This document shows positions 1 through 64,000 of a DNA stretch of 64,000 bases, in pieces. Numbering within the stretch: the stretch's first letter is position 1; each line of letters begins with the position of its first letter. The stretch spans positions 1 to 64,000 of the forward strand of contig JAFXHF010000024.1 in the NCBI GenBank assembly GCA_017536545.1, in the 5' to 3' direction. Source of the stretch: a bacterium (GTDB taxonomy: Bacteria; Cyanobacteriota; Vampirovibrionia; Gastranaerophilales; Gastranaerophilaceae). The notes beneath the pieces were generated by a model. It saw nothing but the letters and a program-made list of their open reading frames with translations, was not told the DNA's origin and searched no databases. The position numbers were made by a program, and so were the translations under genes.

Positions 1-355
1 ACTTGAAACTATTTCTCATATCCAACACCTCATGTTTTAACACACACATTGGTGTGTACGGCCAGCACGTGGGGAAACTTTAGTTTTTTATACTCATTTT
101 TACAAAACTAAATACTATATATCCTCTTAGATATATTATAATACTATTTTATTAATATTTAAAGTGTTTAAATAGGGTTTGTACCATATATAGTCACTAT
201 AATTGAGTTACAGCCACATTAGATACAAATTTACAATTAGTTACAATTAACAAATATTTGTAGTAACCTCTGTAATAGGAAACAGCCCACATTAATATTA
301 TAGCCTACTTGATACGCTATCTCACCATTAAACGACTTTATTATTCCTTTGTGAC
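1..355. other. Gene-free region at window edge
   Basis: No ORF with a plausible start is visible over about 440 bases before the terminator and cobO. Most of it is very AT-rich. Positions 41-83 stand out: a short hairpin (ACACAC/GTGTGT, around 43-58) followed by a GC-richer stretch ending GGGGAAAC and then a T-run. This could be the 3' end of a structured RNA whose 5' part lies outside the window, but it matches no RNA family I can name with confidence. Confidence 0.3.
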
Positions 356-382
356 AAAAAAAAACGGACAGCAAGCTGCCCG
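356..382 (-). terminator. Terminator after cobO
   Basis: On the minus strand GGGCAGC pairs with GCTGTCC across a two-base loop (one G-U pair) and is followed by a run of T residues. It lies about 60 bases beyond the cobO stop codon. Confidence 0.75.
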
Positions 383-439
383 CTCATTTCATTTCTGAAA
401 CAAAAAAGGATTCACATTAACCTAAACATATAATCTAAT

Positions 440-973
440 CTAGTATTCAATACCTTGACGAGCCATAACACCCATATCAAAGTAGTGTTTAACAGGCTTC
501 ATTTCAGTTACAAGGTGTGCCATTGCAACTAGTTCAGGGTGAGCATAACGACCTGTTAATACAATCTCAAGATTGTCAGGTTTATGCAATAATGTATCTT
601 TAATATCACTAACTTTAATCATATTCATAGAAGTACAAATATTGATTTCGTCCATGATAATTAGTTGGTATTTGCCAGAATTGATAGCTTCTTTAGCAAA
701 TTCCCAGCCTCTCTTTGCCTCTTTATAATCGTCTAAACATACATTGTGTGAATAGCAAACTCTATCCATACCAAATTGTACTACTTCCAAATTTTCAGAG
801 AATTTTGATGAAGATGCAATTTCACCATAAGTTGTTGCACCATCACCTTTAGTGAATTGGATAATCAAAACTTTCCAGTCATGGCCCAGAGCTCTCATTG
901 CTAACCCTAGTGCTGCTGTTGTTTTACCTTTGCCATCTCCTGTGTAGATTTGTATATACCCGTGATCTAACAC
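440..973 (-). CDS. cobO: Corrinoid adenosyltransferase (cob(I)yrinic acid a,c-diamide adenosyltransferase, CobO/BtuR type)
   Basis: Transfers the adenosyl group of ATP to the cobalt of a corrinoid, the last activation step for coenzyme B12. With the start chosen here the protein is 177 residues, normal for the family. The P-loop GDGKGKT lies at residues 12-18 next to the N-terminus, as in CobO. A Walker-B-like DEIN and the C-terminal LTGR, VTEM, KHYFD and GIEY signatures are present. I chose GTG at 973 because GGAGG lies 8 nt upstream; a longer reading from TTG at 988 would contain that Shine-Dalgarno. No other cobalamin gene and no B12 riboswitch is visible nearby, so it may serve corrinoid salvage. 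Family assignment is secure. Confidence 0.93.
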   Translation of the reverse strand: MLDHGYIQIYTGDGKGKTTAALGLAMRALGHDWKVLIIQFTKGDGATTYGEIASSSKFSENLEVVQFGMDRVCYSHNVCLDDYKEAKRGWEFAKEAINSGKYQLIIMDEINICTSMNMIKVSDIKDTLLHKPDNLEIVLTGRYAHPELVAMAHLVTEMKPVKHYFDMGVMARQGIEY

Positions 974-988
974 TTCACTAACCTCCAA

Positions 989-1271
989 AATATACTTAAG
1001 CTACCTATTATAATGATAACGTATTTTTCAAACGAGCATAATCGTTCAAAAGATTGATTATTATAATAGGGGGAAAACTATCCTAAATCTCATTCCCAAT
1101 TTGTATATTCAATAATAGAATAAATTATCTATTTTGACCAATATTTTTTCTTGGGCATGCCAAAGTTTTTACAATTATATGTGTAGCAAAAAACAAAACC
1201 GTTATCTGTATTCGTTTTCCCCATTTTTCATTTTCAAAAAAAAATTTACAATATATTTGTTAATTAAAATT
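989..1271. other. Intergenic region between cobO and the TPR gene
   Basis: About 350 AT-rich bases separate the start of cobO from the stop of the TPR gene. The cobO promoter must lie here (a TATAAT-like box is seen near 1005-1012 on the minus strand). I see no convincing gene. A 65-codon plus-strand reading frame at 1134-1331 has no ribosome binding site and runs into the terminator of the TPR gene. Confidence 0.4.
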
Positions 1272-1313
1272 AAAAAACACTTGCGAAAGTCCCAAACAGT
1301 CACCACAAGTGCT
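1272..1313 (-). terminator. Probable terminator after the TPR gene
   Basis: On the minus strand AGCACTTG pairs with CAAGTGTT around a loop of about 22 nt, followed by six T residues, about 30 bases past the stop. The long loop makes this weaker than the other terminators here. Confidence 0.5.
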
Positions 1314-1344
1314 TTTTATCCGTATCGATAATATGTGAAGATTA

Positions 1345-3114
1345 TTAAGATAATCGACGAATTAACTCGTGAGCCTCTTCACATTCTTCAAAATGTTCTA
1401 TTAATTTTTCGGCATATGAAATGGCTTCATCATTTTGCTCTAATTTTTCACAACACTTTGCAACACTTAATAAAACATTCACATTCAGTGGAAGTTTTTC
1501 ATACATATTTACAAAGATTGATTTTGCCTGTTCATAATTACCAAGTTCTAGATAACACAAACCTAATAAATTCTGAACATCAGGTAATTGTTCAAGCTCA
1601 TAAGCCTTAATTAGATACATTTTTGCATCTTCATAATCACCTGCCAAATGATGAATTCTTCCAGCTACATAAAGTAAGAAAGCAGAATTTTCACATTTTT
1701 TAAGAACTTTTAAAACTTGTTCTTTTGCAATATCTATTTGTTTTAAATGAGTCTTATTCAAAGCTGAAAAAGCAAGAGCATTAATATTTTCTGGATCTAA
1801 TTCCAACGCTTTTTGATAAAACTCATCAGCCTTTTCAAATTGAGATGTTGAATGTAAATAATTTGCATATTCAACCACGATTGAACAATTATTTGGATCA
1901 AGTTTGTATGCGGTTTCAAATTCATCTTTCGCATAATCAAACAAACGTTTATTCAAATAAATCACACCTAAATCTTTATGAGCCAAAGCAAACTCAGGAT
2001 TTAGGCCACAAACTTTCTTCAAAATTTGTTCTGCTCTATCAGAATCCCCTGTTTTTATACATAACATTGCTAACTCATAATAAGTTTGATATGCGACAGT
2101 ACCTTGCTTAATTATTCTTTCATATATTTCTTTTGCATTAGCAAGTTGACCTGTGGCAATATAAATACTTGCAAGCTTTTTCAAGAAATTCGCAGCTTTT
2201 GGATTCATCATAACAAGTTGCTTTAATAGAGAAATCGCAATTTCATATTCTCCAACAACCTGATAACAACAAGCCAAATTGAATTTATATGTAGATTTTT
2301 GAGGATAAGCTGATGCTAAGAACTTATAATGCTCAATTGCTTCTCTATACATACCAGCCTTAACCTCAGATACAGCCCATGCAACTAGATAACTGTCTTC
2401 TTCTGGATCATATTGGTGAGCTTTCGCAAAATATTCACAAGCTTGAGCATGCTTTTCTTGGATTTGTAAAATCGATGCAATGTTGAAATAAGTCAAAGCA
2501 TCAGTTTCATCAATTTGTAAAGCTTTTTCATAAGTTTGATAAGCCATATCCAAATTGCCAATAGTTAAATAAGATGTCCCTAAATTATTGTATAGCTGCA
2601 AGTTTTGAGGATTAAGTGCTATTGCTTTCTCAATATAAGTTACACTATCTTCAAATCTTTTTGAGGCCATACAAGCCGTACCCAAAACATAGTATAGAGA
2701 ATAATCATCTCCAGAAATTTCTATAGCTTTTTTAGCTGTTTCAATTGCATCATCAAATTTCTCAGCCTTAATATAAACAATCGCCAAACTTCTGAAAGCA
2801 TCAATATATTCAGGTCTTAACTCAAGAACATGTAAATATGCGTGTTTTGCAGCAATCAAATCACCTAAATTATCGTAACAGCATCCTAAATAATACCAAA
2901 TCAAAGCATCATCTGGTCTAACTTTTACAATATTTTCCAATACGCATCTAGCACTTTCATAATTTTCTAAATTAACATCGCACAAAGCCATCAATTTATG
3001 AGCATCAACGTCAGTTTCATCTTCTTTTAAAGCTTCATCTATGGCTTCTCTAGCAAGAGCATATTCTCCTGCATCAATTAAATCATATATTTTATCAAAT
3101 TCATTATCTTTCAT
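1345..3114 (-). CDS. Large tetratricopeptide-repeat protein
   Basis: 589 residues made almost entirely of about 15 TPR units of 34 residues; typical signatures such as ALxxxPxN, YNNLGTSYL and AxxxYEKAL recur along the whole length. There is no signal peptide, membrane segment or catalytic domain, so it is probably a cytoplasmic scaffold or adaptor. The ATG at 3114 is preferred to a TTG 21 nt upstream. A TGGTATAAT extended -10 box sits 9 nt before this ATG, overlapping the 3' flank of the SDR gene, so the gene probably has its own promoter and a very short leader. AGGTG in that gap could act as a Shine-Dalgarno if transcription starts further upstream. Partner proteins cannot be predicted. Confidence 0.85.
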   Translation of the reverse strand: MKDNEFDKIYDLIDAGEYALAREAIDEALKEDETDVDAHKLMALCDVNLENYESARCVLENIVKVRPDDALIWYYLGCCYDNLGDLIAAKHAYLHVLELRPEYIDAFRSLAIVYIKAEKFDDAIETAKKAIEISGDDYSLYYVLGTACMASKRFEDSVTYIEKAIALNPQNLQLYNNLGTSYLTIGNLDMAYQTYEKALQIDETDALTYFNIASILQIQEKHAQACEYFAKAHQYDPEEDSYLVAWAVSEVKAGMYREAIEHYKFLASAYPQKSTYKFNLACCYQVVGEYEIAISLLKQLVMMNPKAANFLKKLASIYIATGQLANAKEIYERIIKQGTVAYQTYYELAMLCIKTGDSDRAEQILKKVCGLNPEFALAHKDLGVIYLNKRLFDYAKDEFETAYKLDPNNCSIVVEYANYLHSTSQFEKADEFYQKALELDPENINALAFSALNKTHLKQIDIAKEQVLKVLKKCENSAFLLYVAGRIHHLAGDYEDAKMYLIKAYELEQLPDVQNLLGLCYLELGNYEQAKSIFVNMYEKLPLNVNVLLSVAKCCEKLEQNDEAISYAEKLIEHFEECEEAHELIRRLS

Positions 3115-3135
3115 AACACACCTATTATACCACAA

Positions 3136-3939
3136 TTACTTAATTCTAACTCTCATTCCCAGCTTCACGATATTATTTATCAAATCTTGAGGGAATAGAG
3201 ATAATATTTCTGCAACTTTTGCATCTCTTCCTATTGTATAGGAAGACTTTGCTTTTTTCTTCTTTGCGACTTTATAGATAAAATCTGCAACCTTTTCAAC
3301 AGGTAAACCTTTATCAGTATTTTTCAAAGCATTAGATTTCATAAACTGCATTTCTTTTTCATAGCCACTACAATCTGATAAAGTTTTTTCATTCTTAGCA
3401 ACAGATTTTTGCCATAATGGAGTTGAGATAACTCCAGGTTTTATTGAAATCACTTGAATATTTTTGTGATTTTCAATAGCAAAAGCATTAAATAAAATAT
3501 CCATTGCTCGTTTTGAAGCACCATAAGGACCAATAAATGGGAAATGTCCAAAGCTAGACATTGAACTAATATTTATCACCTTAGAGTCTGCTAAAATCGG
3601 AATTAACTTTTGTGTAAACTCAAAGTGAGAAAACGTATTTACCTCAAATTGTTCTCGTAAACTATCTCCATCAATCAATTCCATAGGCCCTGCAACAACA
3701 CAACCTGCAACATTTATAAGAATATCAATCTTATCAGTTTTAGATTTGATAAGCTTTGCCGCATCTTCTATAGAAGTTCTATTTGTCATGTCCATATAAA
3801 AATATTCGACATTATCAATATTCTCAACAAGATTTTCATTTCTATATGATGCAAAAACCTTAGAATCCGTTGAAAATAATTTAACTAATTCTTTACCTAT
3901 ACCAGAAGTTGCACCTGTTATAACAACTGTTTTTACCAT
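3136..3939 (-). CDS. Short-chain dehydrogenase/reductase
   Basis: Rossmann-fold NAD(P)-dependent oxidoreductase of 267 residues. The cofactor motif TGATSGIG is at the N-terminus, NVAG follows strand 4, the catalytic Ser is in INISS, and YGASK supplies the catalytic Tyr and Lys. ATG at 3939 is preceded by AAGGAG at 5 nt; a longer reading from 3966 crosses the upstream terminator and is less likely. The C-terminal part (a long segment with KKKKAKSS and a basic tail) resembles the classical SDRs of lipid or steroid type, but the substrate cannot be told. It follows the pilus-type operon but is separated from it by a hairpin. Confidence 0.88.
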   Translation of the reverse strand: MVKTVVITGATSGIGKELVKLFSTDSKVFASYRNENLVENIDNVEYFYMDMTNRTSIEDAAKLIKSKTDKIDILINVAGCVVAGPMELIDGDSLREQFEVNTFSHFEFTQKLIPILADSKVINISSMSSFGHFPFIGPYGASKRAMDILFNAFAIENHKNIQVISIKPGVISTPLWQKSVAKNEKTLSDCSGYEKEMQFMKSNALKNTDKGLPVEKVADFIYKVAKKKKAKSSYTIGRDAKVAEILSLFPQDLINNIVKLGMRVRIK

Positions 3940-3954
3940 TAGTATCTCCTTCAA

Positions 3955-3987
3955 ACATAAAGGCAATAAGCCATAAACTTATTGCCT
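3955..3987 (-). terminator. Terminator after the gspF/pilC gene
   Basis: AGGCAATAAG and CTTATTGCCT form a 10-bp perfect stem with a 7-base loop (3961-3987); on the minus strand it is followed by TTTATGTTTG. It separates the secretion/pilus operon from the SDR gene. Confidence 0.7.
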
Positions 3988-4012
3988 CTACAATTCTTTC
4001 TTCTTGCAACAA

Positions 4013-5236
4013 TTACATACCCATGTAAGATGCGAACAGTGGTAAGTAAAGTGCTGCTGCCAATACCAATACGATAGAACCGATTACAATCAACATGATA
4101 GGCTCGATCATTTTTGTCATAACATCGATAATCGTATCTAATTGTTTATCAATATAACTTGTTGCTTGACCTAACATATCACCCAAACGACCTGATTGTT
4201 CACCAGTTGCAATCATAAACAGAATCATTTTAGGCATTGTACGAGTAGAACGTAGGGCAGCTGATAAGTGCTTACCTTGTTGAACTTGTAATGTAGCTTC
4301 TTCAACCCTTGTTTCTAATGTATGGTTTGTTAATGTTAAGTTTGACAAATATAAACATTCCAAAATCGGAACACCCGCATCATATGCAACCTGCATAACT
4401 GCAATGAAGTTAGCAAAGTTTGAATACATAATCAAATCACATAATACAGGGATTTTTAAAACAATTTCATCAATTTTCCATTTACTAGGTTTCCAACGGA
4501 ATAAGAAGTTAATGAATGCACCAATAGCAGCAAATGCGATAGGAATTGCGTACCAGTTTTTCTTCATCCATAAACCCATACCCATTAAAACACGAGTAAT
4601 CATTGGTAATTGCATACCCATAGAATCAAACATCTCTTTAAATACAGGGAATACAAATACTAACATGACAATTACAATGAACACCGCCAAAACTACAACG
4701 AAACAAGGATACATCAATGTACCAACAACTTTACTTCTAATTGCAGCTTGTTTGTTCAACAATTCTAATAAACGGTCCAAAGTTTTTTCCAATTCACCGG
4801 CATCTTCACCGGCTCTAACTAGACCGATATAAACTTGACCGAATTGATCTGGATATTTTGCGATTGTACCAGCAAATGTACCACCGTTCATAATTTGACG
4901 ACGTAACTCAGTAGCACACTGTCTGATTTTTAATTTTGCAGCATCATTCTCAATGAACAACAAAGATTCGATAATTGGAATCCCTGCAGCAGCAAGAATT
5001 TGTAATGTTGAAGTAAAGTCAATTTGTTCAGCCAAACCAAGAGTCGGCATTTTACCAGTTGGTTTTTTGTCTTTCTCTTTTTTATTCCCAGCAGCTTGCT
5101 CTTCAACAATATTAGTAGGAGTAAAACCTAACTCACGAACGGCAGCACGGGCTTCTCGCAGATCATCTGCTTCAACTTTACCCTTAACTACCTCGTTAGT
5201 TCCATCCTTAATCGCTGTATAATTATAAATTGTCAT
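4013..5236 (-). CDS. Type II secretion/type IV pilus inner-membrane platform protein (GspF/PilC family)
   Basis: 407 residues, the usual length. Two T2SSF domains (about residues 70-190 and 275-400) each end in hydrophobic helices; membrane segments are visible near 170-200, 225-245 and 375-400. The protein recruits the cytoplasmic ATPase and transmits its motion to the growing (pseudo)pilus. It begins 7 nt after the stop of the GspE/PilB gene, so the two are co-transcribed and probably translationally coupled. The phrase TGEQSGRLGDML is typical of the second domain. Sequence alone does not separate GspF from PilC, and the four-gene operon is minimal, so the machine could be either a T2SS or a T4P. 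Confidence 0.92.
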   Translation of the reverse strand: MTIYNYTAIKDGTNEVVKGKVEADDLREARAAVRELGFTPTNIVEEQAAGNKKEKDKKPTGKMPTLGLAEQIDFTSTLQILAAAGIPIIESLLFIENDAAKLKIRQCATELRRQIMNGGTFAGTIAKYPDQFGQVYIGLVRAGEDAGELEKTLDRLLELLNKQAAIRSKVVGTLMYPCFVVVLAVFIVIVMLVFVFPVFKEMFDSMGMQLPMITRVLMGMGLWMKKNWYAIPIAFAAIGAFINFLFRWKPSKWKIDEIVLKIPVLCDLIMYSNFANFIAVMQVAYDAGVPILECLYLSNLTLTNHTLETRVEEATLQVQQGKHLSAALRSTRTMPKMILFMIATGEQSGRLGDMLGQATSYIDKQLDTIIDVMTKMIEPIMLIVIGSIVLVLAAALYLPLFASYMGM

Positions 5237-5243
5237 GATTCAC

Positions 5244-7304
5244 CTATTCGCCTGCCATACCCAATACTCTGACAAATTCGTCAACCGTTGTCCAACCTTG
5301 TAAAATATGTCCATGACAACAATTTTGAAGAGTTCTCATACCATCTTTAACTGCACATTCTTCAATTTCCAAATCGTGAGCACCTTGAGCAATAAGTTTT
5401 TTAATTTCTTTTGATATCAACATGATTTCATATACACCCAAACGGCCTTTATAACCTTGGAAACCACATTTGTTACATCCTTTTGCTCTATAAATAGGTG
5501 TCTTCATCAAATGTTCAATTTCTTCAGGATCACGAGTAACCATCATTGCTTCTTCTTTTGTTGGATAGTATTCTTCTTTACAATCATCACAAAGTCTTCT
5601 TACAAGACGTTGAGCGATTACACCTGATAATGTTGAAGATACCAAGTAATCTTTCGCACCCATTTCAATCATACGTGTAACTGTTGCAGCAGCTGAGTTG
5701 GTGTGGACAGTACTTAATACTAAGTGACCTGTTAACGCTGCTGAAATCGCAATTTCAAGAGTTTCGTAGTCACGAATCTCACCGACAAGGATGATGTCAG
5801 GGTCTTGACGTAAGATAGCACGCATACATGATGCAAATGTAATACCAGCTTTCGCGTTAATTTGCGATTGGTTAATACCTTCCAACTTAATTTCTATCGG
5901 ATCCTCAATTGTAGTAATGTTTACAGTTTCATCGTTCAAACTCTTAAGAACAGAGTACAATGTAGTTGTTTTACCAGAACCTGTAGGACCTGATGTTAAA
6001 ATGATACCGTTTGGACAAGATACCATTTGTTTAACTTTTTGAAGTTCAGCATCAGTTGCACCAACGAGCTTGATATCCTTGTCATTAGATGCAAGAGATA
6101 CCGCAGGTGCCAAGATACGGATACAGACCTTCTCTTTACCTGATACAGGAAGTGTGTTAATACGGAAGTCGTACGAACAATCTCTATATGAAATTGAGAA
6201 CGTACCATCCTGAGGTCTTCTGTTTTCTGCAATGTTCATTCTCGCCATTACCTTGAAACGAGCAATAACAGATGTTTCAACCTTTGCAGGAACATCAAGA
6301 ACTTTTTGTAACATACCATCTTTTCTGTATCTTACAATATAACCTGATAAACGAGGTTCGATGTGAATATCGGAAACTCTATTATCAATACCGTTTGTAA
6401 TAATTTGGTTTACGAATTTAGCAACTGAACCAGTTGAATCTTGTAATTCAGCATCAACTTGTTCCCATAATGTTGCTTCTTCTTCAGAATCTGATGACTC
6501 AGCTTTAATTTGCTCAAGAATTTCATCTGTTTGCTTTTTCTGAGCAGAGAAGAACGTATTCATTGAGTTTTGGAACTCATAGTGAGTCATCAATAATTGT
6601 TTAGGGTTTTGACCAGTAAGATAGATGATTTCTTTCATTACATCCATCTTGATAGGTTTTACAACCCCTAAAACAAGAGTTTTTCCATCTGAAGAAATCG
6701 GAATAACAGAATTAGCTCTAATGAAATCTTCAGGAAGGATATTTACGAATTTCTTTTGATCAACTAACTGGTCAGCAGTAACCATGTCATAACCAGTTTG
6801 GTCATGCAACACAGATTTCAATTGATCAAGAGAAACTAAACCCATTTCAAATAAAGTTGAACCAATTGGTGTGCTCTTACGTTTTGATGCAGCTAAAGCC
6901 TTCATCAAATCAACTTCAGAAACAATACCTTGAGCAATAAGCATTTCACCAAGTTTGCTACCTGAACCTCCACCACTTGGAGCAACAGCACCACCAGCAG
7001 GAGCAGCTTCAGGAGCACTTCCACCAGTTGGAACTTCCGCAATGCTATCAGTTGAAACAAAACAACCCAATAATTCTTTTAAGTCATCATCACCAACAAG
7101 CATGAACTTAATAGACTGTTGGAAAGTCTTTTTCAAAACATTACTAATTTCATCTTTATTTGAATTTTTTGATACAGCAACGAAAAGAAAATTATCTTTT
7201 ACACTAATCGGAACAAAGTGATACTGTCCCATTAGATTCTTATCGATACTTTCAAGTATGCTTTGGTCTATGCTGTTTTTTAATCTTAAAATTAGTGCGT
7301 TCAT
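5244..7304 (-). CDS. Type II secretion/type IV pilus assembly ATPase (GspE/PilB family)
   Basis: 686 residues. The N-terminal region (1-90) is followed by a Gly/Ala/Pro/Ser linker (about 93-116) and an MshEN/T2SSE_N-type domain (about 117-250). The hexameric ATPase core has Walker A GPTGSGKTT at 439-447, Walker B ILVGEIRD at 505-512 and a His box near GHLVLSTVHTN. A zinc site is formed by Cys572, Cys575, Cys610 and Cys613, as expected for GspE/PilB and absent from retraction ATPases (PilT). It powers polymerisation of prepilins. Located between the secretin and the platform gene in one operon. Confidence 0.94.
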   Translation of the reverse strand: MNALILRLKNSIDQSILESIDKNLMGQYHFVPISVKDNFLFVAVSKNSNKDEISNVLKKTFQQSIKFMLVGDDDLKELLGCFVSTDSIAEVPTGGSAPEAAPAGGAVAPSGGGSGSKLGEMLIAQGIVSEVDLMKALAASKRKSTPIGSTLFEMGLVSLDQLKSVLHDQTGYDMVTADQLVDQKKFVNILPEDFIRANSVIPISSDGKTLVLGVVKPIKMDVMKEIIYLTGQNPKQLLMTHYEFQNSMNTFFSAQKKQTDEILEQIKAESSDSEEEATLWEQVDAELQDSTGSVAKFVNQIITNGIDNRVSDIHIEPRLSGYIVRYRKDGMLQKVLDVPAKVETSVIARFKVMARMNIAENRRPQDGTFSISYRDCSYDFRINTLPVSGKEKVCIRILAPAVSLASNDKDIKLVGATDAELQKVKQMVSCPNGIILTSGPTGSGKTTTLYSVLKSLNDETVNITTIEDPIEIKLEGINQSQINAKAGITFASCMRAILRQDPDIILVGEIRDYETLEIAISAALTGHLVLSTVHTNSAAATVTRMIEMGAKDYLVSSTLSGVIAQRLVRRLCDDCKEEYYPTKEEAMMVTRDPEEIEHLMKTPIYRAKGCNKCGFQGYKGRLGVYEIMLISKEIKKLIAQGAHDLEIEECAVKDGMRTLQNCCHGHILQGWTTVDEFVRVLGMAGE

Positions 7305-7373
7305 TTACTTTTTTACTTATTCTTTTCTTTTCGTCGTATATACTTTTATTTTATTCGTGTTTAATAGTTATTC

Positions 7374-9284
7374 TTATAACATATTATCATCAGCTACAGC
7401 ATCTTCTGTATCAACAACAATTTGAGGTGTTAACATAATAACCATTTCTGATTTTTCTTTAGCAGTACCAGTACTTCTGAAGAACATACCGATTACAGGA
7501 ATATCGCCTAAGAATGGGATTTTAGATACAGTTTTTGTTTCTGTTTCTTGAATCATACCACCGATAACTAAAGTTTCACCATCTTTAATACGAACACCTT
7601 TTAAATCAAGGTCTCTTCTTTGTAGTAATGTTGCTGCCAACTCTTGTTCACCAGTTTCACCAGTTGTATAAACTTGAGATGCGATTGTTTTGTATTGAGG
7701 AGTAACATCTAAAGTTACATAACCATCTGGACTGATAAATGGAGTGATTGTAACCTTGATACCGTTATCATCTGAGATTTCATATTCTCTTTGAACTTGA
7801 GCAGAACCAGAAGATGAACCAGAATCCAAGTATTGAGTTGTTACTTTAGATACATAGTCTGAAGTTAAGTCAATAGTTGAAGTTTGACCACTTGTAAGTA
7901 GAACTTTTGGATTAGCCAATACTCTGCCTTTTTTGTTTTCGATTAAGTAGTTAACTGCATAAGTCAATTGAGAACCTTGACCCCATCTTTCAACTACACC
8001 ATTTTTCTCATATTCACCTGTATCTGTATCGAATGATTCATAATCGTATGTATAGTATTTTTTACCAGAGAAGAACAATGGATGGTGTTTATTAGACGCA
8101 AAGCCTGAACCACCACCTGCGTTGAATGAGAAGTTCTTACTGTAATATGTCCAAGTGTTATCAAAAGTTTTGCTACCTGATTCTGATAAAGAAATGATTT
8201 GAACTTCTAAGTAAGCTTGAGGAGTTTTCTTATCGTTCATAGCAATATAATCTCTAATCATTTCTAATTGAGTTTCAGAACCACCAATAACTTGGATTGT
8301 ACCCAATGTTGGGAAGTAAGATACAGATAAGTTCATCAAAGGTAAACTATCTAATCTAAATGTTTCTTCGCTGTTAGTAGATTCTTCAGTTGATTGCTGC
8401 CAAGACAAAGCACAAGCAACTTTACCACCACCTACAGCAATAGAACCGCCACCACCAGATGAATCACTGCTACTGTCATCATCTGAAGCAAAACCAGTTG
8501 GAACATCTGCTGCTTGACCTGATGTTGCATCAACTACAGCCATAGTTGGGAATAATGAGCTACAAATAGAAGCTGACATTTCTGCAGGTGTAGTATGGTT
8601 AACTTTGAAAGTTGTAACTGTAGGTTTTTTATCAAATTGTTCAACCATTCTTCTTACAAGAGCAATATCATTAGCTGTACCAGTAACGATTAATTCGTTA
8701 GTAGCAGGGTTTGTTGCAACAATGAAACCTTTTGACATACCAGGGTTAACTGCACCAGCACCTTTAGCAGAGAATACACTCTTATTTAAGAATGAAGAAA
8801 TTGCAGTAGCATTTACATATTTAACAGGAATAATAGTAATAGAATTGTTACGTTCAGCAACAGACAATGATGCGTCTGCAGTTGACACAACCAAAGTATT
8901 TGCTTGAATATCATAGAACAATTTATTTGTTTTTACTACTAAACTTAGAGCTTCACCTAGAGGAATATCCACTAAGTCCATTGTTACAGTACCTTCAACT
9001 TCTGGAGTGAAGATAATGTTCATACCAGCTTGATCAGCAAACATTCTTAAAACTTGTTTAATATCTGCATCTCTCAAACTCAAATTCACAACAGAATCTG
9101 CATTAGGGATTTTTACATCAGAACGTAAACTTACTGATGCATATTCTGTATTTCTGATAGCCGGTCTGCCATCAACATAACCATAAAACTCATCTACTGC
9201 AAATGAGGCTGTTACGGAATTTGTTATCACGAAAGCTGATAACATAACACTTGCAACAATTTTTTCTCTAATCTTATTTTTCAT
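7374..9284 (-). CDS. Secretin (GspD/PilQ family outer-membrane pore)
   Basis: 636 residues with an N-terminal signal peptide (basic start, hydrophobic core about 10-29, AFA/SFAV cleavage region). An STN/N0-like domain (about 60-130) includes PLGEAL. An N1-type domain follows (about 145-235). A Ser/Gly-rich low-complexity insert lies near 270-285. The C-terminal secretin domain (about 350-625) has the signature IPFLGDIPVIGMFFR and VIMLTPQIV. It forms the multimeric gate through which pili or secreted proteins pass, which implies an outer membrane. It lies between the GspC/PilP-like gene and the ATPase gene. Confidence 0.93.
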   Translation of the reverse strand: MKNKIREKIVASVMLSAFVITNSVTASFAVDEFYGYVDGRPAIRNTEYASVSLRSDVKIPNADSVVNLSLRDADIKQVLRMFADQAGMNIIFTPEVEGTVTMDLVDIPLGEALSLVVKTNKLFYDIQANTLVVSTADASLSVAERNNSITIIPVKYVNATAISSFLNKSVFSAKGAGAVNPGMSKGFIVATNPATNELIVTGTANDIALVRRMVEQFDKKPTVTTFKVNHTTPAEMSASICSSLFPTMAVVDATSGQAADVPTGFASDDDSSSDSSGGGGSIAVGGGKVACALSWQQSTEESTNSEETFRLDSLPLMNLSVSYFPTLGTIQVIGGSETQLEMIRDYIAMNDKKTPQAYLEVQIISLSESGSKTFDNTWTYYSKNFSFNAGGGSGFASNKHHPLFFSGKKYYTYDYESFDTDTGEYEKNGVVERWGQGSQLTYAVNYLIENKKGRVLANPKVLLTSGQTSTIDLTSDYVSKVTTQYLDSGSSSGSAQVQREYEISDDNGIKVTITPFISPDGYVTLDVTPQYKTIASQVYTTGETGEQELAATLLQRRDLDLKGVRIKDGETLVIGGMIQETETKTVSKIPFLGDIPVIGMFFRSTGTAKEKSEMVIMLTPQIVVDTEDAVADDNML

Positions 9285-9313
9285 AATTGCTCCTGCTTAT
9301 TACTCTTTATAAA

Positions 9314-10117
9314 TTAACCTTTTCTACCACCGAATCTTGTTCTCAAATTATATACATCATTCTGAGCACTATCAAGCTCATCTCTTGAGAATAATTCACC
9401 AATACTTGCCGAATAAATATTCGCACCCATACCAACAGTAATCCAAGATGGATTAATTTGAAGTACTTTATATTCTTGTCCGATAATTTGATCACCCATG
9501 CGAACCAAATAATCTTTTTCATCTACATTAATAATTGCTGAAGGACTAACTTTGTTATACATAATACCAACAACTTTAGTTCTTGTAATTTTAGCCGCTT
9601 GAGAATCAGCTGACGCCAATGATGTTGGAGGTGTTGGTAAATTAAAGCTGTAAGGACTGATATCATCAGGTTCACGAACAACAACATCTCTCAACTTTTC
9701 AATTTCAGCAATTCTAGAGTTGTGAGCTTCAGCCTCAGCGTAAGCTGCACGTCTTGCTTCATCAAAAGCTCTAATTTCATCAGATGGCATAAATGGATCT
9801 GAACGACCAATTGATGTAACTTCATATGACACCATGCTACTTGCTTGATTAGCAGCTGGTTCAGCTTCAGACTTAGCTGTTTCTTCCTCTGCCTTAACCT
9901 CTGGTGCAACATCTGCAACTGGAACTTCCGGAGCAACCGGAGCGACAGCTTCAGGAGTAGCGGTATCAGTACCTACACCAAAATTTTGCAAAACACCACA
10001 ACCACCAGCGATAATACCTACAGAGAATATCACAGCCAACAATGATAATACCCATTTACCACGTTTGCTGAACGTATTATCTACCCAATTCTCATTCCTA
10101 TAGTAATTAATGTTCAC
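9314..10117 (-). CDS. GspC/PilP-like inner-membrane connector of the pilus/secretion system
   Basis: About 267 residues: a short cytoplasmic N-terminus, one membrane helix (about residues 22-44), an Ala/Glu/Pro/Val-rich periplasmic spacer, then a C-terminal beta-rich domain (about 175-245) with VGIMYNK, YLVRMGDQI and ITVGMG, like the secretin-binding homology region of GspC or PilP. It would link inner-membrane parts to the secretin. GTG at 10117 has GGTGGAG four nt upstream; the in-frame ATG at 10132 would contain that site, so GTG is preferred but not certain. It is the first gene of the operon. The family call rests on position and domain layout, since the sequence is divergent. Confidence 0.7.
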   Translation of the reverse strand: MNINYYRNENWVDNTFSKRGKWVLSLLAVIFSVGIIAGGCGVLQNFGVGTDTATPEAVAPVAPEVPVADVAPEVKAEEETAKSEAEPAANQASSMVSYEVTSIGRSDPFMPSDEIRAFDEARRAAYAEAEAHNSRIAEIEKLRDVVVREPDDISPYSFNLPTPPTSLASADSQAAKITRTKVVGIMYNKVSPSAIINVDEKDYLVRMGDQIIGQEYKVLQINPSWITVGMGANIYSASIGELFSRDELDSAQNDVYNLRTRFGGRKG

Positions 10118-10153
10118 TTTCTCTCCACCCATCTTATAGTCTTTAACAACTAC

Positions 10154-10159
10154 ATTATA
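10154..10159 (-). promoter_or_regulatory. Candidate -10 box for the secretion/pilus operon
   Basis: TATAAT (minus strand) about 36 nt upstream of the first gene of the operon. I see no good -35 box at normal spacing. The surrounding 10133-10290 region holds no gene. Confidence 0.4.
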
Positions 10160-10291
10160 TTAAAGCTCTTCATTTTGTGTATCAGTTATTTAATGTATTT
10201 ATTAAAATAACGACACTATCATATATATAATATATTAATACTGCAAGTAAGTCAAAAAAGTGTCAAATTAACATAAATTTGAGCAAAAGTA

Positions 10292-10319
10292 GTCAAAAAC
10301 CCTTGCAGAACAAGGGTTT
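10292..10319 (-). terminator. Terminator after yqeG
   Basis: AAACCCTTG and CAAGGGTTT pair around a 5-base loop; on the minus strand the stem runs directly into further T residues. It closes the U32-yqeG operon and insulates the pilus operon. Confidence 0.75.
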
Positions 10320-10387
10320 CAATATGTTAATATTTTGTTACAGCACCCAAAAATAGCCAAAAGTTCAATCTTTAGATGTACACTATT

Positions 10388-10867
10388 CTAATGACGAATG
10401 CTTAATCTTTCCAATCTTCTAACAAATCTAACAATAAAAGGTTCAGTATCAGCTGTAATTGAATCAACCAGAATTGTCTTACATCCTAGAATTTTCCCGC
10501 ACAAAATGTCTGTAAGAGGTCTATCCCCAACAATTACACAGTCTTTTGCATTTACATTATGCTTTTTTAGAAATTCTCTAACTGGACCTGTTTTTGGTTT
10601 ACAAGCACCAAATAGAAGTGGGAAATGTGAAATTTTCTTAACTTTTTCTATATATTCCTGATTGTTATTATTTGATACAACCGCCATAAAGAAATTTTCT
10701 TGAACAACCTTAAGCCACTGATACATTTCATCAGTATATTTAGCCGATTTAGACGCCATAATAGTACTATCCAAATCAAAAAGCATTGCTTTCACACCTT
10801 GGCTTTTTAATTCATCTAAATCTATATCATAAATACTTTTTAAATTTACATCTGGCTTAAGAAACAT
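10388..10867 (-). CDS. YqeG-family HAD phosphatase (HAD-IIIA)
   Basis: 159 residues. HAD motif I is FDLDSTIMAS (nucleophile and acid/base Asp, near residue 31), motif II is VVSNN, motif III the Lys in KPKTGP, and motif IV VGDRPLTD. This matches the YqeG/phosphatidylglycerophosphatase-like branch of small HAD enzymes, whose members are reported to act on phosphorylated lipid or sugar substrates; the substrate here is unknown. The first 11 bp overlap the end of the U32 gene, so the two are translationally coupled. Confidence 0.85.
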   Translation of the reverse strand: MFLKPDVNLKSIYDIDLDELKSQGVKAMLFDLDSTIMASKSAKYTDEMYQWLKVVQENFFMAVVSNNNNQEYIEKVKKISHFPLLFGACKPKTGPVREFLKKHNVNAKDCVIVGDRPLTDILCGKILGCKTILVDSITADTEPFIVRFVRRLERLSIRH

Positions 10868-12131
10868 GTTCTTTTACTCCTATAGTTCTAGCTAACGCTA
10901 CTTCATAATCAACTGGTGAACGGTCAAACTTCAAATATACATCAGCATTCGTATTCGCCAAATCTTGAGATTCACCTTTTTCGTCGATAATTTCAACAAT
11001 TTTTGCCACAAACTGTTCACTTGGCGTAATTATTTCAACTTCATCATTCAAAAGAACTTTATTTTTAACTTTTACAAAATAAACATCTTCATCAGATGAT
11101 GATGTAAACACGACATCTGAGTATTTTTTCTTATCATGAAATTCAAATAAGAAATCTGCACCAGCCAAACCTTTTGATATATCGTAACTATAGCTATCAG
11201 GCTTGTTTTCACCAAGAGCAAAACCTGTAGTATAACCACGGTTACCAACTTTCTTAAGTTCTAAGAAATATTTTTCCATATCAGCTTCAGGGTTTTGCAT
11301 AATTTCATCTATTGCAACTCTATATGTTTTAGCTACAGCTGAAACATAGTATAAACTCTTTGTTCTACCTTCAACTTTAAATGAATCAACCCCTACATCA
11401 ATCATGTCTTTCAAATGTTTTACAAGACACAAATCTTTTGGGCTCAATATGTGAGAACCTCTATCATCTTGATTGATTTCGTAATATTGTCCAGGGCGAG
11501 TTTCTTCAACAAGCTTATAGCTCCAGCGACAAGGTTGAGAACAGTTTCCAGAATTTGCTTTTCTTTCTCCATTTGTAAAGTAATCACTTAACAAACATCT
11601 TCCAGAGAATGAAACACATTGAGAACCATGAACAAAACACTCAATTTCCATATCTGGAACTTGACGTTTGATTTCTGCAATTTCAGGGATTGAAAGCTCT
11701 CTTGCTAATACAACTCGAGTTGCACCCATATCTTGCCAGAATTTAACACATTCATAGTTTAAAATATTTGTTTGAGTACTTACATGAATTTCAGTATCAG
11801 GCATATATTTTTTCAACAAACGTAAAATCCCAAAATCACTAACCAAAACAGCATCTGGATTAGCGTCTTTTAAGATTTCCATACATTCTTCTAAATGCTT
11901 GATATCTGAATTGAACGCAAAGATATTAAGTGTCAAATAAGCTTTTGCACCTAAACTATGTGCCAAATCGATTGCACTTTTCAAATTCTCAAGGGTAATA
12001 ATCTCCCCTTTTCTCATAGCTCTTAAGCTAAAATCTACCACGCCTAAATATACTGCATCTGCACCATACTTAACAGCGTATTTTAATTTTTCCAAATTGC
12101 CCGCAGGCATAAGTAATTCAACATTTCGCAT
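10857..12131 (-). CDS. Peptidase U32 family protein (TrhP/YegQ-type)
   Basis: 424 residues. It opens with ELLMPAGNLEKLKYAV and AVYLG, the start of the U32 fold, and has the diagnostic block FVHGSQCVSFSGRCLLS followed by NSGNCSQPCRW, whose four cysteines may bind an Fe-S cluster. Family members (TrhP, RlhA) hydroxylate RNA bases rather than degrade collagen; TrhP acts on the tRNA wobble uridine. Which substrate applies here is not decidable from sequence. There is no Shine-Dalgarno; a full promoter ends 6 nt before the ATG, which suggests a leaderless message. Confidence 0.87.
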   Translation of the reverse strand: MRNVELLMPAGNLEKLKYAVKYGADAVYLGVVDFSLRAMRKGEIITLENLKSAIDLAHSLGAKAYLTLNIFAFNSDIKHLEECMEILKDANPDAVLVSDFGILRLLKKYMPDTEIHVSTQTNILNYECVKFWQDMGATRVVLARELSIPEIAEIKRQVPDMEIECFVHGSQCVSFSGRCLLSDYFTNGERKANSGNCSQPCRWSYKLVEETRPGQYYEINQDDRGSHILSPKDLCLVKHLKDMIDVGVDSFKVEGRTKSLYYVSAVAKTYRVAIDEIMQNPEADMEKYFLELKKVGNRGYTTGFALGENKPDSYSYDISKGLAGADFLFEFHDKKKYSDVVFTSSSDEDVYFVKVKNKVLLNDEVEIITPSEQFVAKIVEIIDEKGESQDLANTNADVYLKFDRSPVDYEVALARTIGVKEHVS

Positions 12132-12166
12132 AAGTAAATCATACTCTAAACCGAATTAATAATCAA
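12132..12166 (-). promoter_or_regulatory. Promoter of the U32 gene, predicting a leaderless mRNA
   Basis: On the minus strand TTGATT (12161-12166), 17 nt spacer, TATGAT (12138-12143), then exactly 6 nt to the ATG at 12131. The expected transcription start is the A of the start codon. No Shine-Dalgarno is present. Confidence 0.65.
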
Positions 12167-12244
12167 CCAAACAGGTGATGTTGTTTTTTGATAAATGTGG
12201 AAAATAGAATATATAAGAAACGAGTTTTATTGGAGAGAAACATA

Positions 12245-12379
12245 ATGCAAGCTATCAACAATGCAAGAAGCACAATTAAAGAAATCTGGTCTTACCAACA
12301 CCCAGTTATGCATACTTGGTTTCTATTTAGTGCAGCATCATTGGGTTGCATGTTTACTCTTTTGTTCTTCTTATTCTAA
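12245..12379 (+). CDS. Small single-pass membrane protein
   Basis: 44 residues: a polar N-terminal half with several basic residues and a C-terminal hydrophobic helix (about 25-44, WFLFSAASLGCMFTLLFFLF) ending at the last residue, so it looks tail-anchored. ATG at 12245 has GGAG 8 nt upstream; an in-frame ATG at 12188 lacks a good site. The gene is followed by a strong terminator, which supports it being real. Function unknown. Confidence 0.6.
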   Translation: MQAINNARSTIKEIWSYQHPVMHTWFLFSAASLGCMFTLLFFLF

Positions 12380-12431
12380 GAAGATATATATTTTTCAGGC
12401 TTGATAAATATACAAAATTTTACCCACGGTA

Positions 12432-12462
12432 AAAACAAGAACTATTTTATGGTTCTTGTTTT
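12432..12462. terminator. Bidirectional terminator between the small membrane gene and the MATE gene
   Basis: An 11-bp stem, AAAACAAGAAC with GTTCTTGTTTT, works on both strands. The stop codon of the MATE gene (12447-12449) lies inside its loop. Confidence 0.85.
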
Positions 12463-13769
12463 TTGTATGTCCTATCCGCAAATATTTTTAACTTAACAAG
12501 CATAATTGCACATAAAATTACTGCAGCCGAACACAATCCTATCCAGAAGCCTGAAATATTCATATTAAACTTAAATGCAAGAGTATAACCTAAAGGTACA
12601 GACACCAACCAATAAGCGACAAAATTTGCTAATAAAACAATATCAGTTTGTTTAACCCCCTTACAAATTCCAGCCAATGAAATTTGCAAACCATCAAATA
12701 TTTGGAATATTGACAATACATACATTACAGGAATACAAACTTTAATCAATTCAACATCAGGAGTAAACAAACTTACAATTTGCTTCGGAAAAGATGAAAA
12801 AATAACAGCACTAAAAGTCATAAACCCAACAGCCATACATGTTCCAACTAACGAATATTTTTTCAAATCAACAACATTACCCGCACCATTAGCAAACCCT
12901 GTTTTTACTGCTATTGCATTTGATATAGCAAAAGGAATCATAAACGATACAGTAGTTAGTGTACAAACTAAATTCTGTGCAGCCGCATACAAGCCAGAAA
13001 CTCTACCCATAAATATTGCAATACTGTTAAATGCAATAAATTCAACCATTACAGCTAATGAAATCGGCAGACCAATACTTAACAAAGCCTTGTAATAACC
13101 TTTTTCATGGTAATTTCGCAATTGCATATTTTTAAAGCAATATATTAATAATACAAAGCTCATAACATATCTAACGATAAAACTTGCCCAAGCTAAACCA
13201 ACTGCACCCATAGATGGGATAATTCCCCAGCCAAATACAAAAATTATATTCAAGAAAACATTTAAAAAGACACACAAAATTGTTACTAAATTTGGGAAAA
13301 GAACAATTTCAAACGCTTGTAAAAATTCTTTCAAACAAGCATGCAAGTATGCACCAAATGTTGAAAATGCAGTAATCCACATATAATTTTGAATATCTGG
13401 AACTAGCTTTTCTTCAAATCCTAAATGTGGAATTACAGGGATACAAGCAATAATTAATATTGTTGTTAAAATTGCCAAAACCATCGCAAACCTAATTGAT
13501 GGATAAAAATATTTTTTCACAGTTCTTTTTTCCCCACGATAATTTGATAACAACGGAGAAATACTGGCAATTAAACCTATACCAAATGTCAACAAACAGT
13601 TCATGATTGCACAAGCAATACTAATCGCAGCAAAAGTGTCCGTAGAATGCCTACCTGCAATAATAACATCACCCAAGCCGATTAAAACAAAGCCCAAATT
13701 ACCCATAACAATTGGGCCAGAAATATTTAATAGCTCTTTTATATAATACCTAATCCCATGATTACACAT
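12447..13769 (-). CDS. MATE-family multidrug/toxin efflux transporter
   Basis: 440 residues with 12 predicted membrane helices in two similar halves. It starts ELLNISGPIVMGNLG, a typical MATE TM1, and continues with GLGDVIIAGR. MATE proteins export cationic drugs or metabolites in exchange for Na+ or H+. Transcribed alone: it has its own -10 box and shares a terminator downstream. The ATG at 13769 has no Shine-Dalgarno, but TGTTATCAT stands 6 nt before it, as in other genes of the window that appear leaderless. Substrate unknown. Confidence 0.9.
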   Translation of the reverse strand: MCNHGIRYYIKELLNISGPIVMGNLGFVLIGLGDVIIAGRHSTDTFAAISIACAIMNCLLTFGIGLIASISPLLSNYRGEKRTVKKYFYPSIRFAMVLAILTTILIIACIPVIPHLGFEEKLVPDIQNYMWITAFSTFGAYLHACLKEFLQAFEIVLFPNLVTILCVFLNVFLNIIFVFGWGIIPSMGAVGLAWASFIVRYVMSFVLLIYCFKNMQLRNYHEKGYYKALLSIGLPISLAVMVEFIAFNSIAIFMGRVSGLYAAAQNLVCTLTTVSFMIPFAISNAIAVKTGFANGAGNVVDLKKYSLVGTCMAVGFMTFSAVIFSSFPKQIVSLFTPDVELIKVCIPVMYVLSIFQIFDGLQISLAGICKGVKQTDIVLLANFVAYWLVSVPLGYTLAFKFNMNISGFWIGLCSAAVILCAIMLVKLKIFADRTYKKQEP

Positions 13770-13784
13770 AAAACCATGATAACA
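13770..13784 (-). promoter_or_regulatory. Extended -10 box of the MATE gene
   Basis: TGT-TATCAT on the minus strand (TATCAT at 13776-13781) ends 6 nt before the ATG. No -35 match; the TGn extension may compensate. Predicts a leaderless mRNA. Confidence 0.45.
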
Positions 13785-13790
13785 TAAAGA

Positions 13791-14315
13791 TTATTCAAAA
13801 TAAGAAAGTTGAGGGTCTTTAGCTTTTATCATTCCAATAACATAACCAGTTATCATACCAATACCAGCACCCCAAGCCAAATTAGTCCATCTAATTTTTC
13901 TAAATGCTTTCATAGAAATATCATCACGTTCTACAACATTTTTCTTACAAGCCTCAAAAGAGTCTGCAAAACCTTGTTTTAAATTCTTAATTGTATCAGG
14001 GTCAGTAATCGATTCTTTTAATGCTTTTACTTTATCATCAATATCATTTAATGTTTCTGAAACACCCAGGCGACTTAAAAACAATCTTTGCTCAGGTTTT
14101 AAACTACGGTTCTTAGTTAGTTCTAATGCCGACTCATTAAGCCCCTCAATATTATTTAACGCTTCATTTCTTACTACATTAAACGCATCTGACACATATC
14201 TACTCTTAGTTACAGGAAGATGGTACGCCAACATACCAACAGTTCCCAATCCTGCACCATAAGCTAACGCTTTTGAGCGTTCCCTCGGTGTTATATTTGC
14301 CATATAAATAGACAT
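13791..14315 (-). CDS. Hypothetical membrane protein with two hydrophobic segments
   Basis: 174 residues. One hydrophobic segment near residues 17-32 and a glycine-rich one near 145-163 (AWGAGIGMITGYVIGMI) flank a charged, probably helical middle of about 110 residues. AGGAG lies about 9 nt before the ATG at 14315; a second ATG four codons in is possible. No family recognised. It stands just upstream of the MATE gene on the same strand with a 21-bp gap, but the MATE gene has its own -10 box. Confidence 0.6.
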   Translation of the reverse strand: MSIYMANITPRERSKALAYGAGLGTVGMLAYHLPVTKSRYVSDAFNVVRNEALNNIEGLNESALELTKNRSLKPEQRLFLSRLGVSETLNDIDDKVKALKESITDPDTIKNLKQGFADSFEACKKNVVERDDISMKAFRKIRWTNLAWGAGIGMITGYVIGMIKAKDPQLSYFE

Positions 14316-14483
14316 ACGAATACACTCCTATTAATATATTTTTATCACTAAAATTCGTAAATATATTTTTTTGCGGGGGTGTATATAATATAATTTACAA
14401 ATTTTCACATAAAACTTTATAAAATCCCACCTTGAGAGAATTCAAAAAATATGTTATAATTAAAAAATAATATGAGGATTTAT

Positions 14484-15230
14484 ATGATGAAAAAGAGTTT
14501 AGCGTTTACTTTGGGTGAAATATTGATTGCACTTGGCGTAATTGGAGTTGTTGCATCTTTAGTTATCCCGCAATTAATCAACGGACAGAAAGCTGGAGAA
14601 GCTAGAGCTCAATTTGATACAGCTTATACTACATTAGCAAAAACAATTGCAGATATGGATGCGGATAATGTCCCAGTATTACCAGCAAATTATACAGCAT
14701 CTCAATCTTTATACCCTCAATTAAAAAAATACAGCAGGGTTGCGATTGATTGTGGAAACTACAGCTCAGGGAAAAACGCGAGCGTTTGTATTGGAACCGG
14801 AGGAGGAGATACCTCAGGTAACGCTGACAACTATAAAATCTATAATAAAAAATCAAATACAAAGATCTATATTAGTAGACTTGATGATGGCGGATTTGTC
14901 TTAAATAACGGGATGATGATTGCAATAGAAAACCCAACATTAACAACAACAAAAATTGATGGAGTTGACGTACTTGCACCATTATTAATATCTGTTGATA
15001 TCAACGGTAAAAATAAAAACCCTAACAGATGGGGATGGGATTTATTTACATTTGCTCTAACTGATGATGGTATTTTACCATTTGGGGCACCTGCGACACA
15101 TCCAACATACAGTAAAAACCCAGCAGCATACTGCAACCCTAACGGCAACGGAAATGAAAATGGCATAACCTGTGCATATTATGCAGCAACAAACAGAGAT
15201 TATTTCAAAGAATTATATAAAGGACACTAA
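14484..15230 (+). CDS. Prepilin/pseudopilin-like protein with N-terminal methylation motif
   Basis: 248 residues. The type III/IV prepilin signature is at the N-terminus: MMKKSLAFTLGEILIALG, then a long hydrophobic helix to about residue 30. Cleavage would fall before Phe, with the conserved Glu at +5; the residue before the cut is Ala rather than the canonical Gly. The soluble part has paired cysteines (about 90-100 and 215-230) that could form disulfides. ATG at 14484 or 14487 follows GAGG; the in-frame ATG at 14472 contains that site. It is a natural substrate for the GspEF/PilBC machine encoded at 4-10 kb. No prepilin peptidase is seen here. Confidence 0.85.
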   Translation: MMKKSLAFTLGEILIALGVIGVVASLVIPQLINGQKAGEARAQFDTAYTTLAKTIADMDADNVPVLPANYTASQSLYPQLKKYSRVAIDCGNYSSGKNASVCIGTGGGDTSGNADNYKIYNKKSNTKIYISRLDDGGFVLNNGMMIAIENPTLTTTKIDGVDVLAPLLISVDINGKNKNPNRWGWDLFTFALTDDGILPFGAPATHPTYSKNPAAYCNPNGNGNENGITCAYYAATNRDYFKELYKGH

Positions 15231-15243
15231 TTTATACAAAAAT

Positions 15244-15278
15244 AAAAGAGGCGATTTCATTTTGAAATCGCCTCTTTT
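15244..15278. terminator. Bidirectional terminator between the pilin gene and rplT
   Basis: A 16-bp perfect stem (AAAAGAGGCGATTTCA and its complement) with a 3-base loop, T-rich on both sides. It serves both convergent genes. Confidence 0.9.
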
Positions 15279-15302
15279 AATGCTTTTTGTAAATTCTGAA
15301 AA

Positions 15303-15647
15303 CTATTTAGAAATAGTTTCGAAAATTACATCAAACGCTTCAGGATCTCTAACTGCTAAATCAGCAAGCATTTTTCTGTTTACAACAATGTTTGCTTTTT
15401 TGCAAGCATTTACAAATCTTGAGTAGCTCATACCACGAGATCTTACAGCTGCGTTAATTCTAACGATCCATAATCTTCTCATATTACGTTTTGTAGTACG
15501 TCTATCTCTGTAAGCGTATTTTAAAGCTTTCATAACAGCGATATTAGCAACTTTGAAGATTCTGCTTCTAGCACCAATAAAGCCTTTAGCAAGTTTTAAT
15601 ATTTTCTTGTGTCTTTTAACACCTGCATTACCACGTTTAATTCTCAT
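15303..15647 (-). CDS. rplT: 50S ribosomal protein L20
   Basis: 114 residues, standard length. The N-terminal basic helix [15 protein letters not shown] and the segments [11 protein letters not shown] and [15 protein letters not shown] are diagnostic. L20 is an early-binding assembly protein of the large subunit and in several bacteria represses its own operon by binding a leader RNA. It is 11 nt downstream of rpmI. The conserved partner infC is not adjacent. Confidence 0.98.
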
Positions 15648-15658
15648 TTTCTATGCTC

Positions 15659-15868
15659 CTATCTTGAATACTTCTTGTATGGTAACTCTTTAGATACCAA
15701 TGCTACATGTGACTCAGAAACGCCAACCATCTTGAAAATTCTACGTTTTCTAGATCCTGACTTGTGTTGGAGCAAGTGGCCAATACCTGCTTGTCTTTTC
15801 ATAATTTTACCAGATGCTGTTACTTTGTAACGTTTTGCAGCTGATTTGTGAGTTTTTAATTTTGGCAT
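15659..15868 (-). CDS. rpmI: 50S ribosomal protein L35
   Basis: 69 residues with the L35 opening MPKLKTHKSAAKRYK and GHLLQHKS. ATG at 15868 follows AAGGAGAAGAAA. First gene of an rpmI-rplT operon. Its leader carries two mutually exclusive hairpins, one a terminator (see 15898-15941), so expression is probably controlled by attenuation. Confidence 0.97.
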   Translation of the reverse strand: MPKLKTHKSAAKRYKVTASGKIMKRQAGIGHLLQHKSGSRKRRIFKMVGVSESHVALVSKELPYKKYSR

Positions 15869-15897
15869 TTTCTTCTCCTTTTTTGGTTAAGTAATAT

Positions 15898-15941
15898 CAA
15901 AAAATTATAGGCATACCAAAGCCTATAACTTTCGGCTTGGT
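15898..15941 (-). promoter_or_regulatory. rpmI-rplT leader: terminator/antiterminator attenuator
   Basis: On the minus strand ACCAAGCC (15934-15941) can pair with GGCTTTGGT (15915-15923; one bulge). Alternatively TATAGGC (15921-15927) pairs with GCCTATA (15906-15912), followed by A and six T residues. The two stems share the GGC, so only one can form: the first is an antiterminator, the second an intrinsic terminator about 30 nt before the rpmI start. Autoregulation by L20 is known for infC-rpmI-rplT leaders in other bacteria; that it applies here is inference. Confidence 0.7.
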
Positions 15942-15944
15942 TTC

Positions 15945-15973
15945 ATCATATTATGAAAAACTTTCAATTGCAA
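15945..15973 (-). promoter_or_regulatory. Promoter of rpmI-rplT
   Basis: TTGCAA (15968-15973), 17-nt spacer, TATGAT (15945-15950) on the minus strand. Transcription would begin near 15938-15941, right at the first arm of the antiterminator. Confidence 0.65.
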
Positions 15974-16004
15974 GTGGGTGAGGGTAAATATATTAAGTTT
16001 TGTT

Positions 16005-17177
16005 CTATAACTCTATAGAAAAACGATTAACTAATTCCTCTATCATATAAAAAGAACCGCAAATAATTGTTAAAACACTATCATTAAAATCAATTTCAAC
16101 CTCATCTGTCAGTTCTTTTGATTCAACTGGGCAGACAGATTGCAACTGTTCAACGGTACAAGATTTTTGGTGTTTGTAGTGATAGAAATAAACTTCATCT
16201 CCACGTTCAAAAAGCGAATTAACCATTTGTTCATAATCTTTGTTATTTAAACAACCAAAAATAAAACGACGTCTTGTATTTGGATAATACATATTAAGAC
16301 TTTGTTTTAAAGCTTCCACCCCATTTGGATTGTGAGCTCCATCAATAACCAAGTTTTTAGCTTCAACATACTGAAATCGGCAAATATGTTTAACTAACTT
16401 TAAAGCTTCCTGAATTGTATCGTTTTTAATCTCTGGAAAACAAGTTTCAATAGCAGCCAAAGCTAAAGATAAATTTTCTTGTTGGTGAACACCTTTTAAA
16501 GCTAAGTTTTCAGTGTTAACCATAGGTAAAATCAACTGTAACGGAGCTCCAACTTCATCTGCCACATCATAATAAACTTCTTTACCTTCAAAAACGATAC
16601 AAGGACAATCTTTTTTGATAATTCCAGCTTTTTCATAAGCAATTTTATCTAAAGTATCTCCAAGACGCTCTGTATGATCCAAATCAATATGAGTTATAAC
16701 AGAACAAAGATTATTTTTGATAACGTTTGTTGCATCAAACCTACCACCTAAACCCGTTTCTAATACAACAACCTCAACTTCGTTATCATAAAAATACTTA
16801 AACATCACAGCAGTCAATATTTCAAACTCAGTTAAATCAATGTTATTTTTATCTGCCAAATCAGAGATTTCAAAAACATACTTTGAAAAATCTTCATCAG
16901 AGATTTGCTCCCCGTTAATCTGAATGCGTTCAGTGTATTTAAAAATATGGGGCGAAGTATAAAGTCCAACAGTTTTACCAGCGTAAGCTAAAACAGTAGA
17001 GATTATTGCACAGACAGAACCCTTTCCATTTGTCCCTGCGACATGGATGCAATTCAATTTGTCTTGAGGATTACCAAGCAAATCAAGAACTTTCACCATT
17101 CGCTCTAAACCAAGTGAAATATAAAATTTCCCAACCGAGGTTAATAAATTCACAGTATCTTGATATGTCTTTGTCAT
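16005..17177 (-). CDS. folC: Bifunctional folylpolyglutamate synthase/dihydrofolate synthase
   Basis: 390 residues. ATP P-loop HVAGTNGKGSV near residue 45, followed by YTSPH, VVLETGLGGRFDATN and ITHIDLDHTERLG, all typical of FolC; DGAHNPNG occurs in the C-terminal domain. It adds glutamate to dihydropteroate or to folates, retaining them in the cell. ATG at 17177 follows GTAGGT. It is the last gene behind accC, separated by a strong hairpin, so it is read either by read-through or from an internal promoter. Confidence 0.93.
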   Translation of the reverse strand: MTKTYQDTVNLLTSVGKFYISLGLERMVKVLDLLGNPQDKLNCIHVAGTNGKGSVCAIISTVLAYAGKTVGLYTSPHIFKYTERIQINGEQISDEDFSKYVFEISDLADKNNIDLTEFEILTAVMFKYFYDNEVEVVVLETGLGGRFDATNVIKNNLCSVITHIDLDHTERLGDTLDKIAYEKAGIIKKDCPCIVFEGKEVYYDVADEVGAPLQLILPMVNTENLALKGVHQQENLSLALAAIETCFPEIKNDTIQEALKLVKHICRFQYVEAKNLVIDGAHNPNGVEALKQSLNMYYPNTRRRFIFGCLNNKDYEQMVNSLFERGDEVYFYHYKHQKSCTVEQLQSVCPVESKELTDEVEIDFNDSVLTIICGSFYMIEELVNRFSIEL

Positions 17178-17187
17178 AAATACCTAC

Positions 17188-17211
17188 AAAAAAGGCTCTC
17201 GACTGAGAGCC
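17188..17211 (-). terminator. Terminator between accC and folC
   Basis: GGCTCTC/GAGAGCC stem with 4-base loop (17194-17211), followed on the minus strand by six T residues; it begins 7 nt after the accC stop. Confidence 0.85.
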
Positions 17212-17217
17212 TTTTCT

Positions 17218-18573
17218 CTACTCTTGGATTCCTTTACGTTTATAGAATTCTTCAATAAAACCTGTATTGAAGTTACCACTCATAAACACTTCGTCTTCAA
17301 CGATTTCTTGGTGGAACGGAATAGTTGTTTCAACACCTGTAACAACATATTCTTTCAACGCACGATACATTCTGCGACGAGCTTCGTTTCTATCACGCCC
17401 CCAGCAAATCAATTTACCAATCATTGAATCATAATGAGGTGGAATTTCATAGTCTTGGTATACGTGAGAATCAACTCGGATTCCAAAACCACCTGGAGCC
17501 AAGTAACCAGAGATTTTACCTGGATTTGGCATAAAGTTTTTCGCAGGATTTTCGGCATTGATACGACACTCGATAGCATGACCTTTCAATTTGATATCAT
17601 CTTGAGTGTAGCTTAATGGTTCACCTGAAGCCACCATAATTTGTTCACGAACCAAGTCAACATTAGCTACCATTTCAGTAACACAGTGTTCAACTTGAAT
17701 ACGTGTATTCATTTCCATAAAGTACCATCTACCATCATGATCAAGCAAGAATTCACAAGTACCAGCACCCTCGTAGTTAATAGCTTTAGCAGCTCTAACG
17801 GCAGCAGCACCCATTTGTTGTCTTGTTTCTTCATTGATAGCTGGAGATGGAGCTTCTTCTAACAATTTTTGGTGACGTCTTTGAATTGAGCAATCTCTTT
17901 CTCCTAAGTGAACAACGTTACCAAAACTATCACCAATAATTTGAACTTCGATATGACGAGGATTTTCTAGGAATTTTTCAGCATAAACATCTGGATTTCC
18001 AAAGAAGTTTTTAGCTTCAGCTTGGCATAATTCCATGTTAATTTTAACGTCTTCGTCATTACGGCAAACTCTCATACCTTTACCGCCACCGCCTGCAGTA
18101 GCTTTCAAGATAATTGGATAGCCAACACGGTTACCAAACTCTTGAACTTCTTCAACAGTTTTTACAATTCCAGTACCTGGAGTAACTGGAACATCATTTT
18201 CAATCATTGTGCGACGAGCAGTAGCTTTATCGCCCATTTTTCTCATAGCTTCAGATGATGGACCGATAAATTTAATCCCTTGTTGTTCGCAAATTTCTGC
18301 AAAATCAGCTCTTTCAGACATAAAACCATAACCAGGGTGAATAGCATCAGCACCTGATACCATTGCAGCTGACATAATTGCTGGAATGCTTAAGTAGCTG
18401 TCTGCACTTTTAGCTGGTCCAATACAATATGCTTCTGTTGCAAGTCTTACGTGCAAAGAATTAGCATCTGCTTGAGAATAGATTGCAACTGTTGGAATCC
18501 CTAATTCTCTACATGCTCTAATAATTCTTACGGCAATTTCGCCTCTATTTGCAATTAATACTTTTCTAAACAT
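17218..18573 (-). CDS. accC: Acetyl-CoA carboxylase, biotin carboxylase subunit
   Basis: 451 residues. Starts MFRKVLIANRGEIAVRIIRA; the ATP-grasp glycine loop KATAGGGGKGMR, FLENPRHIEVQ, GERDCSIQRRHQKL and EMNTRIQVEH are all intact, as is the C-terminal domain up to about residue 445. Carboxylates biotin on AccB using ATP and bicarbonate, the first step of fatty-acid synthesis. The ATG at 18573 is preferred to an upstream TTG. A strong hairpin lies between accB and accC, so the two may be expressed unequally. The carboxyltransferase genes (accA, accD) are not in the window. Confidence 0.96.
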   Translation of the reverse strand: MFRKVLIANRGEIAVRIIRACRELGIPTVAIYSQADANSLHVRLATEAYCIGPAKSADSYLSIPAIMSAAMVSGADAIHPGYGFMSERADFAEICEQQGIKFIGPSSEAMRKMGDKATARRTMIENDVPVTPGTGIVKTVEEVQEFGNRVGYPIILKATAGGGGKGMRVCRNDEDVKINMELCQAEAKNFFGNPDVYAEKFLENPRHIEVQIIGDSFGNVVHLGERDCSIQRRHQKLLEEAPSPAINEETRQQMGAAAVRAAKAINYEGAGTCEFLLDHDGRWYFMEMNTRIQVEHCVTEMVANVDLVREQIMVASGEPLSYTQDDIKLKGHAIECRINAENPAKNFMPNPGKISGYLAPGGFGIRVDSHVYQDYEIPPHYDSMIGKLICWGRDRNEARRRMYRALKEYVVTGVETTIPFHQEIVEDEVFMSGNFNTGFIEEFYKRKGIQE

Positions 18574-18592
18574 TTTCAAAATATCCCTTATT

Positions 18593-18626
18593 AAAAAAGA
18601 AGTGAACAGAGTACTCCGTTCACTTC
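18593..18626 (-). terminator. Terminator-like hairpin between accB and accC
   Basis: GAAGTGAAC pairs with GTTCACTTC (18599-18607 with 18618-18626), extended by GAG/CTC in the loop, and is followed on the minus strand by six T residues. It would reduce accC relative to accB. Confidence 0.8.
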
Positions 18627-18636
18627 AAATTTATAA

Positions 18637-19098
18637 TTATTCTACATACATTAGAACTTGACCGAATTCAACAGGTTGACCGTCTTCAACGCAAATTTCA
18701 ACAACCTTACCTGAAACTTCTGATTCGATTTCGTTCATCATTTTCATAGCTTCAACGATACATACAACATCACCAGAAGAAACTGTTGAACCAACAGAAA
18801 CAAATGGTTCAGAATCTGGAGATGGAGCTTTGTAGAAAGTTCCAACCATAGGTGATGTAATTGGTGTACCTTTTTTAGCAGGAGCAACGTCAGCTGCTGG
18901 AGCTGATGCAACAGGAGTCGCTGCGGCAACTGGAGCTGCAGCTTGAACAGGCGCTGCTACAACTTGAGGTGCTGAAGATACAACTACTTCTTTTCTCAAT
19001 GTAATAGCTTGTTCACCATCTTCTAAAGAGATTTCCGTTAAACCTGTTTCTGCTAAAACTTTTGCTAATTTTTCAATATAATCTGTTTCGAATTTCAT
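18637..19098 (-). CDS. accB: Biotin carboxyl carrier protein of acetyl-CoA carboxylase
   Basis: 153 residues, usual length. An N-terminal domain (1-45) is joined by an Ala/Pro/Val-rich mobile linker (about 45-75) to the biotinyl domain, with the biotinylation motif EAMKM (Lys119). SPMVGTFY marks the domain start. AAAGGA lies upstream of the ATG. Order efp-accB-accC is conserved in many bacteria. Confidence 0.96.
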
Positions 19099-19144
19099 AA
19101 TTTTTTCCTTTATACTGCCGAATTAAAATAAACTCAAAATAGAA

Positions 19145-19702
19145 TTAGCATCTATCTAAGTATTCGTTAGTTCTAGTATCAACTCTAATCATATCACCAT
19201 TTGATACGAAGAAAGGAACTTGAACTACTGCACCAGTTTCTAATGTAGCTGGTTTTGTACCGCCTTGAGCAGTGTTTCCTTTTTCTGCTGGAGGAGTATC
19301 AACAACTTCTAATTCTACGTGAGCAGGAATATCAACACCGATAATTTTACCTTCGTGCATAAGAATCATGATGTTCATATTTTCTTTTAAGTATTTGATA
19401 CCGCTACCAATTTGAGCTTCTGCAACGTGTAATTGGTCATAGCTTTCGTTATCCATCATAACGTATTCTGCACCTTCTTTGTATAAGTATTGCATTTCAC
19501 GTCTGTCTAAAGTAGCTTTTGCAACTTTTTCACCAGCTCTGAAAGTTTTTTCTACAACTTGGCCTGTGATAACGTTTTTAAGTTTAGATCTTACAAACGC
19601 TGCACCTTTACCAGGTTTTACGTGTAAAAATTCTACAACTGACCATAAACCGTTGTCTAACTCAACTGTTAAACCTGTTTTAAAATCGTTTACTGAAATC
19701 AT
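19145..19702 (-). CDS. efp: Translation elongation factor P
   Basis: 185 residues when started at ATG 19702, which has AAAGGGG upstream; this is the exact family length, whereas a longer frame to 19774 covers the promoter. Starts [18 protein letters not shown]; the tip loop VKPGKGAAF contains Lys32, the residue that is modified in some lineages, and the C-terminal signature [16 protein letters not shown] is complete. EF-P rescues ribosomes stalled on polyproline. The loop is of the plain Lys type; no epmA/B or other modification gene is nearby. Confidence 0.97.
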
Positions 19703-19745
19703 ATTTTTCCCCTTTTTTAAAGTAATCTTCTTCTTTTGTGAACTC

Positions 19746-19774
19746 ATACTAACACAAAAATACATTTTTGGCAA
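19746..19774 (-). promoter_or_regulatory. Promoter of efp-accB-accC
   Basis: TTGCCA (19769-19774), 17 nt, TAGTAT (19746-19751) with a TGT extension, minus strand; about 37 nt of leader to the efp ATG. Confidence 0.5.
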
Positions 19775-19821
19775 AATTTAGGGTTTCGTTGTTTACAATT
19801 AGGCTCAAAATATTATATTTG

Positions 19822-19836
19822 TGGTAACATAAAAGT
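19822..19836 (+). promoter_or_regulatory. Extended -10 box of purB, predicting a leaderless mRNA
   Basis: TGG-TAACAT (TAACAT at 19825-19830), then 6 nt to the ATG at 19837. No Shine-Dalgarno. The expected start site is the first base of the codon. Confidence 0.5.
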
Positions 19837-21126
19837 ATGATAGAAAGATATTCAAGAAAAGAAATGGCAAAAATTTGGGAGTTAAATTCCAAATTTGATT
19901 ATTACTTACAAGTAGAACTTGCAGTATGTGACGCTTACGCAAAATTAGGTACTATTCCAGAGGAAGCTGCAAAAGAAATTCGTGAAAAGGCAACTTTTTC
20001 GGTTGAAAGAATTGACGAAATTGAACGAGAAGTTAGACACGACGTTATTGCGTTTTTAACTTGCGTTAACGAAAGTTTAGGCGATTTGGGTCGTTATGTT
20101 CACGTCGGATTAACAAGTTCTGATGTAATTGATACAGCTTTTGCATTGCAAATCCAAGACAGTGGGAAACTTATTCTTGAAGATTTAGAAAAAACTATTG
20201 CAACACTTAAAAATCTTGCAAATGAACACAGAACAACAATTTGTATTGGACGTTCTCATGGAATCCACGCTGAAATTATGACATTTGGAGCAAAACTTTG
20301 CTCTTGGATTGATATTTTAGAACGTCAAAAAGATAATTTTACACACGCTCTAGAGCAAATTAGAGTTGGTCAAATCTCTGGTCCAGTTGGAACTTATAGC
20401 AACATTTCAACTGAGGTTGAAAAAATTACTTGTCAAAACTTAGGACTAAAACCTGCTAGAATTTCAACACAAGTAATCGCAAGAGATTATCACGCATACT
20501 TTATGCAATCATTATCTCTAATTGCAAGCGTAATCGAACAATTTGCAACAGAAATCAGACACTTGCAAAGAACAGAAGTTATCGAACTTGAAGAAGGTTT
20601 TGGCAAAGGTCAAAAAGGCTCTTCTGCTATGCCACACAAGAAAAACCCAGTATTGAGCGAAAACTTATGCGGTTTAGCTCGTGTAGTTAGAGCAAATTCA
20701 ATCGTTGCATTAGAAAACATTCCACTTTGGCACGAAAGAGATATTTCTCATTCATCAGCTGAACGCATAATTTTCCCAGATAGCTTAACTTTGGTTGATT
20801 TTATGCTAAACAGATTTAACGGATTGATGGAAAATATCGTTGTTCACAAAGACAATATGCTTAAAAATACTGACAAATTCGGAGGAATAGTATTTTCTCA
20901 AAAAGTTTTATTATCACTTGTTGCTAAAGGTCTAACAAGAGAAGATGCTTATGTAATTGTTCAAAGAAACGCTCTTGATGCGTTCCAAAACCACGGTGAT
21001 TTCAAGGCTAATTTATTAAAGGATAATGAAGTTTTAAATCTTCTAACACCAGATGAAATCGAACAAATTTTTGATAAACAAGCTTTTTTAAATAATATTG
21101 ATGAGATTTATTCAAGGATATTATAA
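19837..21126 (+). CDS. purB: Adenylosuccinate lyase
   Basis: 429 residues. Starts MIERYSRKEMAKIW, then RHDVIAF, HVGLTSSDV, GRSHGIHAEI with the catalytic His, and the superfamily signature GSSAMPHKKNP with the catalytic Ser. It cleaves SAICAR and adenylosuccinate in purine synthesis. This is the shorter bacillar/cyanobacterial-type PurB. Monocistronic and divergent from efp. No purine-regulator site was recognised. Confidence 0.96.
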   Translation: MIERYSRKEMAKIWELNSKFDYYLQVELAVCDAYAKLGTIPEEAAKEIREKATFSVERIDEIEREVRHDVIAFLTCVNESLGDLGRYVHVGLTSSDVIDTAFALQIQDSGKLILEDLEKTIATLKNLANEHRTTICIGRSHGIHAEIMTFGAKLCSWIDILERQKDNFTHALEQIRVGQISGPVGTYSNISTEVEKITCQNLGLKPARISTQVIARDYHAYFMQSLSLIASVIEQFATEIRHLQRTEVIELEEGFGKGQKGSSAMPHKKNPVLSENLCGLARVVRANSIVALENIPLWHERDISHSSAERIIFPDSLTLVDFMLNRFNGLMENIVVHKDNMLKNTDKFGGIVFSQKVLLSLVAKGLTREDAYVIVQRNALDAFQNHGDFKANLLKDNEVLNLLTPDEIEQIFDKQAFLNNIDEIYSRIL

Positions 21127-21134
21127 TTTAAACC

Positions 21135-22226
21135 CTAATCTGCGATAAATTCAGCTAGAACGACATTGCTAACAAGAATTCCTTGCTCTGTTAGAGCATA
21201 CCCTTGTGGAGTTTTCACAATTAAATTTAGGCCTTCATATTTTTTCAAAACTTCGTTATATTTTTCTTCAAAATCAATATTGTATTTTGCATTGATTTGG
21301 GCAACATTTACCCCTTGCATTTTGCGGAATCCTAAAAATATTTCTTCTTCTAATTGTTCTTGCGGAAGTACAAGATGAGAGTCTTTGTGAGTCAAAGGAT
21401 CGTTTAGATATTCTTCAATAGTTTCAACATTTCCATAGCGAACACCATTTACATACCCGTGAGCACCAACCCCAAAACCATAATATTCATCATTATTCCA
21501 GTAAGTTAAATTGTGGCGAGAATTGAAGCCTTTTTTAGAGAAATTACTCACCTCATAATGCTCAAACTTCAAATCTTTCATTGTTTGAATTGCGCCTAAA
21601 TACATATCAGCTTGCTCATCATCATCTGGCAAGTTATCAGGCATATTGTCATAAAAATAACAACCCTCTTCGATTTTTAACCCATATAATGAGATGTGCT
21701 GAACACCCAATCCAACTGCCATTTTTAAATCTTTTAAAAAGCTCTCAATAGTCTGATTTGGCAAACCATAAATAAAATCCAAACTAATATTATCAAACCC
21801 AACATCTTGAGCTACTTTCACTGCATCAATAACTTGGCCCGCGTTATGACGTCGATTTATTTGCTTTAAAAGAACATCATCAAATGTCTGACATCCCAAA
21901 CTTATACGATTTATCCCTAAGTCGTATAACGCCCTTAAGTAGCCATAATTTACCCCCTCAGGGTTTAATTCTGTTGTGATTTCGGTATTAGAATTGGTTT
22001 TTAATTTTCTCAAAACCTGTGCAAAATCTGTATATTCTAAGACAGACGGAGTTCCACCACCAAAATAAAGTGTATTTAAAACTTCACCTTGGTAATTAAA
22101 CTCAATTTCTTTCAAAAGTGCTTTTATATAGTCTTTTTTCAAATCTAATTTGTTAAAAGACACAAAAGAACAATAATGACATTTTGACTTGCAAAATGGA
22201 ATATGAATATACGCACTTTTTACCAT
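21135..22226 (-). CDS. hemW: Heme chaperone HemW (radical SAM, coproporphyrinogen oxidase-like)
   Basis: 363 residues starting MVKSAYIHIPFCKSKCHYC with the radical-SAM cysteines CxxxCxxC, then YFGGGTPS. The HemW-specific HNLTYWNN and GFGVGAHGY are present. HemW binds heme and delivers it to acceptor proteins; older annotations call it an oxygen-independent coproporphyrinogen oxidase. The ATG at 22226 has no Shine-Dalgarno, but TATAAT lies 6 nt upstream. A longer reading frame to 22286 would translate the palindrome described at 22263 and is rejected. Confidence 0.9.
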   Translation of the reverse strand: MVKSAYIHIPFCKSKCHYCSFVSFNKLDLKKDYIKALLKEIEFNYQGEVLNTLYFGGGTPSVLEYTDFAQVLRKLKTNSNTEITTELNPEGVNYGYLRALYDLGINRISLGCQTFDDVLLKQINRRHNAGQVIDAVKVAQDVGFDNISLDFIYGLPNQTIESFLKDLKMAVGLGVQHISLYGLKIEEGCYFYDNMPDNLPDDDEQADMYLGAIQTMKDLKFEHYEVSNFSKKGFNSRHNLTYWNNDEYYGFGVGAHGYVNGVRYGNVETIEEYLNDPLTHKDSHLVLPQEQLEEEIFLGFRKMQGVNVAQINAKYNIDFEEKYNEVLKKYEGLNLIVKTPQGYALTEQGILVSNVVLAEFIAD

Positions 22227-22241
22227 AGGAAAATTATACAA
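22227..22241 (-). promoter_or_regulatory. -10 box of hemW, predicting a leaderless mRNA
   Basis: Consensus TATAAT (22233-22238, minus strand) exactly 6 nt before the start codon. No Shine-Dalgarno and no good -35. Confidence 0.55.
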
Positions 22242-22262
22242 TAAAATTAGCAAAATATGTAG

Positions 22263-22279
22263 GTCAGGCAATGCCTGAC
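22263..22279. repeat. Palindrome centred between the hemW and mutS2 promoters
   Basis: GTCAGGC-AAT-GCCTGAC, a perfect 7-bp inverted repeat and GC-richer than its surroundings. It lies 24 nt from the hemW -10 box and 24 nt from the mutS2 -10 box. It could be an operator or a dispersed palindromic repeat. Confidence 0.6.
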
Positions 22280-22300
22280 ACAACATTATAAATATTTTTG

Positions 22301-22315
22301 TGATAACATCAAATT
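22301..22315 (+). promoter_or_regulatory. Extended -10 box of mutS2, predicting a leaderless mRNA
   Basis: TGA-TAACAT (TAACAT at 22304-22309) followed by 6 nt and the ATG. It nearly repeats the purB arrangement (TGG-TAACAT, 6 nt, ATG). Confidence 0.5.
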
Positions 22316-24685
22316 ATGGATATCACATCAAAAAGTAACGTTACACTAGAATTCGATAAGGTAAAAGAAGAACTTTCTAAATTTGCCAAGTTTGAGCAAA
22401 GTAAAACTCTTTGTTTGCGAGCTTTGCCGTATGATACTGCTAAAAAAATTCAACAACAAATCAGGCTTACATATGAGGCAAAAAGAATTCTAGACCACGC
22501 AAAAGATACTCCAACAGAGTTCATCGCAGACGTTTCAAAAATTAGAAACAATTCTGCTGTGTCATACCTAATGGAAGAAGAATTGGTGGATATCGCAAAA
22601 ACTATGAAGTCTTCTCGTCTTTTAAAACGCTTTATCCTAGACAATTCTGATGAGGATTACCTACTAAAAAATCTAGCAGAACGTCTTGTTACTGATAAAG
22701 AACTTGAAGACAAAATCTTTGAAACATTTGATGAAAGTTTAAAAATTCGCCAAAACGCAACACCCGAATTGAAAGGTTTATACGCATCTTTACGAGATAC
22801 AGAGCAAAATATTCGTGATCAGATTTCATCATTATTAAACAATTCAAGTTTTACAAAATACTTGCAAGATAATATTTACACTCAACGTGATGACAGAATT
22901 GTTTTCCAAGTAATGGCATCGAACAAAACAAAAGTCCCAGGGATTATCCACGATGTATCATCTTCGGCCAAGACTTTCTACATCGAACCTGCTCAACTTG
23001 TGCCATTAAACAACAAAATCAGAGAAGTTAAATCAAAAATCCACGCTGAATGTATAAGAATTTTAGTAGGTTTAACTAACCTTGTAAAAGAACATATGCA
23101 AGAACTTGTTGAATGCGAAAAAGTAATGGCAGAAATCGATTTCCATTTTGCAAAAGCAAGATATGCCGTAAAAATTCACGCAACAGAACCAGAATTAACA
23201 GATGATAAAACTATCTATTTTGAAAATATGAAACACCCTCTTTTAATGCTTGTTATAGAAGATGTTGTTTCAAATAACTTTGAGATCGGGAAAGATTATA
23301 AATCAGTAATCATTACAGGTTCAAATACAGGTGGAAAAACAGTAACCCTAAAAACTATCGGTTTGTTTATACTTATGGCAAAAGCTGGGATGTTTTTACC
23401 TTGTACTCACGCAAAAGTTTACCCATTCAAAAATGTATTTGCAGATATTGGAGATTCGCAAAGCATTTTGCAAAGTTTGTCAACATTCTCATCCCACATG
23501 ACAAACATCATCGAAATCCTAAAACAAAGTAGCGAAGAAAGTTTTGTTTTATTAGATGAAATTTGTGCAGGAACCGACCCTGTTGAAGGTGCAGTTTTAG
23601 CTCAAGGGATTTTAGAAAAATTAGCACAAAAGCAAGTTACAAGTGTTATCACAACTCACTATGGGGAATTGAAAGCGTTAGAATATACAAACAATTTCTT
23701 CAAAAACGCATCAGTTGAATTTAACACAGAAACTCTAAAACCAACCTACAAACTTTTAATCGGTATCCCTGGTTTGAGTAATGCAATTTCTATTGCATCA
23801 AACTTAGGACTTGATAAAGACATTGTAGAAAAGGTTAAAACAACCCTTGTAACCCAAAAGGACCCAACAGTTGCAGTTGTTGAAAAATTACAAGAAACTC
23901 ACCAAGAGTTATCTAAAAACCTTGAACAAGCACAAGAAATCAAAGAAGAATCACTAGAAATCAAAAAAGAATACGAAGAAAACTTAAACCAAGTTAAAAA
24001 AGATAAAAAGAAAACAATTAAAAATATCAAAAATAAATTTGATATGGAAATGCTTGAAGCTCGTGGCGAAATCAAACAAATTCTAGATGAACTTCGCAAA
24101 GAAAAATCCGAAAAAATTGCACGTCGTGCGTACGCTCGCCTTGCAAAACTTGAGGATGACTTTAGAGATGAACTTGATAAAGTTACAGATAAAAACAAAT
24201 ACCTAGAAATCGATTGGAATAAAGTAAGAATTGGTGATACTGTTATGATTAAAGAACTTCACCAAAAAGTTACAATCCTTTCACTTCCTGATAAAAATAA
24301 ACGTCTGTTTGTTGATATGGGTGCTATGAAAATGAAAGTTAAAAAGGATGAGCTTGCAGTTCTTGATGAAAATTACAAAGAACCTAACAAAGTTAAAATC
24401 CCAGGAACTTCATTTAATAAATTTGAACTTAAACGCTATGAAATGTCACAAACTTTAGACCTTAGAGGTTACAGAGTAGAAGAAGCATTAGATGAAGTTG
24501 AAGCATATTTAGATAAAGCAAGTTTAGCAAACCTTACACCAGTTTATATTATTCACGGACACGGAACAGGCGCATTAAAACAATCCGTTCGTGATTTCTT
24601 ATCAACATCCCCTTACGTTGCAAAATTCCGACCAGGAGAAGACACCGAAGGCGGAGATGGTGTTAGTGTAGTTGATATCAATTAA
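22316..24685 (+). CDS. mutS2: Endonuclease MutS2
   Basis: 789 residues, full length. After the MutS core and clamp regions comes the ABC-type ATPase with Walker A ITGSNTGGKT (about 335-344), Walker B VLLDEICAGTDP and the ITTHYGELK switch. A long charged coiled coil (about 520-620) is followed by a C-terminal Smr nuclease domain (about 710-789) with LDLRGYRVEEAL and IIHGHGTGALK. MutS2 acts in suppression of recombination or in splitting collided ribosomes, not in mismatch repair. Divergent from hemW. Confidence 0.95.
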   Translation: MDITSKSNVTLEFDKVKEELSKFAKFEQSKTLCLRALPYDTAKKIQQQIRLTYEAKRILDHAKDTPTEFIADVSKIRNNSAVSYLMEEELVDIAKTMKSSRLLKRFILDNSDEDYLLKNLAERLVTDKELEDKIFETFDESLKIRQNATPELKGLYASLRDTEQNIRDQISSLLNNSSFTKYLQDNIYTQRDDRIVFQVMASNKTKVPGIIHDVSSSAKTFYIEPAQLVPLNNKIREVKSKIHAECIRILVGLTNLVKEHMQELVECEKVMAEIDFHFAKARYAVKIHATEPELTDDKTIYFENMKHPLLMLVIEDVVSNNFEIGKDYKSVIITGSNTGGKTVTLKTIGLFILMAKAGMFLPCTHAKVYPFKNVFADIGDSQSILQSLSTFSSHMTNIIEILKQSSEESFVLLDEICAGTDPVEGAVLAQGILEKLAQKQVTSVITTHYGELKALEYTNNFFKNASVEFNTETLKPTYKLLIGIPGLSNAISIASNLGLDKDIVEKVKTTLVTQKDPTVAVVEKLQETHQELSKNLEQAQEIKEESLEIKKEYEENLNQVKKDKKKTIKNIKNKFDMEMLEARGEIKQILDELRKEKSEKIARRAYARLAKLEDDFRDELDKVTDKNKYLEIDWNKVRIGDTVMIKELHQKVTILSLPDKNKRLFVDMGAMKMKVKKDELAVLDENYKEPNKVKIPGTSFNKFELKRYEMSQTLDLRGYRVEEALDEVEAYLDKASLANLTPVYIIHGHGTGALKQSVRDFLSTSPYVAKFRPGEDTEGGDGVSVVDIN

Positions 24686-24729
24686 AAATATGCTATTATA
24701 CATAATATAAATAAGAATAGGAGTGAGCT

Positions 24730-25893
24730 ATGAACATAAGTGAATTAAGAGAGAGTAATGAACTTGTGAACCTTTTCTGTACATTAGCAGAAATTCCATC
24801 ACCTTCATTACAAGAAGAAAAAGTTATTGAATGGATTTGTAATTACTGTAAAGAAAACAATTTGCAATGTGAAACAGACGATTACAAAAACGTTTATATA
24901 AAAATTCCTGCAACAGATGCAACAAAAGAATCTGTATTGTTATCTGCACATATGGACGTAATCGGAGATGATTCACCAATTATTGCAGAACTAGACGGAG
25001 ATTTAATCAAGGCGAATAATAGAACCCTAGGAGCTGACGACAAAGCTGGCGTTGCAAACGCTCTATACTTTGCGAAAGAATTAAACAAAAAAACAGACCT
25101 TGCTCACGGTGGATTAGAAATTCTATTCACTCGTGATGAAGAAAGCGGAATGACTGGTATTAAGCACGCAGACTTTAATAGAATTAATTCAAAATACGTT
25201 TTAGTTCTTGATAGCGATTCTTTGGGTCAATGTTTAGTTGCTGGTGCAAGTTATGTAATGGTAGATTTAAAAGTTAACGCTCCAAAAGGCGGACACTCTG
25301 GTAATGATATTGGAGATAAAACAAGAGAAAATGCAGCAAAACTTATTGCAGATATTATTTCTGATATGCCACAAGGAGTATTCTATAGCGAAAATGGTCA
25401 GGTGATGACGTCTTGCAATTTAGGTGGAATTTGTGCAGGTAACGTTGAAGTAACAAACGTTATTAACACAGATGCACATGCAACATATTCAATCAGAAGT
25501 TCAAGAAAAGACAAAGAAAATGAACTTATCCAAACAATGCAAGAAGTTGTTGACGCATTCAATAAAGAATATGAAGGAATTGCAACTGCGACAATCACAT
25601 TCACCGAAAAAATGCCAATGTTTGAAAAAAACGAAGATGAATACTTACCAATACTTTTTGAAGCAGTAGCTAGAAAAGTTGGATTAGAACCAGAAATTTC
25701 AACATTCCATGCTGGTGCAGAAACTCACATTTACGCAAACAAAACAAATGCAAAAGGTGAAAAATTCTCACCATATCTTTTAGGACTTGCTACAGTTTGC
25801 AATATGCACTCTGCTAGAGAATATGTAGATTACAAATCAATGATAAAAGGTCAAGAACTTCTACAAGCATTATTTGAAGCATACAATAAATAA
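24730..25893 (+). CDS. M20-family metallopeptidase, peptidase T-like
   Basis: 387 residues. Metal-binding landmarks of the M20 fold are present: LLSAHMDVIGDD (first His and Asp), LGADDKAGVA (bridging Asp), RDEESGMTG (catalytic and ligand Glu), LDSDSLG, and HAGAETHIY near the C-terminus. Residues about 175-290 form the dimerisation domain. The PepT-like group cleaves N-terminal residues from short peptides. AGGAG upstream of the ATG, 44 nt after mutS2, with a TATAAT-type box in the gap. The exact peptide specificity is not known. Confidence 0.88.
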   Translation: MNISELRESNELVNLFCTLAEIPSPSLQEEKVIEWICNYCKENNLQCETDDYKNVYIKIPATDATKESVLLSAHMDVIGDDSPIIAELDGDLIKANNRTLGADDKAGVANALYFAKELNKKTDLAHGGLEILFTRDEESGMTGIKHADFNRINSKYVLVLDSDSLGQCLVAGASYVMVDLKVNAPKGGHSGNDIGDKTRENAAKLIADIISDMPQGVFYSENGQVMTSCNLGGICAGNVEVTNVINTDAHATYSIRSSRKDKENELIQTMQEVVDAFNKEYEGIATATITFTEKMPMFEKNEDEYLPILFEAVARKVGLEPEISTFHAGAETHIYANKTNAKGEKFSPYLLGLATVCNMHSAREYVDYKSMIKGQELLQALFEAYNK

Positions 25894-25907
25894 TTAACTT
25901 CCAATAT

Positions 25908-25940
25908 AAAAAAAGACCTTGTTCTTCAAGGTCTTTTTTA
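25908..25940. terminator. Bidirectional terminator between the M20 peptidase and GH77 genes
   Basis: A 13-bp stem (AAAAAAGACCTTG with its complement) and a 5-base loop. The stop codon of the minus-strand GH77 gene (25938-25940) is part of the stem. Confidence 0.9.
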
Positions 25941-27893
25941 TTGTTCTGGTTCTTCTAAAATTTTTTGATATTTATCAAGTTTTTCTAAAATATAGTTTAC
26001 GTGAGGATCATTTTCTTTTCGTATTGGAGTACCAAAATCCTTTGCCTCTTTTACCGCATTCATATCGGCTTTTGCTTGTACTGCCATTTTTAAAATCTCT
26101 GGCATGTTTAATGCTGTAGGATTTTCACTGGCCAAATTTTCATAATAAAAATCTTCATAATCCTTATTTAATCTAAGTTTCCAATTTGTATTATTCTGAG
26201 TTCCGCCAACATTATAAGTTTTATCTATACCAAAGAAATCATCAAAAGATATTTGAATCTTTTTACATGTTAAGAATAATTCTGCAAACTTAGCTTTTAC
26301 TCTAGCTTTTGGATTATTATCAATTTGCTTACAAAATTCATCTCGATATTGAGCTCTATTAGGGTTAGAATTTAAAAATCCTGCCAAATAGAACACATTC
26401 CAAGCATGATGAGATTTTATCCAATCCTTTTCAATCATTTTCAAAGCTGGCGGGGAATCGTGAGAACCAACCAATCCCCAATCATCAGGATCTTGAGATT
26501 CTTCAGCACGCATATACTCTAGCTGAGTAATTCCAGGAAGTTTATTTTTCCCCCTATAAATATAATTAAAAGTCGGAGTATCAGTACACAAATCTTCCCA
26601 TACAGGATAATTTTTATCTATGCCATGTTCTTCTAATGTTGGAATTATAATTTCATTTAAAACACGTTTATAATTACCATTTGGATCAACACTTTGAATA
26701 TAAGATATATTTCCAGCTCTTAATCTAGTTCTATCCACTGCTCCATCAACTAGATATACTGTATTTTTGTCATAAATATACGGATCTACCAAACCTAAAG
26801 CATGGTCAATTCGAACATTATCAAAATCTTCTAATGCTGAATCCATTTTATGCTTCAGTAATTTACCAGATGGCCCCAGAGATCCATCTTCATTAAATAA
26901 CTTATTAGGATCTAATACAGGAATATCCCAAACTTGTGGGCTATTATTTTTACCACCATAAGGACAACCCATTCTGTAATCTTTTAAGAACAAATCTTGA
27001 TTTGCCCATTCATCAGCTTTAGAAAATCCAACTAACAAATCACTAATGTATTTAAACCCAATAGAATTTCTAAATTTAGTATTTTCTTTGATTTGTTTAT
27101 CTAATAAAAATTGACCGAAAATATAAGTATCAAAATCTTCTTTAGAACGATGAATAACTTTCTTATATCTATCTATAGCCACAGGTTCTTTATCAGCAAT
27201 TCTAGATATTAAATTTGCATCTAATTCATCCCACTTTTCAAACTCATTAGTACCATAAGTTTTTGCTAGCACATCAAACAGAGCTTCTCTATATAATGCT
27301 GACCCTTTTCTTTCCTTAAACGCTCTAAATTCATTATGTAATTCTAAAGCTCCATCTTGAGAAAAAGCAGCTTTGTTAACAAAATTTTTATAAGCAATTT
27401 TTATACAATGTTCATAATTAGCAAAGGCATCTGGGAATTTAGAATATGCATAATTTTTACCTGTATAGCTTGGAGTTTCAAAAACCGAGTTTATATCGTC
27501 TTCTGACAATATTTTTGCATATTTATCTGTTGTTAATTCCTGCAAATCTAAAAATAAATAGTTTCTTGTAGAAACTGTCGATTTGTATGGAGAAATAGAC
27601 CGAGCATCACGAAGAACACCAACAGGGCCTAACTGATTTGAATTAAAACCATGCAACATTTCAAATGGAAGAAATTGTGTAGCAACTTTACCATAAGGAG
27701 AACCTACCCCTAAATCTTTTTCTGCTTCAGGATAACATGTTCCATGTAAAATCATCGCAACTTCTTGCGTTCCTAAATAATCAAACGCAGGTTGAAGTGC
27801 ATTCTGTCTATAATCCCTTTCCTCATCTGGCCTTAACCTTCTCTGAAAGTTTGGATTATATTGATATGAAGATGTAATCTTTGCTACCTGCAT
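25938..27893 (-). CDS. 4-alpha-glucanotransferase-like enzyme, GH77 (MalQ type)
   Basis: 651 residues. GH77 landmarks: GCPYGG...VWDIP (compare GAPPD...GQ.WG.P in MalQ), VRIDHALG with the nucleophile Asp363, PVWEDL with the acid/base Glu433, and GSHDSPP with the third carboxylate (about Asp479). It would transfer alpha-1,4-glucan segments, for glycogen or maltodextrin metabolism. It is divergent from classical MalQ and longer. Its first residues MQVAKITSSYQYNPNFQ look like an added leader shared with unrelated proteins in this window. ATG at 27893 chosen over an upstream TTG. A GH13-like gene at 39.5 kb is a possible partner. Confidence 0.82.
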   Translation of the reverse strand: MQVAKITSSYQYNPNFQRRLRPDEERDYRQNALQPAFDYLGTQEVAMILHGTCYPEAEKDLGVGSPYGKVATQFLPFEMLHGFNSNQLGPVGVLRDARSISPYKSTVSTRNYLFLDLQELTTDKYAKILSEDDINSVFETPSYTGKNYAYSKFPDAFANYEHCIKIAYKNFVNKAAFSQDGALELHNEFRAFKERKGSALYREALFDVLAKTYGTNEFEKWDELDANLISRIADKEPVAIDRYKKVIHRSKEDFDTYIFGQFLLDKQIKENTKFRNSIGFKYISDLLVGFSKADEWANQDLFLKDYRMGCPYGGKNNSPQVWDIPVLDPNKLFNEDGSLGPSGKLLKHKMDSALEDFDNVRIDHALGLVDPYIYDKNTVYLVDGAVDRTRLRAGNISYIQSVDPNGNYKRVLNEIIIPTLEEHGIDKNYPVWEDLCTDTPTFNYIYRGKNKLPGITQLEYMRAEESQDPDDWGLVGSHDSPPALKMIEKDWIKSHHAWNVFYLAGFLNSNPNRAQYRDEFCKQIDNNPKARVKAKFAELFLTCKKIQISFDDFFGIDKTYNVGGTQNNTNWKLRLNKDYEDFYYENLASENPTALNMPEILKMAVQAKADMNAVKEAKDFGTPIRKENDPHVNYILEKLDKYQKILEEPEQ

Positions 27894-28038
27894 CCCAATC
27901 CCCAATAAATTCTTACTTTTATTATCATATTATAAAATCCGAAAATAATAAATTTTGACCCTTGATTTTATTTCAAATGTAAAGATTTTTCGTAGAAACT
28001 TCCCATATATCCAGATTTAGTATAGAATAAGGGGTGAG

Positions 28039-28068
28039 TTGGAATCTAGTAGTAAGATAAAGTATGAT
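28039..28068 (+). promoter_or_regulatory. Candidate promoter of the acyl-CoA ligase gene
   Basis: TTGGAA (28039-28044), 18 nt, TATGAT (28063-28068), about 20 nt before the start codon region with its AGAGGTG site. Confidence 0.45.
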
Positions 28069-28094
28069 ACATATATAGGGGTAGAGGTGTTTTT

Positions 28095-29780
28095 ATGAAA
28101 TATGAAAACGTTTTTAAGTTATTAGAAGAAATTACCATTAAAAACAACGAAACAGTTGCTTTAGGTATGAAATCAAAATGGGGATGGAATGAGTTCACAT
28201 ATAAGGGATTGGGTCTTTTATCAAGAAGACTTGCAAGCTATATCATGAACGATTTAGACATTCCTAAAGGTGAAAAATTAGCAATCCTATCTGAATCAAA
28301 ACCAGAATACGGAGCGTGTGTATTCGGTTCTGTTTTGGCAGGTTTAACAACAGTTCCATTAGATAATAAATTAACCATCTATGAACTTGAATCAATCTTA
28401 TCAAACTGTGAACCAGTTGTTCTTATGTGTTCAATAGCTAACATCGAAAGAGCAAAAGAATTACAAGCAAAAGTTCCATCAATTAAACATATTATTTTAA
28501 TGGATACTAAAACAGAAGATGAAAATATCGTGAGTGTATACACAATTCCAGAAGTTTACAACGCAAAATGGAGAAGAAGACCATTAAGTGCAACTGCGTT
28601 TCTTATATACACTTCAGGAACAACTGGAAATCCAAAAGGGGTTGAAATTACTTTCAAAAACATGCTTGCTCAAATGCATGACTTGAGATTAGCATTGAAA
28701 CAAATTCTTCCTCCAAACGAAAGAATGAGAGTATTGTCAATTCTTCCAATGAACCACCTATTTGAATTAACAGTAGGTTTCTTCACATTCTTGAACCACG
28801 GATTTTCAATTTACTACACTCAAAGTTTAAAACCAAAAGATATTCTAGATGTAATGTCTGAAAAGAAAATTAAATTTATGGTTACTGTACCTGCTTTCTT
28901 GAAATTATTAAAATCTTCAATCGAAGCAGAAATCAATAAAAAACCACCAATCGTTCAAAAGTTATTCAAAGCTAACTTGGCGATTGCAAGAACATTACCA
29001 ATGGATATGAGAAGAAAATTATTCAAACCTATTCACGACAAATTCGGTGGCGAATTCTGGGGATGTATCGCTGGTGGGGCTCCACTTGATCCACAAGTTG
29101 GTGAATTCTTCCAAAGCATTGGTATTCTTTGCTTACAAGGTTATGGTTTATCAGAAGCATCTCCTGTTGTTGCAGTAAACAGAGGTAAATATATCGATAT
29201 GAAATCTATCGGTTATGCTTTAGAATCGTTTGAAGCTGTTACTGACGAAACAACTGGCGAATTATTACTTCGTGGACCATCAGTAATGAAAGGTTACTAC
29301 AAGCAAGAAGATTTAACTGCAGAGGTTATTGATGCTGATGGTTGGTTGCACACAGGCGACATTGCCAAAATCGACCCTAAAACTAAAAACATCTACATCA
29401 CTGGTAGAATCAAAAACATGATTGTTCTATCTGGTGGTAAGAAAGTGTTCCCTGAAGAAGTTGAAGCAGTTTTAGAACAAAGCTCTAACTTTGCAGAAGT
29501 TTGTGTAATGGGTATGAAACGTGAATTCGGGGAAAAAGATGGTTGCGAAGAAATTGCAGCAATTATCGTACCTACACCAGATTACGCTGCTAACTTCAGC
29601 GATCCTCAAAACTTGGAAGACGCAGTTACTAATGAAGTTAAATTCCTATCAAGCAGATTGGCTCACTACAAACGCCCAATCAAAATCATCGTTCATACTG
29701 AATTGTTACCTAGAACAACAACTAGAAAACTTAAACGTATGGAAATTAAGAAAATGCTTAGCGAAATGACTAAAGTATAA
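28095..29780 (+). CDS. AMP-forming acyl-CoA ligase (long-chain fatty acid type)
   Basis: 561 residues. ANL-superfamily motifs: YTSGTTGNPKG (about 172-182, ATP binding), GYGLSEASPV, DGWLHTGDIAKID, and the hinge/C-domain ITGRIKNMIVLSGGKKVFPEE. The catalytic Lys in the C-terminal KLKRMEIKK is present. It activates a fatty acid to acyl-AMP and then acyl-CoA, or loads an ACP. AGAGGTG before the ATG. Single-gene unit with a terminator behind it. Chain-length preference cannot be read from sequence. Confidence 0.9.
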   Translation: MKYENVFKLLEEITIKNNETVALGMKSKWGWNEFTYKGLGLLSRRLASYIMNDLDIPKGEKLAILSESKPEYGACVFGSVLAGLTTVPLDNKLTIYELESILSNCEPVVLMCSIANIERAKELQAKVPSIKHIILMDTKTEDENIVSVYTIPEVYNAKWRRRPLSATAFLIYTSGTTGNPKGVEITFKNMLAQMHDLRLALKQILPPNERMRVLSILPMNHLFELTVGFFTFLNHGFSIYYTQSLKPKDILDVMSEKKIKFMVTVPAFLKLLKSSIEAEINKKPPIVQKLFKANLAIARTLPMDMRRKLFKPIHDKFGGEFWGCIAGGAPLDPQVGEFFQSIGILCLQGYGLSEASPVVAVNRGKYIDMKSIGYALESFEAVTDETTGELLLRGPSVMKGYYKQEDLTAEVIDADGWLHTGDIAKIDPKTKNIYITGRIKNMIVLSGGKKVFPEEVEAVLEQSSNFAEVCVMGMKREFGEKDGCEEIAAIIVPTPDYAANFSDPQNLEDAVTNEVKFLSSRLAHYKRPIKIIVHTELLPRTTTRKLKRMEIKKMLSEMTKV

Positions 29781-29794
29781 AACAATAATCAAAG

Positions 29795-29819
29795 GGCGGG
29801 TTGCATTTTGCGACCCGCC
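29795..29819. terminator. Terminator after the acyl-CoA ligase gene
   Basis: GGCGGGT pairs with ACCCGCC (29795-29801, 29813-29819) with extra pairing inside; GC-rich stem with a short T-run on the plus strand. It could also serve the convergent minus-strand gene. Confidence 0.7.
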
Positions 29820-29840
29820 ACTTTTATATATATCCCTAAT

Positions 29841-32060
29841 TTAAGCTAAACTTTCCCAGATTTTAGTCAACGCTTGAAGTTCTTGTAATGCTGGAACATT
29901 ATATAATAAAGCATCAATTGCTTCTGCATTAACATCTGTTAATTTATAAGAAAATGCTGCAGACTCATCACCACCAGCTTTATGCGATAATTCGTGTAAA
30001 CAAGTTTCTAAAACCTCAGCAAATTTTCCTCTATTCAAGTACTCTTGATCAATCCAGAAACCTTTTGTAGTACCTCTATCAATAATTGCTTCCGCTCTTA
30101 CATCGCTATATAGTTCTGAGTCTTTTGCACCTTTTGCATCAAAAATAAATATCTTAGTATCAATTTCTTCAGCAGAAAAATGCTTACCTTCCATATGTTG
30201 ACCTAAAATTCTGATAGCTTCTTTTAAAATTTTTAGTTTCTTTTCTTGAATTTCTGTTGGTTTTACTGCTTCGTGAGCTCGAGCATCTCCCATCAGTTCT
30301 CTAATTGTAGGCATACCCAATTTAGAAAATTCGTCTTTACAAATTCTATAACCTTTAGACACTAAATCTGCAACAACATCTGGCGATGCTGGTGAGTATG
30401 CCACACATTTTTCAGGGAATTTAATATGTATATCTTTATGCAAAATAGCGAAATAATCAATAAAACTGGTCAAGAAAGCATCAAAGCCTTTATTGTTTTC
30501 AACTTTATAAACTTTTCCCCAGTATTTTTCTAGTGATTGTATCAATTTCAAAGCTTCACCTTCACTGATACCTATGTAATTTTCGCCATGAGTAGCTACC
30601 CAACCACCAAGCTTACCTAATTCATCAAGGCTCAAAGAAATTCTATCTCTAGAAACATCTAAAGTTCGAGCATCTGGTTTTTCTTTAATAAATAATACTG
30701 AATTGTCAAAATCTGAATAATTACCATCATATTCAAAACGTTGACCAGCAATATATATTCCACCCTTATCATTTGGTCCTAAATCTGTTTTTATACCGAC
30801 AAAACGGTTTTCAAAACCTGGAGTTTTAAAATGTTCATTACCAGAATGATAGAATCTATTGATTGAATCTCTAAGTTTTACCAATAAATCACGATCAGTA
30901 GTTTCAAATTCTAAGAAGTTTCCATCCAGTTTTTCAACTTTGTCAATTGAATAAGATAAAATTTGTTTATCTGTTAAATCGGTATTAGCAAGTTCATAAG
31001 TCAATTTCCAATTATCAGAACCCACTCTTACGCTGTCAGCACCTCCTGATTTTAACAGTTTAAGAACAGCCATTTTTAAACCTTCACCATAGTTACCTGC
31101 AGAACGTGCATCATTACGTTTTGTAGATTCACCCATAAACAAGGCCTTATCAACTGTATAAGTACTATCACCTGAAATTCTTACTCTAAATTTACCATTT
31201 CCAACTGGAACAAATTCAAATCTTACACCATCTAGAGTTTGGCCGTGACCATCAAAGAAATTCTGAAGAATATCTCTTGCAACTTTATCATTATCCCAAT
31301 TTAATGCGTCTGCATAACCAATAGAAATTGTTGTTGGTTGCTTGTAAACAGGAACAAAATCTTTTGATGGCATTTTAGAAACTCTCATTTCACCTCTTGG
31401 CAAAACAAAACGAAACTCTCCACTTTCAGAAATTAATGGAATTTGTAATGGTTGCATATTAGCTCGTATATTTGTACCTGCGGCAGGTAACTCAACTGCA
31501 TCTTCAAATCGCCTTATCCCTTTACCAGTAATTGGTGGTGACATTGGGTCATAAGACAATGGATTTTCTTCAATAAGGGCTCTCATTCGAGCAAAAATTT
31601 GTTCTCTAATTTCTCTTGGTGATAAATCACTTTCAACCAATTCTGTAAATTTTTCACGTAATTCAGATGTTACTCTTCTCAAAGCTGATTCTGAACCTGA
31701 GGAAGTTTCATAAATAGCCTTTAGATCTTCTAATTCAGCTTTTACTCTTGATAATTCTTCTGATGCTGCAAGGTATCTTTCCGAAGTTCGTGACATTTCA
31801 TCCATCATCCAACTACTTCTAGATAAAGAACGACCACGTCCAATAACAAGTCCTGTTAACCCAGCTAAGGCAATACTTGCGTACAAAACACCTTTCTTTT
31901 GCTTATCAGATAATTCACTATATTTTTTTATTTTGAACTTTTTCTGATTACCTTTTTCTAGTTCTTCAACTGCAATATCAGTAGTTCTAGGCGTTTCAGG
32001 AGTTGCAGTAAAATTTGTGTAAACTGGGGAGTAACTATAACTTTTAATTGGTGAAATCAT
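29841..32060 (-). CDS. GHKL-type ATPase domain fused to an HExxH metallopeptidase-like domain
   Basis: 739 residues. After a polar N-terminus there is one membrane helix (about 58-75) and a coiled coil (about 85-150). A domain of about 245-470 resembles GHKL ATPases (Hsp90/MutL/histidine kinase): DILQNFFD (263-270) fits the N box, and NYGEGLK (323-329), preceded by FMGESTKRND, fits the G2 box and ATP lid. The C-terminal 100 residues hold HELSHKAGGDESAAF (HELSH 689-693), a zinc-protease motif with a Glu further on (AEAIDAL). ATG at 32060 follows AGAGG. Neither activity is proven. The layout suggests a membrane-anchored, ATP-gated protease. No partner gene is evident. Confidence 0.7.
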   Translation of the reverse strand: MISPIKSYSYSPVYTNFTATPETPRTTDIAVEELEKGNQKKFKIKKYSELSDKQKKGVLYASIALAGLTGLVIGRGRSLSRSSWMMDEMSRTSERYLAASEELSRVKAELEDLKAIYETSSGSESALRRVTSELREKFTELVESDLSPREIREQIFARMRALIEENPLSYDPMSPPITGKGIRRFEDAVELPAAGTNIRANMQPLQIPLISESGEFRFVLPRGEMRVSKMPSKDFVPVYKQPTTISIGYADALNWDNDKVARDILQNFFDGHGQTLDGVRFEFVPVGNGKFRVRISGDSTYTVDKALFMGESTKRNDARSAGNYGEGLKMAVLKLLKSGGADSVRVGSDNWKLTYELANTDLTDKQILSYSIDKVEKLDGNFLEFETTDRDLLVKLRDSINRFYHSGNEHFKTPGFENRFVGIKTDLGPNDKGGIYIAGQRFEYDGNYSDFDNSVLFIKEKPDARTLDVSRDRISLSLDELGKLGGWVATHGENYIGISEGEALKLIQSLEKYWGKVYKVENNKGFDAFLTSFIDYFAILHKDIHIKFPEKCVAYSPASPDVVADLVSKGYRICKDEFSKLGMPTIRELMGDARAHEAVKPTEIQEKKLKILKEAIRILGQHMEGKHFSAEEIDTKIFIFDAKGAKDSELYSDVRAEAIIDRGTTKGFWIDQEYLNRGKFAEVLETCLHELSHKAGGDESAAFSYKLTDVNAEAIDALLYNVPALQELQALTKIWESLA

Positions 32061-32135
32061 TAGAACCTCTGAAATTGTCGTACGCAATAATTATAAGAAG
32101 CCTAAAAAATAAATTTGCCTTTTTTATGGTATTAT

Positions 32136-32144
32136 TTAAGTAAT
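32136..32144 (+). promoter_or_regulatory. Short leader region of tolC-like gene
   Basis: TGG-TATTAT ends 9 nt before the ATG at 32145 and no Shine-Dalgarno is present, so the transcript would have a leader of about 3 nt. Confidence 0.35.
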
Positions 32145-33446
32145 ATGAAGAAGATAATTTTAGCTTTAAGTTTTATACTTCTAACTCAATCTACATCTTT
32201 TGCTATTGAAGATGTAAAAAAAGTATTTTTACAAGAAGCAATTGATGCTGCTGTTGAAAATAATATAGACTTAGAAGCGGCAAAATTAAATATTCAAATT
32301 GCAAAAAATAATATAAAATCAGCAAACAGACTCCAAAATCCACAGTTGGATTATTTTCAGTTTTTTGGGGCTGCTGGATGGAGTGAACCTCGACAAGTAG
32401 GAATTAATCAACCATTCGAAATTGCCAAAAGAGGTGCTCGTAAAAAATTAGCAAAATCCAACTTAAAATTAACAGAGAAAAATGTCGATTATACAAAGTT
32501 TGATTTAAAAATGGACGTAAGAGAAGCTTACGTTAACCTAGTTGCTGCAAAATCTGTACATGAAACTCTTTACCAACAACAAAAACTTCAGGAAGAACTA
32601 TTAGGCATTGTTAAGGGAAGAGTAAAAGTTGGAAAAGTTCCTGAAATAGACTTAATCCAAGCTGAAATTGCACTTAATCAAATGATAACTCAAGTTAACA
32701 CAGCAAAAGTTAACGTAAAAACAGCACTATCAAATTTCAACAAAATTATTAATAACCCAAACAAAATAACTTATGACAGTAAAGATAAAATTTTCGATGA
32801 AGAAAACAATTTTATTGAAATGCTAACTCCAAATCCTACATTAAAATTTCCTGACATATCAGAAATTATTGATGAGGCTTTAAAAAACCGTTACGACTTA
32901 CAAATAGCTAAACAAGAAATTGATGTTGCTGAAAAAAATCTAAAACTTATTGCAAGACAAAGAGTGCCAGATTTGGCTATTCTTGGGGGATTTGCATTCC
33001 AAGGAGCCCAACATACCATAGACAATAGATTTAATGGTGGGGCTTATGTTGGAGCTAGCGTAGTAAATATCCCACTTTTATACAACTACGGACCAGAAAT
33101 TAAAAACGCAGCCTTAAAACTTCAACAAGCAGAACTAAACTACATTTCAATTAGAAACAAAGCTGAAAAAGATGTTGAAGCAGCATACGAAAAATTTTTA
33201 ACCGCTGCAGAAAACTTAAATGATTATGAATCCAAAATTCTAACAAGTTCTGACGAATTGATTGATATTTCGATTAAAGCATACGAAACAGGCAAATCAG
33301 ACCTAACAGCACTTATCGTAATGAAGCAGTCTTACAAATCAATTCTTGTGGGACATACATATGCTTTAGCAGATTATTATAATAGTTGGACAAACTTCTT
33401 ACGAGAAGTTAACGATGAAAATTTCAAATTACATACATCATTATAA
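32145..33446 (+). CDS. TolC-family outer-membrane efflux protein
   Basis: 433 residues with a signal peptide (MKKIILALSFILLTQSTSFA, cleavage after the Ala). The mature part has two structural repeats of long amphipathic helices, as in TolC/CusC: for example AAVENNIDLEAAKLNIQIAK and its counterpart EALKNRYDLQIAKQEI. TolC trimers form channels through the outer membrane for tripartite exporters. No membrane-fusion or RND/ABC partner is encoded nearby. ATG at 32145 chosen because the signal peptide starts there. Confidence 0.88.
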   Translation: MKKIILALSFILLTQSTSFAIEDVKKVFLQEAIDAAVENNIDLEAAKLNIQIAKNNIKSANRLQNPQLDYFQFFGAAGWSEPRQVGINQPFEIAKRGARKKLAKSNLKLTEKNVDYTKFDLKMDVREAYVNLVAAKSVHETLYQQQKLQEELLGIVKGRVKVGKVPEIDLIQAEIALNQMITQVNTAKVNVKTALSNFNKIINNPNKITYDSKDKIFDEENNFIEMLTPNPTLKFPDISEIIDEALKNRYDLQIAKQEIDVAEKNLKLIARQRVPDLAILGGFAFQGAQHTIDNRFNGGAYVGASVVNIPLLYNYGPEIKNAALKLQQAELNYISIRNKAEKDVEAAYEKFLTAAENLNDYESKILTSSDELIDISIKAYETGKSDLTALIVMKQSYKSILVGHTYALADYYNSWTNFLREVNDENFKLHTSL

Positions 33447-33474
33447 AAAAGAGGGGATTACCCCTCTTTAATTT
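33446..33474. terminator. Bidirectional terminator between tolC-like and ferritin-like genes
   Basis: GAGGGG-ATTA-CCCCTC (33451-33466) flanked by A- and T-runs on both sides. Confidence 0.85.
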
Positions 33475-34769
33475 TAGAATTCAAATTCTTTATCTGTCAT
33501 AAATTTATAATCTTCAACAGAAATCATGTTAGGAGCAATCCCATCTTCTTGCATGCTTTCTTCAAGAAGTTTCGGTTGCATTCTAACTAATTTTTCATCA
33601 GCAATAGCTAAATCTCTACCTTTTTGAACAGCAATAACTTCAATTGTTGTTTCAGTTGGAGCACCGTCTTTAGCATTTGCATTCTGAATAGTATAACTTG
33701 CCCAATCTTGAGGAAGATCATCCACAGTTGCGTAATCTTTCTCGGTACCCAAACGTTTACCAACCTCATTTTCTAAAATATTCTGAACATATTCTTTTTG
33801 AGATTCGAAATGACAAGGCATAAAGACTTTATTACCAATAACTTCTTCAGCATCACGACCATCGTATTTTGTAAATAATTTTGCCGCATGATGCAAGTGT
33901 CCAATTTCCATTGCCAAGAATTCTTCCCAAACAGGTTTCATCATATCGCAAACTTCATCTTTGTAGCATGTATAATAATTACAAACTTCAGTAAATTCGT
34001 GAAGCAACAGTTTTTCATATAAAGACTCTGTTGGGTCAATTAAAGATTCGTACATATTAACGTGTTCTTCTTCAACATCTTTAATTTCTGCATAAACACC
34101 ACGTAATGTAGAATTACCATATTCCATACCATGTTCTGCATAGAAATTATGAGTTTGCTGTTCTGCCGAAACCAAAGTTAATAAATTCACTTTTGTTTGA
34201 GGGTCTGCGGTTTCTTTATCATAAGGTTTTCTAAGTCTTATAATATTACAGTTATGGTGGAATTGTGTTGGACGACCAATCACAATATCTGTCATATTTT
34301 GAACAATATCATTAGGATTTACACCATGTTCCATATACGCCCACTGACTATAACGATACAAATGGTCAAAATCCTCTAACAACCCAAAATTATAAGTTTC
34401 TCTAACATAATCATCTGGTTCGTTTTGAGCAAGCCAAGCAGTCAAATCAACCGCAACTTGTTCATAACCTAAGGTTGTTTCTAAAACTGTTTGATCTTCT
34501 GGCTTCATCCAGTTAATAGTTGTTTGCTGAGCGTCTTCAAATTTTTTAGTCATCGCTAAAAAAGCTAAAGTATCTTCAGCTCCACAAAGCCTTGAAAAAG
34601 CATGCTTAAAATTCCACGCTTCAACCTCGATACCATTCATTAAAATCTGACGAGTTCTACTGTAACAATCAACATCGTATTTATTAAATCTACGTTTTGA
34701 AATATCTTCCCAAGTTCTTAATTGTTTTTCCAAAGGAATTCCTTTTTCTTTCAATGGATTAAATGACAT
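33474..34769 (-). CDS. Large ferritin-like (putative diiron) protein of unknown function
   Basis: 431 residues, helical and rich in Glu, His, Tyr. Metal-ligand-type motifs occur in two sets: E97 and E103 (TLGYEQVAVDL) with LEDFDHLYRY near 131-140, then AEQQTH (202-207), EEEHVNMY (233-240), LHEFTEVCNYY (257-266) and MEIGHLHH (287-294). This looks like one or two four-helix ferritin-like bundles, as in rubrerythrin or diiron carboxylate proteins. It is much longer than rubrerythrin and lacks a rubredoxin CxxC pair. GGAG-type site before the ATG. Possible roles are peroxide or O2 handling, or an oxidase. The ligand pattern is seen; iron binding is inference. Confidence 0.65.
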   Translation of the reverse strand: MSFNPLKEKGIPLEKQLRTWEDISKRRFNKYDVDCYSRTRQILMNGIEVEAWNFKHAFSRLCGAEDTLAFLAMTKKFEDAQQTTINWMKPEDQTVLETTLGYEQVAVDLTAWLAQNEPDDYVRETYNFGLLEDFDHLYRYSQWAYMEHGVNPNDIVQNMTDIVIGRPTQFHHNCNIIRLRKPYDKETADPQTKVNLLTLVSAEQQTHNFYAEHGMEYGNSTLRGVYAEIKDVEEEHVNMYESLIDPTESLYEKLLLHEFTEVCNYYTCYKDEVCDMMKPVWEEFLAMEIGHLHHAAKLFTKYDGRDAEEVIGNKVFMPCHFESQKEYVQNILENEVGKRLGTEKDYATVDDLPQDWASYTIQNANAKDGAPTETTIEVIAVQKGRDLAIADEKLVRMQPKLLEESMQEDGIAPNMISVEDYKFMTDKEFEF

Positions 34770-34971
34770 AAAAGCTCCTTTCTTTATCCAAGATATGAAT
34801 AAATCAAAAACATATTCTTTTAATCAGACAATAAAACTAGACAAATCAGCTATATTAAGTAGCACTTGTTTTGATAAGATAAAAATGTAACGATTTAGAA
34901 AAAAACTAACAAAATTATTTATGCTTGTAGTTTACTATTATTGGACGTAGGGGAAAAATACATTAACCATT

Positions 34972-35502
34972 ATGAAAGTAACACCGATAAGATTTAACCA
35001 AAGAATGGCTAATTCGTTAGAGAGATTCTCTTCCCAAGGAGGGGAAAAAATTGCCAACTACATTAACGCAGCTGGTAAATTTGCTATTGCTCCATTGATG
35101 ATTATGTACAACCCTTTTTCTAAAGAATCTAAAGAAAATAAAGAATGGGCAGCTATCAAACAACCTGTCGAAGCACTTGTAACTATTGGAGCACAACTTG
35201 CAGCTCTGGGTCTTTTGTATAAAAGAATTGATAAACTAGCTGCAAAAGGTAAAATAAATTTCAAATTAGTTGATGACGCTAAAAAGGGTGGAGAAATACC
35301 AAAGCCTATACTTGATGCAGTTAAAGGTGATCGAACAAAAGCTATCGATGAGCTTTATAAAAATTGTCTTGATATTTTTAAAGATAGAGTTGGTACAGTA
35401 TTAACCATCGCACTTTACGTTCCAGTATTGGCACTTTCAAATAGAATTTTCCCTAAAGTAGCAGACTTTTTAATTAAGGATAACGACGATGAGCAAAATT
35501 AA
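34972..35502 (+). CDS. Hypothetical membrane protein, N-terminal half of a split family
   Basis: 176 residues with hydrophobic segments near 34-46, 65-80 and 140-158. The stretch KESKENKEWAAIKQPVEAL followed by GAQLAALGLLYKRIDK matches DTEKENKQYAAANSICSGL and the following KNIDK region in the 344-residue protein at 36902, and the TIALYVPVLALSNRIFP segment matches SMLTIALIPLIMDKLFG there. So it corresponds to the N-terminal half of that protein. It overlaps the next gene by 14 bp. Function unknown; probably a lineage-specific membrane protein. Confidence 0.6.
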   Translation: MKVTPIRFNQRMANSLERFSSQGGEKIANYINAAGKFAIAPLMIMYNPFSKESKENKEWAAIKQPVEALVTIGAQLAALGLLYKRIDKLAAKGKINFKLVDDAKKGGEIPKPILDAVKGDRTKAIDELYKNCLDIFKDRVGTVLTIALYVPVLALSNRIFPKVADFLIKDNDDEQN

Positions 35503-36154
35503 CGCAATTACACAGTCGAATTTCTTTAATAAACACCTACAAAAGGTGATAAATGACGATGCTTTTGCTGCAAAAACCATCGTTGTTTGTTCTGTTGCTA
35601 AAGACGTATTTGCTTACACTGTCCGTTACAAAACCACAATGGATAACGAAAAAATTCCAGAAAAAAGAAGACCTTTCGTTGCTGCAATGGACTTAGCTTC
35701 TGGAGTTGTTACAGCTGTTGCTCAAATCGTTGTTGGTTTTGCAATCGCAAGCCCTAAACTTCAAGGCAAACTTTGGAATGCAATATTTAAAGATGCTCAA
35801 TTCAAAAACATTGGTTTAGCTAAAAAAGGTTTTGCAACAATTCTAGCTCTTGTTGGCTCTGGCGTAATCACAGAAAGAGTTTTAGTTCCCCTGATTGCAA
35901 CCCCTATGGCTGAAAAAATGAAAAATAAATATTTTACAAAAGACGAAGTTACAGGTAAAACTCACTATCCATTCTACGAGTACTTACATTGGAGTTCAAA
36001 AGATTTAAAATACTTCGAATCAAAAGCAAAAACGAAAGAACCTGATTTAATTGAACCTGATACTTTTGATTTTTATATTCGTCCACAAAGACCTAACGAA
36101 TTATTTGCGGATACGCATTTCTTTGTTCCACGTATGAAGGAAATAAATAGATAG
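35489..36154 (+). CDS. Hypothetical membrane protein, C-terminal half of a split family
   Basis: 221 residues. Hydrophobic segments near 27-40, 68-90 and 118-140. VVTAVAQIVVGF and GVITERVLVPLIATPMAEKM align in order with segments of the second half of the 36902 protein (FIATAITLGGGYTVDR, GILPIFSTYTAEKVDKF). A polar C-terminal tail of about 65 residues is extra. It starts inside the previous gene (14-bp overlap), implying coupled translation. Its 3' end overlaps the convergent pnuC gene by 54 bp. Confidence 0.6.
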   Translation: MSKINAITQSNFFNKHLQKVINDDAFAAKTIVVCSVAKDVFAYTVRYKTTMDNEKIPEKRRPFVAAMDLASGVVTAVAQIVVGFAIASPKLQGKLWNAIFKDAQFKNIGLAKKGFATILALVGSGVITERVLVPLIATPMAEKMKNKYFTKDEVTGKTHYPFYEYLHWSSKDLKYFESKAKTKEPDLIEPDTFDFYIRPQRPNELFADTHFFVPRMKEINR

Positions 36155-36793
36155 AACAAAATATGTTGCCCACATCAAAATTGTTGCAAAACAATTTGAG
36201 CCGTTTAAATATGCTTGTATCCACATAATCATTGACAAACCATTTACAACAAACCAAATATACCATTGTTCAATACAACGTTTTACTGTCAAGATTAAGC
36301 CAATAATTGAAAATACAGATGTAATCGCATCAATTATAGGATTTTGATCATTCAACTTCCACAATACAAAAGACAAAATTACAGAACCAAAAACTGCAAT
36401 CAAAGAATAAATAATTCTTTCTTTTTTAGAAAGTTTGGCTTTTTCAATCTCTTGTGTATCTGATTTTAAGTGTTTTTTCCACTTAAAAATACCCAAAACT
36501 TGCATTGGAAAATAATACAAAGCATACAAAGCTAAGTTCCCATAAAGAGCGTTTTTAAATGAAATAAACGAATAACAAAAAGTTCCAGCTAAGCCAAAAA
36601 GATAGCAAGAAATCTTACCTTTGCCCGCCAAAATCGTATAACTTATACCACACACTGCAGATACAAGAGCAACTTTGTTATCTTTCATATAAATAGAAAT
36701 CAAAATAATCAACAAAATTTCTAGCGGAAAAATTATTCTTTCATACTTTCCCCAGCCAGACAATTCTTTTTTTGTAAACTCCAGAATATTCAT
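36101..36793 (-). CDS. pnuC: PnuC-like nicotinamide mononucleotide/riboside transporter
   Basis: 230 residues, seven membrane helices. PnuC features are LFGLAGTFCYSFISFK, YFPMQVLGIFKWKKH and EQWYIWFVVNGLSMIMW, where the Trp-x-x-Trp and Asn form the substrate site. It takes up nicotinamide riboside as an NAD precursor. ATG at 36793 preferred to TTG at 36796. No NAD-salvage gene is adjacent, but an NrtR-like NAD regulator is encoded at 51.6 kb. Convergent overlap of 54 bp with the preceding plus-strand gene. Confidence 0.85.
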   Translation of the reverse strand: MNILEFTKKELSGWGKYERIIFPLEILLIILISIYMKDNKVALVSAVCGISYTILAGKGKISCYLFGLAGTFCYSFISFKNALYGNLALYALYYFPMQVLGIFKWKKHLKSDTQEIEKAKLSKKERIIYSLIAVFGSVILSFVLWKLNDQNPIIDAITSVFSIIGLILTVKRCIEQWYIWFVVNGLSMIMWIQAYLNGSNCFATILMWATYFVLSIYFLHTWNKEMRIRK

Positions 36794-36901
36794 CAAATTT
36801 ATTTTAACCTAAAATTTATTATATTGAAATATTTTAAGATTTTGCAAAAACATTTTATTTTTTTCTTTGTGTGATGTTTACTAGTAATAGGTAAACCTAA
36901 A

Positions 36902-37936
36902 ATGAATATTCAAAAAATTACCCAAAACAATATAACAACAAGGATTCTTAAAAATAAACACGTACTTAAAGGACTTGAAAAAATTTCCGAGCACGGAACA
37001 ACTTTTGCTGCAGGAACATCTCTTTTTATGTCCTTAACTATACGACCTTTAGCGATTTTTGCAACTCCTGATACTGAAAAAGAAAATAAACAATATGCTG
37101 CAGCAAACTCAATTTGTTCAGGATTAATCAAATTCGGGATGGTTGAAGCGATTGCTCTTCCAATAGAACTAGCAGTAAAAAACATTGATAAAAATCCAGA
37201 AAAATTTTTAAAATCACAAACCATTAAAAACCTTGCAAATGGTAAAGAACTAGCAAATTCCAGAAGCTACAAACTTCTAACCCAAATTCTAAAACTTAGT
37301 TCTGGATTTATAACAGCTATTCCAAAATCAATGCTAACTATTGCACTTATTCCACTTATTATGGACAAATTATTTGGTGTAGGTGTAAATAGAAAGGCAA
37401 ATATAAATAATGAAAAAGATAGTCAAAAACCTCAAAATAAAGATGTGTATTTCACTGGTAGAGTTACAGAAAAACTTTCAAAAGGAATAGGAAAACTTCT
37501 TGATAATGAAAAAGTGCAAAAATTTGCAAATAAATTCCAAACAAATGACAAAGATATTGCAAAACATATTACAGCAGGAACTGATTTATTGTTAACAGGT
37601 TCATTTGCTTACCAAACAAGCAAGAGTAATAATATAAAAGAAAACCGCAAAAAGGCACTTATTTATAATAATTTTATAGCAACTGCAATCACTCTTGGAG
37701 GGGGCTACACAGTAGATAGAATTATAAAGAATAAAACAGAAAAATTTGTTGATAAATTCAAGACACTAAATGCTGCAGATCCTAAACTTCATAAATATAT
37801 CGAAGGTATTCATATTCTTAGACCAGCACTAATCTTTGCAGCAATTTACTATGGAATATTACCAATATTTTCAACATACACTGCAGAAAAAGTTGATAAG
37901 TTCATCGAAAAAAAATCTAGCAAACAAAAAGGGTAG
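36902..37936 (+). CDS. Hypothetical membrane protein, fused form of the 34972/35489 family
   Basis: 344 residues. Hydrophobic segments near 35-55, 75-90, 136-160, 255-275 and 302-325, with a polar loop (about 165-220) in the middle. Its two halves correspond in order to the two proteins encoded at 34972 and 35489, so the family exists here both split and fused on either side of pnuC. The stop codon lies within the downstream terminator stem. Function unknown. Confidence 0.65.
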   Translation: MNIQKITQNNITTRILKNKHVLKGLEKISEHGTTFAAGTSLFMSLTIRPLAIFATPDTEKENKQYAAANSICSGLIKFGMVEAIALPIELAVKNIDKNPEKFLKSQTIKNLANGKELANSRSYKLLTQILKLSSGFITAIPKSMLTIALIPLIMDKLFGVGVNRKANINNEKDSQKPQNKDVYFTGRVTEKLSKGIGKLLDNEKVQKFANKFQTNDKDIAKHITAGTDLLLTGSFAYQTSKSNNIKENRKKALIYNNFIATAITLGGGYTVDRIIKNKTEKFVDKFKTLNAADPKLHKYIEGIHILRPALIFAAIYYGILPIFSTYTAEKVDKFIEKKSSKQKG

Positions 37937-37956
37937 ATATTTTATCTACCCTTTTT
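37926..37956. terminator. Bidirectional terminator at 37.9 kb
   Basis: A 14-bp stem (AAAAAGGGTAGATA and its complement) with a 3-base loop. It contains the stop codon of the upstream plus-strand gene and faces the stop of the convergent coiled-coil gene. Confidence 0.9.
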
Positions 37957-37959
37957 TAT

Positions 37960-39360
37960 TTATAATGTATGAATTCTGGAATTATAAAACTCTTCCATTT
38001 TTGGATAATCCGATTCGATTTCACTACATAAAGCCTGATATCTTTCTAACATCTCTGGCAATTCCTGTTCGCATTTTTCAGCTCGCATTCTCGAACGATC
38101 CAAACTATCTTGATAACTTTCAATTATTTTTTCATTATATTCTATCTTTTCTTCCAATTGGCGAATTGAATAATTAATAGAATTTATTTCTTTTTCTAAT
38201 TTTGTGATTTCTTCACGCAATCTAGTCTTATCATATGTGTAAGCTGTTTCAAGTTCGCCTTCTTTAAGATTTTTATAACCTTTAACAACTTCTTTCTTAG
38301 CTTTTAATCTTTCGATTTCATCTGCATATTTTTTATTGATTGCTGTCCCTTCTGACACTTGATCTCTTGCATATGGAGTACCTTCTCTTTCTGCTATTTC
38401 TGCTCTATGAGATTTAATAGCTCGATACACAGTATCTCTTTCCATAAATTTCAAGCCTACTTCATCAAAAACTCTATAACCTTGAATTGCGGCCTGTTGT
38501 ATCGCTTTTGATTTTTTAATTCTATCTGAATAATACCAAATTTTTTGGTCTAAATTATTCATTCTTTCTTGATTTTGGCTGAAGAAATAATCAGCTTTTT
38601 CTTTATCTTTTGCAATAGAATCCACATCCCAAGGGAATTCGGCCATTTTTGCTTCTAAGTCATTTTTGTATTCAAGTGAAGAATTATATTCAGGAGTAAA
38701 GTTACGTTTCTCATTACGTAAACTACCTAATTCACGTTTATCAGCCATTTCTAATCTGTAATAGTATTCCGCAATGTCTCTAAATAATTGACCAAAATTT
38801 TGTGCATCAGCTTCATGGTTAAAATAATTTTGTTTAACACTATCTAAAGTAGGAATTTCTGGGCGATTATCATAAACAATATGACTATGATTACTTTTAG
38901 TTTCATAACTTACAAACTCTTCTGGATCAGCAAAATATACACTTTTTGTACTTGAAGCAGTTTTTTCTATTGAAGAATGATTATGGAATAAATTATGTTT
39001 TTTTATACATGTTTCTGCAATTATTTCTTCAGGAGTTGCTTTTTCTTTTGATGGTGGATATGAGTAACTTGGATAATAATAATATGTTTCACGAACATTT
39101 GGACGACCTGACAAATCCATCTCATAACGTCTTTCACCTGCTGTACCAGTTGATACACTACTTAAAGAATAACCTTTTGATTCCCCCTCAAAAGAAACAT
39201 TTGACATATAATTATTTTTTATCGCTTTTGATGCCAATTTAGAATCAATAGATTCTGAAACTTGCATATTATTTGATGAAACACCAAAACTACTTAAATC
39301 TGAATTCTTACGTTTTTGTTGTGTAGAATTCAAATACCCTATAATTGCACCTATTTTCAT
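37960..39360 (-). CDS. Hypothetical coiled-coil protein
   Basis: 466 residues. The first 90 residues are polar and low in complexity (Ser, Asn, Lys), with VSFEGE near 55 and a Tyr/Pro/Ser stretch (YYYYPSYSYPP) near 93-103. From about residue 200 to the end it is charged and strongly helical with long coiled coils (about 205-310 and 345-450). No signal peptide or membrane helix. AGGGG before the ATG. No family recognised; a structural or scaffold role is plausible but is inference. Confidence 0.6.
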   Translation of the reverse strand: MKIGAIIGYLNSTQQKRKNSDLSSFGVSSNNMQVSESIDSKLASKAIKNNYMSNVSFEGESKGYSLSSVSTGTAGERRYEMDLSGRPNVRETYYYYPSYSYPPSKEKATPEEIIAETCIKKHNLFHNHSSIEKTASSTKSVYFADPEEFVSYETKSNHSHIVYDNRPEIPTLDSVKQNYFNHEADAQNFGQLFRDIAEYYYRLEMADKRELGSLRNEKRNFTPEYNSSLEYKNDLEAKMAEFPWDVDSIAKDKEKADYFFSQNQERMNNLDQKIWYYSDRIKKSKAIQQAAIQGYRVFDEVGLKFMERDTVYRAIKSHRAEIAEREGTPYARDQVSEGTAINKKYADEIERLKAKKEVVKGYKNLKEGELETAYTYDKTRLREEITKLEKEINSINYSIRQLEEKIEYNEKIIESYQDSLDRSRMRAEKCEQELPEMLERYQALCSEIESDYPKMEEFYNSRIHTL

Positions 39361-39477
39361 TTTTACCCCTACATAATAAAATTTTGAATACCCTACTTAA
39401 TTATAATGTCGTAAAGGAAAATTTTTGATAGACACCTTAACATTTTTTTACAAATATAAAATCGAAGATAAAAGTAA

Positions 39478-39492
39478 TGGTAAAATCTAGAT
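39478..39492 (+). promoter_or_regulatory. Extended -10 box of the GH13-like gene, predicting a leaderless mRNA
   Basis: TGG-TAAAAT (TAAAAT at 39481-39486), 6 nt, then the ATG at 39493. No Shine-Dalgarno. Confidence 0.5.
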
Positions 39493-41391
39493 ATGAAAAA
39501 TAAACAAAAAACTTATTACGAAATCTCAACCAAAGATGCATTAAATTGGTCTATTAAAAAAACTTTCAATAATATATCTAATCTCATTGGTAAAATTGAA
39601 TTTCAAAAAGCTTGTGACATTTCACAAAATTACACATCCCCAGTAGCTAACAAAACAAATTCAAACTGGATTAAACAATCAAAAATAATCGGTATCAACC
39701 CAAGAATTGTTGGCAGCTATTTTAACATAGTTAAATATGCAATAACATTTCCTGAAGATGCCATCCATATAATGCCTATATGGGAAGTTGGCTGTAATGG
39801 TAGCCTTTATAGTCGAACAAATTGGAAATTATCAGAAGAATGGATTGATAAAGATTTAATAAAATTGGGCTATGATACAGCAGAAAAACAACTTAAATTA
39901 ACGATAAATCTTTTACACGCTCTTGGTAAAAAGGTTGGATTTGATGCTGTCCCTCATACTGATAAATTTGCTGAAGAAGTTTTTGTTGAACCTGAACTTT
40001 TTGAATGGATTAGATTAAACGAAACAAAAACAAATACTCTACAATACAATGATAACAATGACATATATCCAGAATTAAAATCTACTATTTTAGACTTTTT
40101 AAAAGAAAACAAAAGTGCAAATAAAAAAACTTTCACTGAATATGAGAGCTTTTACTCAAAAAAATACACACACGAAAGACGTACAAAAATATTATTTGGG
40201 AAAGACCTTGAACAAAGAACATCAAGAAGAATTCAGTTAATGAATTATGTTAGAGATAAGGGATTTGAAACTATTCCTGTTGGTGAACACATCCCAAACA
40301 GACCTATACTTTTCAAAGAAATAATTTCAAATAATGGCGAAGAATACGCCGATTTTTACATTCCACATCAATCAACCTATGCAAAATTATTTAATTCTAT
40401 AACACCTTACAGATGGTATAAAATAGACAACAATGGCTACCCAGTTATCACTGAACCAATTCAATTGACGTTTGAATATTTTATTAAAACTGTTAGCAAT
40501 ATTCAAAAAACATACAATTTTGATTTTTTAAGAGCTGATATGGCACATAATCAAATTTCTCACTCGCATTCTTCAAGTGAAAAAGACTGTAATTTTTCAA
40601 ATGAGATGTGGAAACTATTAAAAGAAAACATTCAGAAAAAAGCACCCTACTTTGCAACTTTTGCAGAATCATTTTTAAGCACATATTATATCGATGGTTG
40701 CTCAGATATGGTTAATAAAAACTTTGATATTGTACTTGGAAATATAAACTTCACCTATTTAAACCAAGAATTCATAAGTTGTGCAAAAAAATATGTTGAA
40801 CTATCTGAAAATTATCCATTTTCACCATGCATCGCAACAATCACAAATGACAGTGATCAAAAGTCTAATGATGATTTATACCAATCCCCTTATGCTAATG
40901 AAATTAGATATTTTACTTCTTTATTTTTAGGTTTACCAAGTTACGCTGGAATAGGATTTGAAACAAGGAATTTAATTCCACAAAAAAATAATGAATACTC
41001 CTACAATTACAACAATAGCCAAAAAGAAGCTTACAAATTCGGCACAAACAAAAAGTTATTTAAAAATATAAATAAAATGCGTAAACTCTACAATAAAATC
41101 AAAAGTACTAATTTCAAACAAATTTTCTTGGATACAGAAGGACATATCTTGGCGTGGGTATTAAAAGATAACAGCACTAAGCAACAAAAATATTTATGTG
41201 TAATTAACCTTGATTTCACAAAAGATAAAACCAATATTCAATTAAAAGATACTCCTATAGTAGAAAACAACTACCTCAAACCAATATTTTCATTAAAAAA
41301 ATATCCTATATTTCTAAAAAAAATACAATTAACAAAACCAATAATTACGGATTTTGAATTTTGCGATGCAAGAATATACGAGATTAAATAA
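39493..41391 (+). CDS. Divergent GH13-like (alpha-amylase clan) protein
   Basis: 632 residues. The four short GH13 regions can be traced: region I GFDAVPHTDKF (149-159), region II FDFLRADMAHN with candidate nucleophile Asp349, region III FAESF with candidate acid/base Glu392, and region IV ATITNDSD (about 448-455). IHIMPIWEVGCNG near 91 marks strand beta-2, and the last 80 residues look like the usual C-terminal beta domain. It probably acts on alpha-glucans; the GH77 gene at 26 kb gives a matching context. Region I lacks the usual DxVxNH form, so activity should be checked. No signal peptide, so it is cytoplasmic. Confidence 0.68.
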   Translation: MKNKQKTYYEISTKDALNWSIKKTFNNISNLIGKIEFQKACDISQNYTSPVANKTNSNWIKQSKIIGINPRIVGSYFNIVKYAITFPEDAIHIMPIWEVGCNGSLYSRTNWKLSEEWIDKDLIKLGYDTAEKQLKLTINLLHALGKKVGFDAVPHTDKFAEEVFVEPELFEWIRLNETKTNTLQYNDNNDIYPELKSTILDFLKENKSANKKTFTEYESFYSKKYTHERRTKILFGKDLEQRTSRRIQLMNYVRDKGFETIPVGEHIPNRPILFKEIISNNGEEYADFYIPHQSTYAKLFNSITPYRWYKIDNNGYPVITEPIQLTFEYFIKTVSNIQKTYNFDFLRADMAHNQISHSHSSSEKDCNFSNEMWKLLKENIQKKAPYFATFAESFLSTYYIDGCSDMVNKNFDIVLGNINFTYLNQEFISCAKKYVELSENYPFSPCIATITNDSDQKSNDDLYQSPYANEIRYFTSLFLGLPSYAGIGFETRNLIPQKNNEYSYNYNNSQKEAYKFGTNKKLFKNINKMRKLYNKIKSTNFKQIFLDTEGHILAWVLKDNSTKQQKYLCVINLDFTKDKTNIQLKDTPIVENNYLKPIFSLKKYPIFLKKIQLTKPIITDFEFCDARIYEIK

Positions 41392-41400
41392 TGATAAATA

Positions 41401-41431
41401 AAATGGCGGTTCCGATAGAACCGCCATTTTT
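41401..41431. terminator. Bidirectional terminator at 41.4 kb
   Basis: AAATGGCGGTTC pairs with GAACCGCCATTT around a 5-base loop, followed by T residues on the plus strand and A/T on the other. Shared by two convergent genes. Confidence 0.9.
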
Positions 41432-41432
41432 T

Positions 41433-41786
41433 CTAAACTTCCAAATTTGCAATTAAAACAAATATAAAAATAAACTTCAGAGTTAAAATTAAGCCAAGAG
41501 TAGCAAGGACAAACCATAATTTTACCCAGCCTCTTTGAGCTTCATTAAATTCTTCTACACTATTCCAATTTTTAGATTCCCAAGCCCATTTGTTACCAGC
41601 AAAACCAAACCAAATTGAAATCGCTAAAGGACCTAAAACAGGAATAAAACAAGCTACAAAATATAACAATGTGATGTACTGTTTGTGCATAATACCCCAA
41701 ATCCAGTTGAGTAAAAATGCACCCCAGTTAAATCTTTTTAATTCTTGAGGGAATTCTTCTTTTGAAACTTTTCTACGTCCTGCCAT
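41433..41786 (-). CDS. Small DUF2628-like membrane protein
   Basis: 117 residues. After a short basic N-terminus comes FNWGAFLLNWIWGIMHK, a motif common to small DUF2628-type membrane proteins, then two further hydrophobic stretches (about 40-62 and 92-115) with KWAWESKNW between. GGAGAGAG lies just before the ATG. Role unknown. Confidence 0.7.
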   Translation of the reverse strand: MAGRRKVSKEEFPQELKRFNWGAFLLNWIWGIMHKQYITLLYFVACFIPVLGPLAISIWFGFAGNKWAWESKNWNSVEEFNEAQRGWVKLWFVLATLGLILTLKFIFIFVLIANLEV

Positions 41787-41901
41787 AACTCTCTCCTTAA
41801 CTTAAACTTTACTAAATAATATAATTTTTACTCTACAATGTCAAACTAAAAATCCCCACCTTAAAGTGTGAGGATTTTCATAATAGATATGAACTAAACA
41901 T

Positions 41902-42213
41902 TTATAACTTAAAGAGTAATTTATTTATATTTGCGTCCATTTCAAACATCTGAAATATCGCAACTTCGTTTTCTTTTTTCTTTTTTAAATTTTCTTCTGC
42001 TGTTAGTGTATTTTTTGAAGAACTTTCATTTGTTGTCTCTTTTACAGCTTGTGTATTTTCAATTTGTGCAATTAAAGCCTGTGCTTGAGCCTCCGAAGAA
42101 ACAGTATTTGGATTAATACCTAAAGATATTAATTTACGAATGGTTTCTTCTTTCAATTTCGGCCCTGAATACAGACAGAAATAGAAACTAGCTGGTACAC
42201 TATTTAGAGACAT
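41902..42213 (-). CDS. Small hypothetical protein
   Basis: 103 residues. Opens MSLNSVPASFYF, then a polar, helix-prone region with KLKEETIRKLISLGINPNTV and SSEAQAQALIAQIE, ending in a Lys/Glu-rich tail. No membrane segment. The ribosome site is weak (AAAGG about 13 nt upstream). No family recognised. Confidence 0.5.
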   Translation of the reverse strand: MSLNSVPASFYFCLYSGPKLKEETIRKLISLGINPNTVSSEAQAQALIAQIENTQAVKETTNESSSKNTLTAEENLKKKKENEVAIFQMFEMDANINKLLFKL

Positions 42214-42384
42214 AATTTACTGGTAGCCTTTCTTTAATTTCTTTTTAATGATTTGTATTAAAGAGTCAATAATATTCAGTTCGGATTAAAACTTAGTTTT
42301 CTTTAATATTTTAAGGATTATTTTTACATTCTGTTATGTTTTTTGTAAAATAGTCATGCGGTACTTTTAAAAAAGGAGAGACTA

Positions 42385-43587
42385 ATGAAAAAATCAATCA
42401 AAGACCTTGGTGATATTCAAGGAAAAAGAGCGTTAATCAGAGTTGACGTAAACGTACCTCTTGACGCTGACAAAAACGTTACAGATGACACAAGAATCCA
42501 AGCTATTTTACCTACAGTAAAATACTTAAAAGATAAAGGTGCTAAAATTATCTTAATGGCTCACTTAGGCAGACCAAAAGGTGAATGGAATTTAGAATTC
42601 TCACTAGCTCCTGTTGCTAAATACTTATCAAAAGTTTTAGGCGAAGAAGTTTTATTCGTATCATCTCCTGTTGGTGAAGGTGCTGATAAAGAATTAGCTG
42701 AACTTAAAGATGGTCAAGTTGCATTATTGGAAAACATCAGATTCTACAAAGCTGAAGAAGCTAAAGATGATGATATGACATTTGCTGAAGAACTTGCTAA
42801 ATTAGGCGATTTCTACGTAAACGATGCATTTGGTGCAGCTCACAGAAACCACACTTCAACAGCTAAAGTTGCTAAACTTGTTAAACCAGCAGTTTCTGGT
42901 TTATTGATGGAAAAAGAATTGAGATGTCTATCTCAAGCTTTAGACAATCCAACTAGACCATTTACAGCAGTTGTTGGTGGTGCTAAAGTTTCATCTAAAA
43001 TTGGTGTTTTAGAAAACCTAATCGACAAAGTTGATAACCTAATCATCGGTGGTGGTATGGCTTACACATTCGTTAAAGCTAACGGCGGTAAAATTGGTAA
43101 CTCAATTTGTGAAGATGATCAAATGGACGTTGCAAAAGCTATCGAAGCAAAAGCTGCAGCTAAAGGCGTTAAATTAGTTATGGCTACTGACGTTTTAGCA
43201 GCTGATGATTTCTCTGGTAACGGAACAAACAAATTCGTTGCTATCAATGAAATCCCAGAAGGTTTTGAAGGCGTTGATGCTGGTATGGATTCAAGAGTTG
43301 CATTCGCAGAAGTTCTTAAATCTTCAAAAACAATCTTGATGAACGGCCCAGTTGGTGCTTTCGAAAATCCTAAATTTGCTGAAGGTACAAAAGCAGTTTT
43401 AGAAGCTATCGTTGAAGCTACAAAAAATGGTGCAGTATCTGTTATCGGTGGTGGCGATTCAGTTTCAGCAGCTAAAAAATTCTGCAAAGCTGAAGATTTC
43501 ACTCACGTTTCAACAGGTGGCGGTGCTTCTCTAGAATTCATCGAAGGTAAAGTATTACCAGGCGTTGCTGCTTTAGATGAAGCATAG
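42385..43587 (+). CDS. pgk: Phosphoglycerate kinase
   Basis: 400 residues. RALIRVDVNVPLD at the N-terminus is the PGK signature; then MAHLGRPKG, ENIRFY, NDAFGAAHR, the hinge region and ADP-site GGGDSVSAA and STGGGASLEF. It makes ATP from 1,3-bisphosphoglycerate in glycolysis. AAAGGAGAG before the ATG. Usual partners gap and tpiA are absent, so it is a single-gene unit with its own terminator. Confidence 0.98.
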   Translation: MKKSIKDLGDIQGKRALIRVDVNVPLDADKNVTDDTRIQAILPTVKYLKDKGAKIILMAHLGRPKGEWNLEFSLAPVAKYLSKVLGEEVLFVSSPVGEGADKELAELKDGQVALLENIRFYKAEEAKDDDMTFAEELAKLGDFYVNDAFGAAHRNHTSTAKVAKLVKPAVSGLLMEKELRCLSQALDNPTRPFTAVVGGAKVSSKIGVLENLIDKVDNLIIGGGMAYTFVKANGGKIGNSICEDDQMDVAKAIEAKAAAKGVKLVMATDVLAADDFSGNGTNKFVAINEIPEGFEGVDAGMDSRVAFAEVLKSSKTILMNGPVGAFENPKFAEGTKAVLEAIVEATKNGAVSVIGGGDSVSAAKKFCKAEDFTHVSTGGGASLEFIEGKVLPGVAALDEA

Positions 43588-43611
43588 TAATAAATTTACT
43601 AAATAAAAGAA

Positions 43612-43641
43612 AAAAGACTTGTGAGATTTCACAAGTCTTTT
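43612..43641 (+). terminator. Terminator after pgk
   Basis: GACTTGTGA and TCACAAGTC (43616-43637) with a 4-base loop, followed by a run of T. Confidence 0.85.
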
Positions 43642-43696
43642 TTTATACATTAACTAAAGTATGACTTTATTATACATATTTGATAAACTTAGTGCT

Positions 43697-45277
43697 ATGA
43701 GTGATAACAAATCTAAAACTGAATACGCAAACGAATTATATTCACAGAAAAAATATAACGAAGCTATTTCGATATACCAAGAACTTATACCTATAACTGA
43801 TGATTCTCAATGGTACGAAAAATGTGAATTATATAGAATGATTGGCAATGCTTATTATGCATTACAAGATTTTGACAATGCAATTATTGCGTACGAACAT
43901 ACCCTAAATTACTCAACAACAAATGACAGTATCTATAATATATTAGGTTATTTGTATTACTACAAGGACATTGATAAAGCAATCTATTATTACCTCAAAG
44001 GTATGGAAATCAAACCTAATTTGAAAAATTTTGTTATGCTTGCTCAAATAATGATTAAGAATAAAAATTATTCACAAAAAGAGTTAAAAGAAATTTTTGA
44101 AAAATACGTAGATTATTTCAGACCACAAATTTTAGGCGAAAATAAAGCATTTACTTATGAAAAACCTTATAACCATGACAAATTAAGAATAGGTTATTTA
44201 TCATCAGATGTTCATTGTCATACGATGATGTCATTTTGCCTGCCAATATTTGAAAATCATAATCAAGAAAAATTTGATATCTATATTTATGCTTGTGGTC
44301 AGAAGAATGACTCAGTTACTAATAGAATTATAGAAACAGGTATAAAATATAATGACTGTAAAGACTTAAATGAATACGAATTAGCTACAAAAATCCACGA
44401 TGATGAAATCGATATTCTAATTGATTTAAGCGGTTATACACATAATCAAATCTGGAGTTTACTATTTAAACCTGCCCCTATAATTGGACAGTACTTAGGT
44501 TTTTTAGGCACATATGGAATGAAAGAAGTTGATTTCATTATCGCTGATGAATTCACAATTCCTCAAGATATTGCACAAGATTATACTGAAAAGCCTTTGT
44601 ATATAAACAGTGGAATGAACAGGTTTACATTTAATACTAAGAATCAAAAACTACCAGAAATCACACCACTACCTTGTTTAACAAATAATTATATTACTTT
44701 TGGAAGTTTTAACTGTATGTCCAAATTAAACCCTTACACAATAGATCTTTGGTCAAAAGTTTTACACGCAGTTCCAACATCAAGGTTATTAATATACAGA
44801 ACAACACTACAAGAAAGAGATATTATTAGATTTAAAAAACAATTTACTCAAAACAACATTGATGAATCAAGAGTAATTTTTGAGAATGAATCAATGCCTA
44901 TCAATCATTTCCAAAGCTATTTAATGGCTGATATTGTATTAGACCCTTGTCCCTTTGGCGGGTTATCATTAACAATTGAAGAAGCGTTTATGGGCGTTCC
45001 AACATTAACTTTGGTTGGCGAAACAATTTCTGCAAAAGGTTCTGGTAGGGTAAACAAAGCCATCGGTCTAGATGAATTTGTAACATATACGGAAGAAGAA
45101 TACGTTCAAAAAGCAGTTGAATTATCTTCTGATATTGATAAACTCAATTATTACAGAACAAATCTTCGTGAAATAATGTATAACTCAGAACTATGCTCAG
45201 ATTATACAACTTATGTAGATGAATTAGAGAATTCTTATTTGAAAATTTGGCAAGATTACAAAGATGCAAACAATTAA
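43697..45277 (+). CDS. TPR protein with a GT41 (SPINDLY/O-GlcNAc transferase-like) glycosyltransferase domain
   Basis: 526 residues. About three TPR units in the first 110 residues (for example YRMIGNAYYALQDFDNAIIA), then a GT41 catalytic domain: LRIGYLSSDVHCH, DILIDLSGYTHN, QYLGFLGTYGM, FGSFNCMSKLNP and the nucleotide-sugar site PFGGLSLTIEEAFMGVP. GT41 enzymes add a sugar to Ser/Thr of proteins; bacterial members modify surface or cytoplasmic proteins. ATG at 43697 is SD-less, with TGA-TAAACT 7 nt upstream; an in-frame ATG at 43661 is the alternative start. Acceptor protein and donor sugar are unknown. Confidence 0.85.
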   Translation: MSDNKSKTEYANELYSQKKYNEAISIYQELIPITDDSQWYEKCELYRMIGNAYYALQDFDNAIIAYEHTLNYSTTNDSIYNILGYLYYYKDIDKAIYYYLKGMEIKPNLKNFVMLAQIMIKNKNYSQKELKEIFEKYVDYFRPQILGENKAFTYEKPYNHDKLRIGYLSSDVHCHTMMSFCLPIFENHNQEKFDIYIYACGQKNDSVTNRIIETGIKYNDCKDLNEYELATKIHDDEIDILIDLSGYTHNQIWSLLFKPAPIIGQYLGFLGTYGMKEVDFIIADEFTIPQDIAQDYTEKPLYINSGMNRFTFNTKNQKLPEITPLPCLTNNYITFGSFNCMSKLNPYTIDLWSKVLHAVPTSRLLIYRTTLQERDIIRFKKQFTQNNIDESRVIFENESMPINHFQSYLMADIVLDPCPFGGLSLTIEEAFMGVPTLTLVGETISAKGSGRVNKAIGLDEFVTYTEEEYVQKAVELSSDIDKLNYYRTNLREIMYNSELCSDYTTYVDELENSYLKIWQDYKDANN

Positions 45278-45298
45278 ATTTTATGATTTAATTGAATT

Positions 45299-45895
45299 AT
45301 GAATTACATTTTTTATTTTTTGATAGTTTTTTCAATTGTGATTGGGGCAATCAATGGCAGATTACAAGAGGTAATCAATGCTGTTATGTCAGGTGCTGAA
45401 TTGTCTGTTAAAGTTGCATTTTCACTTATTGGGATTATGGCTTTTTGGCTTGGAATAATGAAAATCGCAGAAAAGTCAGGATTAGTTCAACTTATTGCAA
45501 AGGTTATAAAACCGATTACAAAAAAACTATTCAATGAACTTGATGAAGATTCACCAGCAATCGGTGATATCGCAATGAATTTTACTGCAAACGCTTTTGG
45601 ACTAGCTAATGCTGCAACACCATTTGGAATTCGTGCAATGGAAAACATGCAAGGCGTAAATGATAAAAAAGACACTGCAAGTAATTCTATGTGCTTATTT
45701 TTAGCGATGAACACAGCTGGATTTCAACTTATTCCAGCAACAGTTATTGCTATTTTAGTTGGAATTGGTTACAAAAACCCAACCGAAATAATCGCTCCAA
45801 CACTTTTAGTTACATCCATAGCTTTTGTTTCAGCTATTGCAATGGCAAAATTTGCTCAATATATTACAAAGAAAAAGGAGGTTAAAAATGACTAA
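45299..45895 (+). CDS. spmA: Spore maturation protein A family (nucleoside recognition/gate domain)
   Basis: 198 residues, membrane protein. AINGRLQEVINAVMSGAEL, LIGIMAFWLGIMKIAEKSG, PAIGDIAMNFTANAFGLANAATP and AMNTAGFQLIPAT are typical SpmA. In Bacillus it acts in spore core dehydration, but the family is also common in non-sporulating bacteria, where its role is unknown. It overlaps spmB by 8 bp. No other sporulation gene is present in the window. Confidence 0.92.
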   Translation: MNYIFYFLIVFSIVIGAINGRLQEVINAVMSGAELSVKVAFSLIGIMAFWLGIMKIAEKSGLVQLIAKVIKPITKKLFNELDEDSPAIGDIAMNFTANAFGLANAATPFGIRAMENMQGVNDKKDTASNSMCLFLAMNTAGFQLIPATVIAILVGIGYKNPTEIIAPTLLVTSIAFVSAIAMAKFAQYITKKKEVKND

Positions 45896-46421
45896 CCTTC
45901 TTAATCTAATCTCACTTTGGGCTCTACCTGTTATAATTATTGGCATTTTGACATTTGGCTTAATTAAAAAAGTTCCAGTTTATGAAGTTTTCACAGACGG
46001 AGCAAAAGACGGATTTCAAGTTGCAGTAAAGATTATTCCATACTTAGTTGCAATTATTGTTGGAATTTCAATGCTTAGGGCAAGTGGAGCAATAGAATTA
46101 GTTGCAAATTTATTAGCTCCAGTTTTAAATACATATAACGTTCCTGCTGATACTCTACCATTGATGATTGTACGCTCACTATCAGGTTCTGGAGCTTTGG
46201 GAATTTTCTCAGATATTGCAAATAATTTAGGACCAGATTCATATGCAACAAAATTGGCTGCCGTTATGCTTGGCAGCAGTGAAACTACATTCTACGTTCT
46301 TGCCGTATATTTCGGGGCTGTTGGAATTACAAAAATTCGCTACGCTCTCATTGTCGGATTATTAGCTGATTTAGTTGGAATTATCGCAGCAATTTCGGTT
46401 TGTAATTGGTTGTTTGCATAA
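45888..46421 (+). CDS. spmB: Spore maturation protein B family
   Basis: 177 residues from ATG 45888, which has AAGGAGG 5 nt upstream, inside the end of spmA. KVPVYEVFTDGAKDGFQVAVKI and PLMIVRSLSGSGALGIFSDI are diagnostic, as is GSSETTFYVLAVYFGAVGI. Integral membrane protein that works together with SpmA. Its last 41 bp overlap the 3' end of a convergent minus-strand gene. Confidence 0.93.
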   Translation: MTNLLNLISLWALPVIIIGILTFGLIKKVPVYEVFTDGAKDGFQVAVKIIPYLVAIIVGISMLRASGAIELVANLLAPVLNTYNVPADTLPLMIVRSLSGSGALGIFSDIANNLGPDSYATKLAAVMLGSSETTFYVLAVYFGAVGITKIRYALIVGLLADLVGIIAAISVCNWLFA

Positions 46422-46752
46422 CATCTTGCCAACTTTGAGTATATTCTGAGATTTCATTTTGGACAATCTCACGAACTACAATTGCATAATTAATATTAAT
46501 ACAATCAATTTTTTCAATCTGCTCAACAAGATATGATTTACCACCGCAATTGTGACAAAATTCATCTTCTGGAACAACTTCGTCATTTCTTATTGTTGCT
46601 CGTTCTTTTACTCCACAACAGGCACAACGGGTAATATACCATTTATTTTCAACCAACTCACCACAATCAGGACAATAACCAACTTCAACATCAATTGGCA
46701 CTTTATTATGCTGACATCTCTTATTCAAACTAAAAAAATCACTCCATTGCAT
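46381..46752 (-). CDS. Zinc-ribbon protein
   Basis: 123 residues from ATG 46752. Cysteine pairs CPDC (near 22), CACC (near 43) and CHNC (near 66), with an extra Cys/His near 13-15, point to two small zinc-ribbon modules in the first 75 residues; the rest is polar. It resembles small uncharacterised zinc-ribbon proteins; a nucleic-acid or protein contact role is possible. It has a complete promoter whose start site coincides with the ATG. Confidence 0.65.
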   Translation of the reverse strand: MQWSDFFSLNKRCQHNKVPIDVEVGYCPDCGELVENKWYITRCACCGVKERATIRNDEVVPEDEFCHNCGGKSYLVEQIEKIDCININYAIVVREIVQNEISEYTQSWQDVMQTTNYKPKLLR

Positions 46753-46786
46753 ACTCTTGTTATAATTACATTTCAGCAATAGTCAA
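46753..46786 (-). promoter_or_regulatory. Promoter of the zinc-ribbon gene, predicting a leaderless mRNA
   Basis: TTGACT (46781-46786), 16 nt, TATAAC (46759-46764), then exactly 6 nt to the ATG at 46752, all on the minus strand. There is no room for a Shine-Dalgarno. Confidence 0.65.
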
Positions 46787-46892
46787 ATTTAATTGTAAAC
46801 AAATGTAACAGAATATATTAACATTGAAATTTGAAAAAATAAAAACACTTTATATATTCAAGAGAGATAAAAATAAGAAGAGGACTAAAGTT

Positions 46893-47288
46893 ATGGCTAT
46901 TTCAAATTTTCAAGAGAAGTTGTTGTTCTTTACACAACAAAAAAGTAGATTAAGTCTACAATTATCAGATGTACAGATGAAACAATTATCTGCGACTAAA
47001 AATGTTTCGCAAAAACAACAAGAATTTAACGCAAAATTAAGTGCATTATATTATGATGAAGAATACGGCTACGGTACAGACGCTTATGGTGAAATTCTTC
47101 TACAATTACAAAGTGAACACGAGTTTGAACTTTCACAAATCAACGCTTGGGAATCTCAACTTGATATGGAAAAAGAAAGTTTAGAAACTCAAATCAACGA
47201 AATTCAAACATACGAAAACACTTGGCAAAAATTACTTCAAGCCGCAATCAAATCAGACTTCGCATACGGCGGAGTTGGTGGAAAATAA
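46893..47288 (+). CDS. Hypothetical coiled-coil protein
   Basis: 131 residues from ATG 46893 (GAGG upstream). Gln/Leu/Ser-rich helices flank a Tyr/Gly stretch (YYDEEYGYGTDAYGE, about 52-66), and a second helix EIQTYENTWQKLLQAAIK runs to a glycine-rich end. No signal peptide. No family recognised; the size and helical hairpin shape recall small secretion-system accessory or chaperone-like proteins, but that is only a resemblance. Own terminator. Confidence 0.55.
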   Translation: MAISNFQEKLLFFTQQKSRLSLQLSDVQMKQLSATKNVSQKQQEFNAKLSALYYDEEYGYGTDAYGEILLQLQSEHEFELSQINAWESQLDMEKESLETQINEIQTYENTWQKLLQAAIKSDFAYGGVGGK

Positions 47289-47310
47289 AAATAGCTCTAA
47301 CTTCTTATAT

Positions 47311-47345
47311 AAAAAAGACCCGAGGCCTACACCTCGGGTCTTTAA
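47311..47345. terminator. Bidirectional terminator before fusA
   Basis: GACCCGAGG and CCTCGGGTC (47317-47325, 47332-47340) with a 6-base loop and A/T-runs on both sides. Confidence 0.92.
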
Positions 47346-47371
47346 TTATGTTGATATCAAATCTAATCAAA

Positions 47372-49462
47372 CTACGCTTTAGCAGCACCTGATTTAGAAA
47401 TGATTTCATCTTCGATGTTCTTAGGAACTTGTTCGTAGCATTGGAATTCCATAGAGAATGTACCACGACCTTGAGTATTAGATCTCAAATCAGTTGCATA
47501 ACCGAACATGTTAGCAAGAGGAACAAGAGCTCTAACAATAACGTTACCAGTATTGCCTAGAGGTTCTTGACCTTCAACTCTACCACGTCTTCTTGAGATA
47601 TCACCAATGATAGTACCAGTGAATTCATCTGGAATTTCAACTTCAACTTTCATCATAGGTTCAAGGATACAAGGTTGAGCTTTTCTTGTACCTTCTTTAA
47701 TTGCCATAGAACCCGCAATTTTGAACGCCATTTCAGAAGAGTCAACTTCGTGGTATGAACCATCGTAAAGTTCAACTTTAACGTCGATCATTGGGTAACC
47801 AGCTAAGATACCGCCTTCAAGAGCTTCTTCCATACCTTTTCTTGCAGGTTCGATGTATTCTTTAGGAATAGCACCACCAACGATTTTGTTTTCGAACACG
47901 AAACCAGCATTTTCTTCAGCAGGAGAAATTCTGATTTTAACGTGACCATATTGACCTTTACCACCTGATTGACGAGCAAATTTAGAATCTTGATCAGCAT
48001 TACCACGGATAGTTTCTCTGTATGCAACTTGTGGTTTACCGATGTTAGCTTCTACTTTGAATTCTCTCATCATACGGTCAACGATGATATCTAAGTGAAG
48101 TTCACCCATACCAGAAATGATTGTTTGACCAGTTTCTTCATCAGATTTAACTCTGAATGATGGATCTTCTTCAGCAAGTTTTTGAAGAGCGATACCCATT
48201 TTATCTTGGTCAGCTTTTGTTTTTGGTTCAATAGCAACAGAAATAACTGGTTCTGGGAAAGTCATTTTTTCAAGAATGATAGGTGCTTTTTCATCACACA
48301 ATGTATCACCTGTTGTAGTGTCTTTCAAACCAACTGCTGCACAAATGTCACCAGCGTAAATTTCATTTTCTTCAAGACGTTGGTCAGCATACATACGAAC
48401 CAATCTTGAGATACGTTCTTTTTTGCCGTTAGTAGCGTTAAGAACATAAGAACCTGAAGTGATTACGCCTGAGTAAACTCTTAAGAATGTTAAACGACCA
48501 ACGAATGGGTCTGTCATAACTTTGAATGCCAAAGCTGAGAATGGTTCTGAATCTGAAGAGTGTCTAGCAACTCTAGTACCATCTTCTAATTCACCTTCAA
48601 TAGCTTTTACATCTACTGGAGATGGCATATAATCAACAACGTTGTTCAACAATAATTGAACCCCTTTGTTCTTGAATGCTGTACCACAGCAAACTGGAAC
48701 GATTTTGTTATCACAAACTGCTTTTCTTAATGCAGCTTTTAATTCATCAATTGTAATTGAATCTGGATCTTCAAAGAATTTTTCCATTAAAGCGTCATCT
48801 TCAGATGCGATAGCTTCAACCATTGCATCATGATATTCTTTAGCTTTATCAGCCAAATCAGCTGGGATTTCTTCTTCTCTAATATCTGTACCTAAGTCGT
48901 TAGTGTAGATTTCAGCTTTCATAGTCATCAAGTCAACAAGACCTGTGAATTGATCTTCTGCACCGATAGGTAATTGGATAGGAACAGCGTTAGCACCTAA
49001 TCTATTTTTGATTTGACCAACTACACGATAGAAGTCAGCACCTGTTCTGTCCATTTTGTTTACGAATACCATACGAGGAACTTCGTATCTATTAGCTTGT
49101 CTCCAAACTGTTTCTGATTGAGATTGAACACCACCTACTGCACAGAATACAGCAACAACACCGTCTAATACACGAAGTGAACGTTCAACTTCGATTGTGA
49201 AGTCAACGTGACCAGGTGTGTCAATGATGTTGATTTGGTGATTTTTCCAAGATGCAGTTACAGCTGCAGATTGAATAGTAATACCACGTTCTCTTTCTTG
49301 TTCCATAAAGTCAGTAACAGCAGCACCTTCGTGAGTCTCACCAATTTTGTGAGTTTTACCAGTGTAGAACAAAATACGTTCAGTTGTAGTTGTTTTACCT
49401 GCGTCGATGTGGGCTGCGATACCAATGTTTCTAATTTTTTCCAATGGAGTTTTTCTAGCCAT
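47372..49462 (-). CDS. fusA: Translation elongation factor G
   Basis: 696 residues. P-loop [13 protein letters not shown], switch [11 protein letters not shown] and [10 protein letters not shown] in the G domain; domains II-V are all present up to [13 protein letters not shown]. GTPase that drives ribosomal translocation. It stands alone rather than in the rpsL-rpsG-fusA-tuf operon. It could be the main or a second EF-G; the sequence is of the canonical type. AAAAAGGAAAAAG lies upstream of the ATG. Confidence 0.97.
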
Positions 49463-49587
49463 TTTTTCTTTTTCCTTTTTATCTTATATGTACATCGCTA
49501 TTTTATATTTAGCCTCATGAAAAATTATCCCATAAACATGATATTTTTCAAACAAAACCCCATTATTTTTGCAATATTTTTAACATA

Positions 49588-49618
49588 AAAAAACCCCAAG
49601 ATAATCTTAGGGTTTTTC
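49588..49618. terminator. Terminator after the 180-residue hypothetical gene
   Basis: On the minus strand AAACCCTAAGA pairs with TCTTGGGGTTT (one G-U) and runs into further T residues. Confidence 0.75.
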
Positions 49619-49639
49619 TTGTAAATTTCTGATTATGAA

Positions 49640-50182
49640 TTATACACCGAATTCATTTAACAATGAGTCAACCGCTTTTGAAACTTCGGCAGCTTTTGCA
49701 GCTTCTGCTTCTGCTTTAGCAACGTCTTCGGCATACTTAGCTACTGCAACTTTATCCAATGCTTTTGCAACTGAAGCAAGTCTTTCAACATCCATTAGCG
49801 TATTATAAGGACGATTAAATGAGCCCCAAGCATTGAAGAATGGTACACTTTCACCATATGGTACATATCTAGCAACACCAGCTACTGCAACACCATTATC
49901 ATTATTTATCATAACAATATTTTCTTCTGCCCCACGAGTTAATTTTGGCAAACCTGCTTGGTTACATACGCCAAAATAAGCCTCTTTATCTGCAACAATT
50001 TTAGGAACTGAATCAGCACCAATTTCTACGTGATAAAGTTTAGTATCTGCAAGTTCTCTACCTGCTTTTACAATTGATGCAATCGTTTCTGGAGTTTGTC
50101 CCTCTAAAACTTTTCTTGCAGCCTTGTCAACTCTTAAAGCCATACCAAAATTTTGTACTGACGGATTGTTGTTAATTTGCAT
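49640..50182 (-). CDS. Hypothetical protein with an N-terminal NFG motif
   Basis: 180 residues. Opens MQINNNPSVQNFGMALRVDK, a leader that resembles the start of the protein at 55934. The middle has LYHVEIG and VAGVARYVPYG; the C-terminal 45 residues form an Ala/Lys/Glu helix (KYAEDVAKAEAEAAKAAEV). No membrane segment. AAAGGAAAGGA precedes the ATG. Not a known family to me. Confidence 0.6.
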   Translation of the reverse strand: MQINNNPSVQNFGMALRVDKAARKVLEGQTPETIASIVKAGRELADTKLYHVEIGADSVPKIVADKEAYFGVCNQAGLPKLTRGAEENIVMINNDNGVAVAGVARYVPYGESVPFFNAWGSFNRPYNTLMDVERLASVAKALDKVAVAKYAEDVAKAEAEAAKAAEVSKAVDSLLNEFGV

Positions 50183-50288
50183 TGTTAATATTCCTTTCCT
50201 TTTGAGTAAATGTTATTTCGTGCCCATGTAAACACTTCTCAAGAAAAAAATTGCTTGAAAAAACAAAAATATTAACAAATATTACAAA

Positions 50289-51020
50289 TTAAATCCCCAC
50301 AGATAAACCTGCACAAAGATTAATGGACTGACCTGTAATCCCTTTTGCTTTGTCTGAAATTAAATATTCTATCATGCCTGCAATTTCAACTGGAGCAACA
50401 AATCTACGTTGTGGAATACATTCTAAAATTTCTTCTTTTGAAAATTCACTATCCTCAATTGAAGCATTTCCTAACTCTGTATCAACCCAACCTGGATTGA
50501 TTGTATTTACAGTAATTCCAAACTCTGCTAATTCTAGAGCCGTTGATTTTGTCAATCCTATCAAACCAGCTTTTGTTGCTGAATACAAGCAAGCATTAGC
50601 TTCCCCCATAACACCAGAAATTGAGCCAATATTTACAACTCTTCCAAATTTTTTATTTTTCATATTTGGAATTGCTCTACTCATCAAATATATTGGAGCT
50701 TTTATATTTACCCCTAAAATATGATTTAATTTTTCTAATTCAATCTCACCTACAGAAGAATAAATATACTCACCCGCATTGTTGACTAAAACATCAATTT
50801 GTTTTTCTTCGATAAAATCACCTAGCTTAATCAAGTCATCTTCACTAGCCAAATCACATACAAAATATCCAGAACATTTAACCTGTTTTAAAAGTTCTTC
50901 ATTACGTGCTGTCACATAAACATTATGAGATTCTTCGCTACGCTCAGAATGACTGCTTAACAAATATTCGGCAATAACTTTTCCAATTCCTTTTGAAGCA
51001 CCAGTAACTAATATATTCAT
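50289..51020 (-). CDS. SDR-family oxidoreductase (3-oxoacyl-ACP reductase-like) carrying a repeat insertion
   Basis: 243 residues. TGASKGIG cofactor loop, NNAGEYIYS, NIGSISG, and catalytic YSATKAG; the C-terminal IEYLISDKAKGITGQ and NLCAG match FabG-like reductases. Between the first helix (IAEYLL) and the second strand (NVYVTARN) there is an unusual insert SSHSERSEESH, encoded by a palindromic repeat at 50926-50954, where related proteins have only one to two residues. The frame is kept and the gene looks functional. AAGGA precedes the ATG. It follows the 51032 gene by 11 bp. Confidence 0.87.
   Translation of the reverse strand: MNILVTGASKGIGKVIAEYLLSSHSERSEESHNVYVTARNEELLKQVKCSGYFVCDLASEDDLIKLGDFIEEKQIDVLVNNAGEYIYSSVGEIELEKLNHILGVNIKAPIYLMSRAIPNMKNKKFGRVVNIGSISGVMGEANACLYSATKAGLIGLTKSTALELAEFGITVNTINPGWVDTELGNASIEDSEFSKEEILECIPQRRFVAPVEIAGMIEYLISDKAKGITGQSINLCAGLSVGI
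50926..50954. repeat. Palindromic repeat element inside the SDR coding sequence
   Basis: Minus strand: ATTCTGAGCG-TAGCGAAGAAT core with flanking AGTC and CTCA. The arms are an imperfect inverted repeat. This GC-richer core is like a widespread intergenic bacterial repeat (GTCATTCTGAGCG...AAGAATCT), recognised from memory. Only one copy was found in this window. Confidence 0.6.
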
Positions 51021-51031
51021 AAAAATCCTTA

Positions 51032-51334
51032 CTAATTTCTTGAAGCCTTTCTAATCAATTTTGCACCTTCTTGACCATTTGCAACGACTTTTTTCATTGC
51101 GTTATATGTTGAAACTTGCAAATCTTGATAGTGAAGACCTATTTCATTTAATTCATTCGTTTTGTTTTTAATTTGCACTATATCACGAGAAAGCTGATTT
51201 GGTTGATATAACCTATTTATAATAGCTTGACGCTTACCTTTTCTGTTTCTTGTTCCTAAACCAGTTAAAACCGAACCCACGCAAACCAATGTTGCTGTTA
51301 TTCCTATTGTACTAAGAACTGTACCTACTCGCAT
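51032..51334 (-). CDS. Small membrane-anchored hypothetical protein
   Basis: 100 residues: a hydrophobic N-terminal helix (about 4-26, TVLSTIGITATLVCVGSVLTG) acts as an anchor, followed by a basic loop (RNRKGKR) and a helical region with a possible coiled coil (50-95). The ATG has GGAG upstream. It lies 11 bp before the SDR gene and after the secG terminator. Function unknown. Confidence 0.6.
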   Translation of the reverse strand: MRVGTVLSTIGITATLVCVGSVLTGLGTRNRKGKRQAIINRLYQPNQLSRDIVQIKNKTNELNEIGLHYQDLQVSTYNAMKKVVANGQEGAKLIRKASRN

Positions 51335-51351
51335 CTTTCTCCTTACAAATT

Positions 51352-51380
51352 AAAAACTCCACATTTTACTGCGGAGTTTT
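51352..51380 (-). terminator. Terminator after secG
   Basis: AAAACTCC pairs with GGAGTTTT across a 12-base loop (51353-51360 with 51373-51380), and the minus-strand copy continues in T residues. Confidence 0.7.
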
Positions 51381-51394
51381 AAGTAACTTTGTTA

Positions 51395-51619
51395 TTATTT
51401 TACAATTCCAAACCCGATTAGAAATGTACATATAATAAATACAGCACAAACAATACCTGTCAGTTTGTTCAAGCCTTTTTCAGCACTCTTCTGAGAAGCA
51501 AATACGTGAGATGCTCCACCAATACCACCAATACCATCACCTTTTGGTGAGTGCAATAAAATAAGAATAATCAACAAGATTGCTGCTGCTGTTGAAATTC
51601 CCCATAATATATTAGCCAT
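51395..51619 (-). CDS. secG: Preprotein translocase subunit SecG
   Basis: 74 residues. Two membrane helices (about 6-24 and 52-72) with the conserved loop LLHSPKGDGIGGIGG between them, and GLNKLT before the second helix. SecG assists SecYEA in protein export. Its ATG shares one base with the stop of the upstream regulator gene (TAATG), indicating coupled translation. Confidence 0.92.
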   Translation of the reverse strand: MANILWGISTAAAILLIILILLHSPKGDGIGGIGGASHVFASQKSAEKGLNKLTGIVCAVFIICTFLIGFGIVK

Positions 51620-52299
51620 TACTTAGTTTTCTCCTTTTTGATAAAATGTGCTCTTTTTGAGTTTAACTCGATGTTCTCAAAAGTATATAGCCTTGCCGGA
51701 CGTTTTGAAGATGATTTTGTATACTCTTCTAACTCAATTAAACCTGAAGTAGCCAAAGCTTTCTTTCTAAAATTACGTTTGTCTAGGCTTTTACCCATAA
51801 TAAGCTCATAAGCTTTTTGCATTTCAGTTAGAGTAAATTTTTCAGGTAATAACTGATAAGCTACCGGACAAAGTTCCAATCTTTCTCTGGTTCTTTTTAA
51901 TGAATATTGAATAATTTCTTTGTGGTCATAAGCTAATGCTGGTAAATCATTAATTTTATGCCAACCAAGTTCAGGGGTAGTAGAAATTTTAATATCTTCA
52001 GAGCGAACTAAAGCGAAATAAGCACAAGTAATAACACGAGCATTAGGGTGACGAAGTGGATCACCAAATGTATATAATTGCTCAAGATAAATATTATCAA
52101 CGTCAGTTTTTTCTTTCAAAACTCTTAATGCTGCTTCATCTAGATTTTCAGATAATCTAATGTAACCACCTGGGATCGCCCATTTTCCTTTAAATGGTTC
52201 AGTGGTACGTTTAACAAGCAACGCTTGAATATTATTGTTTTTAATCGTTAAAATAACGACGTCGACTGTAATTTCGTGTGTTTTTGTTACGCTAAACAT
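51619..52299 (-). CDS. NrtR-like regulator (Nudix domain plus winged helix)
   Basis: 226 residues. The N-terminal Nudix fold (about 8-140) contains GGYIRLSENLDEAALR, which keeps the first Gly, first Glu and the Arg of the Nudix box but then reads VLKEKTD, so the catalytic REUxEExG is lost. A C-terminal winged-helix domain (about 150-215) has FTLTEMQKAYELIMG and NFRKKALAT. This is the layout of NrtR, which represses NAD-metabolism genes and is released by ADP-ribose. Possible targets include pnuC at 36 kb. Coupled to secG. No NrtR operator was identified. Confidence 0.82.
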   Translation of the reverse strand: MFSVTKTHEITVDVVILTIKNNNIQALLVKRTTEPFKGKWAIPGGYIRLSENLDEAALRVLKEKTDVDNIYLEQLYTFGDPLRHPNARVITCAYFALVRSEDIKISTTPELGWHKINDLPALAYDHKEIIQYSLKRTRERLELCPVAYQLLPEKFTLTEMQKAYELIMGKSLDKRNFRKKALATSGLIELEEYTKSSSKRPARLYTFENIELNSKRAHFIKKEKTK

Positions 52300-52366
52300 T
52301 CTACTTTAACCTTTTACCCTTCTAATATATTTATATAATAAACATACTTTATACAATTAATCAAAC

Positions 52367-52429
52367 TATTAACAATGTTAATATTTGTTTACAAATGAAT
52401 ACAAATTATGCAATTTGTATATACAAATT
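52367..52429. promoter_or_regulatory. Cluster of inverted repeats upstream of the transglycosylase gene
   Basis: ATACAAATT (52399-52407), ATGC, AATTTGTAT (52412-52420), ATACAAATT (52421-52429): three alternating copies, the last two forming a perfect 18-bp palindrome. ATTAAC-AAT-GTTAAT lies just upstream (about 52367-52381). This looks like a multi-site operator between the NrtR-like gene and the plus-strand gene; the binding protein is unknown. Confidence 0.55.
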
Positions 52430-52467
52430 ACGTTTATATTAATACAAGGGATATTAAGGGGAATTTG

Positions 52468-53472
52468 ATGTTTGCATTCGGTCCATACATACCAACATAT
52501 AGCTGTTGCTCAAATCCATTTGGTGCAACTATGGCAAACCCAAGAATAAACTTCGCACTTGGAGTTGCGGCAGCTACTTCAATGCCAGTATATCGTCCTT
52601 GTTTACCAGTTTTTGGTTATGGTTTTAACTGCTATTCAAATTACAACCCATTCTTAAATACAGGGGCATACTTAGGTATAACAGTTCCTGCATATTATAA
52701 TTTAAATAATTTTGGTTTGTTCAATACTACTTATCCAAGTTTTAACCAATTGAATGTTGCTAATGTAAATCCATCTGGAAACCCATTTTTAGCTAGCAAT
52801 ATTAACAGCATCAACAATTTGAACACTGGTTCATTATTTGGTAATTTAAACGGAATCGAAGAAAGATTCCCAAATCTATTCAAACCACAAACTACACAAT
52901 CTTCTAGTTCAACAACTACTACAAGTTCTGAATCTGAGGTTGAAACTGATAATACAGTTCATACAGACGGCATTAAATTAAACAGAAACAACGATGATTA
53001 TGGCCCAGAATTCTTAGCTAAAGTAAAAGAAATTGCAAAAAGACTTAATTGCGATTACAGAGACTTGTTAGGTTTAATGAACTCTGAATCAGGTATCAGA
53101 GCTGATATTAAAAACCCTAACGGTTCAGCTTCTGGTTTAATCCAATTTATCGAATCAACAGCTAACAGCTTAGGTACAACAACTGCGGAATTACGAGCAA
53201 TGGATCCAATCGACCAACTTGATTATGTTGAAAAATACTTAACTCGAGTAAAAGCACAAGCTGGTCTTACTGGCAAACTTTCTGCAGGTGATTTATATTC
53301 ATTAGTATTCTTACCAGGTAGAGCTAGTCGTGACGTTTTAACTTCTTCTGGTGAAAATTATTACGCTCACAACAAAGGATTAGACTTAAATCACGACGGT
53401 CAAATCACTAAAGCTGAATTAAGCCAACGTATTTATGATAAAAGAGTAAGCGATAATAGTTTCTTAGCATAA
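52468..53472 (+). CDS. Lytic transglycosylase/lysozyme-like protein with an EF-hand loop
   Basis: 334 residues. The first 140 are rich in Asn, Tyr, Pro and Phe without an obvious signal peptide. A Ser/Thr linker (about 140-160) leads to an SLT-type lysozyme fold (about 175-300): GLMNSESGIRAD with the candidate catalytic Glu207, then ASGLIQFIESTA. Close to the C-terminus an EF-hand/dockerin-like loop DLNHDGQITKAE (306-317) could bind calcium. It would cleave peptidoglycan. AAGGGGAA supports ATG 52468; a longer frame to 52408 runs through the operator-like palindromes. It sits directly before minCDE, so a cell-division role is possible. Confidence 0.78.
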   Translation: MFAFGPYIPTYSCCSNPFGATMANPRINFALGVAAATSMPVYRPCLPVFGYGFNCYSNYNPFLNTGAYLGITVPAYYNLNNFGLFNTTYPSFNQLNVANVNPSGNPFLASNINSINNLNTGSLFGNLNGIEERFPNLFKPQTTQSSSSTTTTSSESEVETDNTVHTDGIKLNRNNDDYGPEFLAKVKEIAKRLNCDYRDLLGLMNSESGIRADIKNPNGSASGLIQFIESTANSLGTTTAELRAMDPIDQLDYVEKYLTRVKAQAGLTGKLSAGDLYSLVFLPGRASRDVLTSSGENYYAHNKGLDLNHDGQITKAELSQRIYDKRVSDNSFLA

Positions 53473-53512
53473 TACTTACACTTAATAATTGTTAAAAAAT
53501 TTATTCCATTTC

Positions 53513-53541
53513 TTGAAGTCGATATTTGTTTCGTGTATTTT
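53513..53541 (+). promoter_or_regulatory. Promoter of minCDE
   Basis: TTGAAG (53513-53518), 17 nt, TATTTT (53536-53541), about 34 nt before the minC ATG. Confidence 0.5.
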
Positions 53542-53574
53542 ATCCATGTAACCGAGTTTTTTGGAAAGGGAAAG

Positions 53575-54447
53575 ATGGATAAGGGATATATAGAGAATGG
53601 TTTTATCGTTGATTTAACCAACGCAAAAAAGACTTCTGAAATCATTTATGAGCTTTCAAGAATTTTAGACATGCCTGAATCAAAAGAAAAACATATTTGT
53701 CTAAAATTGGGTTCTGTTGATTTATCAGAAGCTGAATTAACAAGTATTAAATCTCTTGTTGAAGTAATGGAATCTCAATTAGCTTTTATTAGCACAAGTT
53801 CAACTACAACATTAGAATCAGCTACAGCTTTAGATATTAAAATTTCTGAATTCACTGAACAAGTTGAAGCACCATCATTTGAAGATCAAGCTCAAGAGGA
53901 AACTTCTGAAGTTACAGTTGCTCTTGATAACATTTTCGGAGATGAAGTAGCTCCAGAACCTATCAAAGCTGAATCAAAAGAAATTCATCCAGTTCTTCAA
54001 CATGACGAAATTATTGCAGAACAAATGGTTGAACAAGAAATTGAAGAAAAAACAGACGAAGAAATTTCAGCAAAAAAAGTGGCAGCTGAAAATCTTCCAA
54101 CTTTATATTTGAGAAAAACAATCCGTTCAGGCCAAAGCATCTCATCTGACGGTAATATTATCGTTATCGGAGATGTTAACCCTGGTGCTGAAATCATTGC
54201 AAAGGGCGATATTACAGTTTGGGGTATCCTAGGCGGTATCGCACACGCAGGTTCAGATGGTAATAATTACGCTAGAATCAGAGCACTAAAACTTAATCCA
54301 GTTCAAATAAGAATTGGTGAAGTTTTTGCTCGCAGACCTGATACCGTTAACCTACCTTATATTCAAAAATCTAGTGAATATATTCCAGAAGAAGCATTCA
54401 CATATAAAGGTAGTATCGTAATCAGAAAAATACATGAAGAAAATTAA
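53575..54447 (+). CDS. minC: Septum site-determining protein MinC
   Basis: 290 residues. The C-terminal beta-helix domain (about 187-285) is clear: TLYLRKTIRSGQSISSDGN, VIGDVNPGAEIIAKGDI, VWGILGGIAHAG and ARIRALKLNPVQIRIG. The N-terminal domain (1-75) is poorly conserved, and an acidic linker of about 100 residues separates them. MinC inhibits FtsZ polymerisation away from mid-cell and is activated by MinD. ATG at 53575 follows GGAAAGGG. First gene of minC-minD-minE. Confidence 0.94.
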   Translation: MDKGYIENGFIVDLTNAKKTSEIIYELSRILDMPESKEKHICLKLGSVDLSEAELTSIKSLVEVMESQLAFISTSSTTTLESATALDIKISEFTEQVEAPSFEDQAQEETSEVTVALDNIFGDEVAPEPIKAESKEIHPVLQHDEIIAEQMVEQEIEEKTDEEISAKKVAAENLPTLYLRKTIRSGQSISSDGNIIVIGDVNPGAEIIAKGDITVWGILGGIAHAGSDGNNYARIRALKLNPVQIRIGEVFARRPDTVNLPYIQKSSEYIPEEAFTYKGSIVIRKIHEEN

Positions 54448-54457
54448 GGAGACATAA

Positions 54458-55273
54458 ATGACTGGTAGAGTAATAGTAATTACATCCGGAAAAGGCGGAG
54501 TTGGTAAAACTACAACTAACGCTAACATCGGTACAGCTCTAGCCAGAGCAGGTAACAAAGTTGTTATGATTGACACTGACCTTGGTTTAAGAAACCTTGA
54601 CTTGCTTTTAGGACTAGAAAATAGAATTGTTTACACAATCGTTGACGTTGTTGAAGAACGTTGCAAACTTAAACAAGCACTTGTTAAAGATAAGAAAAAT
54701 CCTAACTTATGCTTGTTAGCTGCAGCTCAAACAAGAGATAAAACCGCAGTTACAGAAGAACAACTAAAAGATATTTGCGAAAAATTAAAAAAAGATTTCG
54801 ATTTTATCCTAGTTGACTGTCCAGCAGGTATTGAACAAGGATTCCAAAACGCAGTTGCTGGGGCATCTGAAGCAATCGTTGTTACAACTCCTGAAATGTC
54901 TGCAGTTCGTGATGCTGATAGAATTATTGGATTATTAGAAGCTAAAGAAGAAATCGAATCTTACAAACTTCTTATCAACCGCGTAAGACCAAACCTAATC
55001 AAATCTAACGATATGATGAGTGTTGAAGATGTTGTTGAAATTCTTTCAGCAGAACTAATTGGTATAATCCCTGAAGATACAGGAATTATTACTTCAACTA
55101 ACAAAGGTGAACCTATCGTTAATGATGATAAATCATTGGCAGGTATGGCATACCGAAATGTAGCACAACGTATTATGGGCGAAGAAGTTCCTTTCCTTAA
55201 CCTTGAAGAAGAAACAAGTGTTGTTGCGAAAGTTAAAAAATTCTTCTCTAACTTGATTGGTAAGGAGAAGTAA
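54458..55273 (+). CDS. minD: Septum site-determining protein MinD
   Basis: 271 residues. Deviant Walker A GKGGVGKTTTNANIG, DTDLGLRNLD, VDCPAGIEQGF and the C-terminal amphipathic membrane helix VVAKVKKFFSNLIGKEK are all present. ATPase that recruits MinC to the membrane and oscillates under MinE control. AAGGAG lies 6 nt upstream; the gene is separated from minC by 10 bp and from minE by 1 bp. Confidence 0.97.
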   Translation: MTGRVIVITSGKGGVGKTTTNANIGTALARAGNKVVMIDTDLGLRNLDLLLGLENRIVYTIVDVVEERCKLKQALVKDKKNPNLCLLAAAQTRDKTAVTEEQLKDICEKLKKDFDFILVDCPAGIEQGFQNAVAGASEAIVVTTPEMSAVRDADRIIGLLEAKEEIESYKLLINRVRPNLIKSNDMMSVEDVVEILSAELIGIIPEDTGIITSTNKGEPIVNDDKSLAGMAYRNVAQRIMGEEVPFLNLEEETSVVAKVKKFFSNLIGKEK

Positions 55274-55274
55274 G

Positions 55275-55811
55275 ATGAGCGAAAATATTTTAAAGGAACT
55301 TTGCAACAGATTGCTTAGCTTATTCAAACAAACGGAAACAAAAGAAGATAACGCAAAAGATATTGCTTGCAACAGATTACGTGTTGTATTGATGCAAGAT
55401 AGAACAAATCTTACTCCAGAACTTCTTCAACGTATGAGAAGAGAATTGATTGAACTTCTTTCTAAATATGTTGAAATGGATAAAGATGCTCTTGAACTTA
55501 ACTTCGATCAAGAAGGCGACCAAATGGCTTTAATGTTATCTATTCCTGTAATCAGAGCAAAAGATGAAGAAGAAATCGAAAAAGCTCTAGCTGAAGAAGA
55601 TTCTAAGAAAGAAGAAGACGAAGACGACGACGCATCTGACGAAGAAATCGGAGAAAGAGAAGAAGCTAACGAAGAAGATAATGACAACGATGATGAAACT
55701 TCTGAGGAAGAAGTTGAGGATGAAGTTGAAGATGATGTTGAAGAAGAAGAAACTGAGCCTGAAATCGTTGAAGAAAAAACTGAAAAAACTAAAAAAGAAG
55801 ATAAAGAATAA
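55275..55811 (+). CDS. minE: MinE with a long acidic C-terminal tail
   Basis: 178 residues, about twice the usual length. Residues 1-95 are the MinE core: an N-terminal amphipathic segment, AKDIACNRLRVVLMQDRTNL (MinD-binding strand) and the dimerisation domain ending LMLSIPVIRAK. Residues 96-178 are a tail made mostly of Glu and Asp with some Lys at the end. It displaces MinC and stimulates MinD ATPase. ATG at 55275 follows AAGGAG. The same tail in another frame is Lys-rich and should not be mistaken for a gene. Confidence 0.93.
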   Translation: MSENILKELCNRLLSLFKQTETKEDNAKDIACNRLRVVLMQDRTNLTPELLQRMRRELIELLSKYVEMDKDALELNFDQEGDQMALMLSIPVIRAKDEEEIEKALAEEDSKKEEDEDDDASDEEIGEREEANEEDNDNDDETSEEEVEDEVEDDVEEEETEPEIVEEKTEKTKKEDKE

Positions 55812-55833
55812 TTTTCTTAAACAAATACACTAT

Positions 55834-55864
55834 AAAAAGCTATCCAGATTGGATAGCTTTTTAT
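55834..55864 (+). terminator. Terminator after minE
   Basis: AAAGCTATCC pairs with GGATAGCTTT (55836-55845, 55851-55860), followed by a T-run. Confidence 0.88.
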
Positions 55865-55933
55865 TTTGCAAACAAATAGCAAATTTTATTTTTACAAACT
55901 TTATATTCTTTAAATAAAAAGGAGTTTATCAAT

Positions 55934-56215
55934 ATGCAAATCTACAATTCTACCCAAAAACCTAATTACAACCCTCAATTTGGTGCTATTTTTAAATTTA
56001 ACAAAACCGCAGAATCAACGGCTGAAGTTGTACTTAATGTAATTAAAAAATCTACAGTCGCAGATGAAGCTCAAAAACTAGAAAAGAAATTTGAAGTTGG
56101 TATTGGCGAAGCTTATGTTTATATCCCAGATGCAAGAATGAAAGAGTTCGCAGATAGATTAGCTTGTAGTCTCACTCAAGAATGCTACAATAAATACCTA
56201 ACTCGAGTTGATTAA
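55934..56215 (+). CDS. Small hypothetical protein with NPQFG leader motif
   Basis: 93 residues. Begins MQIYNSTQKPNYNPQFGAIF; the rest is a compact alpha/beta sequence (ESTAEVVLNVIKKS, FEVGIGEAYVYIPD, MKEFADRLACSL). AAAGGAG precedes the ATG. Its leader resembles those at 49640 and 25938. No family recognised. No clear terminator behind it. Confidence 0.6.
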   Translation: MQIYNSTQKPNYNPQFGAIFKFNKTAESTAEVVLNVIKKSTVADEAQKLEKKFEVGIGEAYVYIPDARMKEFADRLACSLTQECYNKYLTRVD

Positions 56216-56428
56216 AACATTACAAAATATTAACTTCATTATATAAACACGCAAATTTATAAAATTGAATGTTTTTATATAGGTGTGAAGGTTTAATTTT
56301 AGTGTGTGAAAAGGTCATTGTTTATGATAGGTAAAATCCTTTCAATAGTGTGTGATACCCTAAATTTACGCAACAATTATGCGTATATTTATTGTTATGT
56401 GAAGTATTAATTAGTGAAAGTAGGTTAA
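56216..56428 (+). promoter_or_regulatory. Repeat-bearing upstream region of the first module gene
   Basis: 213 bases. TAGTGTGTGA occurs twice (56300-56309 and 56346-56355), with the related AGGTGTGAAGG at 56281. TACGCA-ACAATTA-TGCGTA is an inverted repeat at 56367-56385. No ORF. This arrangement suggests binding sites for a regulator, but none can be named. Confidence 0.35.
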
Positions 56429-57028
56429 ATGATTAATCCAGTAGAAAGTGTGAATTCAGGTAGAGTTGTAGTTGGGAATGAAAATCAATATGAACTTTCT
56501 GAAAGAATAGAAACAATGTTAAATCCCATTATACGCCCAACTTCAAGAACAATAAAAACAGAAAGTGGCTATACAATAATTCTTCCGCCACAAAATATCG
56601 GTGGTCCAAAAATAGAAATTGAGAAACTTGGTGGTGGATACTACATGGTTTTAAAAACACCAGTTTATTATGGTGCTCAAACTGAAAAAATTATTATGAC
56701 AGAAAAAGAATTAGTAAAAGAATTCAATGGTTTTAGACTAAAAAAAGACGAACTAAAAGCAGATATGAAAAAAATGCTTGAACCAAAAAGTCCATATAAT
56801 TATTTCAGGACAAAAAATGGATACCTTATTAAGCTTCTAAATGGCAACAACGTAACTGGTGCAAGTACAGAAATTAAAGAACAGCCAGATGGAACTTATT
56901 TAGTTATTTCATATGCATACCCAGGATGTGTATCAGAAAGAGCGATACTTACAGAAAGGGAACTCGTCGCAAAATTCAACGCTGAAAAAGCAGAAGGACC
57001 TGATAAAGTATACAACATGGTCGCATAA
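56429..57028 (+). CDS. Module-repeat protein with two copies (module family, copy A+B)
   Basis: 199 residues. Two copies of a module of about 60 residues: TESGYTIILPPQNIGG with EKLGGGYYMVLKTPVYYG and MTEKELVKEF (about 45-98), and TKNGYLIKLLNG with EQPDGTYLVISYAYPG and LTERELVAKF (about 128-187). The module predicts beta strands followed by a short helix. No signal peptide. GTAGGT is the only ribosome site candidate. Function unknown; see the neighbouring genes at 57070 and 57664. Confidence 0.6.
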   Translation: MINPVESVNSGRVVVGNENQYELSERIETMLNPIIRPTSRTIKTESGYTIILPPQNIGGPKIEIEKLGGGYYMVLKTPVYYGAQTEKIIMTEKELVKEFNGFRLKKDELKADMKKMLEPKSPYNYFRTKNGYLIKLLNGNNVTGASTEIKEQPDGTYLVISYAYPGCVSERAILTERELVAKFNAEKAEGPDKVYNMVA

Positions 57029-57069
57029 TTCATATATTAGGTAAGGTTAAAGGTAAAAGGAGTAAGTTT

Positions 57070-57525
57070 ATGATGGATTCAACAAATTTAATGCTAGTAG
57101 CAATCCCAACATCTGGATTGCAAACCCCAACAATGGAACATAGTGTTCGTCGCCCAACACCATCTGATCTTGGGATTAAGTATGAACCTGGGAAAATAAT
57201 TGACGTAGGTCCTGGCTTTGCACCAGTAAAAGGCCAAACTATTTATACTGAAAACGGTTATGTAGTACATATCCCACATATGATTGGTTCTGAAACTAAA
57301 GTTAAAAAACTTGGCGGAGGATACTATCTTGTAACATCAAGACCAATCGTATACGGTGCAAAACCTAAAAAAACAGTTATGACAGAAGAAGAATTGGTAG
57401 AAAGATTCCGTGGGCATAAACTTCCTCTTATGCCAAAAGATGACGATAAATCAGCAGAAGCAAAACTTCAAAAAGCCATTCTTCAACTTCTAACAATGGA
57501 ACCAAAAATCTGTTACGAAGCTTAA
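57070..57525 (+). CDS. Module-repeat protein with one copy (module family, copy C)
   Basis: 151 residues. One module: YTENGYVVHIPHMIG, KKLGGGYYLVTSRPIVYG, MTEEELVERFRGHK (about 57-117), after a polar N-terminus with a Thr/Pro segment. The short C-terminal extension is charged. AAGGAG lies upstream of the ATG. It is separated from the previous gene by 41 bp and is closed by a terminator. Confidence 0.6.
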   Translation: MMDSTNLMLVAIPTSGLQTPTMEHSVRRPTPSDLGIKYEPGKIIDVGPGFAPVKGQTIYTENGYVVHIPHMIGSETKVKKLGGGYYLVTSRPIVYGAKPKKTVMTEEELVERFRGHKLPLMPKDDDKSAEAKLQKAILQLLTMEPKICYEA

Positions 57526-57543
57526 AACCCATATATTATAATC

Positions 57544-57579
57544 AAGAAGAGCCCGATGTAAAAATCGGGTTCTTTTTTT
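57544..57579 (+). terminator. Terminator after module gene C
   Basis: AGAGCCCGAT pairs with ATCGGGTTCT (57548-57557, 57564-57573), followed by a run of T. Confidence 0.85.
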
Positions 57580-57663
57580 AGGCAATTTTTTAAAACGAAA
57601 TGTTTTTATATATACATAGGGAAAATATTTTTTAGGATAGAAAGAAAAACAGGAGGAAACATT

Positions 57664-58023
57664 ATGATTAATGCTACTGATAGTGTTAACGTTGCAAACG
57701 TTCAAGGTACAAACAATTTGGGAAATCCAGAACAACAAAAAACAGGTTTAATAACTCCATTTCCACCAACACCAGGATTTAGTATACCAATAGTTTTTAC
57801 AACTGAAAACGGACATCGTATCATATTACTACCACAAAATATTGGCGGAGAGAAAATATCAATCAATCGAATTGGACCTGATCAATACTTAGTTGTTACT
57901 GAAAGACCTGTATATGGCTCAAAACCAAAATATGAAATTTATACAGAAGAAGAATTAGTAGCAAAATATGGTTCAAATAAAAAACCACAAATTCCACCGC
58001 CAGTACTCCATACTAAAGCGTAA
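57664..58023 (+). CDS. Module-repeat protein with one copy (module family, copy D)
   Basis: 119 residues. Module TTENGHRIILLPQNIGG, NRIGPDQYLVVTERPVYG, YTEEELVAKYG (about 42-105). The N-terminal MINATDSVN is similar to MINPVESVN of the gene at 56429, which supports recent duplication. AGGAGG lies just before the ATG. A polyproline tail (PPPV) follows the module. Confidence 0.6.
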   Translation: MINATDSVNVANVQGTNNLGNPEQQKTGLITPFPPTPGFSIPIVFTTENGHRIILLPQNIGGEKISINRIGPDQYLVVTERPVYGSKPKYEIYTEEELVAKYGSNKKPQIPPPVLHTKA

Positions 58024-58040
58024 TAATATATGAAATAATA

Positions 58041-58074
58041 AAAAAGCTTGATGTGTAATATCATCAAGCTTTTT
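58041..58074. terminator. Bidirectional terminator between module gene D and ricT
   Basis: A 13-bp stem AAAAAGCTTGATG with CATCAAGCTTTTT (58041-58053, 58062-58074). Both convergent genes end at it. Confidence 0.9.
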
Positions 58075-58077
58075 TAT

Positions 58078-59004
58078 TTATATATTTCCTGTAGAACTAT
58101 TTCTATCATCTTCAAGTTGCCTGATATCGATATTTGAACTATCTTCCTCTGCATAATTATTGATTGCAGGAACATCAATTTCAACGTTTACATCAGCATC
58201 AACCATTTCAATATCAGCTTTATCAAACTCTTTAGTTTTACCATCTTCAAGTTTAACTGCAACCTTGCCACTCATAAATTGCAAATAACAAACTTTGCCC
58301 AATCCATCAGTTGTCATAACTGAAGATCCAATTGGTGGCATACCTTTTGCTGCGTCAATGTAATTTGAATATTCATAAGTCAGACAACACAAAAGTCTTC
58401 CACAAGTTCCTGAAATTTTACCTGGAGCAATTGGCATCCCCTGATCTTTTGCAAGTTTAACGTTAATTGTTGCAAATTTTCTCAAGAAACTTGAGCAACA
58501 GAAAGGTTGTCCGCAAATACCAACACCTTCCAAAATTGAGGTTTCATCACGAACTCCAATATGACGTAAATCTATACGCACTCTTGTAAAAGTTTGGGTC
58601 AAATCTTTCAAAAGTGCTCTAAAATCAACCCTTTCTGGAGCAGTATAATAAAACGTGATTTTACGTCTATCAAAAGTTATACGGCATTGCACAAGATTCA
58701 TTCCCAATTTATGTTGCTTTACCAACGCCTGACATTTGAAAAATGCTTCAACTTCTTCTTTTTTAATTTCTTCTAAAGTTTGCATATCACGTTGAGAAAG
58801 TGTTCTAATCACAGGAAGTGGCTCAGGTTTATTCTTAGCATTTTTCCAAAGTTTCTCAATTTCAGAATTTACAATAAAAACTTTTAAAGCTTCTTCACCT
58901 TTTTCTGTTCTTACAACAACCATCTGTCCATCTTCAAGTTTAATTGTCTCTGGAACATTCAACGGATAAAATGTATTTTTCAAATATCTAACAGCAAATT
59001 TCAT
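58078..59004 (-). CDS. ricT: PSP1-domain protein RicT (YaaT) family
   Basis: 308 residues. PSP1 core with DFRALLKDLTQTFTRVRIDLR, GVGICGQPFCCSSFL and SGTCGRLLCCLTYEY; these cysteine pairs bind Fe-S clusters in the RicAFT complex. C-terminal acidic tail. In Bacillus the complex controls RNase Y processing; partners (ricA, ricF) are not here. Start ATG overlaps the gpsA stop codon by one base (TAATG). Confidence 0.88.
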   Translation of the reverse strand: MKFAVRYLKNTFYPLNVPETIKLEDGQMVVVRTEKGEEALKVFIVNSEIEKLWKNAKNKPEPLPVIRTLSQRDMQTLEEIKKEEVEAFFKCQALVKQHKLGMNLVQCRITFDRRKITFYYTAPERVDFRALLKDLTQTFTRVRIDLRHIGVRDETSILEGVGICGQPFCCSSFLRKFATINVKLAKDQGMPIAPGKISGTCGRLLCCLTYEYSNYIDAAKGMPPIGSSVMTTDGLGKVCYLQFMSGKVAVKLEDGKTKEFDKADIEMVDADVNVEIDVPAINNYAEEDSSNIDIRQLEDDRNSSTGNI

Positions 59005-60005
59005 TATACGTATCTTTCTTCTTCTTTCAATTTTCTATTCATTAATTTTGACATAAGTTCTTCTGGAGTAATATCAGTATAAACAGCTTCATAAATTGCT
59101 GCTGAAACTGGAACTTCAAGGCCTAATTTTTCAGCCAATTCACAAATTGCTTTAGATGTTTTTACACCCTCTGCAACAGAACCTAATTCTGCCAAAATAT
59201 CATTAATCTTTTTGCCACGAGCAAGCATAGCACCAACTGTGTAGTTTCTAGACATTGGAGATGAACAAGTCGCAATCAAGTCACCCATACCAGATAAACC
59301 ATACAAGGTTGATGGGTTAGCTCCAAGTTGAATACTTACACGAACGATTTCAGCCATACCACGAGTTAAAAGTGAACCAGAACAGTTATCACCTAATCCC
59401 ATAGTGTGAGCAAAACCAGATGCAATAGCAATTACGTTTTTCAAACTACCGCCTAGTTCAACGCCAATAACATCAGTATTTGTGTAAAGTCTAAATTTAT
59501 TTGGAACATTACAAGCTTCTTGAACAACTTGAGCAATTTCTAAATCTTCACAAGCTACACAAGCTGCAGTAGGTTTGCCTTGAAGAACTTCTTTTGCCAA
59601 AGTTGGACCAGATAAAATTGCCAACTTTTGTTCTGGCAATACATCTTTAATAACTTCTGACATTCTCATCAAAGATGGTAATTCGATACCTTTTGAAGCG
59701 TTAACAAGAATTTGTTCTGGTTTAATACCTGCCAATTTCAAGTTTTCACAAACATCACGAGTACCAGAAGTTGCAACAACTGACAAAATAATATCAGCAT
59801 CTTTAATTGCAGCAGCTAAATCTGATGTAATTTCAATTTTATTATCCAACTGAACTTCAAGAGGTTTTGAGCAGTGTTTATTAACAAGTAAATCTTCTGT
59901 TAAATCCTGAGCTCTTCCCCATACAGTTATATTTTCAAAGTTATCAGTCAAAAGCCACGCTAAAGTAAGCCCCCAACATCCTGCACCTAAAACGGTTAAT
60001 TTCAT
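59004..60005 (-). CDS. gpsA: Glycerol-3-phosphate dehydrogenase (NAD(P)+)
   Basis: 333 residues. N-terminal cofactor motif VLGAGCWGLTLAWLL (the usual GxGxxG), then ASKGIE, LSGPTLAKEV, ELGGSLKNVIAIASG with the catalytic Lys, and GLSGMGDLIATCSSP. It makes sn-glycerol-3-phosphate for phospholipids. Located in a ribH-murQ-gpsA-ricT group with short gaps. Confidence 0.96.
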   Translation of the reverse strand: MKLTVLGAGCWGLTLAWLLTDNFENITVWGRAQDLTEDLLVNKHCSKPLEVQLDNKIEITSDLAAAIKDADIILSVVATSGTRDVCENLKLAGIKPEQILVNASKGIELPSLMRMSEVIKDVLPEQKLAILSGPTLAKEVLQGKPTAACVACEDLEIAQVVQEACNVPNKFRLYTNTDVIGVELGGSLKNVIAIASGFAHTMGLGDNCSGSLLTRGMAEIVRVSIQLGANPSTLYGLSGMGDLIATCSSPMSRNYTVGAMLARGKKINDILAELGSVAEGVKTSKAICELAEKLGLEVPVSAAIYEAVYTDITPEELMSKLMNRKLKEEERYV

Positions 60006-60021
60006 TCTTCCCTCTCCTTCC

Positions 60022-60918
60022 CTACACCGAAGTTTCTTCAGGTTTGATAATTTTGCGAAGAACTCCAGCGTGTTTTCTCAATTCCAATCGTGCAACATCT
60101 GCATCAACTTTTTTATCTAGCATAACAATCGCTGTTTTAATTTCCCAATCGCACTTCAACAATGAAGCCAAGGCATCACTGTGAGAAACTTTTGCAATTT
60201 GAGAAACGATTCTGATTGCACGATCTTTTAATTTTTCATTGACTGCTTTTAAGTCAATCATAAAGTTTTCATATGTTTTACCAATTTTAATCATAGAACC
60301 AGTAGATAACATGTTTAGAATCATTTTTTGAGCTGTACCAGCTTTCAAACGACTAGAACCTGCAATAACTTCTGGTCCAACTTCGGCACAAATAACATGA
60401 CCAGCTTCTTGAGCTATCAAACCCTTTGAGTTACAAGTAATACCAATTGTAGCCGCACCAACTTCATCAGCTTTTTCCAAAACACCTAATAAATACTTAG
60501 GATTTCCACTTGCTGAAATTACAACACATACGTCTTTGTCAGTTAAAACACTAGCATCCTGTTTGCCAGCATCAATACTATCTTCTGCACCTTCAACAGC
60601 TGAAAACATAGCTTTTTGACCACCTGCAATAATACCTTGAACCATATCAGGCTCAACACTGAAGGTTGGTGGACATTCTGAAGCATCTAGAATACCTAAT
60701 CTACCAGATGTTCCAGCACCAAAATAGAATAATCTTCCGCCTTTTAGAAAGGATTTTGCAATCATATCAATTGCCGTTGCAATTTCAGGAGCAACATCTC
60801 CCACAACTTTTGCAACTATCAAGTCTTCTTCGTTCATTTTACGAACCATATCAATCGTTGATAACAAATCGATATCTTTAGTATTCTCGTTTCTGTACTC
60901 GGTAATCGCTTCTGTCAT
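60022..60918 (-). CDS. murQ: N-acetylmuramic acid 6-phosphate etherase
   Basis: 298 residues. SIS-domain sugar-phosphate lyase: YFGAGTSGRLGILDASECPP, GSSRLKAGTAQKMILN and CVVISASGNPKYLLG. It removes lactate from MurNAc-6-P, recycling peptidoglycan. ATG at 60918 follows AAAGGAG; a TTG two codons upstream is less likely. Murein recycling genes such as anmK are not seen in the window. 16 bp before gpsA. Confidence 0.95.
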   Translation of the reverse strand: MTEAITEYRNENTKDIDLLSTIDMVRKMNEEDLIVAKVVGDVAPEIATAIDMIAKSFLKGGRLFYFGAGTSGRLGILDASECPPTFSVEPDMVQGIIAGGQKAMFSAVEGAEDSIDAGKQDASVLTDKDVCVVISASGNPKYLLGVLEKADEVGAATIGITCNSKGLIAQEAGHVICAEVGPEVIAGSSRLKAGTAQKMILNMLSTGSMIKIGKTYENFMIDLKAVNEKLKDRAIRIVSQIAKVSHSDALASLLKCDWEIKTAIVMLDKKVDADVARLELRKHAGVLRKIIKPEETSV

Positions 60919-60932
60919 ATCCAACTCCTTTC

Positions 60933-60952
60933 CAAAATCTTCCCGGATTTTG
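60933..60952 (-). other. Hairpin between ribH and murQ
   Basis: CAAAATC-TTCCCG-GATTTTG, a perfect 7-bp stem just upstream of the murQ ribosome site. No T-run follows, so it is more likely an RNA-stability or processing element than a terminator. Confidence 0.35.
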
Positions 60953-60954
60953 AA

Positions 60955-61419
60955 CTACACTAATTTAACCAAATTTGCCATTTCAATTGCAGTTTTAGCA
61001 GCATCAGAGCCTTTGTTACCAGCTTTTGTACCAGCTCTTTCAATTGCTTGCTCAATATTATCAGTTGTTAAAACACCAAAGATTACAGGAACACCTGTTT
61101 GTAAACTTACTTGTGCAACTCCTTTAGAAACTTCTGCACAAACATAATCATAATGAGTTGTTGAACCTTTAATTACTGCACCTAATGTAATAATTGCATT
61201 GTATTTGTTTGACTTTGCACATTTTTGAGCAATAACAGGAATTTCAAACGCACCTGGAACTTTTACCACATCAATATTATCAGAAGCTACACCATGTCTT
61301 TTTAATTCATCAATAGCTCCAGCTAATAATTTTGAACCAATAAAATCATTAAATCTTGATACGATAATACAAAATTTATCATCACTTGTTGTGGTTAATT
61401 GTCCTTCGAAAGTTTTCAT
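60955..61419 (-). CDS. ribH: 6,7-dimethyl-8-ribityllumazine synthase
   Basis: 154 residues. [51 protein letters not shown] (catalytic His) and [11 protein letters not shown] are all conserved. Penultimate step of riboflavin synthesis. The other rib genes are absent and there is no FMN riboswitch upstream. Confidence 0.97.
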
Positions 61420-61471
61420 CTTACCTACTCCTTAAAAATATCCTTATGTATAGATTTTACAATATACACAG

Positions 61472-62170
61472 TTATTTTACAAGAATAGGACCAAAAATCT
61501 TATAAAAAATATATAATGCAACAAGAATCAGTAAAAACCCGCTTATTTTCATAATAATTTCAGATATTTTATAGAAATTTTTACTTGATTTCAGTTTAGA
61601 AGTTAAAAATCCAGCAAACACAAAAATCAAACCTTGCCCAATTGAAAATAAAAATAGCATGATTACTGCTTGTAAAACATTAGCAGAAATTGATGCAAAT
61701 CCCATAATACTAGCCAATATCGGAGTAGAACAAGGGGTTCCAATTAATGCAAAAACAATCCCTAAAATTAGCGGGTATAAGAAATCATTATTAACAGAAT
61801 TTTGAGGGATTTCTTTAATCAAAACTGGAAGTTCAAAATCAATTATATCAAGAATTTTTAACCCCATAATTAAAATAATTGAAGCGATAATTAATGCAAA
61901 ATATGGGTTCCCAACAAATATCTTACCAGTGATTGCACAAATACCACCAATTATTGAAAAGACTATACCTGTACCAATTACAAAAATAATCATTTGTAAC
62001 AAAGTACGCATAGGTTTTGCTTCAGAAAATCCCCCAATATAACCAATAATCAACGGTAGCATCGACAATGAACACGGTGATAATGATGAGATTAAACCAC
62101 CTAAAAATGATGCTCCAAAAAGCAAATAAATACTTGTCTGATTATTGAATAATTCTGTTAAATTTTCCAT
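61472..62170 (-). CDS. CcdA/DsbD-like transmembrane thiol-disulfide transporter
   Basis: 232 residues, six membrane helices. The first signature LGGLISSLSPCSLSMLPLI and the second GTPCSTPILASIMG contain the redox Cys pair conserved in CcdA/DsbD. It moves electrons from cytoplasmic thioredoxin to the outside. It is translationally coupled (TAATG) to the upstream thioredoxin-like gene, its likely partner. Confidence 0.9.
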   Translation of the reverse strand: MENLTELFNNQTSIYLLFGASFLGGLISSLSPCSLSMLPLIIGYIGGFSEAKPMRTLLQMIIFVIGTGIVFSIIGGICAITGKIFVGNPYFALIIASIILIMGLKILDIIDFELPVLIKEIPQNSVNNDFLYPLILGIVFALIGTPCSTPILASIMGFASISANVLQAVIMLFLFSIGQGLIFVFAGFLTSKLKSSKNFYKISEIIMKISGFLLILVALYIFYKIFGPILVK

Positions 62171-62559
62171 TAATGAAGCCCTTTAATATACTCTTCCATT
62201 TCATCTTTTGGGATAGAATTTTCAATTCGTTTATGAATAGAGCCATCAGAATTTATCATAACAACAGTCGGAACAAGAGTTACATTATGTTTTTTTATCA
62301 AAGCATTTTTCATATCATTACGACTATCAACAATAACTTCTGTATAAACAAATTTATCCTCATATTTTGGTAAGAGCTCTTGGAAAGTTTTTTCAACTTC
62401 TTTACATTCAGCACACATTGTAGAAGAGAATTTAAACACTTGAGGTCTATCCACTGCCTCAGCAATATTTGACTCTCCTTGACTAAAAGTTAAGCCCCAA
62501 AATGCTACCAAAGGTAAAATAAGTATAGCCAAAATTGTAAAAATCGATTTTTTGCTCAT
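62170..62559 (-). CDS. Membrane-anchored thioredoxin-like protein
   Basis: 129 residues. N-terminal membrane anchor or signal (about 5-24, IFTILAILILPLVAFWGLTF), then a thioredoxin fold with the active site CAEC (about 53-56) and the cis-Pro in LVPTVVM. The CxxC is CAEC instead of CGPC. It likely works outside the cytoplasmic membrane, reduced by the neighbouring CcdA-like protein. AAGGAG precedes the ATG. Confidence 0.88.
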   Translation of the reverse strand: MSKKSIFTILAILILPLVAFWGLTFSQGESNIAEAVDRPQVFKFSSTMCAECKEVEKTFQELLPKYEDKFVYTEVIVDSRNDMKNALIKKHNVTLVPTVVMINSDGSIHKRIENSIPKDEMEEYIKGLH

Positions 62560-62652
62560 TGAAATCTCCTTCTTATTTAGTTATACCACATTATTTTTAT
62601 AAGAAGAAATTTTTACAATTATCCAAGTGGAATACTATTTAGTATATTTACC

Positions 62653-63852
62653 TTAAGTATTTAGATTCAACAGTGGTAACGTAACAACTTTACCTTGACT
62701 TATAGCATCACTAATTGCAGTAGATAAAACGCTATCATTAACATAATACATTCTATTAGAGCCGCCAAAAACTTTTGCCAATTCTAACGAACAATCTTTA
62801 TAAACATCTTCAGCAAATTGACCAGCTTTCCTTGCATCCTTCTCTAGAAAATTATTCCAATAACCTTTTCTTGTAATAGTTGTAAACGGATATAATATTC
62901 CCGAAACCTTATTCTTTATAGCATATGACCAATTTTTATAAATAGGAACTTTATCACCATCAGCTCTAAACAAGTTCAAAAATCTTTGAACAAATTGAGA
63001 ACCTTTTTTATGCTGAAACTTATGTCTATACTCATGGTTTATTGTATCAACCAAATCAGCCTTTGTTAGTAACGGAGCATTTGCATCAACTACAACTCTA
63101 CTATTAAAATCTCTATAATAGCCACCACAATTTTTCGTCGGTGCAACAACAAAATCGCCAGCAATACCTTCAACTCGTTGATTCTTTTCAGCTATCCAAC
63201 GAGCGGATTTTGCAAAATCTTCCAAATCATAATTTCTTATAAACAAATATGGATCTCGAGATAAATGTTCAACATCAACACCCATGCCAGTAACTTGAGT
63301 ATCGACAACATGTCCGTCTGGCAATCTTTTCGCATAAGTTTCAAGATATTTTGATCGTCCTTTCGCGGGAACAAATGTTTCATATAATTGATGCTCAAGA
63401 CGTTCTCCGCCACCACCAAAATGTTTTTCAAAAGTGACCTTTGAAGTAACTCGTGAAATTTCATTATCGCCTACATTATATCCAAGCAAATTCAACATTT
63501 CTTCTTTTTCGCTCATAACCATACCACCACGACCAATCTTTTTAGTCTTGACAGTTCTAGTTGAGTCAAAATTAGAATAATCTTTAAGTATTTGCTCTAC
63601 AACCTCACCATTTCGTGTTTCCGAAATTGTTCTATGTAAAAGCTTTCCTTCTGGTGAAATATATGAAGTTATAGTTTTTATAGCTTTACCAAATTCAGTT
63701 TCAACTTTTACAACATCAGAATATATGCTCCCTGAAACATCGATATCTAGAGGAACTTTACACTTCCCAATCATTCGTTCCTTTGAAAGTAAACGACAAC
63801 CGTTTTTAGTATATTTAATTCCATTTTTTACAATAGAACCAACTATAGTCAC
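62653..63852 (-). CDS. Hypothetical protein with HExxH zinc-peptidase motif
   Basis: 399 residues. The first 200 show beta-rich, possibly repetitive character (for example KVETEFGKAIKTITSYI, then KTKKIGRGGMVMS) without a signal peptide. Residues 273-277 are HEYRH, followed by KFQH, and NNFLEKDARKAG (about 333-344) offers the third ligand, as in gluzincin-like HExxH...E domains. The start is GTG at 63852 with AAGG 9 nt upstream. It stands alone; no inhibitor or substrate gene is next to it. Protease activity is inferred from the motif only. Confidence 0.6.
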   Translation of the reverse strand: MTIVGSIVKNGIKYTKNGCRLLSKERMIGKCKVPLDIDVSGSIYSDVVKVETEFGKAIKTITSYISPEGKLLHRTISETRNGEVVEQILKDYSNFDSTRTVKTKKIGRGGMVMSEKEEMLNLLGYNVGDNEISRVTSKVTFEKHFGGGGERLEHQLYETFVPAKGRSKYLETYAKRLPDGHVVDTQVTGMGVDVEHLSRDPYLFIRNYDLEDFAKSARWIAEKNQRVEGIAGDFVVAPTKNCGGYYRDFNSRVVVDANAPLLTKADLVDTINHEYRHKFQHKKGSQFVQRFLNLFRADGDKVPIYKNWSYAIKNKVSGILYPFTTITRKGYWNNFLEKDARKAGQFAEDVYKDCSLELAKVFGGSNRMYYVNDSVLSTAISDAISQGKVVTLPLLNLNT

Positions 63853-64000
63853 AATAAAATACCTTATATTTTCCCCTATATTTATATAAAGTATTTTTAG
63901 TAATAAAAATTGCCCAAATTCGAGAATTTCCTTTTCTTATATGATGTCGAATGAACAAAAAAATGATTAAATCGTATTATTGATATAATGAGGAAATAAT
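63853..64000. other. Gene-free end of the window
   Basis: 148 AT-rich bases upstream of the GTG start of the last gene; a TATAATGAGG sequence near the right edge may be the promoter or ribosome site of a plus-strand gene outside the window. Confidence 0.3.

Follow-up and report, generated by a model that had tools for sequence, protein, structure and literature searches.

What controls rpmI-rplT, the operon for the ribosomal proteins L35 and L20, in a genome where infC lies elsewhere? In Bacillus subtilis, L20 is the regulator of infC-rpmI-rplT and stabilizes a terminator in the leader, according to PMC6097659. We analyzed a 64,000-nt stretch of DNA (the window) from a Gastranaerophilaceae (gut Melainabacteria) genome, which totals 1,904,638 bases in 29 contigs. 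A sequence-only reading of this DNA had proposed that a compact terminator/antiterminator switch precedes rpmI-rplT, and had noted that infC is not part of the operon. Indeed, infC sits on another contig. As we explain below, rpmI-rplT carries a conserved cis-regulatory hairpin at the 5' end of its RNA, a candidate ribosomal-protein leader.

The rpmI-rplT locus and its promoter

The features of the locus are:

17177-16005, minus strand: folC, 5' of rpmI-rplT (NCBIfam, over cut-off)
15973-15968, minus strand: -35 box of the operon's promoter, TTGCAA
15950-15945, minus strand: -10 box TATGAT, after a 17-nt spacer (predicted +1 near 15938 by spacing)
15944-15887, minus strand: whole element according to covariance model R1 (57 bits, E 4.8e-9)
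15937-15934, minus strand: AGCC, the 5' flank of the hairpin, kept in the window's close relatives; belongs to GCCGAAA
15933-15921, minus strand: 5' arm GAAAGUUAUAGGC (from the fold and covariation)
15920-15913, minus strand: apical loop UUUGGUAU, which contains the loop core
15917-15913, minus strand: loop core GGUAU, whose conserved form across the family is GG(U/C)AU
15912-15900, minus strand: 3' arm GCCUAUAAUUUUU, which holds the U-run earlier taken for a terminator tail
15880-15875, minus strand: Shine-Dalgarno sequence AAGGAG of rpmI (from the sequence)
15868-15659, minus strand: rpmI (L35; NCBIfam TIGR00001, over cut-off)
15647-15303, minus strand: rplT (L20; NCBIfam TIGR01032, over cut-off)
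15243..15279, minus strand: strong, bidirectional terminator-like hairpin 3' of rplT (-23.1 kcal/mol)

The promoter that had been claimed, TTGCAA-17-TATGAT, is present on the minus strand with both boxes at that spacing, and a program scan of the window also picked it up. The transcription start had been placed at about 15938-15941. The usual distance from a -10 box puts it near 15938, which would leave most of the ACC at the head of the proposed first bases 5' of the transcript. (Many of the family's leaders, the window's included, have TTGCAA in place of TTGACA as their -35 box. This may be a preferred promoter type of the lineage.)

A hairpin directly after the promoter

Directly after this promoter, at 15933-15900 on the minus strand, is a 13-bp hairpin. 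In the minimum-energy fold, GAAAGUUAUAGGC pairs with GCCUAUAAUUUUU around UUUGGUAU in a single stem. The fold of 15933-15900 has an energy of -14.6 kcal/mol (z -5.6), and none of 200 shuffled sequences did equally well; a 52-nt stretch around the hairpin has a fold z of -4.4. The hairpin itself is about 35 nt, in a leader of about 70 nt. This fold, with its continuous 13-bp stem, differs from a short terminator with a free U tail.

We then examined the regions upstream of rpmI at 208 loci, including the window's own. (Some genomes are represented more than once.) Of these, 171 have a hairpin with GG(U/C)AU at the end of its loop. Three hits (L173, L179, and L203) were dropped because they are infC coding sequence, which left 168 hits and 145 distinct leaders. 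(L026-L030 were likewise on the exclusion list, but had no hit.)

The family set comprises 184 loci, or 160 distinct leaders, if loci from named records are assumed to be family members. Only six of the 160 (L061, L063, L090, L181, L184, and L185) are missing GG(U/C)AU within 150 nt of rpmI. L061 and L063 have GGCAU farther upstream. Both leaders are long: GGCAUGUC lies some 250 nt before rpmI, and an extended, possibly structured stretch follows it. L181 retains a hairpin with a different loop, and its genome is still matched by covariance model R2 (E 2.5e-4). In L184 and L185, which are from one genus, another short hairpin of the GCA-AGGUGUAG-UGC type replaces the GG(U/C)AU loop; this is possibly a derived form.

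The leaders form several classes: GGC-UUUGGUAU-GCC (the window's class, with or without a bulge), CCGA...UCGG, GUGGAC-GGCAU-GUCAC, and a class with a GAA/AA internal loop. Separately, eight leaders (L079, L080, L091, L092, L096, L106, L168, and L171) have a further hairpin, placed 3' of the GGCAU hairpin and 5' of the Shine-Dalgarno sequence. Its core, UGCGG(U/C)(A/U)CAAAG ... CCCGU(A/G)A, is repeated among them, and the flanking stems vary and look covarying by inspection.

The arms of the hairpin covary

Compensatory change maintains the arms of the hairpin. We counted pairs on ungapped or lightly gapped alignments, with shuffled and slid controls. Of 95 representatives at below 85% identity, 26 sister-genus sequences (A3), 12 sequences of a second class (A4), and 14 of a third class (A5) were pair-counted, and the remainder were aligned only. 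A further alignment, A6, has 25 distinct sequences that were chosen by pattern for the window's class.

In A3, 92.3% of cells are paired (slid controls, 24.7-64.7%), and 5 pairs changed on both sides, with 23 such cells as compared to 7.3 in shuffled alignments. The corresponding values are 93.2% paired, 6 pairs, and 18 cells for A4 (6.1 shuffled), and 88.1% paired, 7 pairs, and 23 cells for A5 (9.9 shuffled). In A6, 99.7% of cells are paired, and 2 pairs changed in 2 cells (0.1 shuffled); the support from the window's class alone is modest because the class varies little. Family-wide, the support is strong. The cell counts are more decisive than the numbers of pairs and of pair types in both A3 and A4: the number of covarying pairs was matched by 75 of 500 shuffles (A3) and 6 of 500 (A4). 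There are also exceptions in A3, where 11 of the 26 sequences do not form pair 20-36 (a bulge that shifts by one position) and 8 do not form pair 12-44.

An alignment of relatives had been suggested as a check for covariation, and for the main stem the outcome is positive in A3 through A6. The 5' UTR of this ribosomal-protein operon thus contains a conserved, covarying structure, as in known ribosomal-protein leaders.

The loop core keeps its distance from the promoter

Because GG(U/C)AU was the query of the hairpin search, the invariance of the loop among the 95 representatives is partly by construction. A promoter-first search found GG(U/C)AU at 21-34 nt past the -10 box in 128 of the 132 distinct leaders that have a good promoter (11.5 expected from shuffling); this count limits the query bias, yet its promoter rule accepts TTGCAA, which had been noticed in the same leaders. 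Among the 145 distinct leaders, 142 have a promoter scoring at least 9/12 before the hairpin, and 134 of the 142 have 21-30 nt between the -10 box and the GG of the loop. The element is thus anchored to the mRNA's 5' end. From the loop to the start codon, the distance ranges from 34 to 127 nt across the 145 leaders. Since the distance to the promoter is kept and the distance to the ribosome binding site is not, an effect at the 5' end is favored over plain masking of the Shine-Dalgarno sequence.

Two other ideas about the leader did not hold up in general. Masking of the Shine-Dalgarno sequence by the hairpin was rejected as a general rule: of 134 leaders, 49 have a mean unpaired probability of 0.7 or more, the median is 0.58, and the value for the window is 0.51. 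And a pseudoknot between UUUGGU in the loop and ACCAAA before the Shine-Dalgarno sequence is present in the window, yet weak among relatives. In 62 distinct leaders that have the UUUGGU loop, its longest complement is 6 nt in 11, 5 in 2, 4 in 23, and 3 in 26, for a mean of 3.97 versus 3.52 in shuffled spacers. We consider this pseudoknot to be a lead for close relatives only.

Strong model matches lie before rpmI

For covariance model R1, we took 39 sequences belonging to the window's class, the window's own leader among them. R1 has one strong match in the window and no other. At E 0.01, it matched 61 of 194 genomes from the phylum, once each; all 61 are in the Gastranaerophilaceae, and every match is on the strand of rpmI, less than 200 nt 5' of it. 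R1 also matched 36 of 97 separately drawn family genomes at E 0.1; other leader classes are invisible to it. A caveat is that many of the searched genomes fed R1, so its recall cannot count as independent, whereas the lack of second sites can. With model R2, matches were found in 13 of 146 genomes from the order. Twelve matches with E of at most 2.5e-4 adjoin rpmI (compared by eye). Two weak matches (E near 0.012) are away from rpmI, and one of these is a second match in a genome that was already counted.

Rfam had no matches in the window at its cut-offs, and neither L20_leader nor any other family reached its gathering score at the leader. At the loci of 20 relatives, Rfam identified RNase P and a tRNA, with nothing at the leader. 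In a permissive scan, the best score was 24.1 bits, as compared to 50 required, and the matches were unrelated. Nor was this leader described in the literature we searched (main texts of open-licence papers). Neither Melainabacteria nor Cyanobacteria is mentioned in PMC7247131, and PMC8040213 contains neither Gastranaerophil- nor Cyanobacteria.

L20 is the likely ligand

Overall, we believe that the hairpin is probably the 5'-terminal operator of an autogenously regulated rpmI-rplT operon, that is, a previously undescribed ribosomal-protein leader of the Gastranaerophilaceae, with L20 as its likely ligand. L20 is plausible by the content of the operon only. The sequence-only reading had suggested a minimal L20 leader or a new class, and the leader is possibly a new class.

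Likeness to 23S rRNA is a further lead. Our first 23S pattern, whose letters we think fit E. coli, matched 0 of 146 genomes, and a second was found in 4 of 60 genomes; 23S was not found in the window's own genome. All four 23S stretches from the family contain GCGCCGAAAAU, in the strand after the GTPase-centre region, which we take to be the 3' strand of helix 40. This strand also contains GCCGAAA, to which the AGCC before the window's hairpin belongs. GCCGAA is in the 5' arm of 75 of the 145 leaders, and GCCGAAA in 49. Judging from these letters, the likeness could be a lead for mimicry of rRNA in some classes; other classes lack it. (Matches of GGYAU to 23S were set aside: the family's 23S has several short ones, at chance level and in a different structure.)

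Alternatively, this could be the same kind of leader with L35 or another factor as its ligand. rpmI is the first gene, sequence alone does not single out L20, and the likeness to 23S is limited to the 75 leaders. The operons that have been studied are regulated by L20, not L35 (PMC6097659 and PMC7247131), and we consider a different ligand to be unlikely.

The element of our preferred reading, an L20 leader, resembles several known systems in other bacteria. Like the L20 RNA of B. subtilis (L20_leader in Rfam), it precedes an operon for L35 and L20 and is proposed here to exert autogenous control. The B. subtilis operon includes infC and has an L20-stabilized terminator (PMC6097659); in contrast, the window's genome has infC on another contig and a leader of about 70 nt, conservation does not extend to the U-run, and no Rfam family matches. 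The L20 r-leader motif of Deltaproteobacteria is also small, and according to PMC7247131, it copies, as L20 leaders do, two features of rRNA: a pair of adjacent G-C pairs, and an AA dimer. It belongs to another lineage and has a different scaffold, and in our element a CC-GAA resembling that of rRNA is in some classes only. Two candidates from PMC8040213, HMP2_39 (Alistipes) and HMP2_3043 (Treponema), are likewise short RNAs before the L20 gene in human-associated bacteria; they are from other phyla, and we compare them to this element by description, not structure. A further known system is the rpmI operator of Escherichia coli, which combines a pseudoknot with an irregular stem, has two L20 sites, and acts on translation over a long range. 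It too is a leader RNA at rpmI-rplT, but the element here is a single 5'-terminal hairpin.

An attenuation switch is improbable

In the proposed switch, AAGCC would pair with GGCUU when L20 is low, and TATAGGC/GCCTATA followed by six U would terminate transcription when L20 is high. The strings that were quoted for it are all on the minus strand: ACCAAGCC at 15941-15934, GGCTTTGGT at 15923-15915, TATAGGC at 15927-15921, GCCTATA at 15912-15906, and six T at 15904-15899. L20 attenuation is known in Bacillus (PMC6097659), and the U-run is long in most of the window's class. Still, we have several pieces of evidence against a switch.

First, the terminator lacks a free tail, as five of the U pair with GAAAG inside the 13-bp stem. 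The stem above the U-run is weak (-9.6 kcal/mol, versus -23.1 for the terminator after rplT), and the output of a terminator scan of the window does not include the hairpin. Across the 145 distinct leaders, a run of at least five U within 25 nt past the loop is limited to 48; 8 have four U and 89 have fewer. Where the U are lost, the same positions stay paired by other letters: at pair 15-41, where the U-run would be, 19 of the 26 A3 sequences have GC and the other 7 have AU. So selection seemingly keeps the pairing and not the U-tract, and termination is not the conserved feature. On the U-run tally, the A3 pair counts, and the energies, we rejected a terminator as the conserved function. In the genus of the window, some termination could still come from the U-rich 3' arm.

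Second, the antiterminator pairing has no covarying pairs in A6 or A3, although covariation had been suggested as the check for this stem as well, and we rejected it as a conserved feature. In A6, the alternative helix ACCAAGCC/GGCUUUGGU is 78% paired, a value that shuffling reproduces exactly. Of its pairs, one fails in 22 of the 25 sequences and another in 12, and its outer ACCA portion is broken in many. Across the family, the pairing is disrupted in the majority of genera. In A3, it is 43% paired, which is not above the shuffled or slid controls. AGCC is nearly always kept in A6 and could pair with GGCU (those four pairs are possible in 24-25 of 25), and in the folds of some relatives, AGCC can also pair with a 3' flanking GUU or GCU.

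A Bacillus-type attenuator would have a terminator with a free U-tract and a conserved antiterminator helix, and we found neither. We give the switch little chance. What stands of the earlier model is a compact leader that begins at the first transcribed bases, is not linked to infC, and is possibly a new class.

How the hairpin might act

The hairpin could instead be a 5'-end stabilizer that protects the mRNA from 5'-dependent decay, with no dedicated ligand, as its fixed distance from the promoter and its predicted position a few nucleotides from the 5' end might suggest; this is improbable because a plain stabilizer would not need the letters GG(U/C)AU, which are kept though the stem letters change, and because other mRNAs would gain too, yet the model's matches are confined to rpmI.

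The predicted start of transcription is a few nucleotides ahead of the hairpin. If the hairpin is an operator, as we prefer, then when rRNA is scarce, a free ribosomal protein, most likely L20, would bind the stem-loop, and this would lower expression of the rpmI-rplT operon. In short leaders, the bound protein might occlude the initiation region; in long leaders, it might speed decay or block elongation. The classes vary widely in their lower stem and in leader length, so it is uncertain that a single mechanism applies to all of them.

Separation from infC

Where might the leader have come from? In 14 of 18 genomes from other families of the order (L192-L209), infC is 5' of rpmI on the same strand. 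In the other four, it was not seen within the stretch examined, which for L194 spans 431 bases. The hairpin is missing from all 18; the sole formal hit, 148 nt upstream in L203, is inside infC. Within the family, five genomes from two genera (L169, L172, L173, L178, and L179) have infC at 99-150 nt before rpmI, and all five have a GGCAUGUC stem-loop in the gap. This fits with the hairpin arising between infC and rpmI before the two separated, although the order of events is our inference.

(One locus, L025 from G038 C23, has a tandem pair of hairpin-like stretches whose loops contain GGCGU. Its genome also has a second rpmI contig, which is linked to infC (L198), and one of the two contigs may be contamination.)

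We tentatively suggest, at somewhat less than even confidence, that this is a new and unusually small class of leader: a GG(U/C)AU hairpin that was born in the infC-rpmI gap with an internal promoter, that freed rpmI-rplT from infC, and that regulates from the 5' end of the mRNA and not via the ribosome binding site or a terminator.

Significance

Evolution has produced L20 leaders several times and on differing scaffolds; every independent case therefore tests how an RNA can come to mimic rRNA or otherwise bind L20. The analysis also yields a covariance model that matches once per genome for the leader classes within its reach. The element described here is about 35 nt, sits at the 5' end, and is spread over one large uncultured gut family. 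The separation of infC from rpmI-rplT gives it a clear evolutionary setting, so the gain of the leader in this family should be datable.

Follow-up and report, generated by a model that had tools for sequence, protein, structure and literature searches.

The window analysed here is a stretch of 64,000 nucleotides from a bacterium of the family Gastranaerophilaceae (Vampirovibrionia; contig JAFXHF010000024.1). It carries a gene for a protein of 739 amino acids, the parts of which are listed in Table 1. A TTG codon upstream, at 32087, is an alternative start that would add nine residues; the ATG at 32060 is preferred because the N-termini of homologues support it. The gene is transcribed on its own. 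An acyl-CoA ligase gene converges on it and ends 61 bp away, with the terminator hairpin in between, and a TolC-like gene runs divergently from a start no more than about 90 bp away from the ATG. We also looked for an operon or a conserved partner in about 30 neighbourhoods of homologues and found none, so the earlier remark that the gene has no obvious operon partner stands. Neighbours shared between genomes were rejected as partners, since a common chromosomal place accounts for them.

Table 1. Features of the 739-residue protein and its gene, with positions in the window
Feature	Position	Strand	Details
Whole gene, 739 aa	29841..32060	minus	ATG start 32060, stop 29841
11-pair hairpin terminator	29795..29819	scored on +	between the convergent ligase gene and the 739-aa gene
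Residues 1-45, disordered N-terminal tail MISPIK...TNFTATP, lineage-typical	31926..32060	minus	pLDDT about 30-50; similar tails in homologues
Residues 56-75, single hydrophobic helix rich in Ala/Gly, predicted to anchor the protein in the membrane	31836..31895	minus	hydropathy
Residues 80-165, long helical coiled-coil-like region	31566..31823	minus	model helices 80-119, 124-142, 148-165
Residues 241-405, Bergerat-type (GHKL) domain	30846..31340	minus	phrog_6077 E=6.4e-13; TRAP1/HtpG/topo VI Z 9-10; topo VI B and MORC2 profile matches
Residues 262-272 RDILQNFFDGH, N-box	31245..31277	minus	Asp263 replaces Glu, Asn267 kept
Residues 295-302 ISGDSTYT, G1 box position	31155..31178	minus	adenine-binding DxG absent
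Residues 310-331 GESTKRNDARSAGNYGEGLKMA, STK and G2 box (ATP lid)	31068..31133	minus	invariant G310, K314, G322, G325-327, K329
Residues 410-490, S5/transducer-like segment with SRDR	30591..30833	minus	low confidence in P0001 model; phage model 4-248 matches GyrB43, Hsp90 NM
Residues 470-473 SRDR	30642..30653	minus	R471-D472-R473 invariant in bacteria, invariant or nearly so when phages are included
Residues 478-600, mainly helical middle region	30261..30629	minus	model
Residues 601-739, WLM/Wss1-like zincin domain	29844..30260	minus	pLDDT 63-95; Wss1 5xbv structural match; Wss1 among profile matches
Residues 689-698 HELSHKAGGD, HExxH and putative third ligand Asp698	29967..29996	minus	H689, E690, H693, G696, G697, D698 invariant

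Matches to the protein were found in 37 of 292 genomes of the phylum, nearly all within the family of the genome studied, and in 16 of 60 near relatives. The same genome carries a second copy, 47% identical, on another contig, and a 94% identical orthologue is present in Bacterium isolate RGIG8499, which came from the caecum of a water deer. In an alignment of 13 bacterial sequences (homologues 28-94% identical), residues N267, D270, G322, G325-G327, K329 and R471-D472-R473 are invariant, as are H689, E690, H693, G696, G697, D698 and F703. Comparison with the 94% identical orthologue gave a dN/dS of 0.14 overall, 0.02 for the clamp domain and 0.12 for the protease domain. At the level of codon comparison this shows that the protein is under purifying selection; with the conservation, it led us to reject a chance origin of the motifs. 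The gene is patchily distributed: relatives with the same ligase neighbour carry other genes at that place. The interval between the ligase and the TolC-like gene (29780-32145) holds other genes in relatives G001, G018, G007 and G008 (L201-L204) and looks like a variable site. When positions 29844-32060 were compared with L023:8001-10214, dS was 0.87 across the protease part and 0.02-0.09 across the linker and the clamp, a contrast that suggests recombination of the 3' end of the gene.

The original prediction had read from the letters a membrane helix, a coiled coil and the motifs DILQNFFD, NYGEGLK and HELSH, and all of them were found in their places. The helix at about residues 56-75 has a Kyte-Doolittle value of 1.56, and a hydrophobic helix near the N-terminus, with values of 1.56-2.54, is shared by all listed single-unit members of the home family; it is absent in L029 and L030, which belong to another family. 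Basic residues flank the predicted membrane helix on both sides, which we count against the explanation preferred below. A short N-terminal tail with xFxG or xFxA seems to occur in many proteins of the lineage, for example at 49640-50182 (minus), 55934-56215 (plus) and in the gene at 29841-32060 (minus). In a crude test on 238 proteins, 21 N-terminal matches were counted vs 9.8 ± 2.4 internal ones, a count inflated by homologues of the gene studied. This tail is possibly a sorting tag.

The protein gave no match above the cut-offs of Pfam and NCBIfam, nothing among the PADLOC defence profiles beyond a weak match of its coiled coil to Cas11a (E=0.025), and no significant relative of solved structure in a single-sequence search. 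The sole significant family was phrog_6077, a phage family with no assigned function, which matched residues 243-380 (E=6.4e-13) over only positions 6-133 of the 366 in the profile. A profile made from the protein and its phage relatives matched 13 PDB sequences, each marginally (E 0.04-1). All belong to one of two groups: topo VI subunit B and MORC2 chains, which match the clamp, and WLM or zincin chains, which match the C-terminal part (Wss1, a second WLM protease, proabylysin and a zincin-like protein). Since no unrelated fold is found among the 13, the clamp and zincin assignments back each other, though each match is marginal. A profile of the phage members alone matched mainly GHKL chains, plus three unrelated marginal ones.

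Using structure prediction and fold searches, we found both a Bergerat-type fold and a Wss1/WLM-type zincin. Thus, the claim that one protein joins a GHKL-like and an HExxH domain is supported by structure for both parts, and by profiles marginally but consistently. Neither of the two outcomes that the original prediction had named as refuting it, a model lacking a Bergerat fold or lacking a zinc site at HELSH, was obtained. The whole-chain model, P0001, is weak overall (mean pLDDT 60.8, pTM 0.36), and its alignment leans on phage sequences; local confidence is mostly 80-95 for residues 600-739 and 82-88 for the strands after the N-box helix. Because the whole-chain model is poor, the domain arrangement and the S5 segment are tentative. 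Residues 236-472 of P0001 match TRAP1, HtpG and topo VI with Z 9-10 and rmsd 3-4 Å (VIA-align). The phage relative L093 (435 aa) was modelled with a pLDDT of 94.7 and pTM of 0.82, and over residues 4-248 this model matches GyrB43, T6 topo II ATPase and closed Hsp90 NM, that is, their GHKL+S5 modules, with Z 12-13; Foldseek adds MORC2. Because clamp matches fill the list of the structure search, the L093 zincin is not separately listed there; the order of its secondary structure elements is the same as in P0001.

The clamp domain was earlier called a GHKL-like ATPase. It turned out that the likeness holds for the fold and for the G2 box, present as GNYGEG within GNYGEGLK (322-329); Asn267 of the N-box is invariant. 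The Glu of the N-box is Asp in every bacterial member and Glu in the phage members (RE..QN or RE..AN). In GHKL proteins the Asp of the G1 box, DxGxG, contacts adenine; the 739-residue protein has ISGDSTYT instead, and DxG is missing throughout the bacterial clade. For this reason we name the protein a Bergerat-fold protein and do not file it as an ATPase. Phage L050 keeps DDGPG, which, judging by sequence, is the form that an intact G1 site may take. A basic residue of the S5 domain has been described for GHKL enzymes (PMC2292703), and by analogy the pair R471/R473 may act in the same way, as a γ-phosphate sensor.

The missing G1 motif and the replaced N-box Glu would also be expected if the clamp did not bind ATP at all and were a degenerate Bergerat scaffold for dimerisation or ligand sensing, with the zincin as an ordinary membrane-tethered protease free of nucleotide control. 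We regard this as unlikely, although it deserves serious attention. Across bacteria and phages the G2 box, N267 and R471-D472-R473 show little or no variation, the clamp-domain dN/dS is very low, and the L050 motif survives; all of these argue against a clamp without ATP. Another explanation, which is rather improbable, follows from the fact that topo VI, T6 topo II, MORC2 and Wss1, all among the nearest folds, act on DNA. The clamp would then close around DNA in the manner of MORC and topo VI, and proteins bound or crosslinked to that DNA would be cut by the WLM-like domain, as they are by Wss1 and SPRTN. However, the membrane helix is conserved in the home lineage, no DNA-binding domain was recognised in the protein, and an equally good match is given by Hsp90, a protein that has no action on DNA.

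The C-terminal domain had been described as HExxH metallopeptidase-like. Wss1 (5xbv) was the first match for residues 598-725, with Z 10.0 and rmsd 2.7 Å over 108 of 126 residues (VIA-align), and H689, E690 and H693 of the HExxH motif are invariant. The usual third ligand His is absent, the aligned position being variable (E, G, S, T), and the invariant Asp698 lies one residue before it in the alignment to Wss1. The score against Pfam PF08325 was 12.8 bits vs a gathering threshold of 26. An Asp shortly after HExxH has been reported in one set of polyvalent-protein peptidases (PMC5512222). Judging from the models, it is plausible that the domain is a metallopeptidase with an atypical third ligand. 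Separately, a zincin-like NHEYRHKFQH motif is seen in the C-terminal half of another ORF of the window, 62653-63852 (minus).

The bacterial relatives take two forms. Single-unit members are membrane proteins of about 700-760 aa. Giant members, 16 in number (L028, L045, L154-L167), end in two tandem clamp-protease units; the open frames seen for them measure about 1,150-4,370 aa, some being ended by contig edges. Unit 1 keeps HExxH in all 16 giants, and in unit 2 the motif is gone in every case that was scored, while the N-box and G2 motifs are kept in both units. The unit-2 copies group in a single clade (15 leaves, support 0.87). Loss of the protease in unit 2 is therefore about one ancient event, since kept, and not sixteen, and we rejected repeated independent loss of the zinc site. 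As far as the sequences can tell, two clamps with one live protease fit the prediction for a clamp that needs to pair, that is, an asymmetric clamp dimer. Some giants have EF-hand-like and LysM-like stretches in their N-terminal parts. Just upstream of one giant gene, L045:409-1194 reads as a tyrosine recombinase-like ORF, and it forms one cluster with a matching ORF of L155; its presence directly upstream of the giant gene in both records suggests mobility.

For phage polyvalent-protein metallopeptidases, self-cleavage that releases another domain has been proposed (PMC5512222). It is conceivable, and to our mind less probable than a protease at a DNA clamp, that the zincin here likewise cuts its own chain and frees another domain. 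This would suit the giants, with their long N-terminal parts and single live unit, and the integrase-like ORF cluster beside two of them. However, single-unit members end at the zincin and have only the tail, the membrane helix and the coiled coil before the clamp. That the zincin is catalytically dead and only binds substrate or peptide is very improbable, because neither HExxH nor Asp698 varies among the single-unit proteins, and every giant retains HExxH in its unit 1, even though unit 2 persists without it.

The search of viral contigs with the mixed alignment A1 showed that 79 viral loci carry the clamp family, and in 25 of these an HExxH lies near the C-terminus. The clamp-zincin fusion is thus common in bacteriophages. 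No close relatives turned up when the viral contigs were scanned with P0001, with P0004 or with the bacterial alignment A2; a scan of the contigs for HExxHK.GGD hit one contig, already among the known loci, and tblastn found no plasmid relatives. A genome search with phrog_6077 recovered the same family again. Among viral models, L093 matches many RIIA proteins and also A0A3G3BWI8, which at 437 residues is as long as P0004, a protein of Exiguobacterium phage vB_EalM-132.

Taken together, we lean towards a membrane-tethered clamp protease, which we give slightly better than an even chance: closure of a GHKL+S5-type clamp would deliver substrate to a WLM-like protease or switch the protease on. 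The Bergerat+S5-type module would act in the way that the ATP clamp does in Hsp90, GyrB and MORC, with the ligand shutting the lid and driving dimerisation. Closure would bring the captured substrate to the C-terminal zinc protease or turn the protease on. Paired chains would be kept at the membrane by the coiled coil together with the one membrane helix. The proposal starts from what was observed, namely the architecture, conservation, purifying selection, the phage fusion and the tandem giants with a live and a dead unit. From these we infer that the ligand is a nucleotide, that the protein dimerises and binds zinc, and that it is an active protease under the control of the clamp. It is also possible, with somewhat less than an even chance, that phages and gut bacteria of the Vampirovibrionia type share a class of clamp-gated proteases, in which the giants would be a built-in asymmetric dimer of a live and a dead unit. 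As to the role, our leading guess, of low confidence, is conditional cleavage of a protein at the membrane in phage-host conflict; it is prompted by the relatives among RIIA-like phage proteins and by the patchy, accessory nature of the gene.

It is well established that AAA+ ATPases run proteases. Proteases run by a clamp of the Hsp90/gyrase type are not described in the literature that we searched. If the proposal is true, there is a second way of coupling nucleotide state to proteolysis, and RIIA-like proteins of phages gain, for their variable C-termini, a biochemical activity that can be tested; the compact phage versions (about 435 aa) are suitable for this. Each part of the protein is known. 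The GHKL-HExxH fusion, its membrane form and its asymmetric tandem form appear not to have been described: we found no description in the open-access literature, outside which most subscription journals lie.

Among known systems, Wss1/WLM proteases (PF08325) have in common with the 739-residue protein the fold, the HExxH helix and the F that follows; their third ligand is the His of GPH, for which our protein has the invariant Asp one residue earlier. Polyvalent-protein zincin-like MPTases are also large multidomain HExxH proteins and occur in mobile elements (PMC5512222, which makes no mention of rIIA, HSP90 or GHKL). The phrog_6077 proteins, including AYP68649.1 of Exiguobacterium phage vB_EalM-132, have the same clamp domain, and many end in an HExxH zincin. 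However, they are mostly 360-590 aa long, begin at the clamp domain without a membrane or coiled-coil part, and often have zincins of the form HExxH..G.DG...H, unlike our protein. RIIA consists of an N-terminal GHKL domain and a variable C-terminal part, and RIIA-like phage proteins with variable C-terminal domains are counted among counter-defence factors (PMC7824862). The models of the phage branch show a partial likeness to proteins of the T4 RIIA type: L093 matches many RIIA models with Foldseek E mostly 1e-7 to 1e-10, although the whole-chain likeness is weak (rmsd 9-24 Å), and for P0001 the Foldseek E against RIIA is 2.4e-3. A WLM domain is not described for T4 RIIA in the literature searched. 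Finally, Hsp90/TRAP1/HtpG, GyrB43, topo VI B and MORC share the Bergerat+S5 arrangement with the phage relative; whereas Hsp90, gyrase and MORC carry a chaperone, topoisomerase or CW domain, the clade of the 739-residue protein carries a protease and lacks the G1 Asp.
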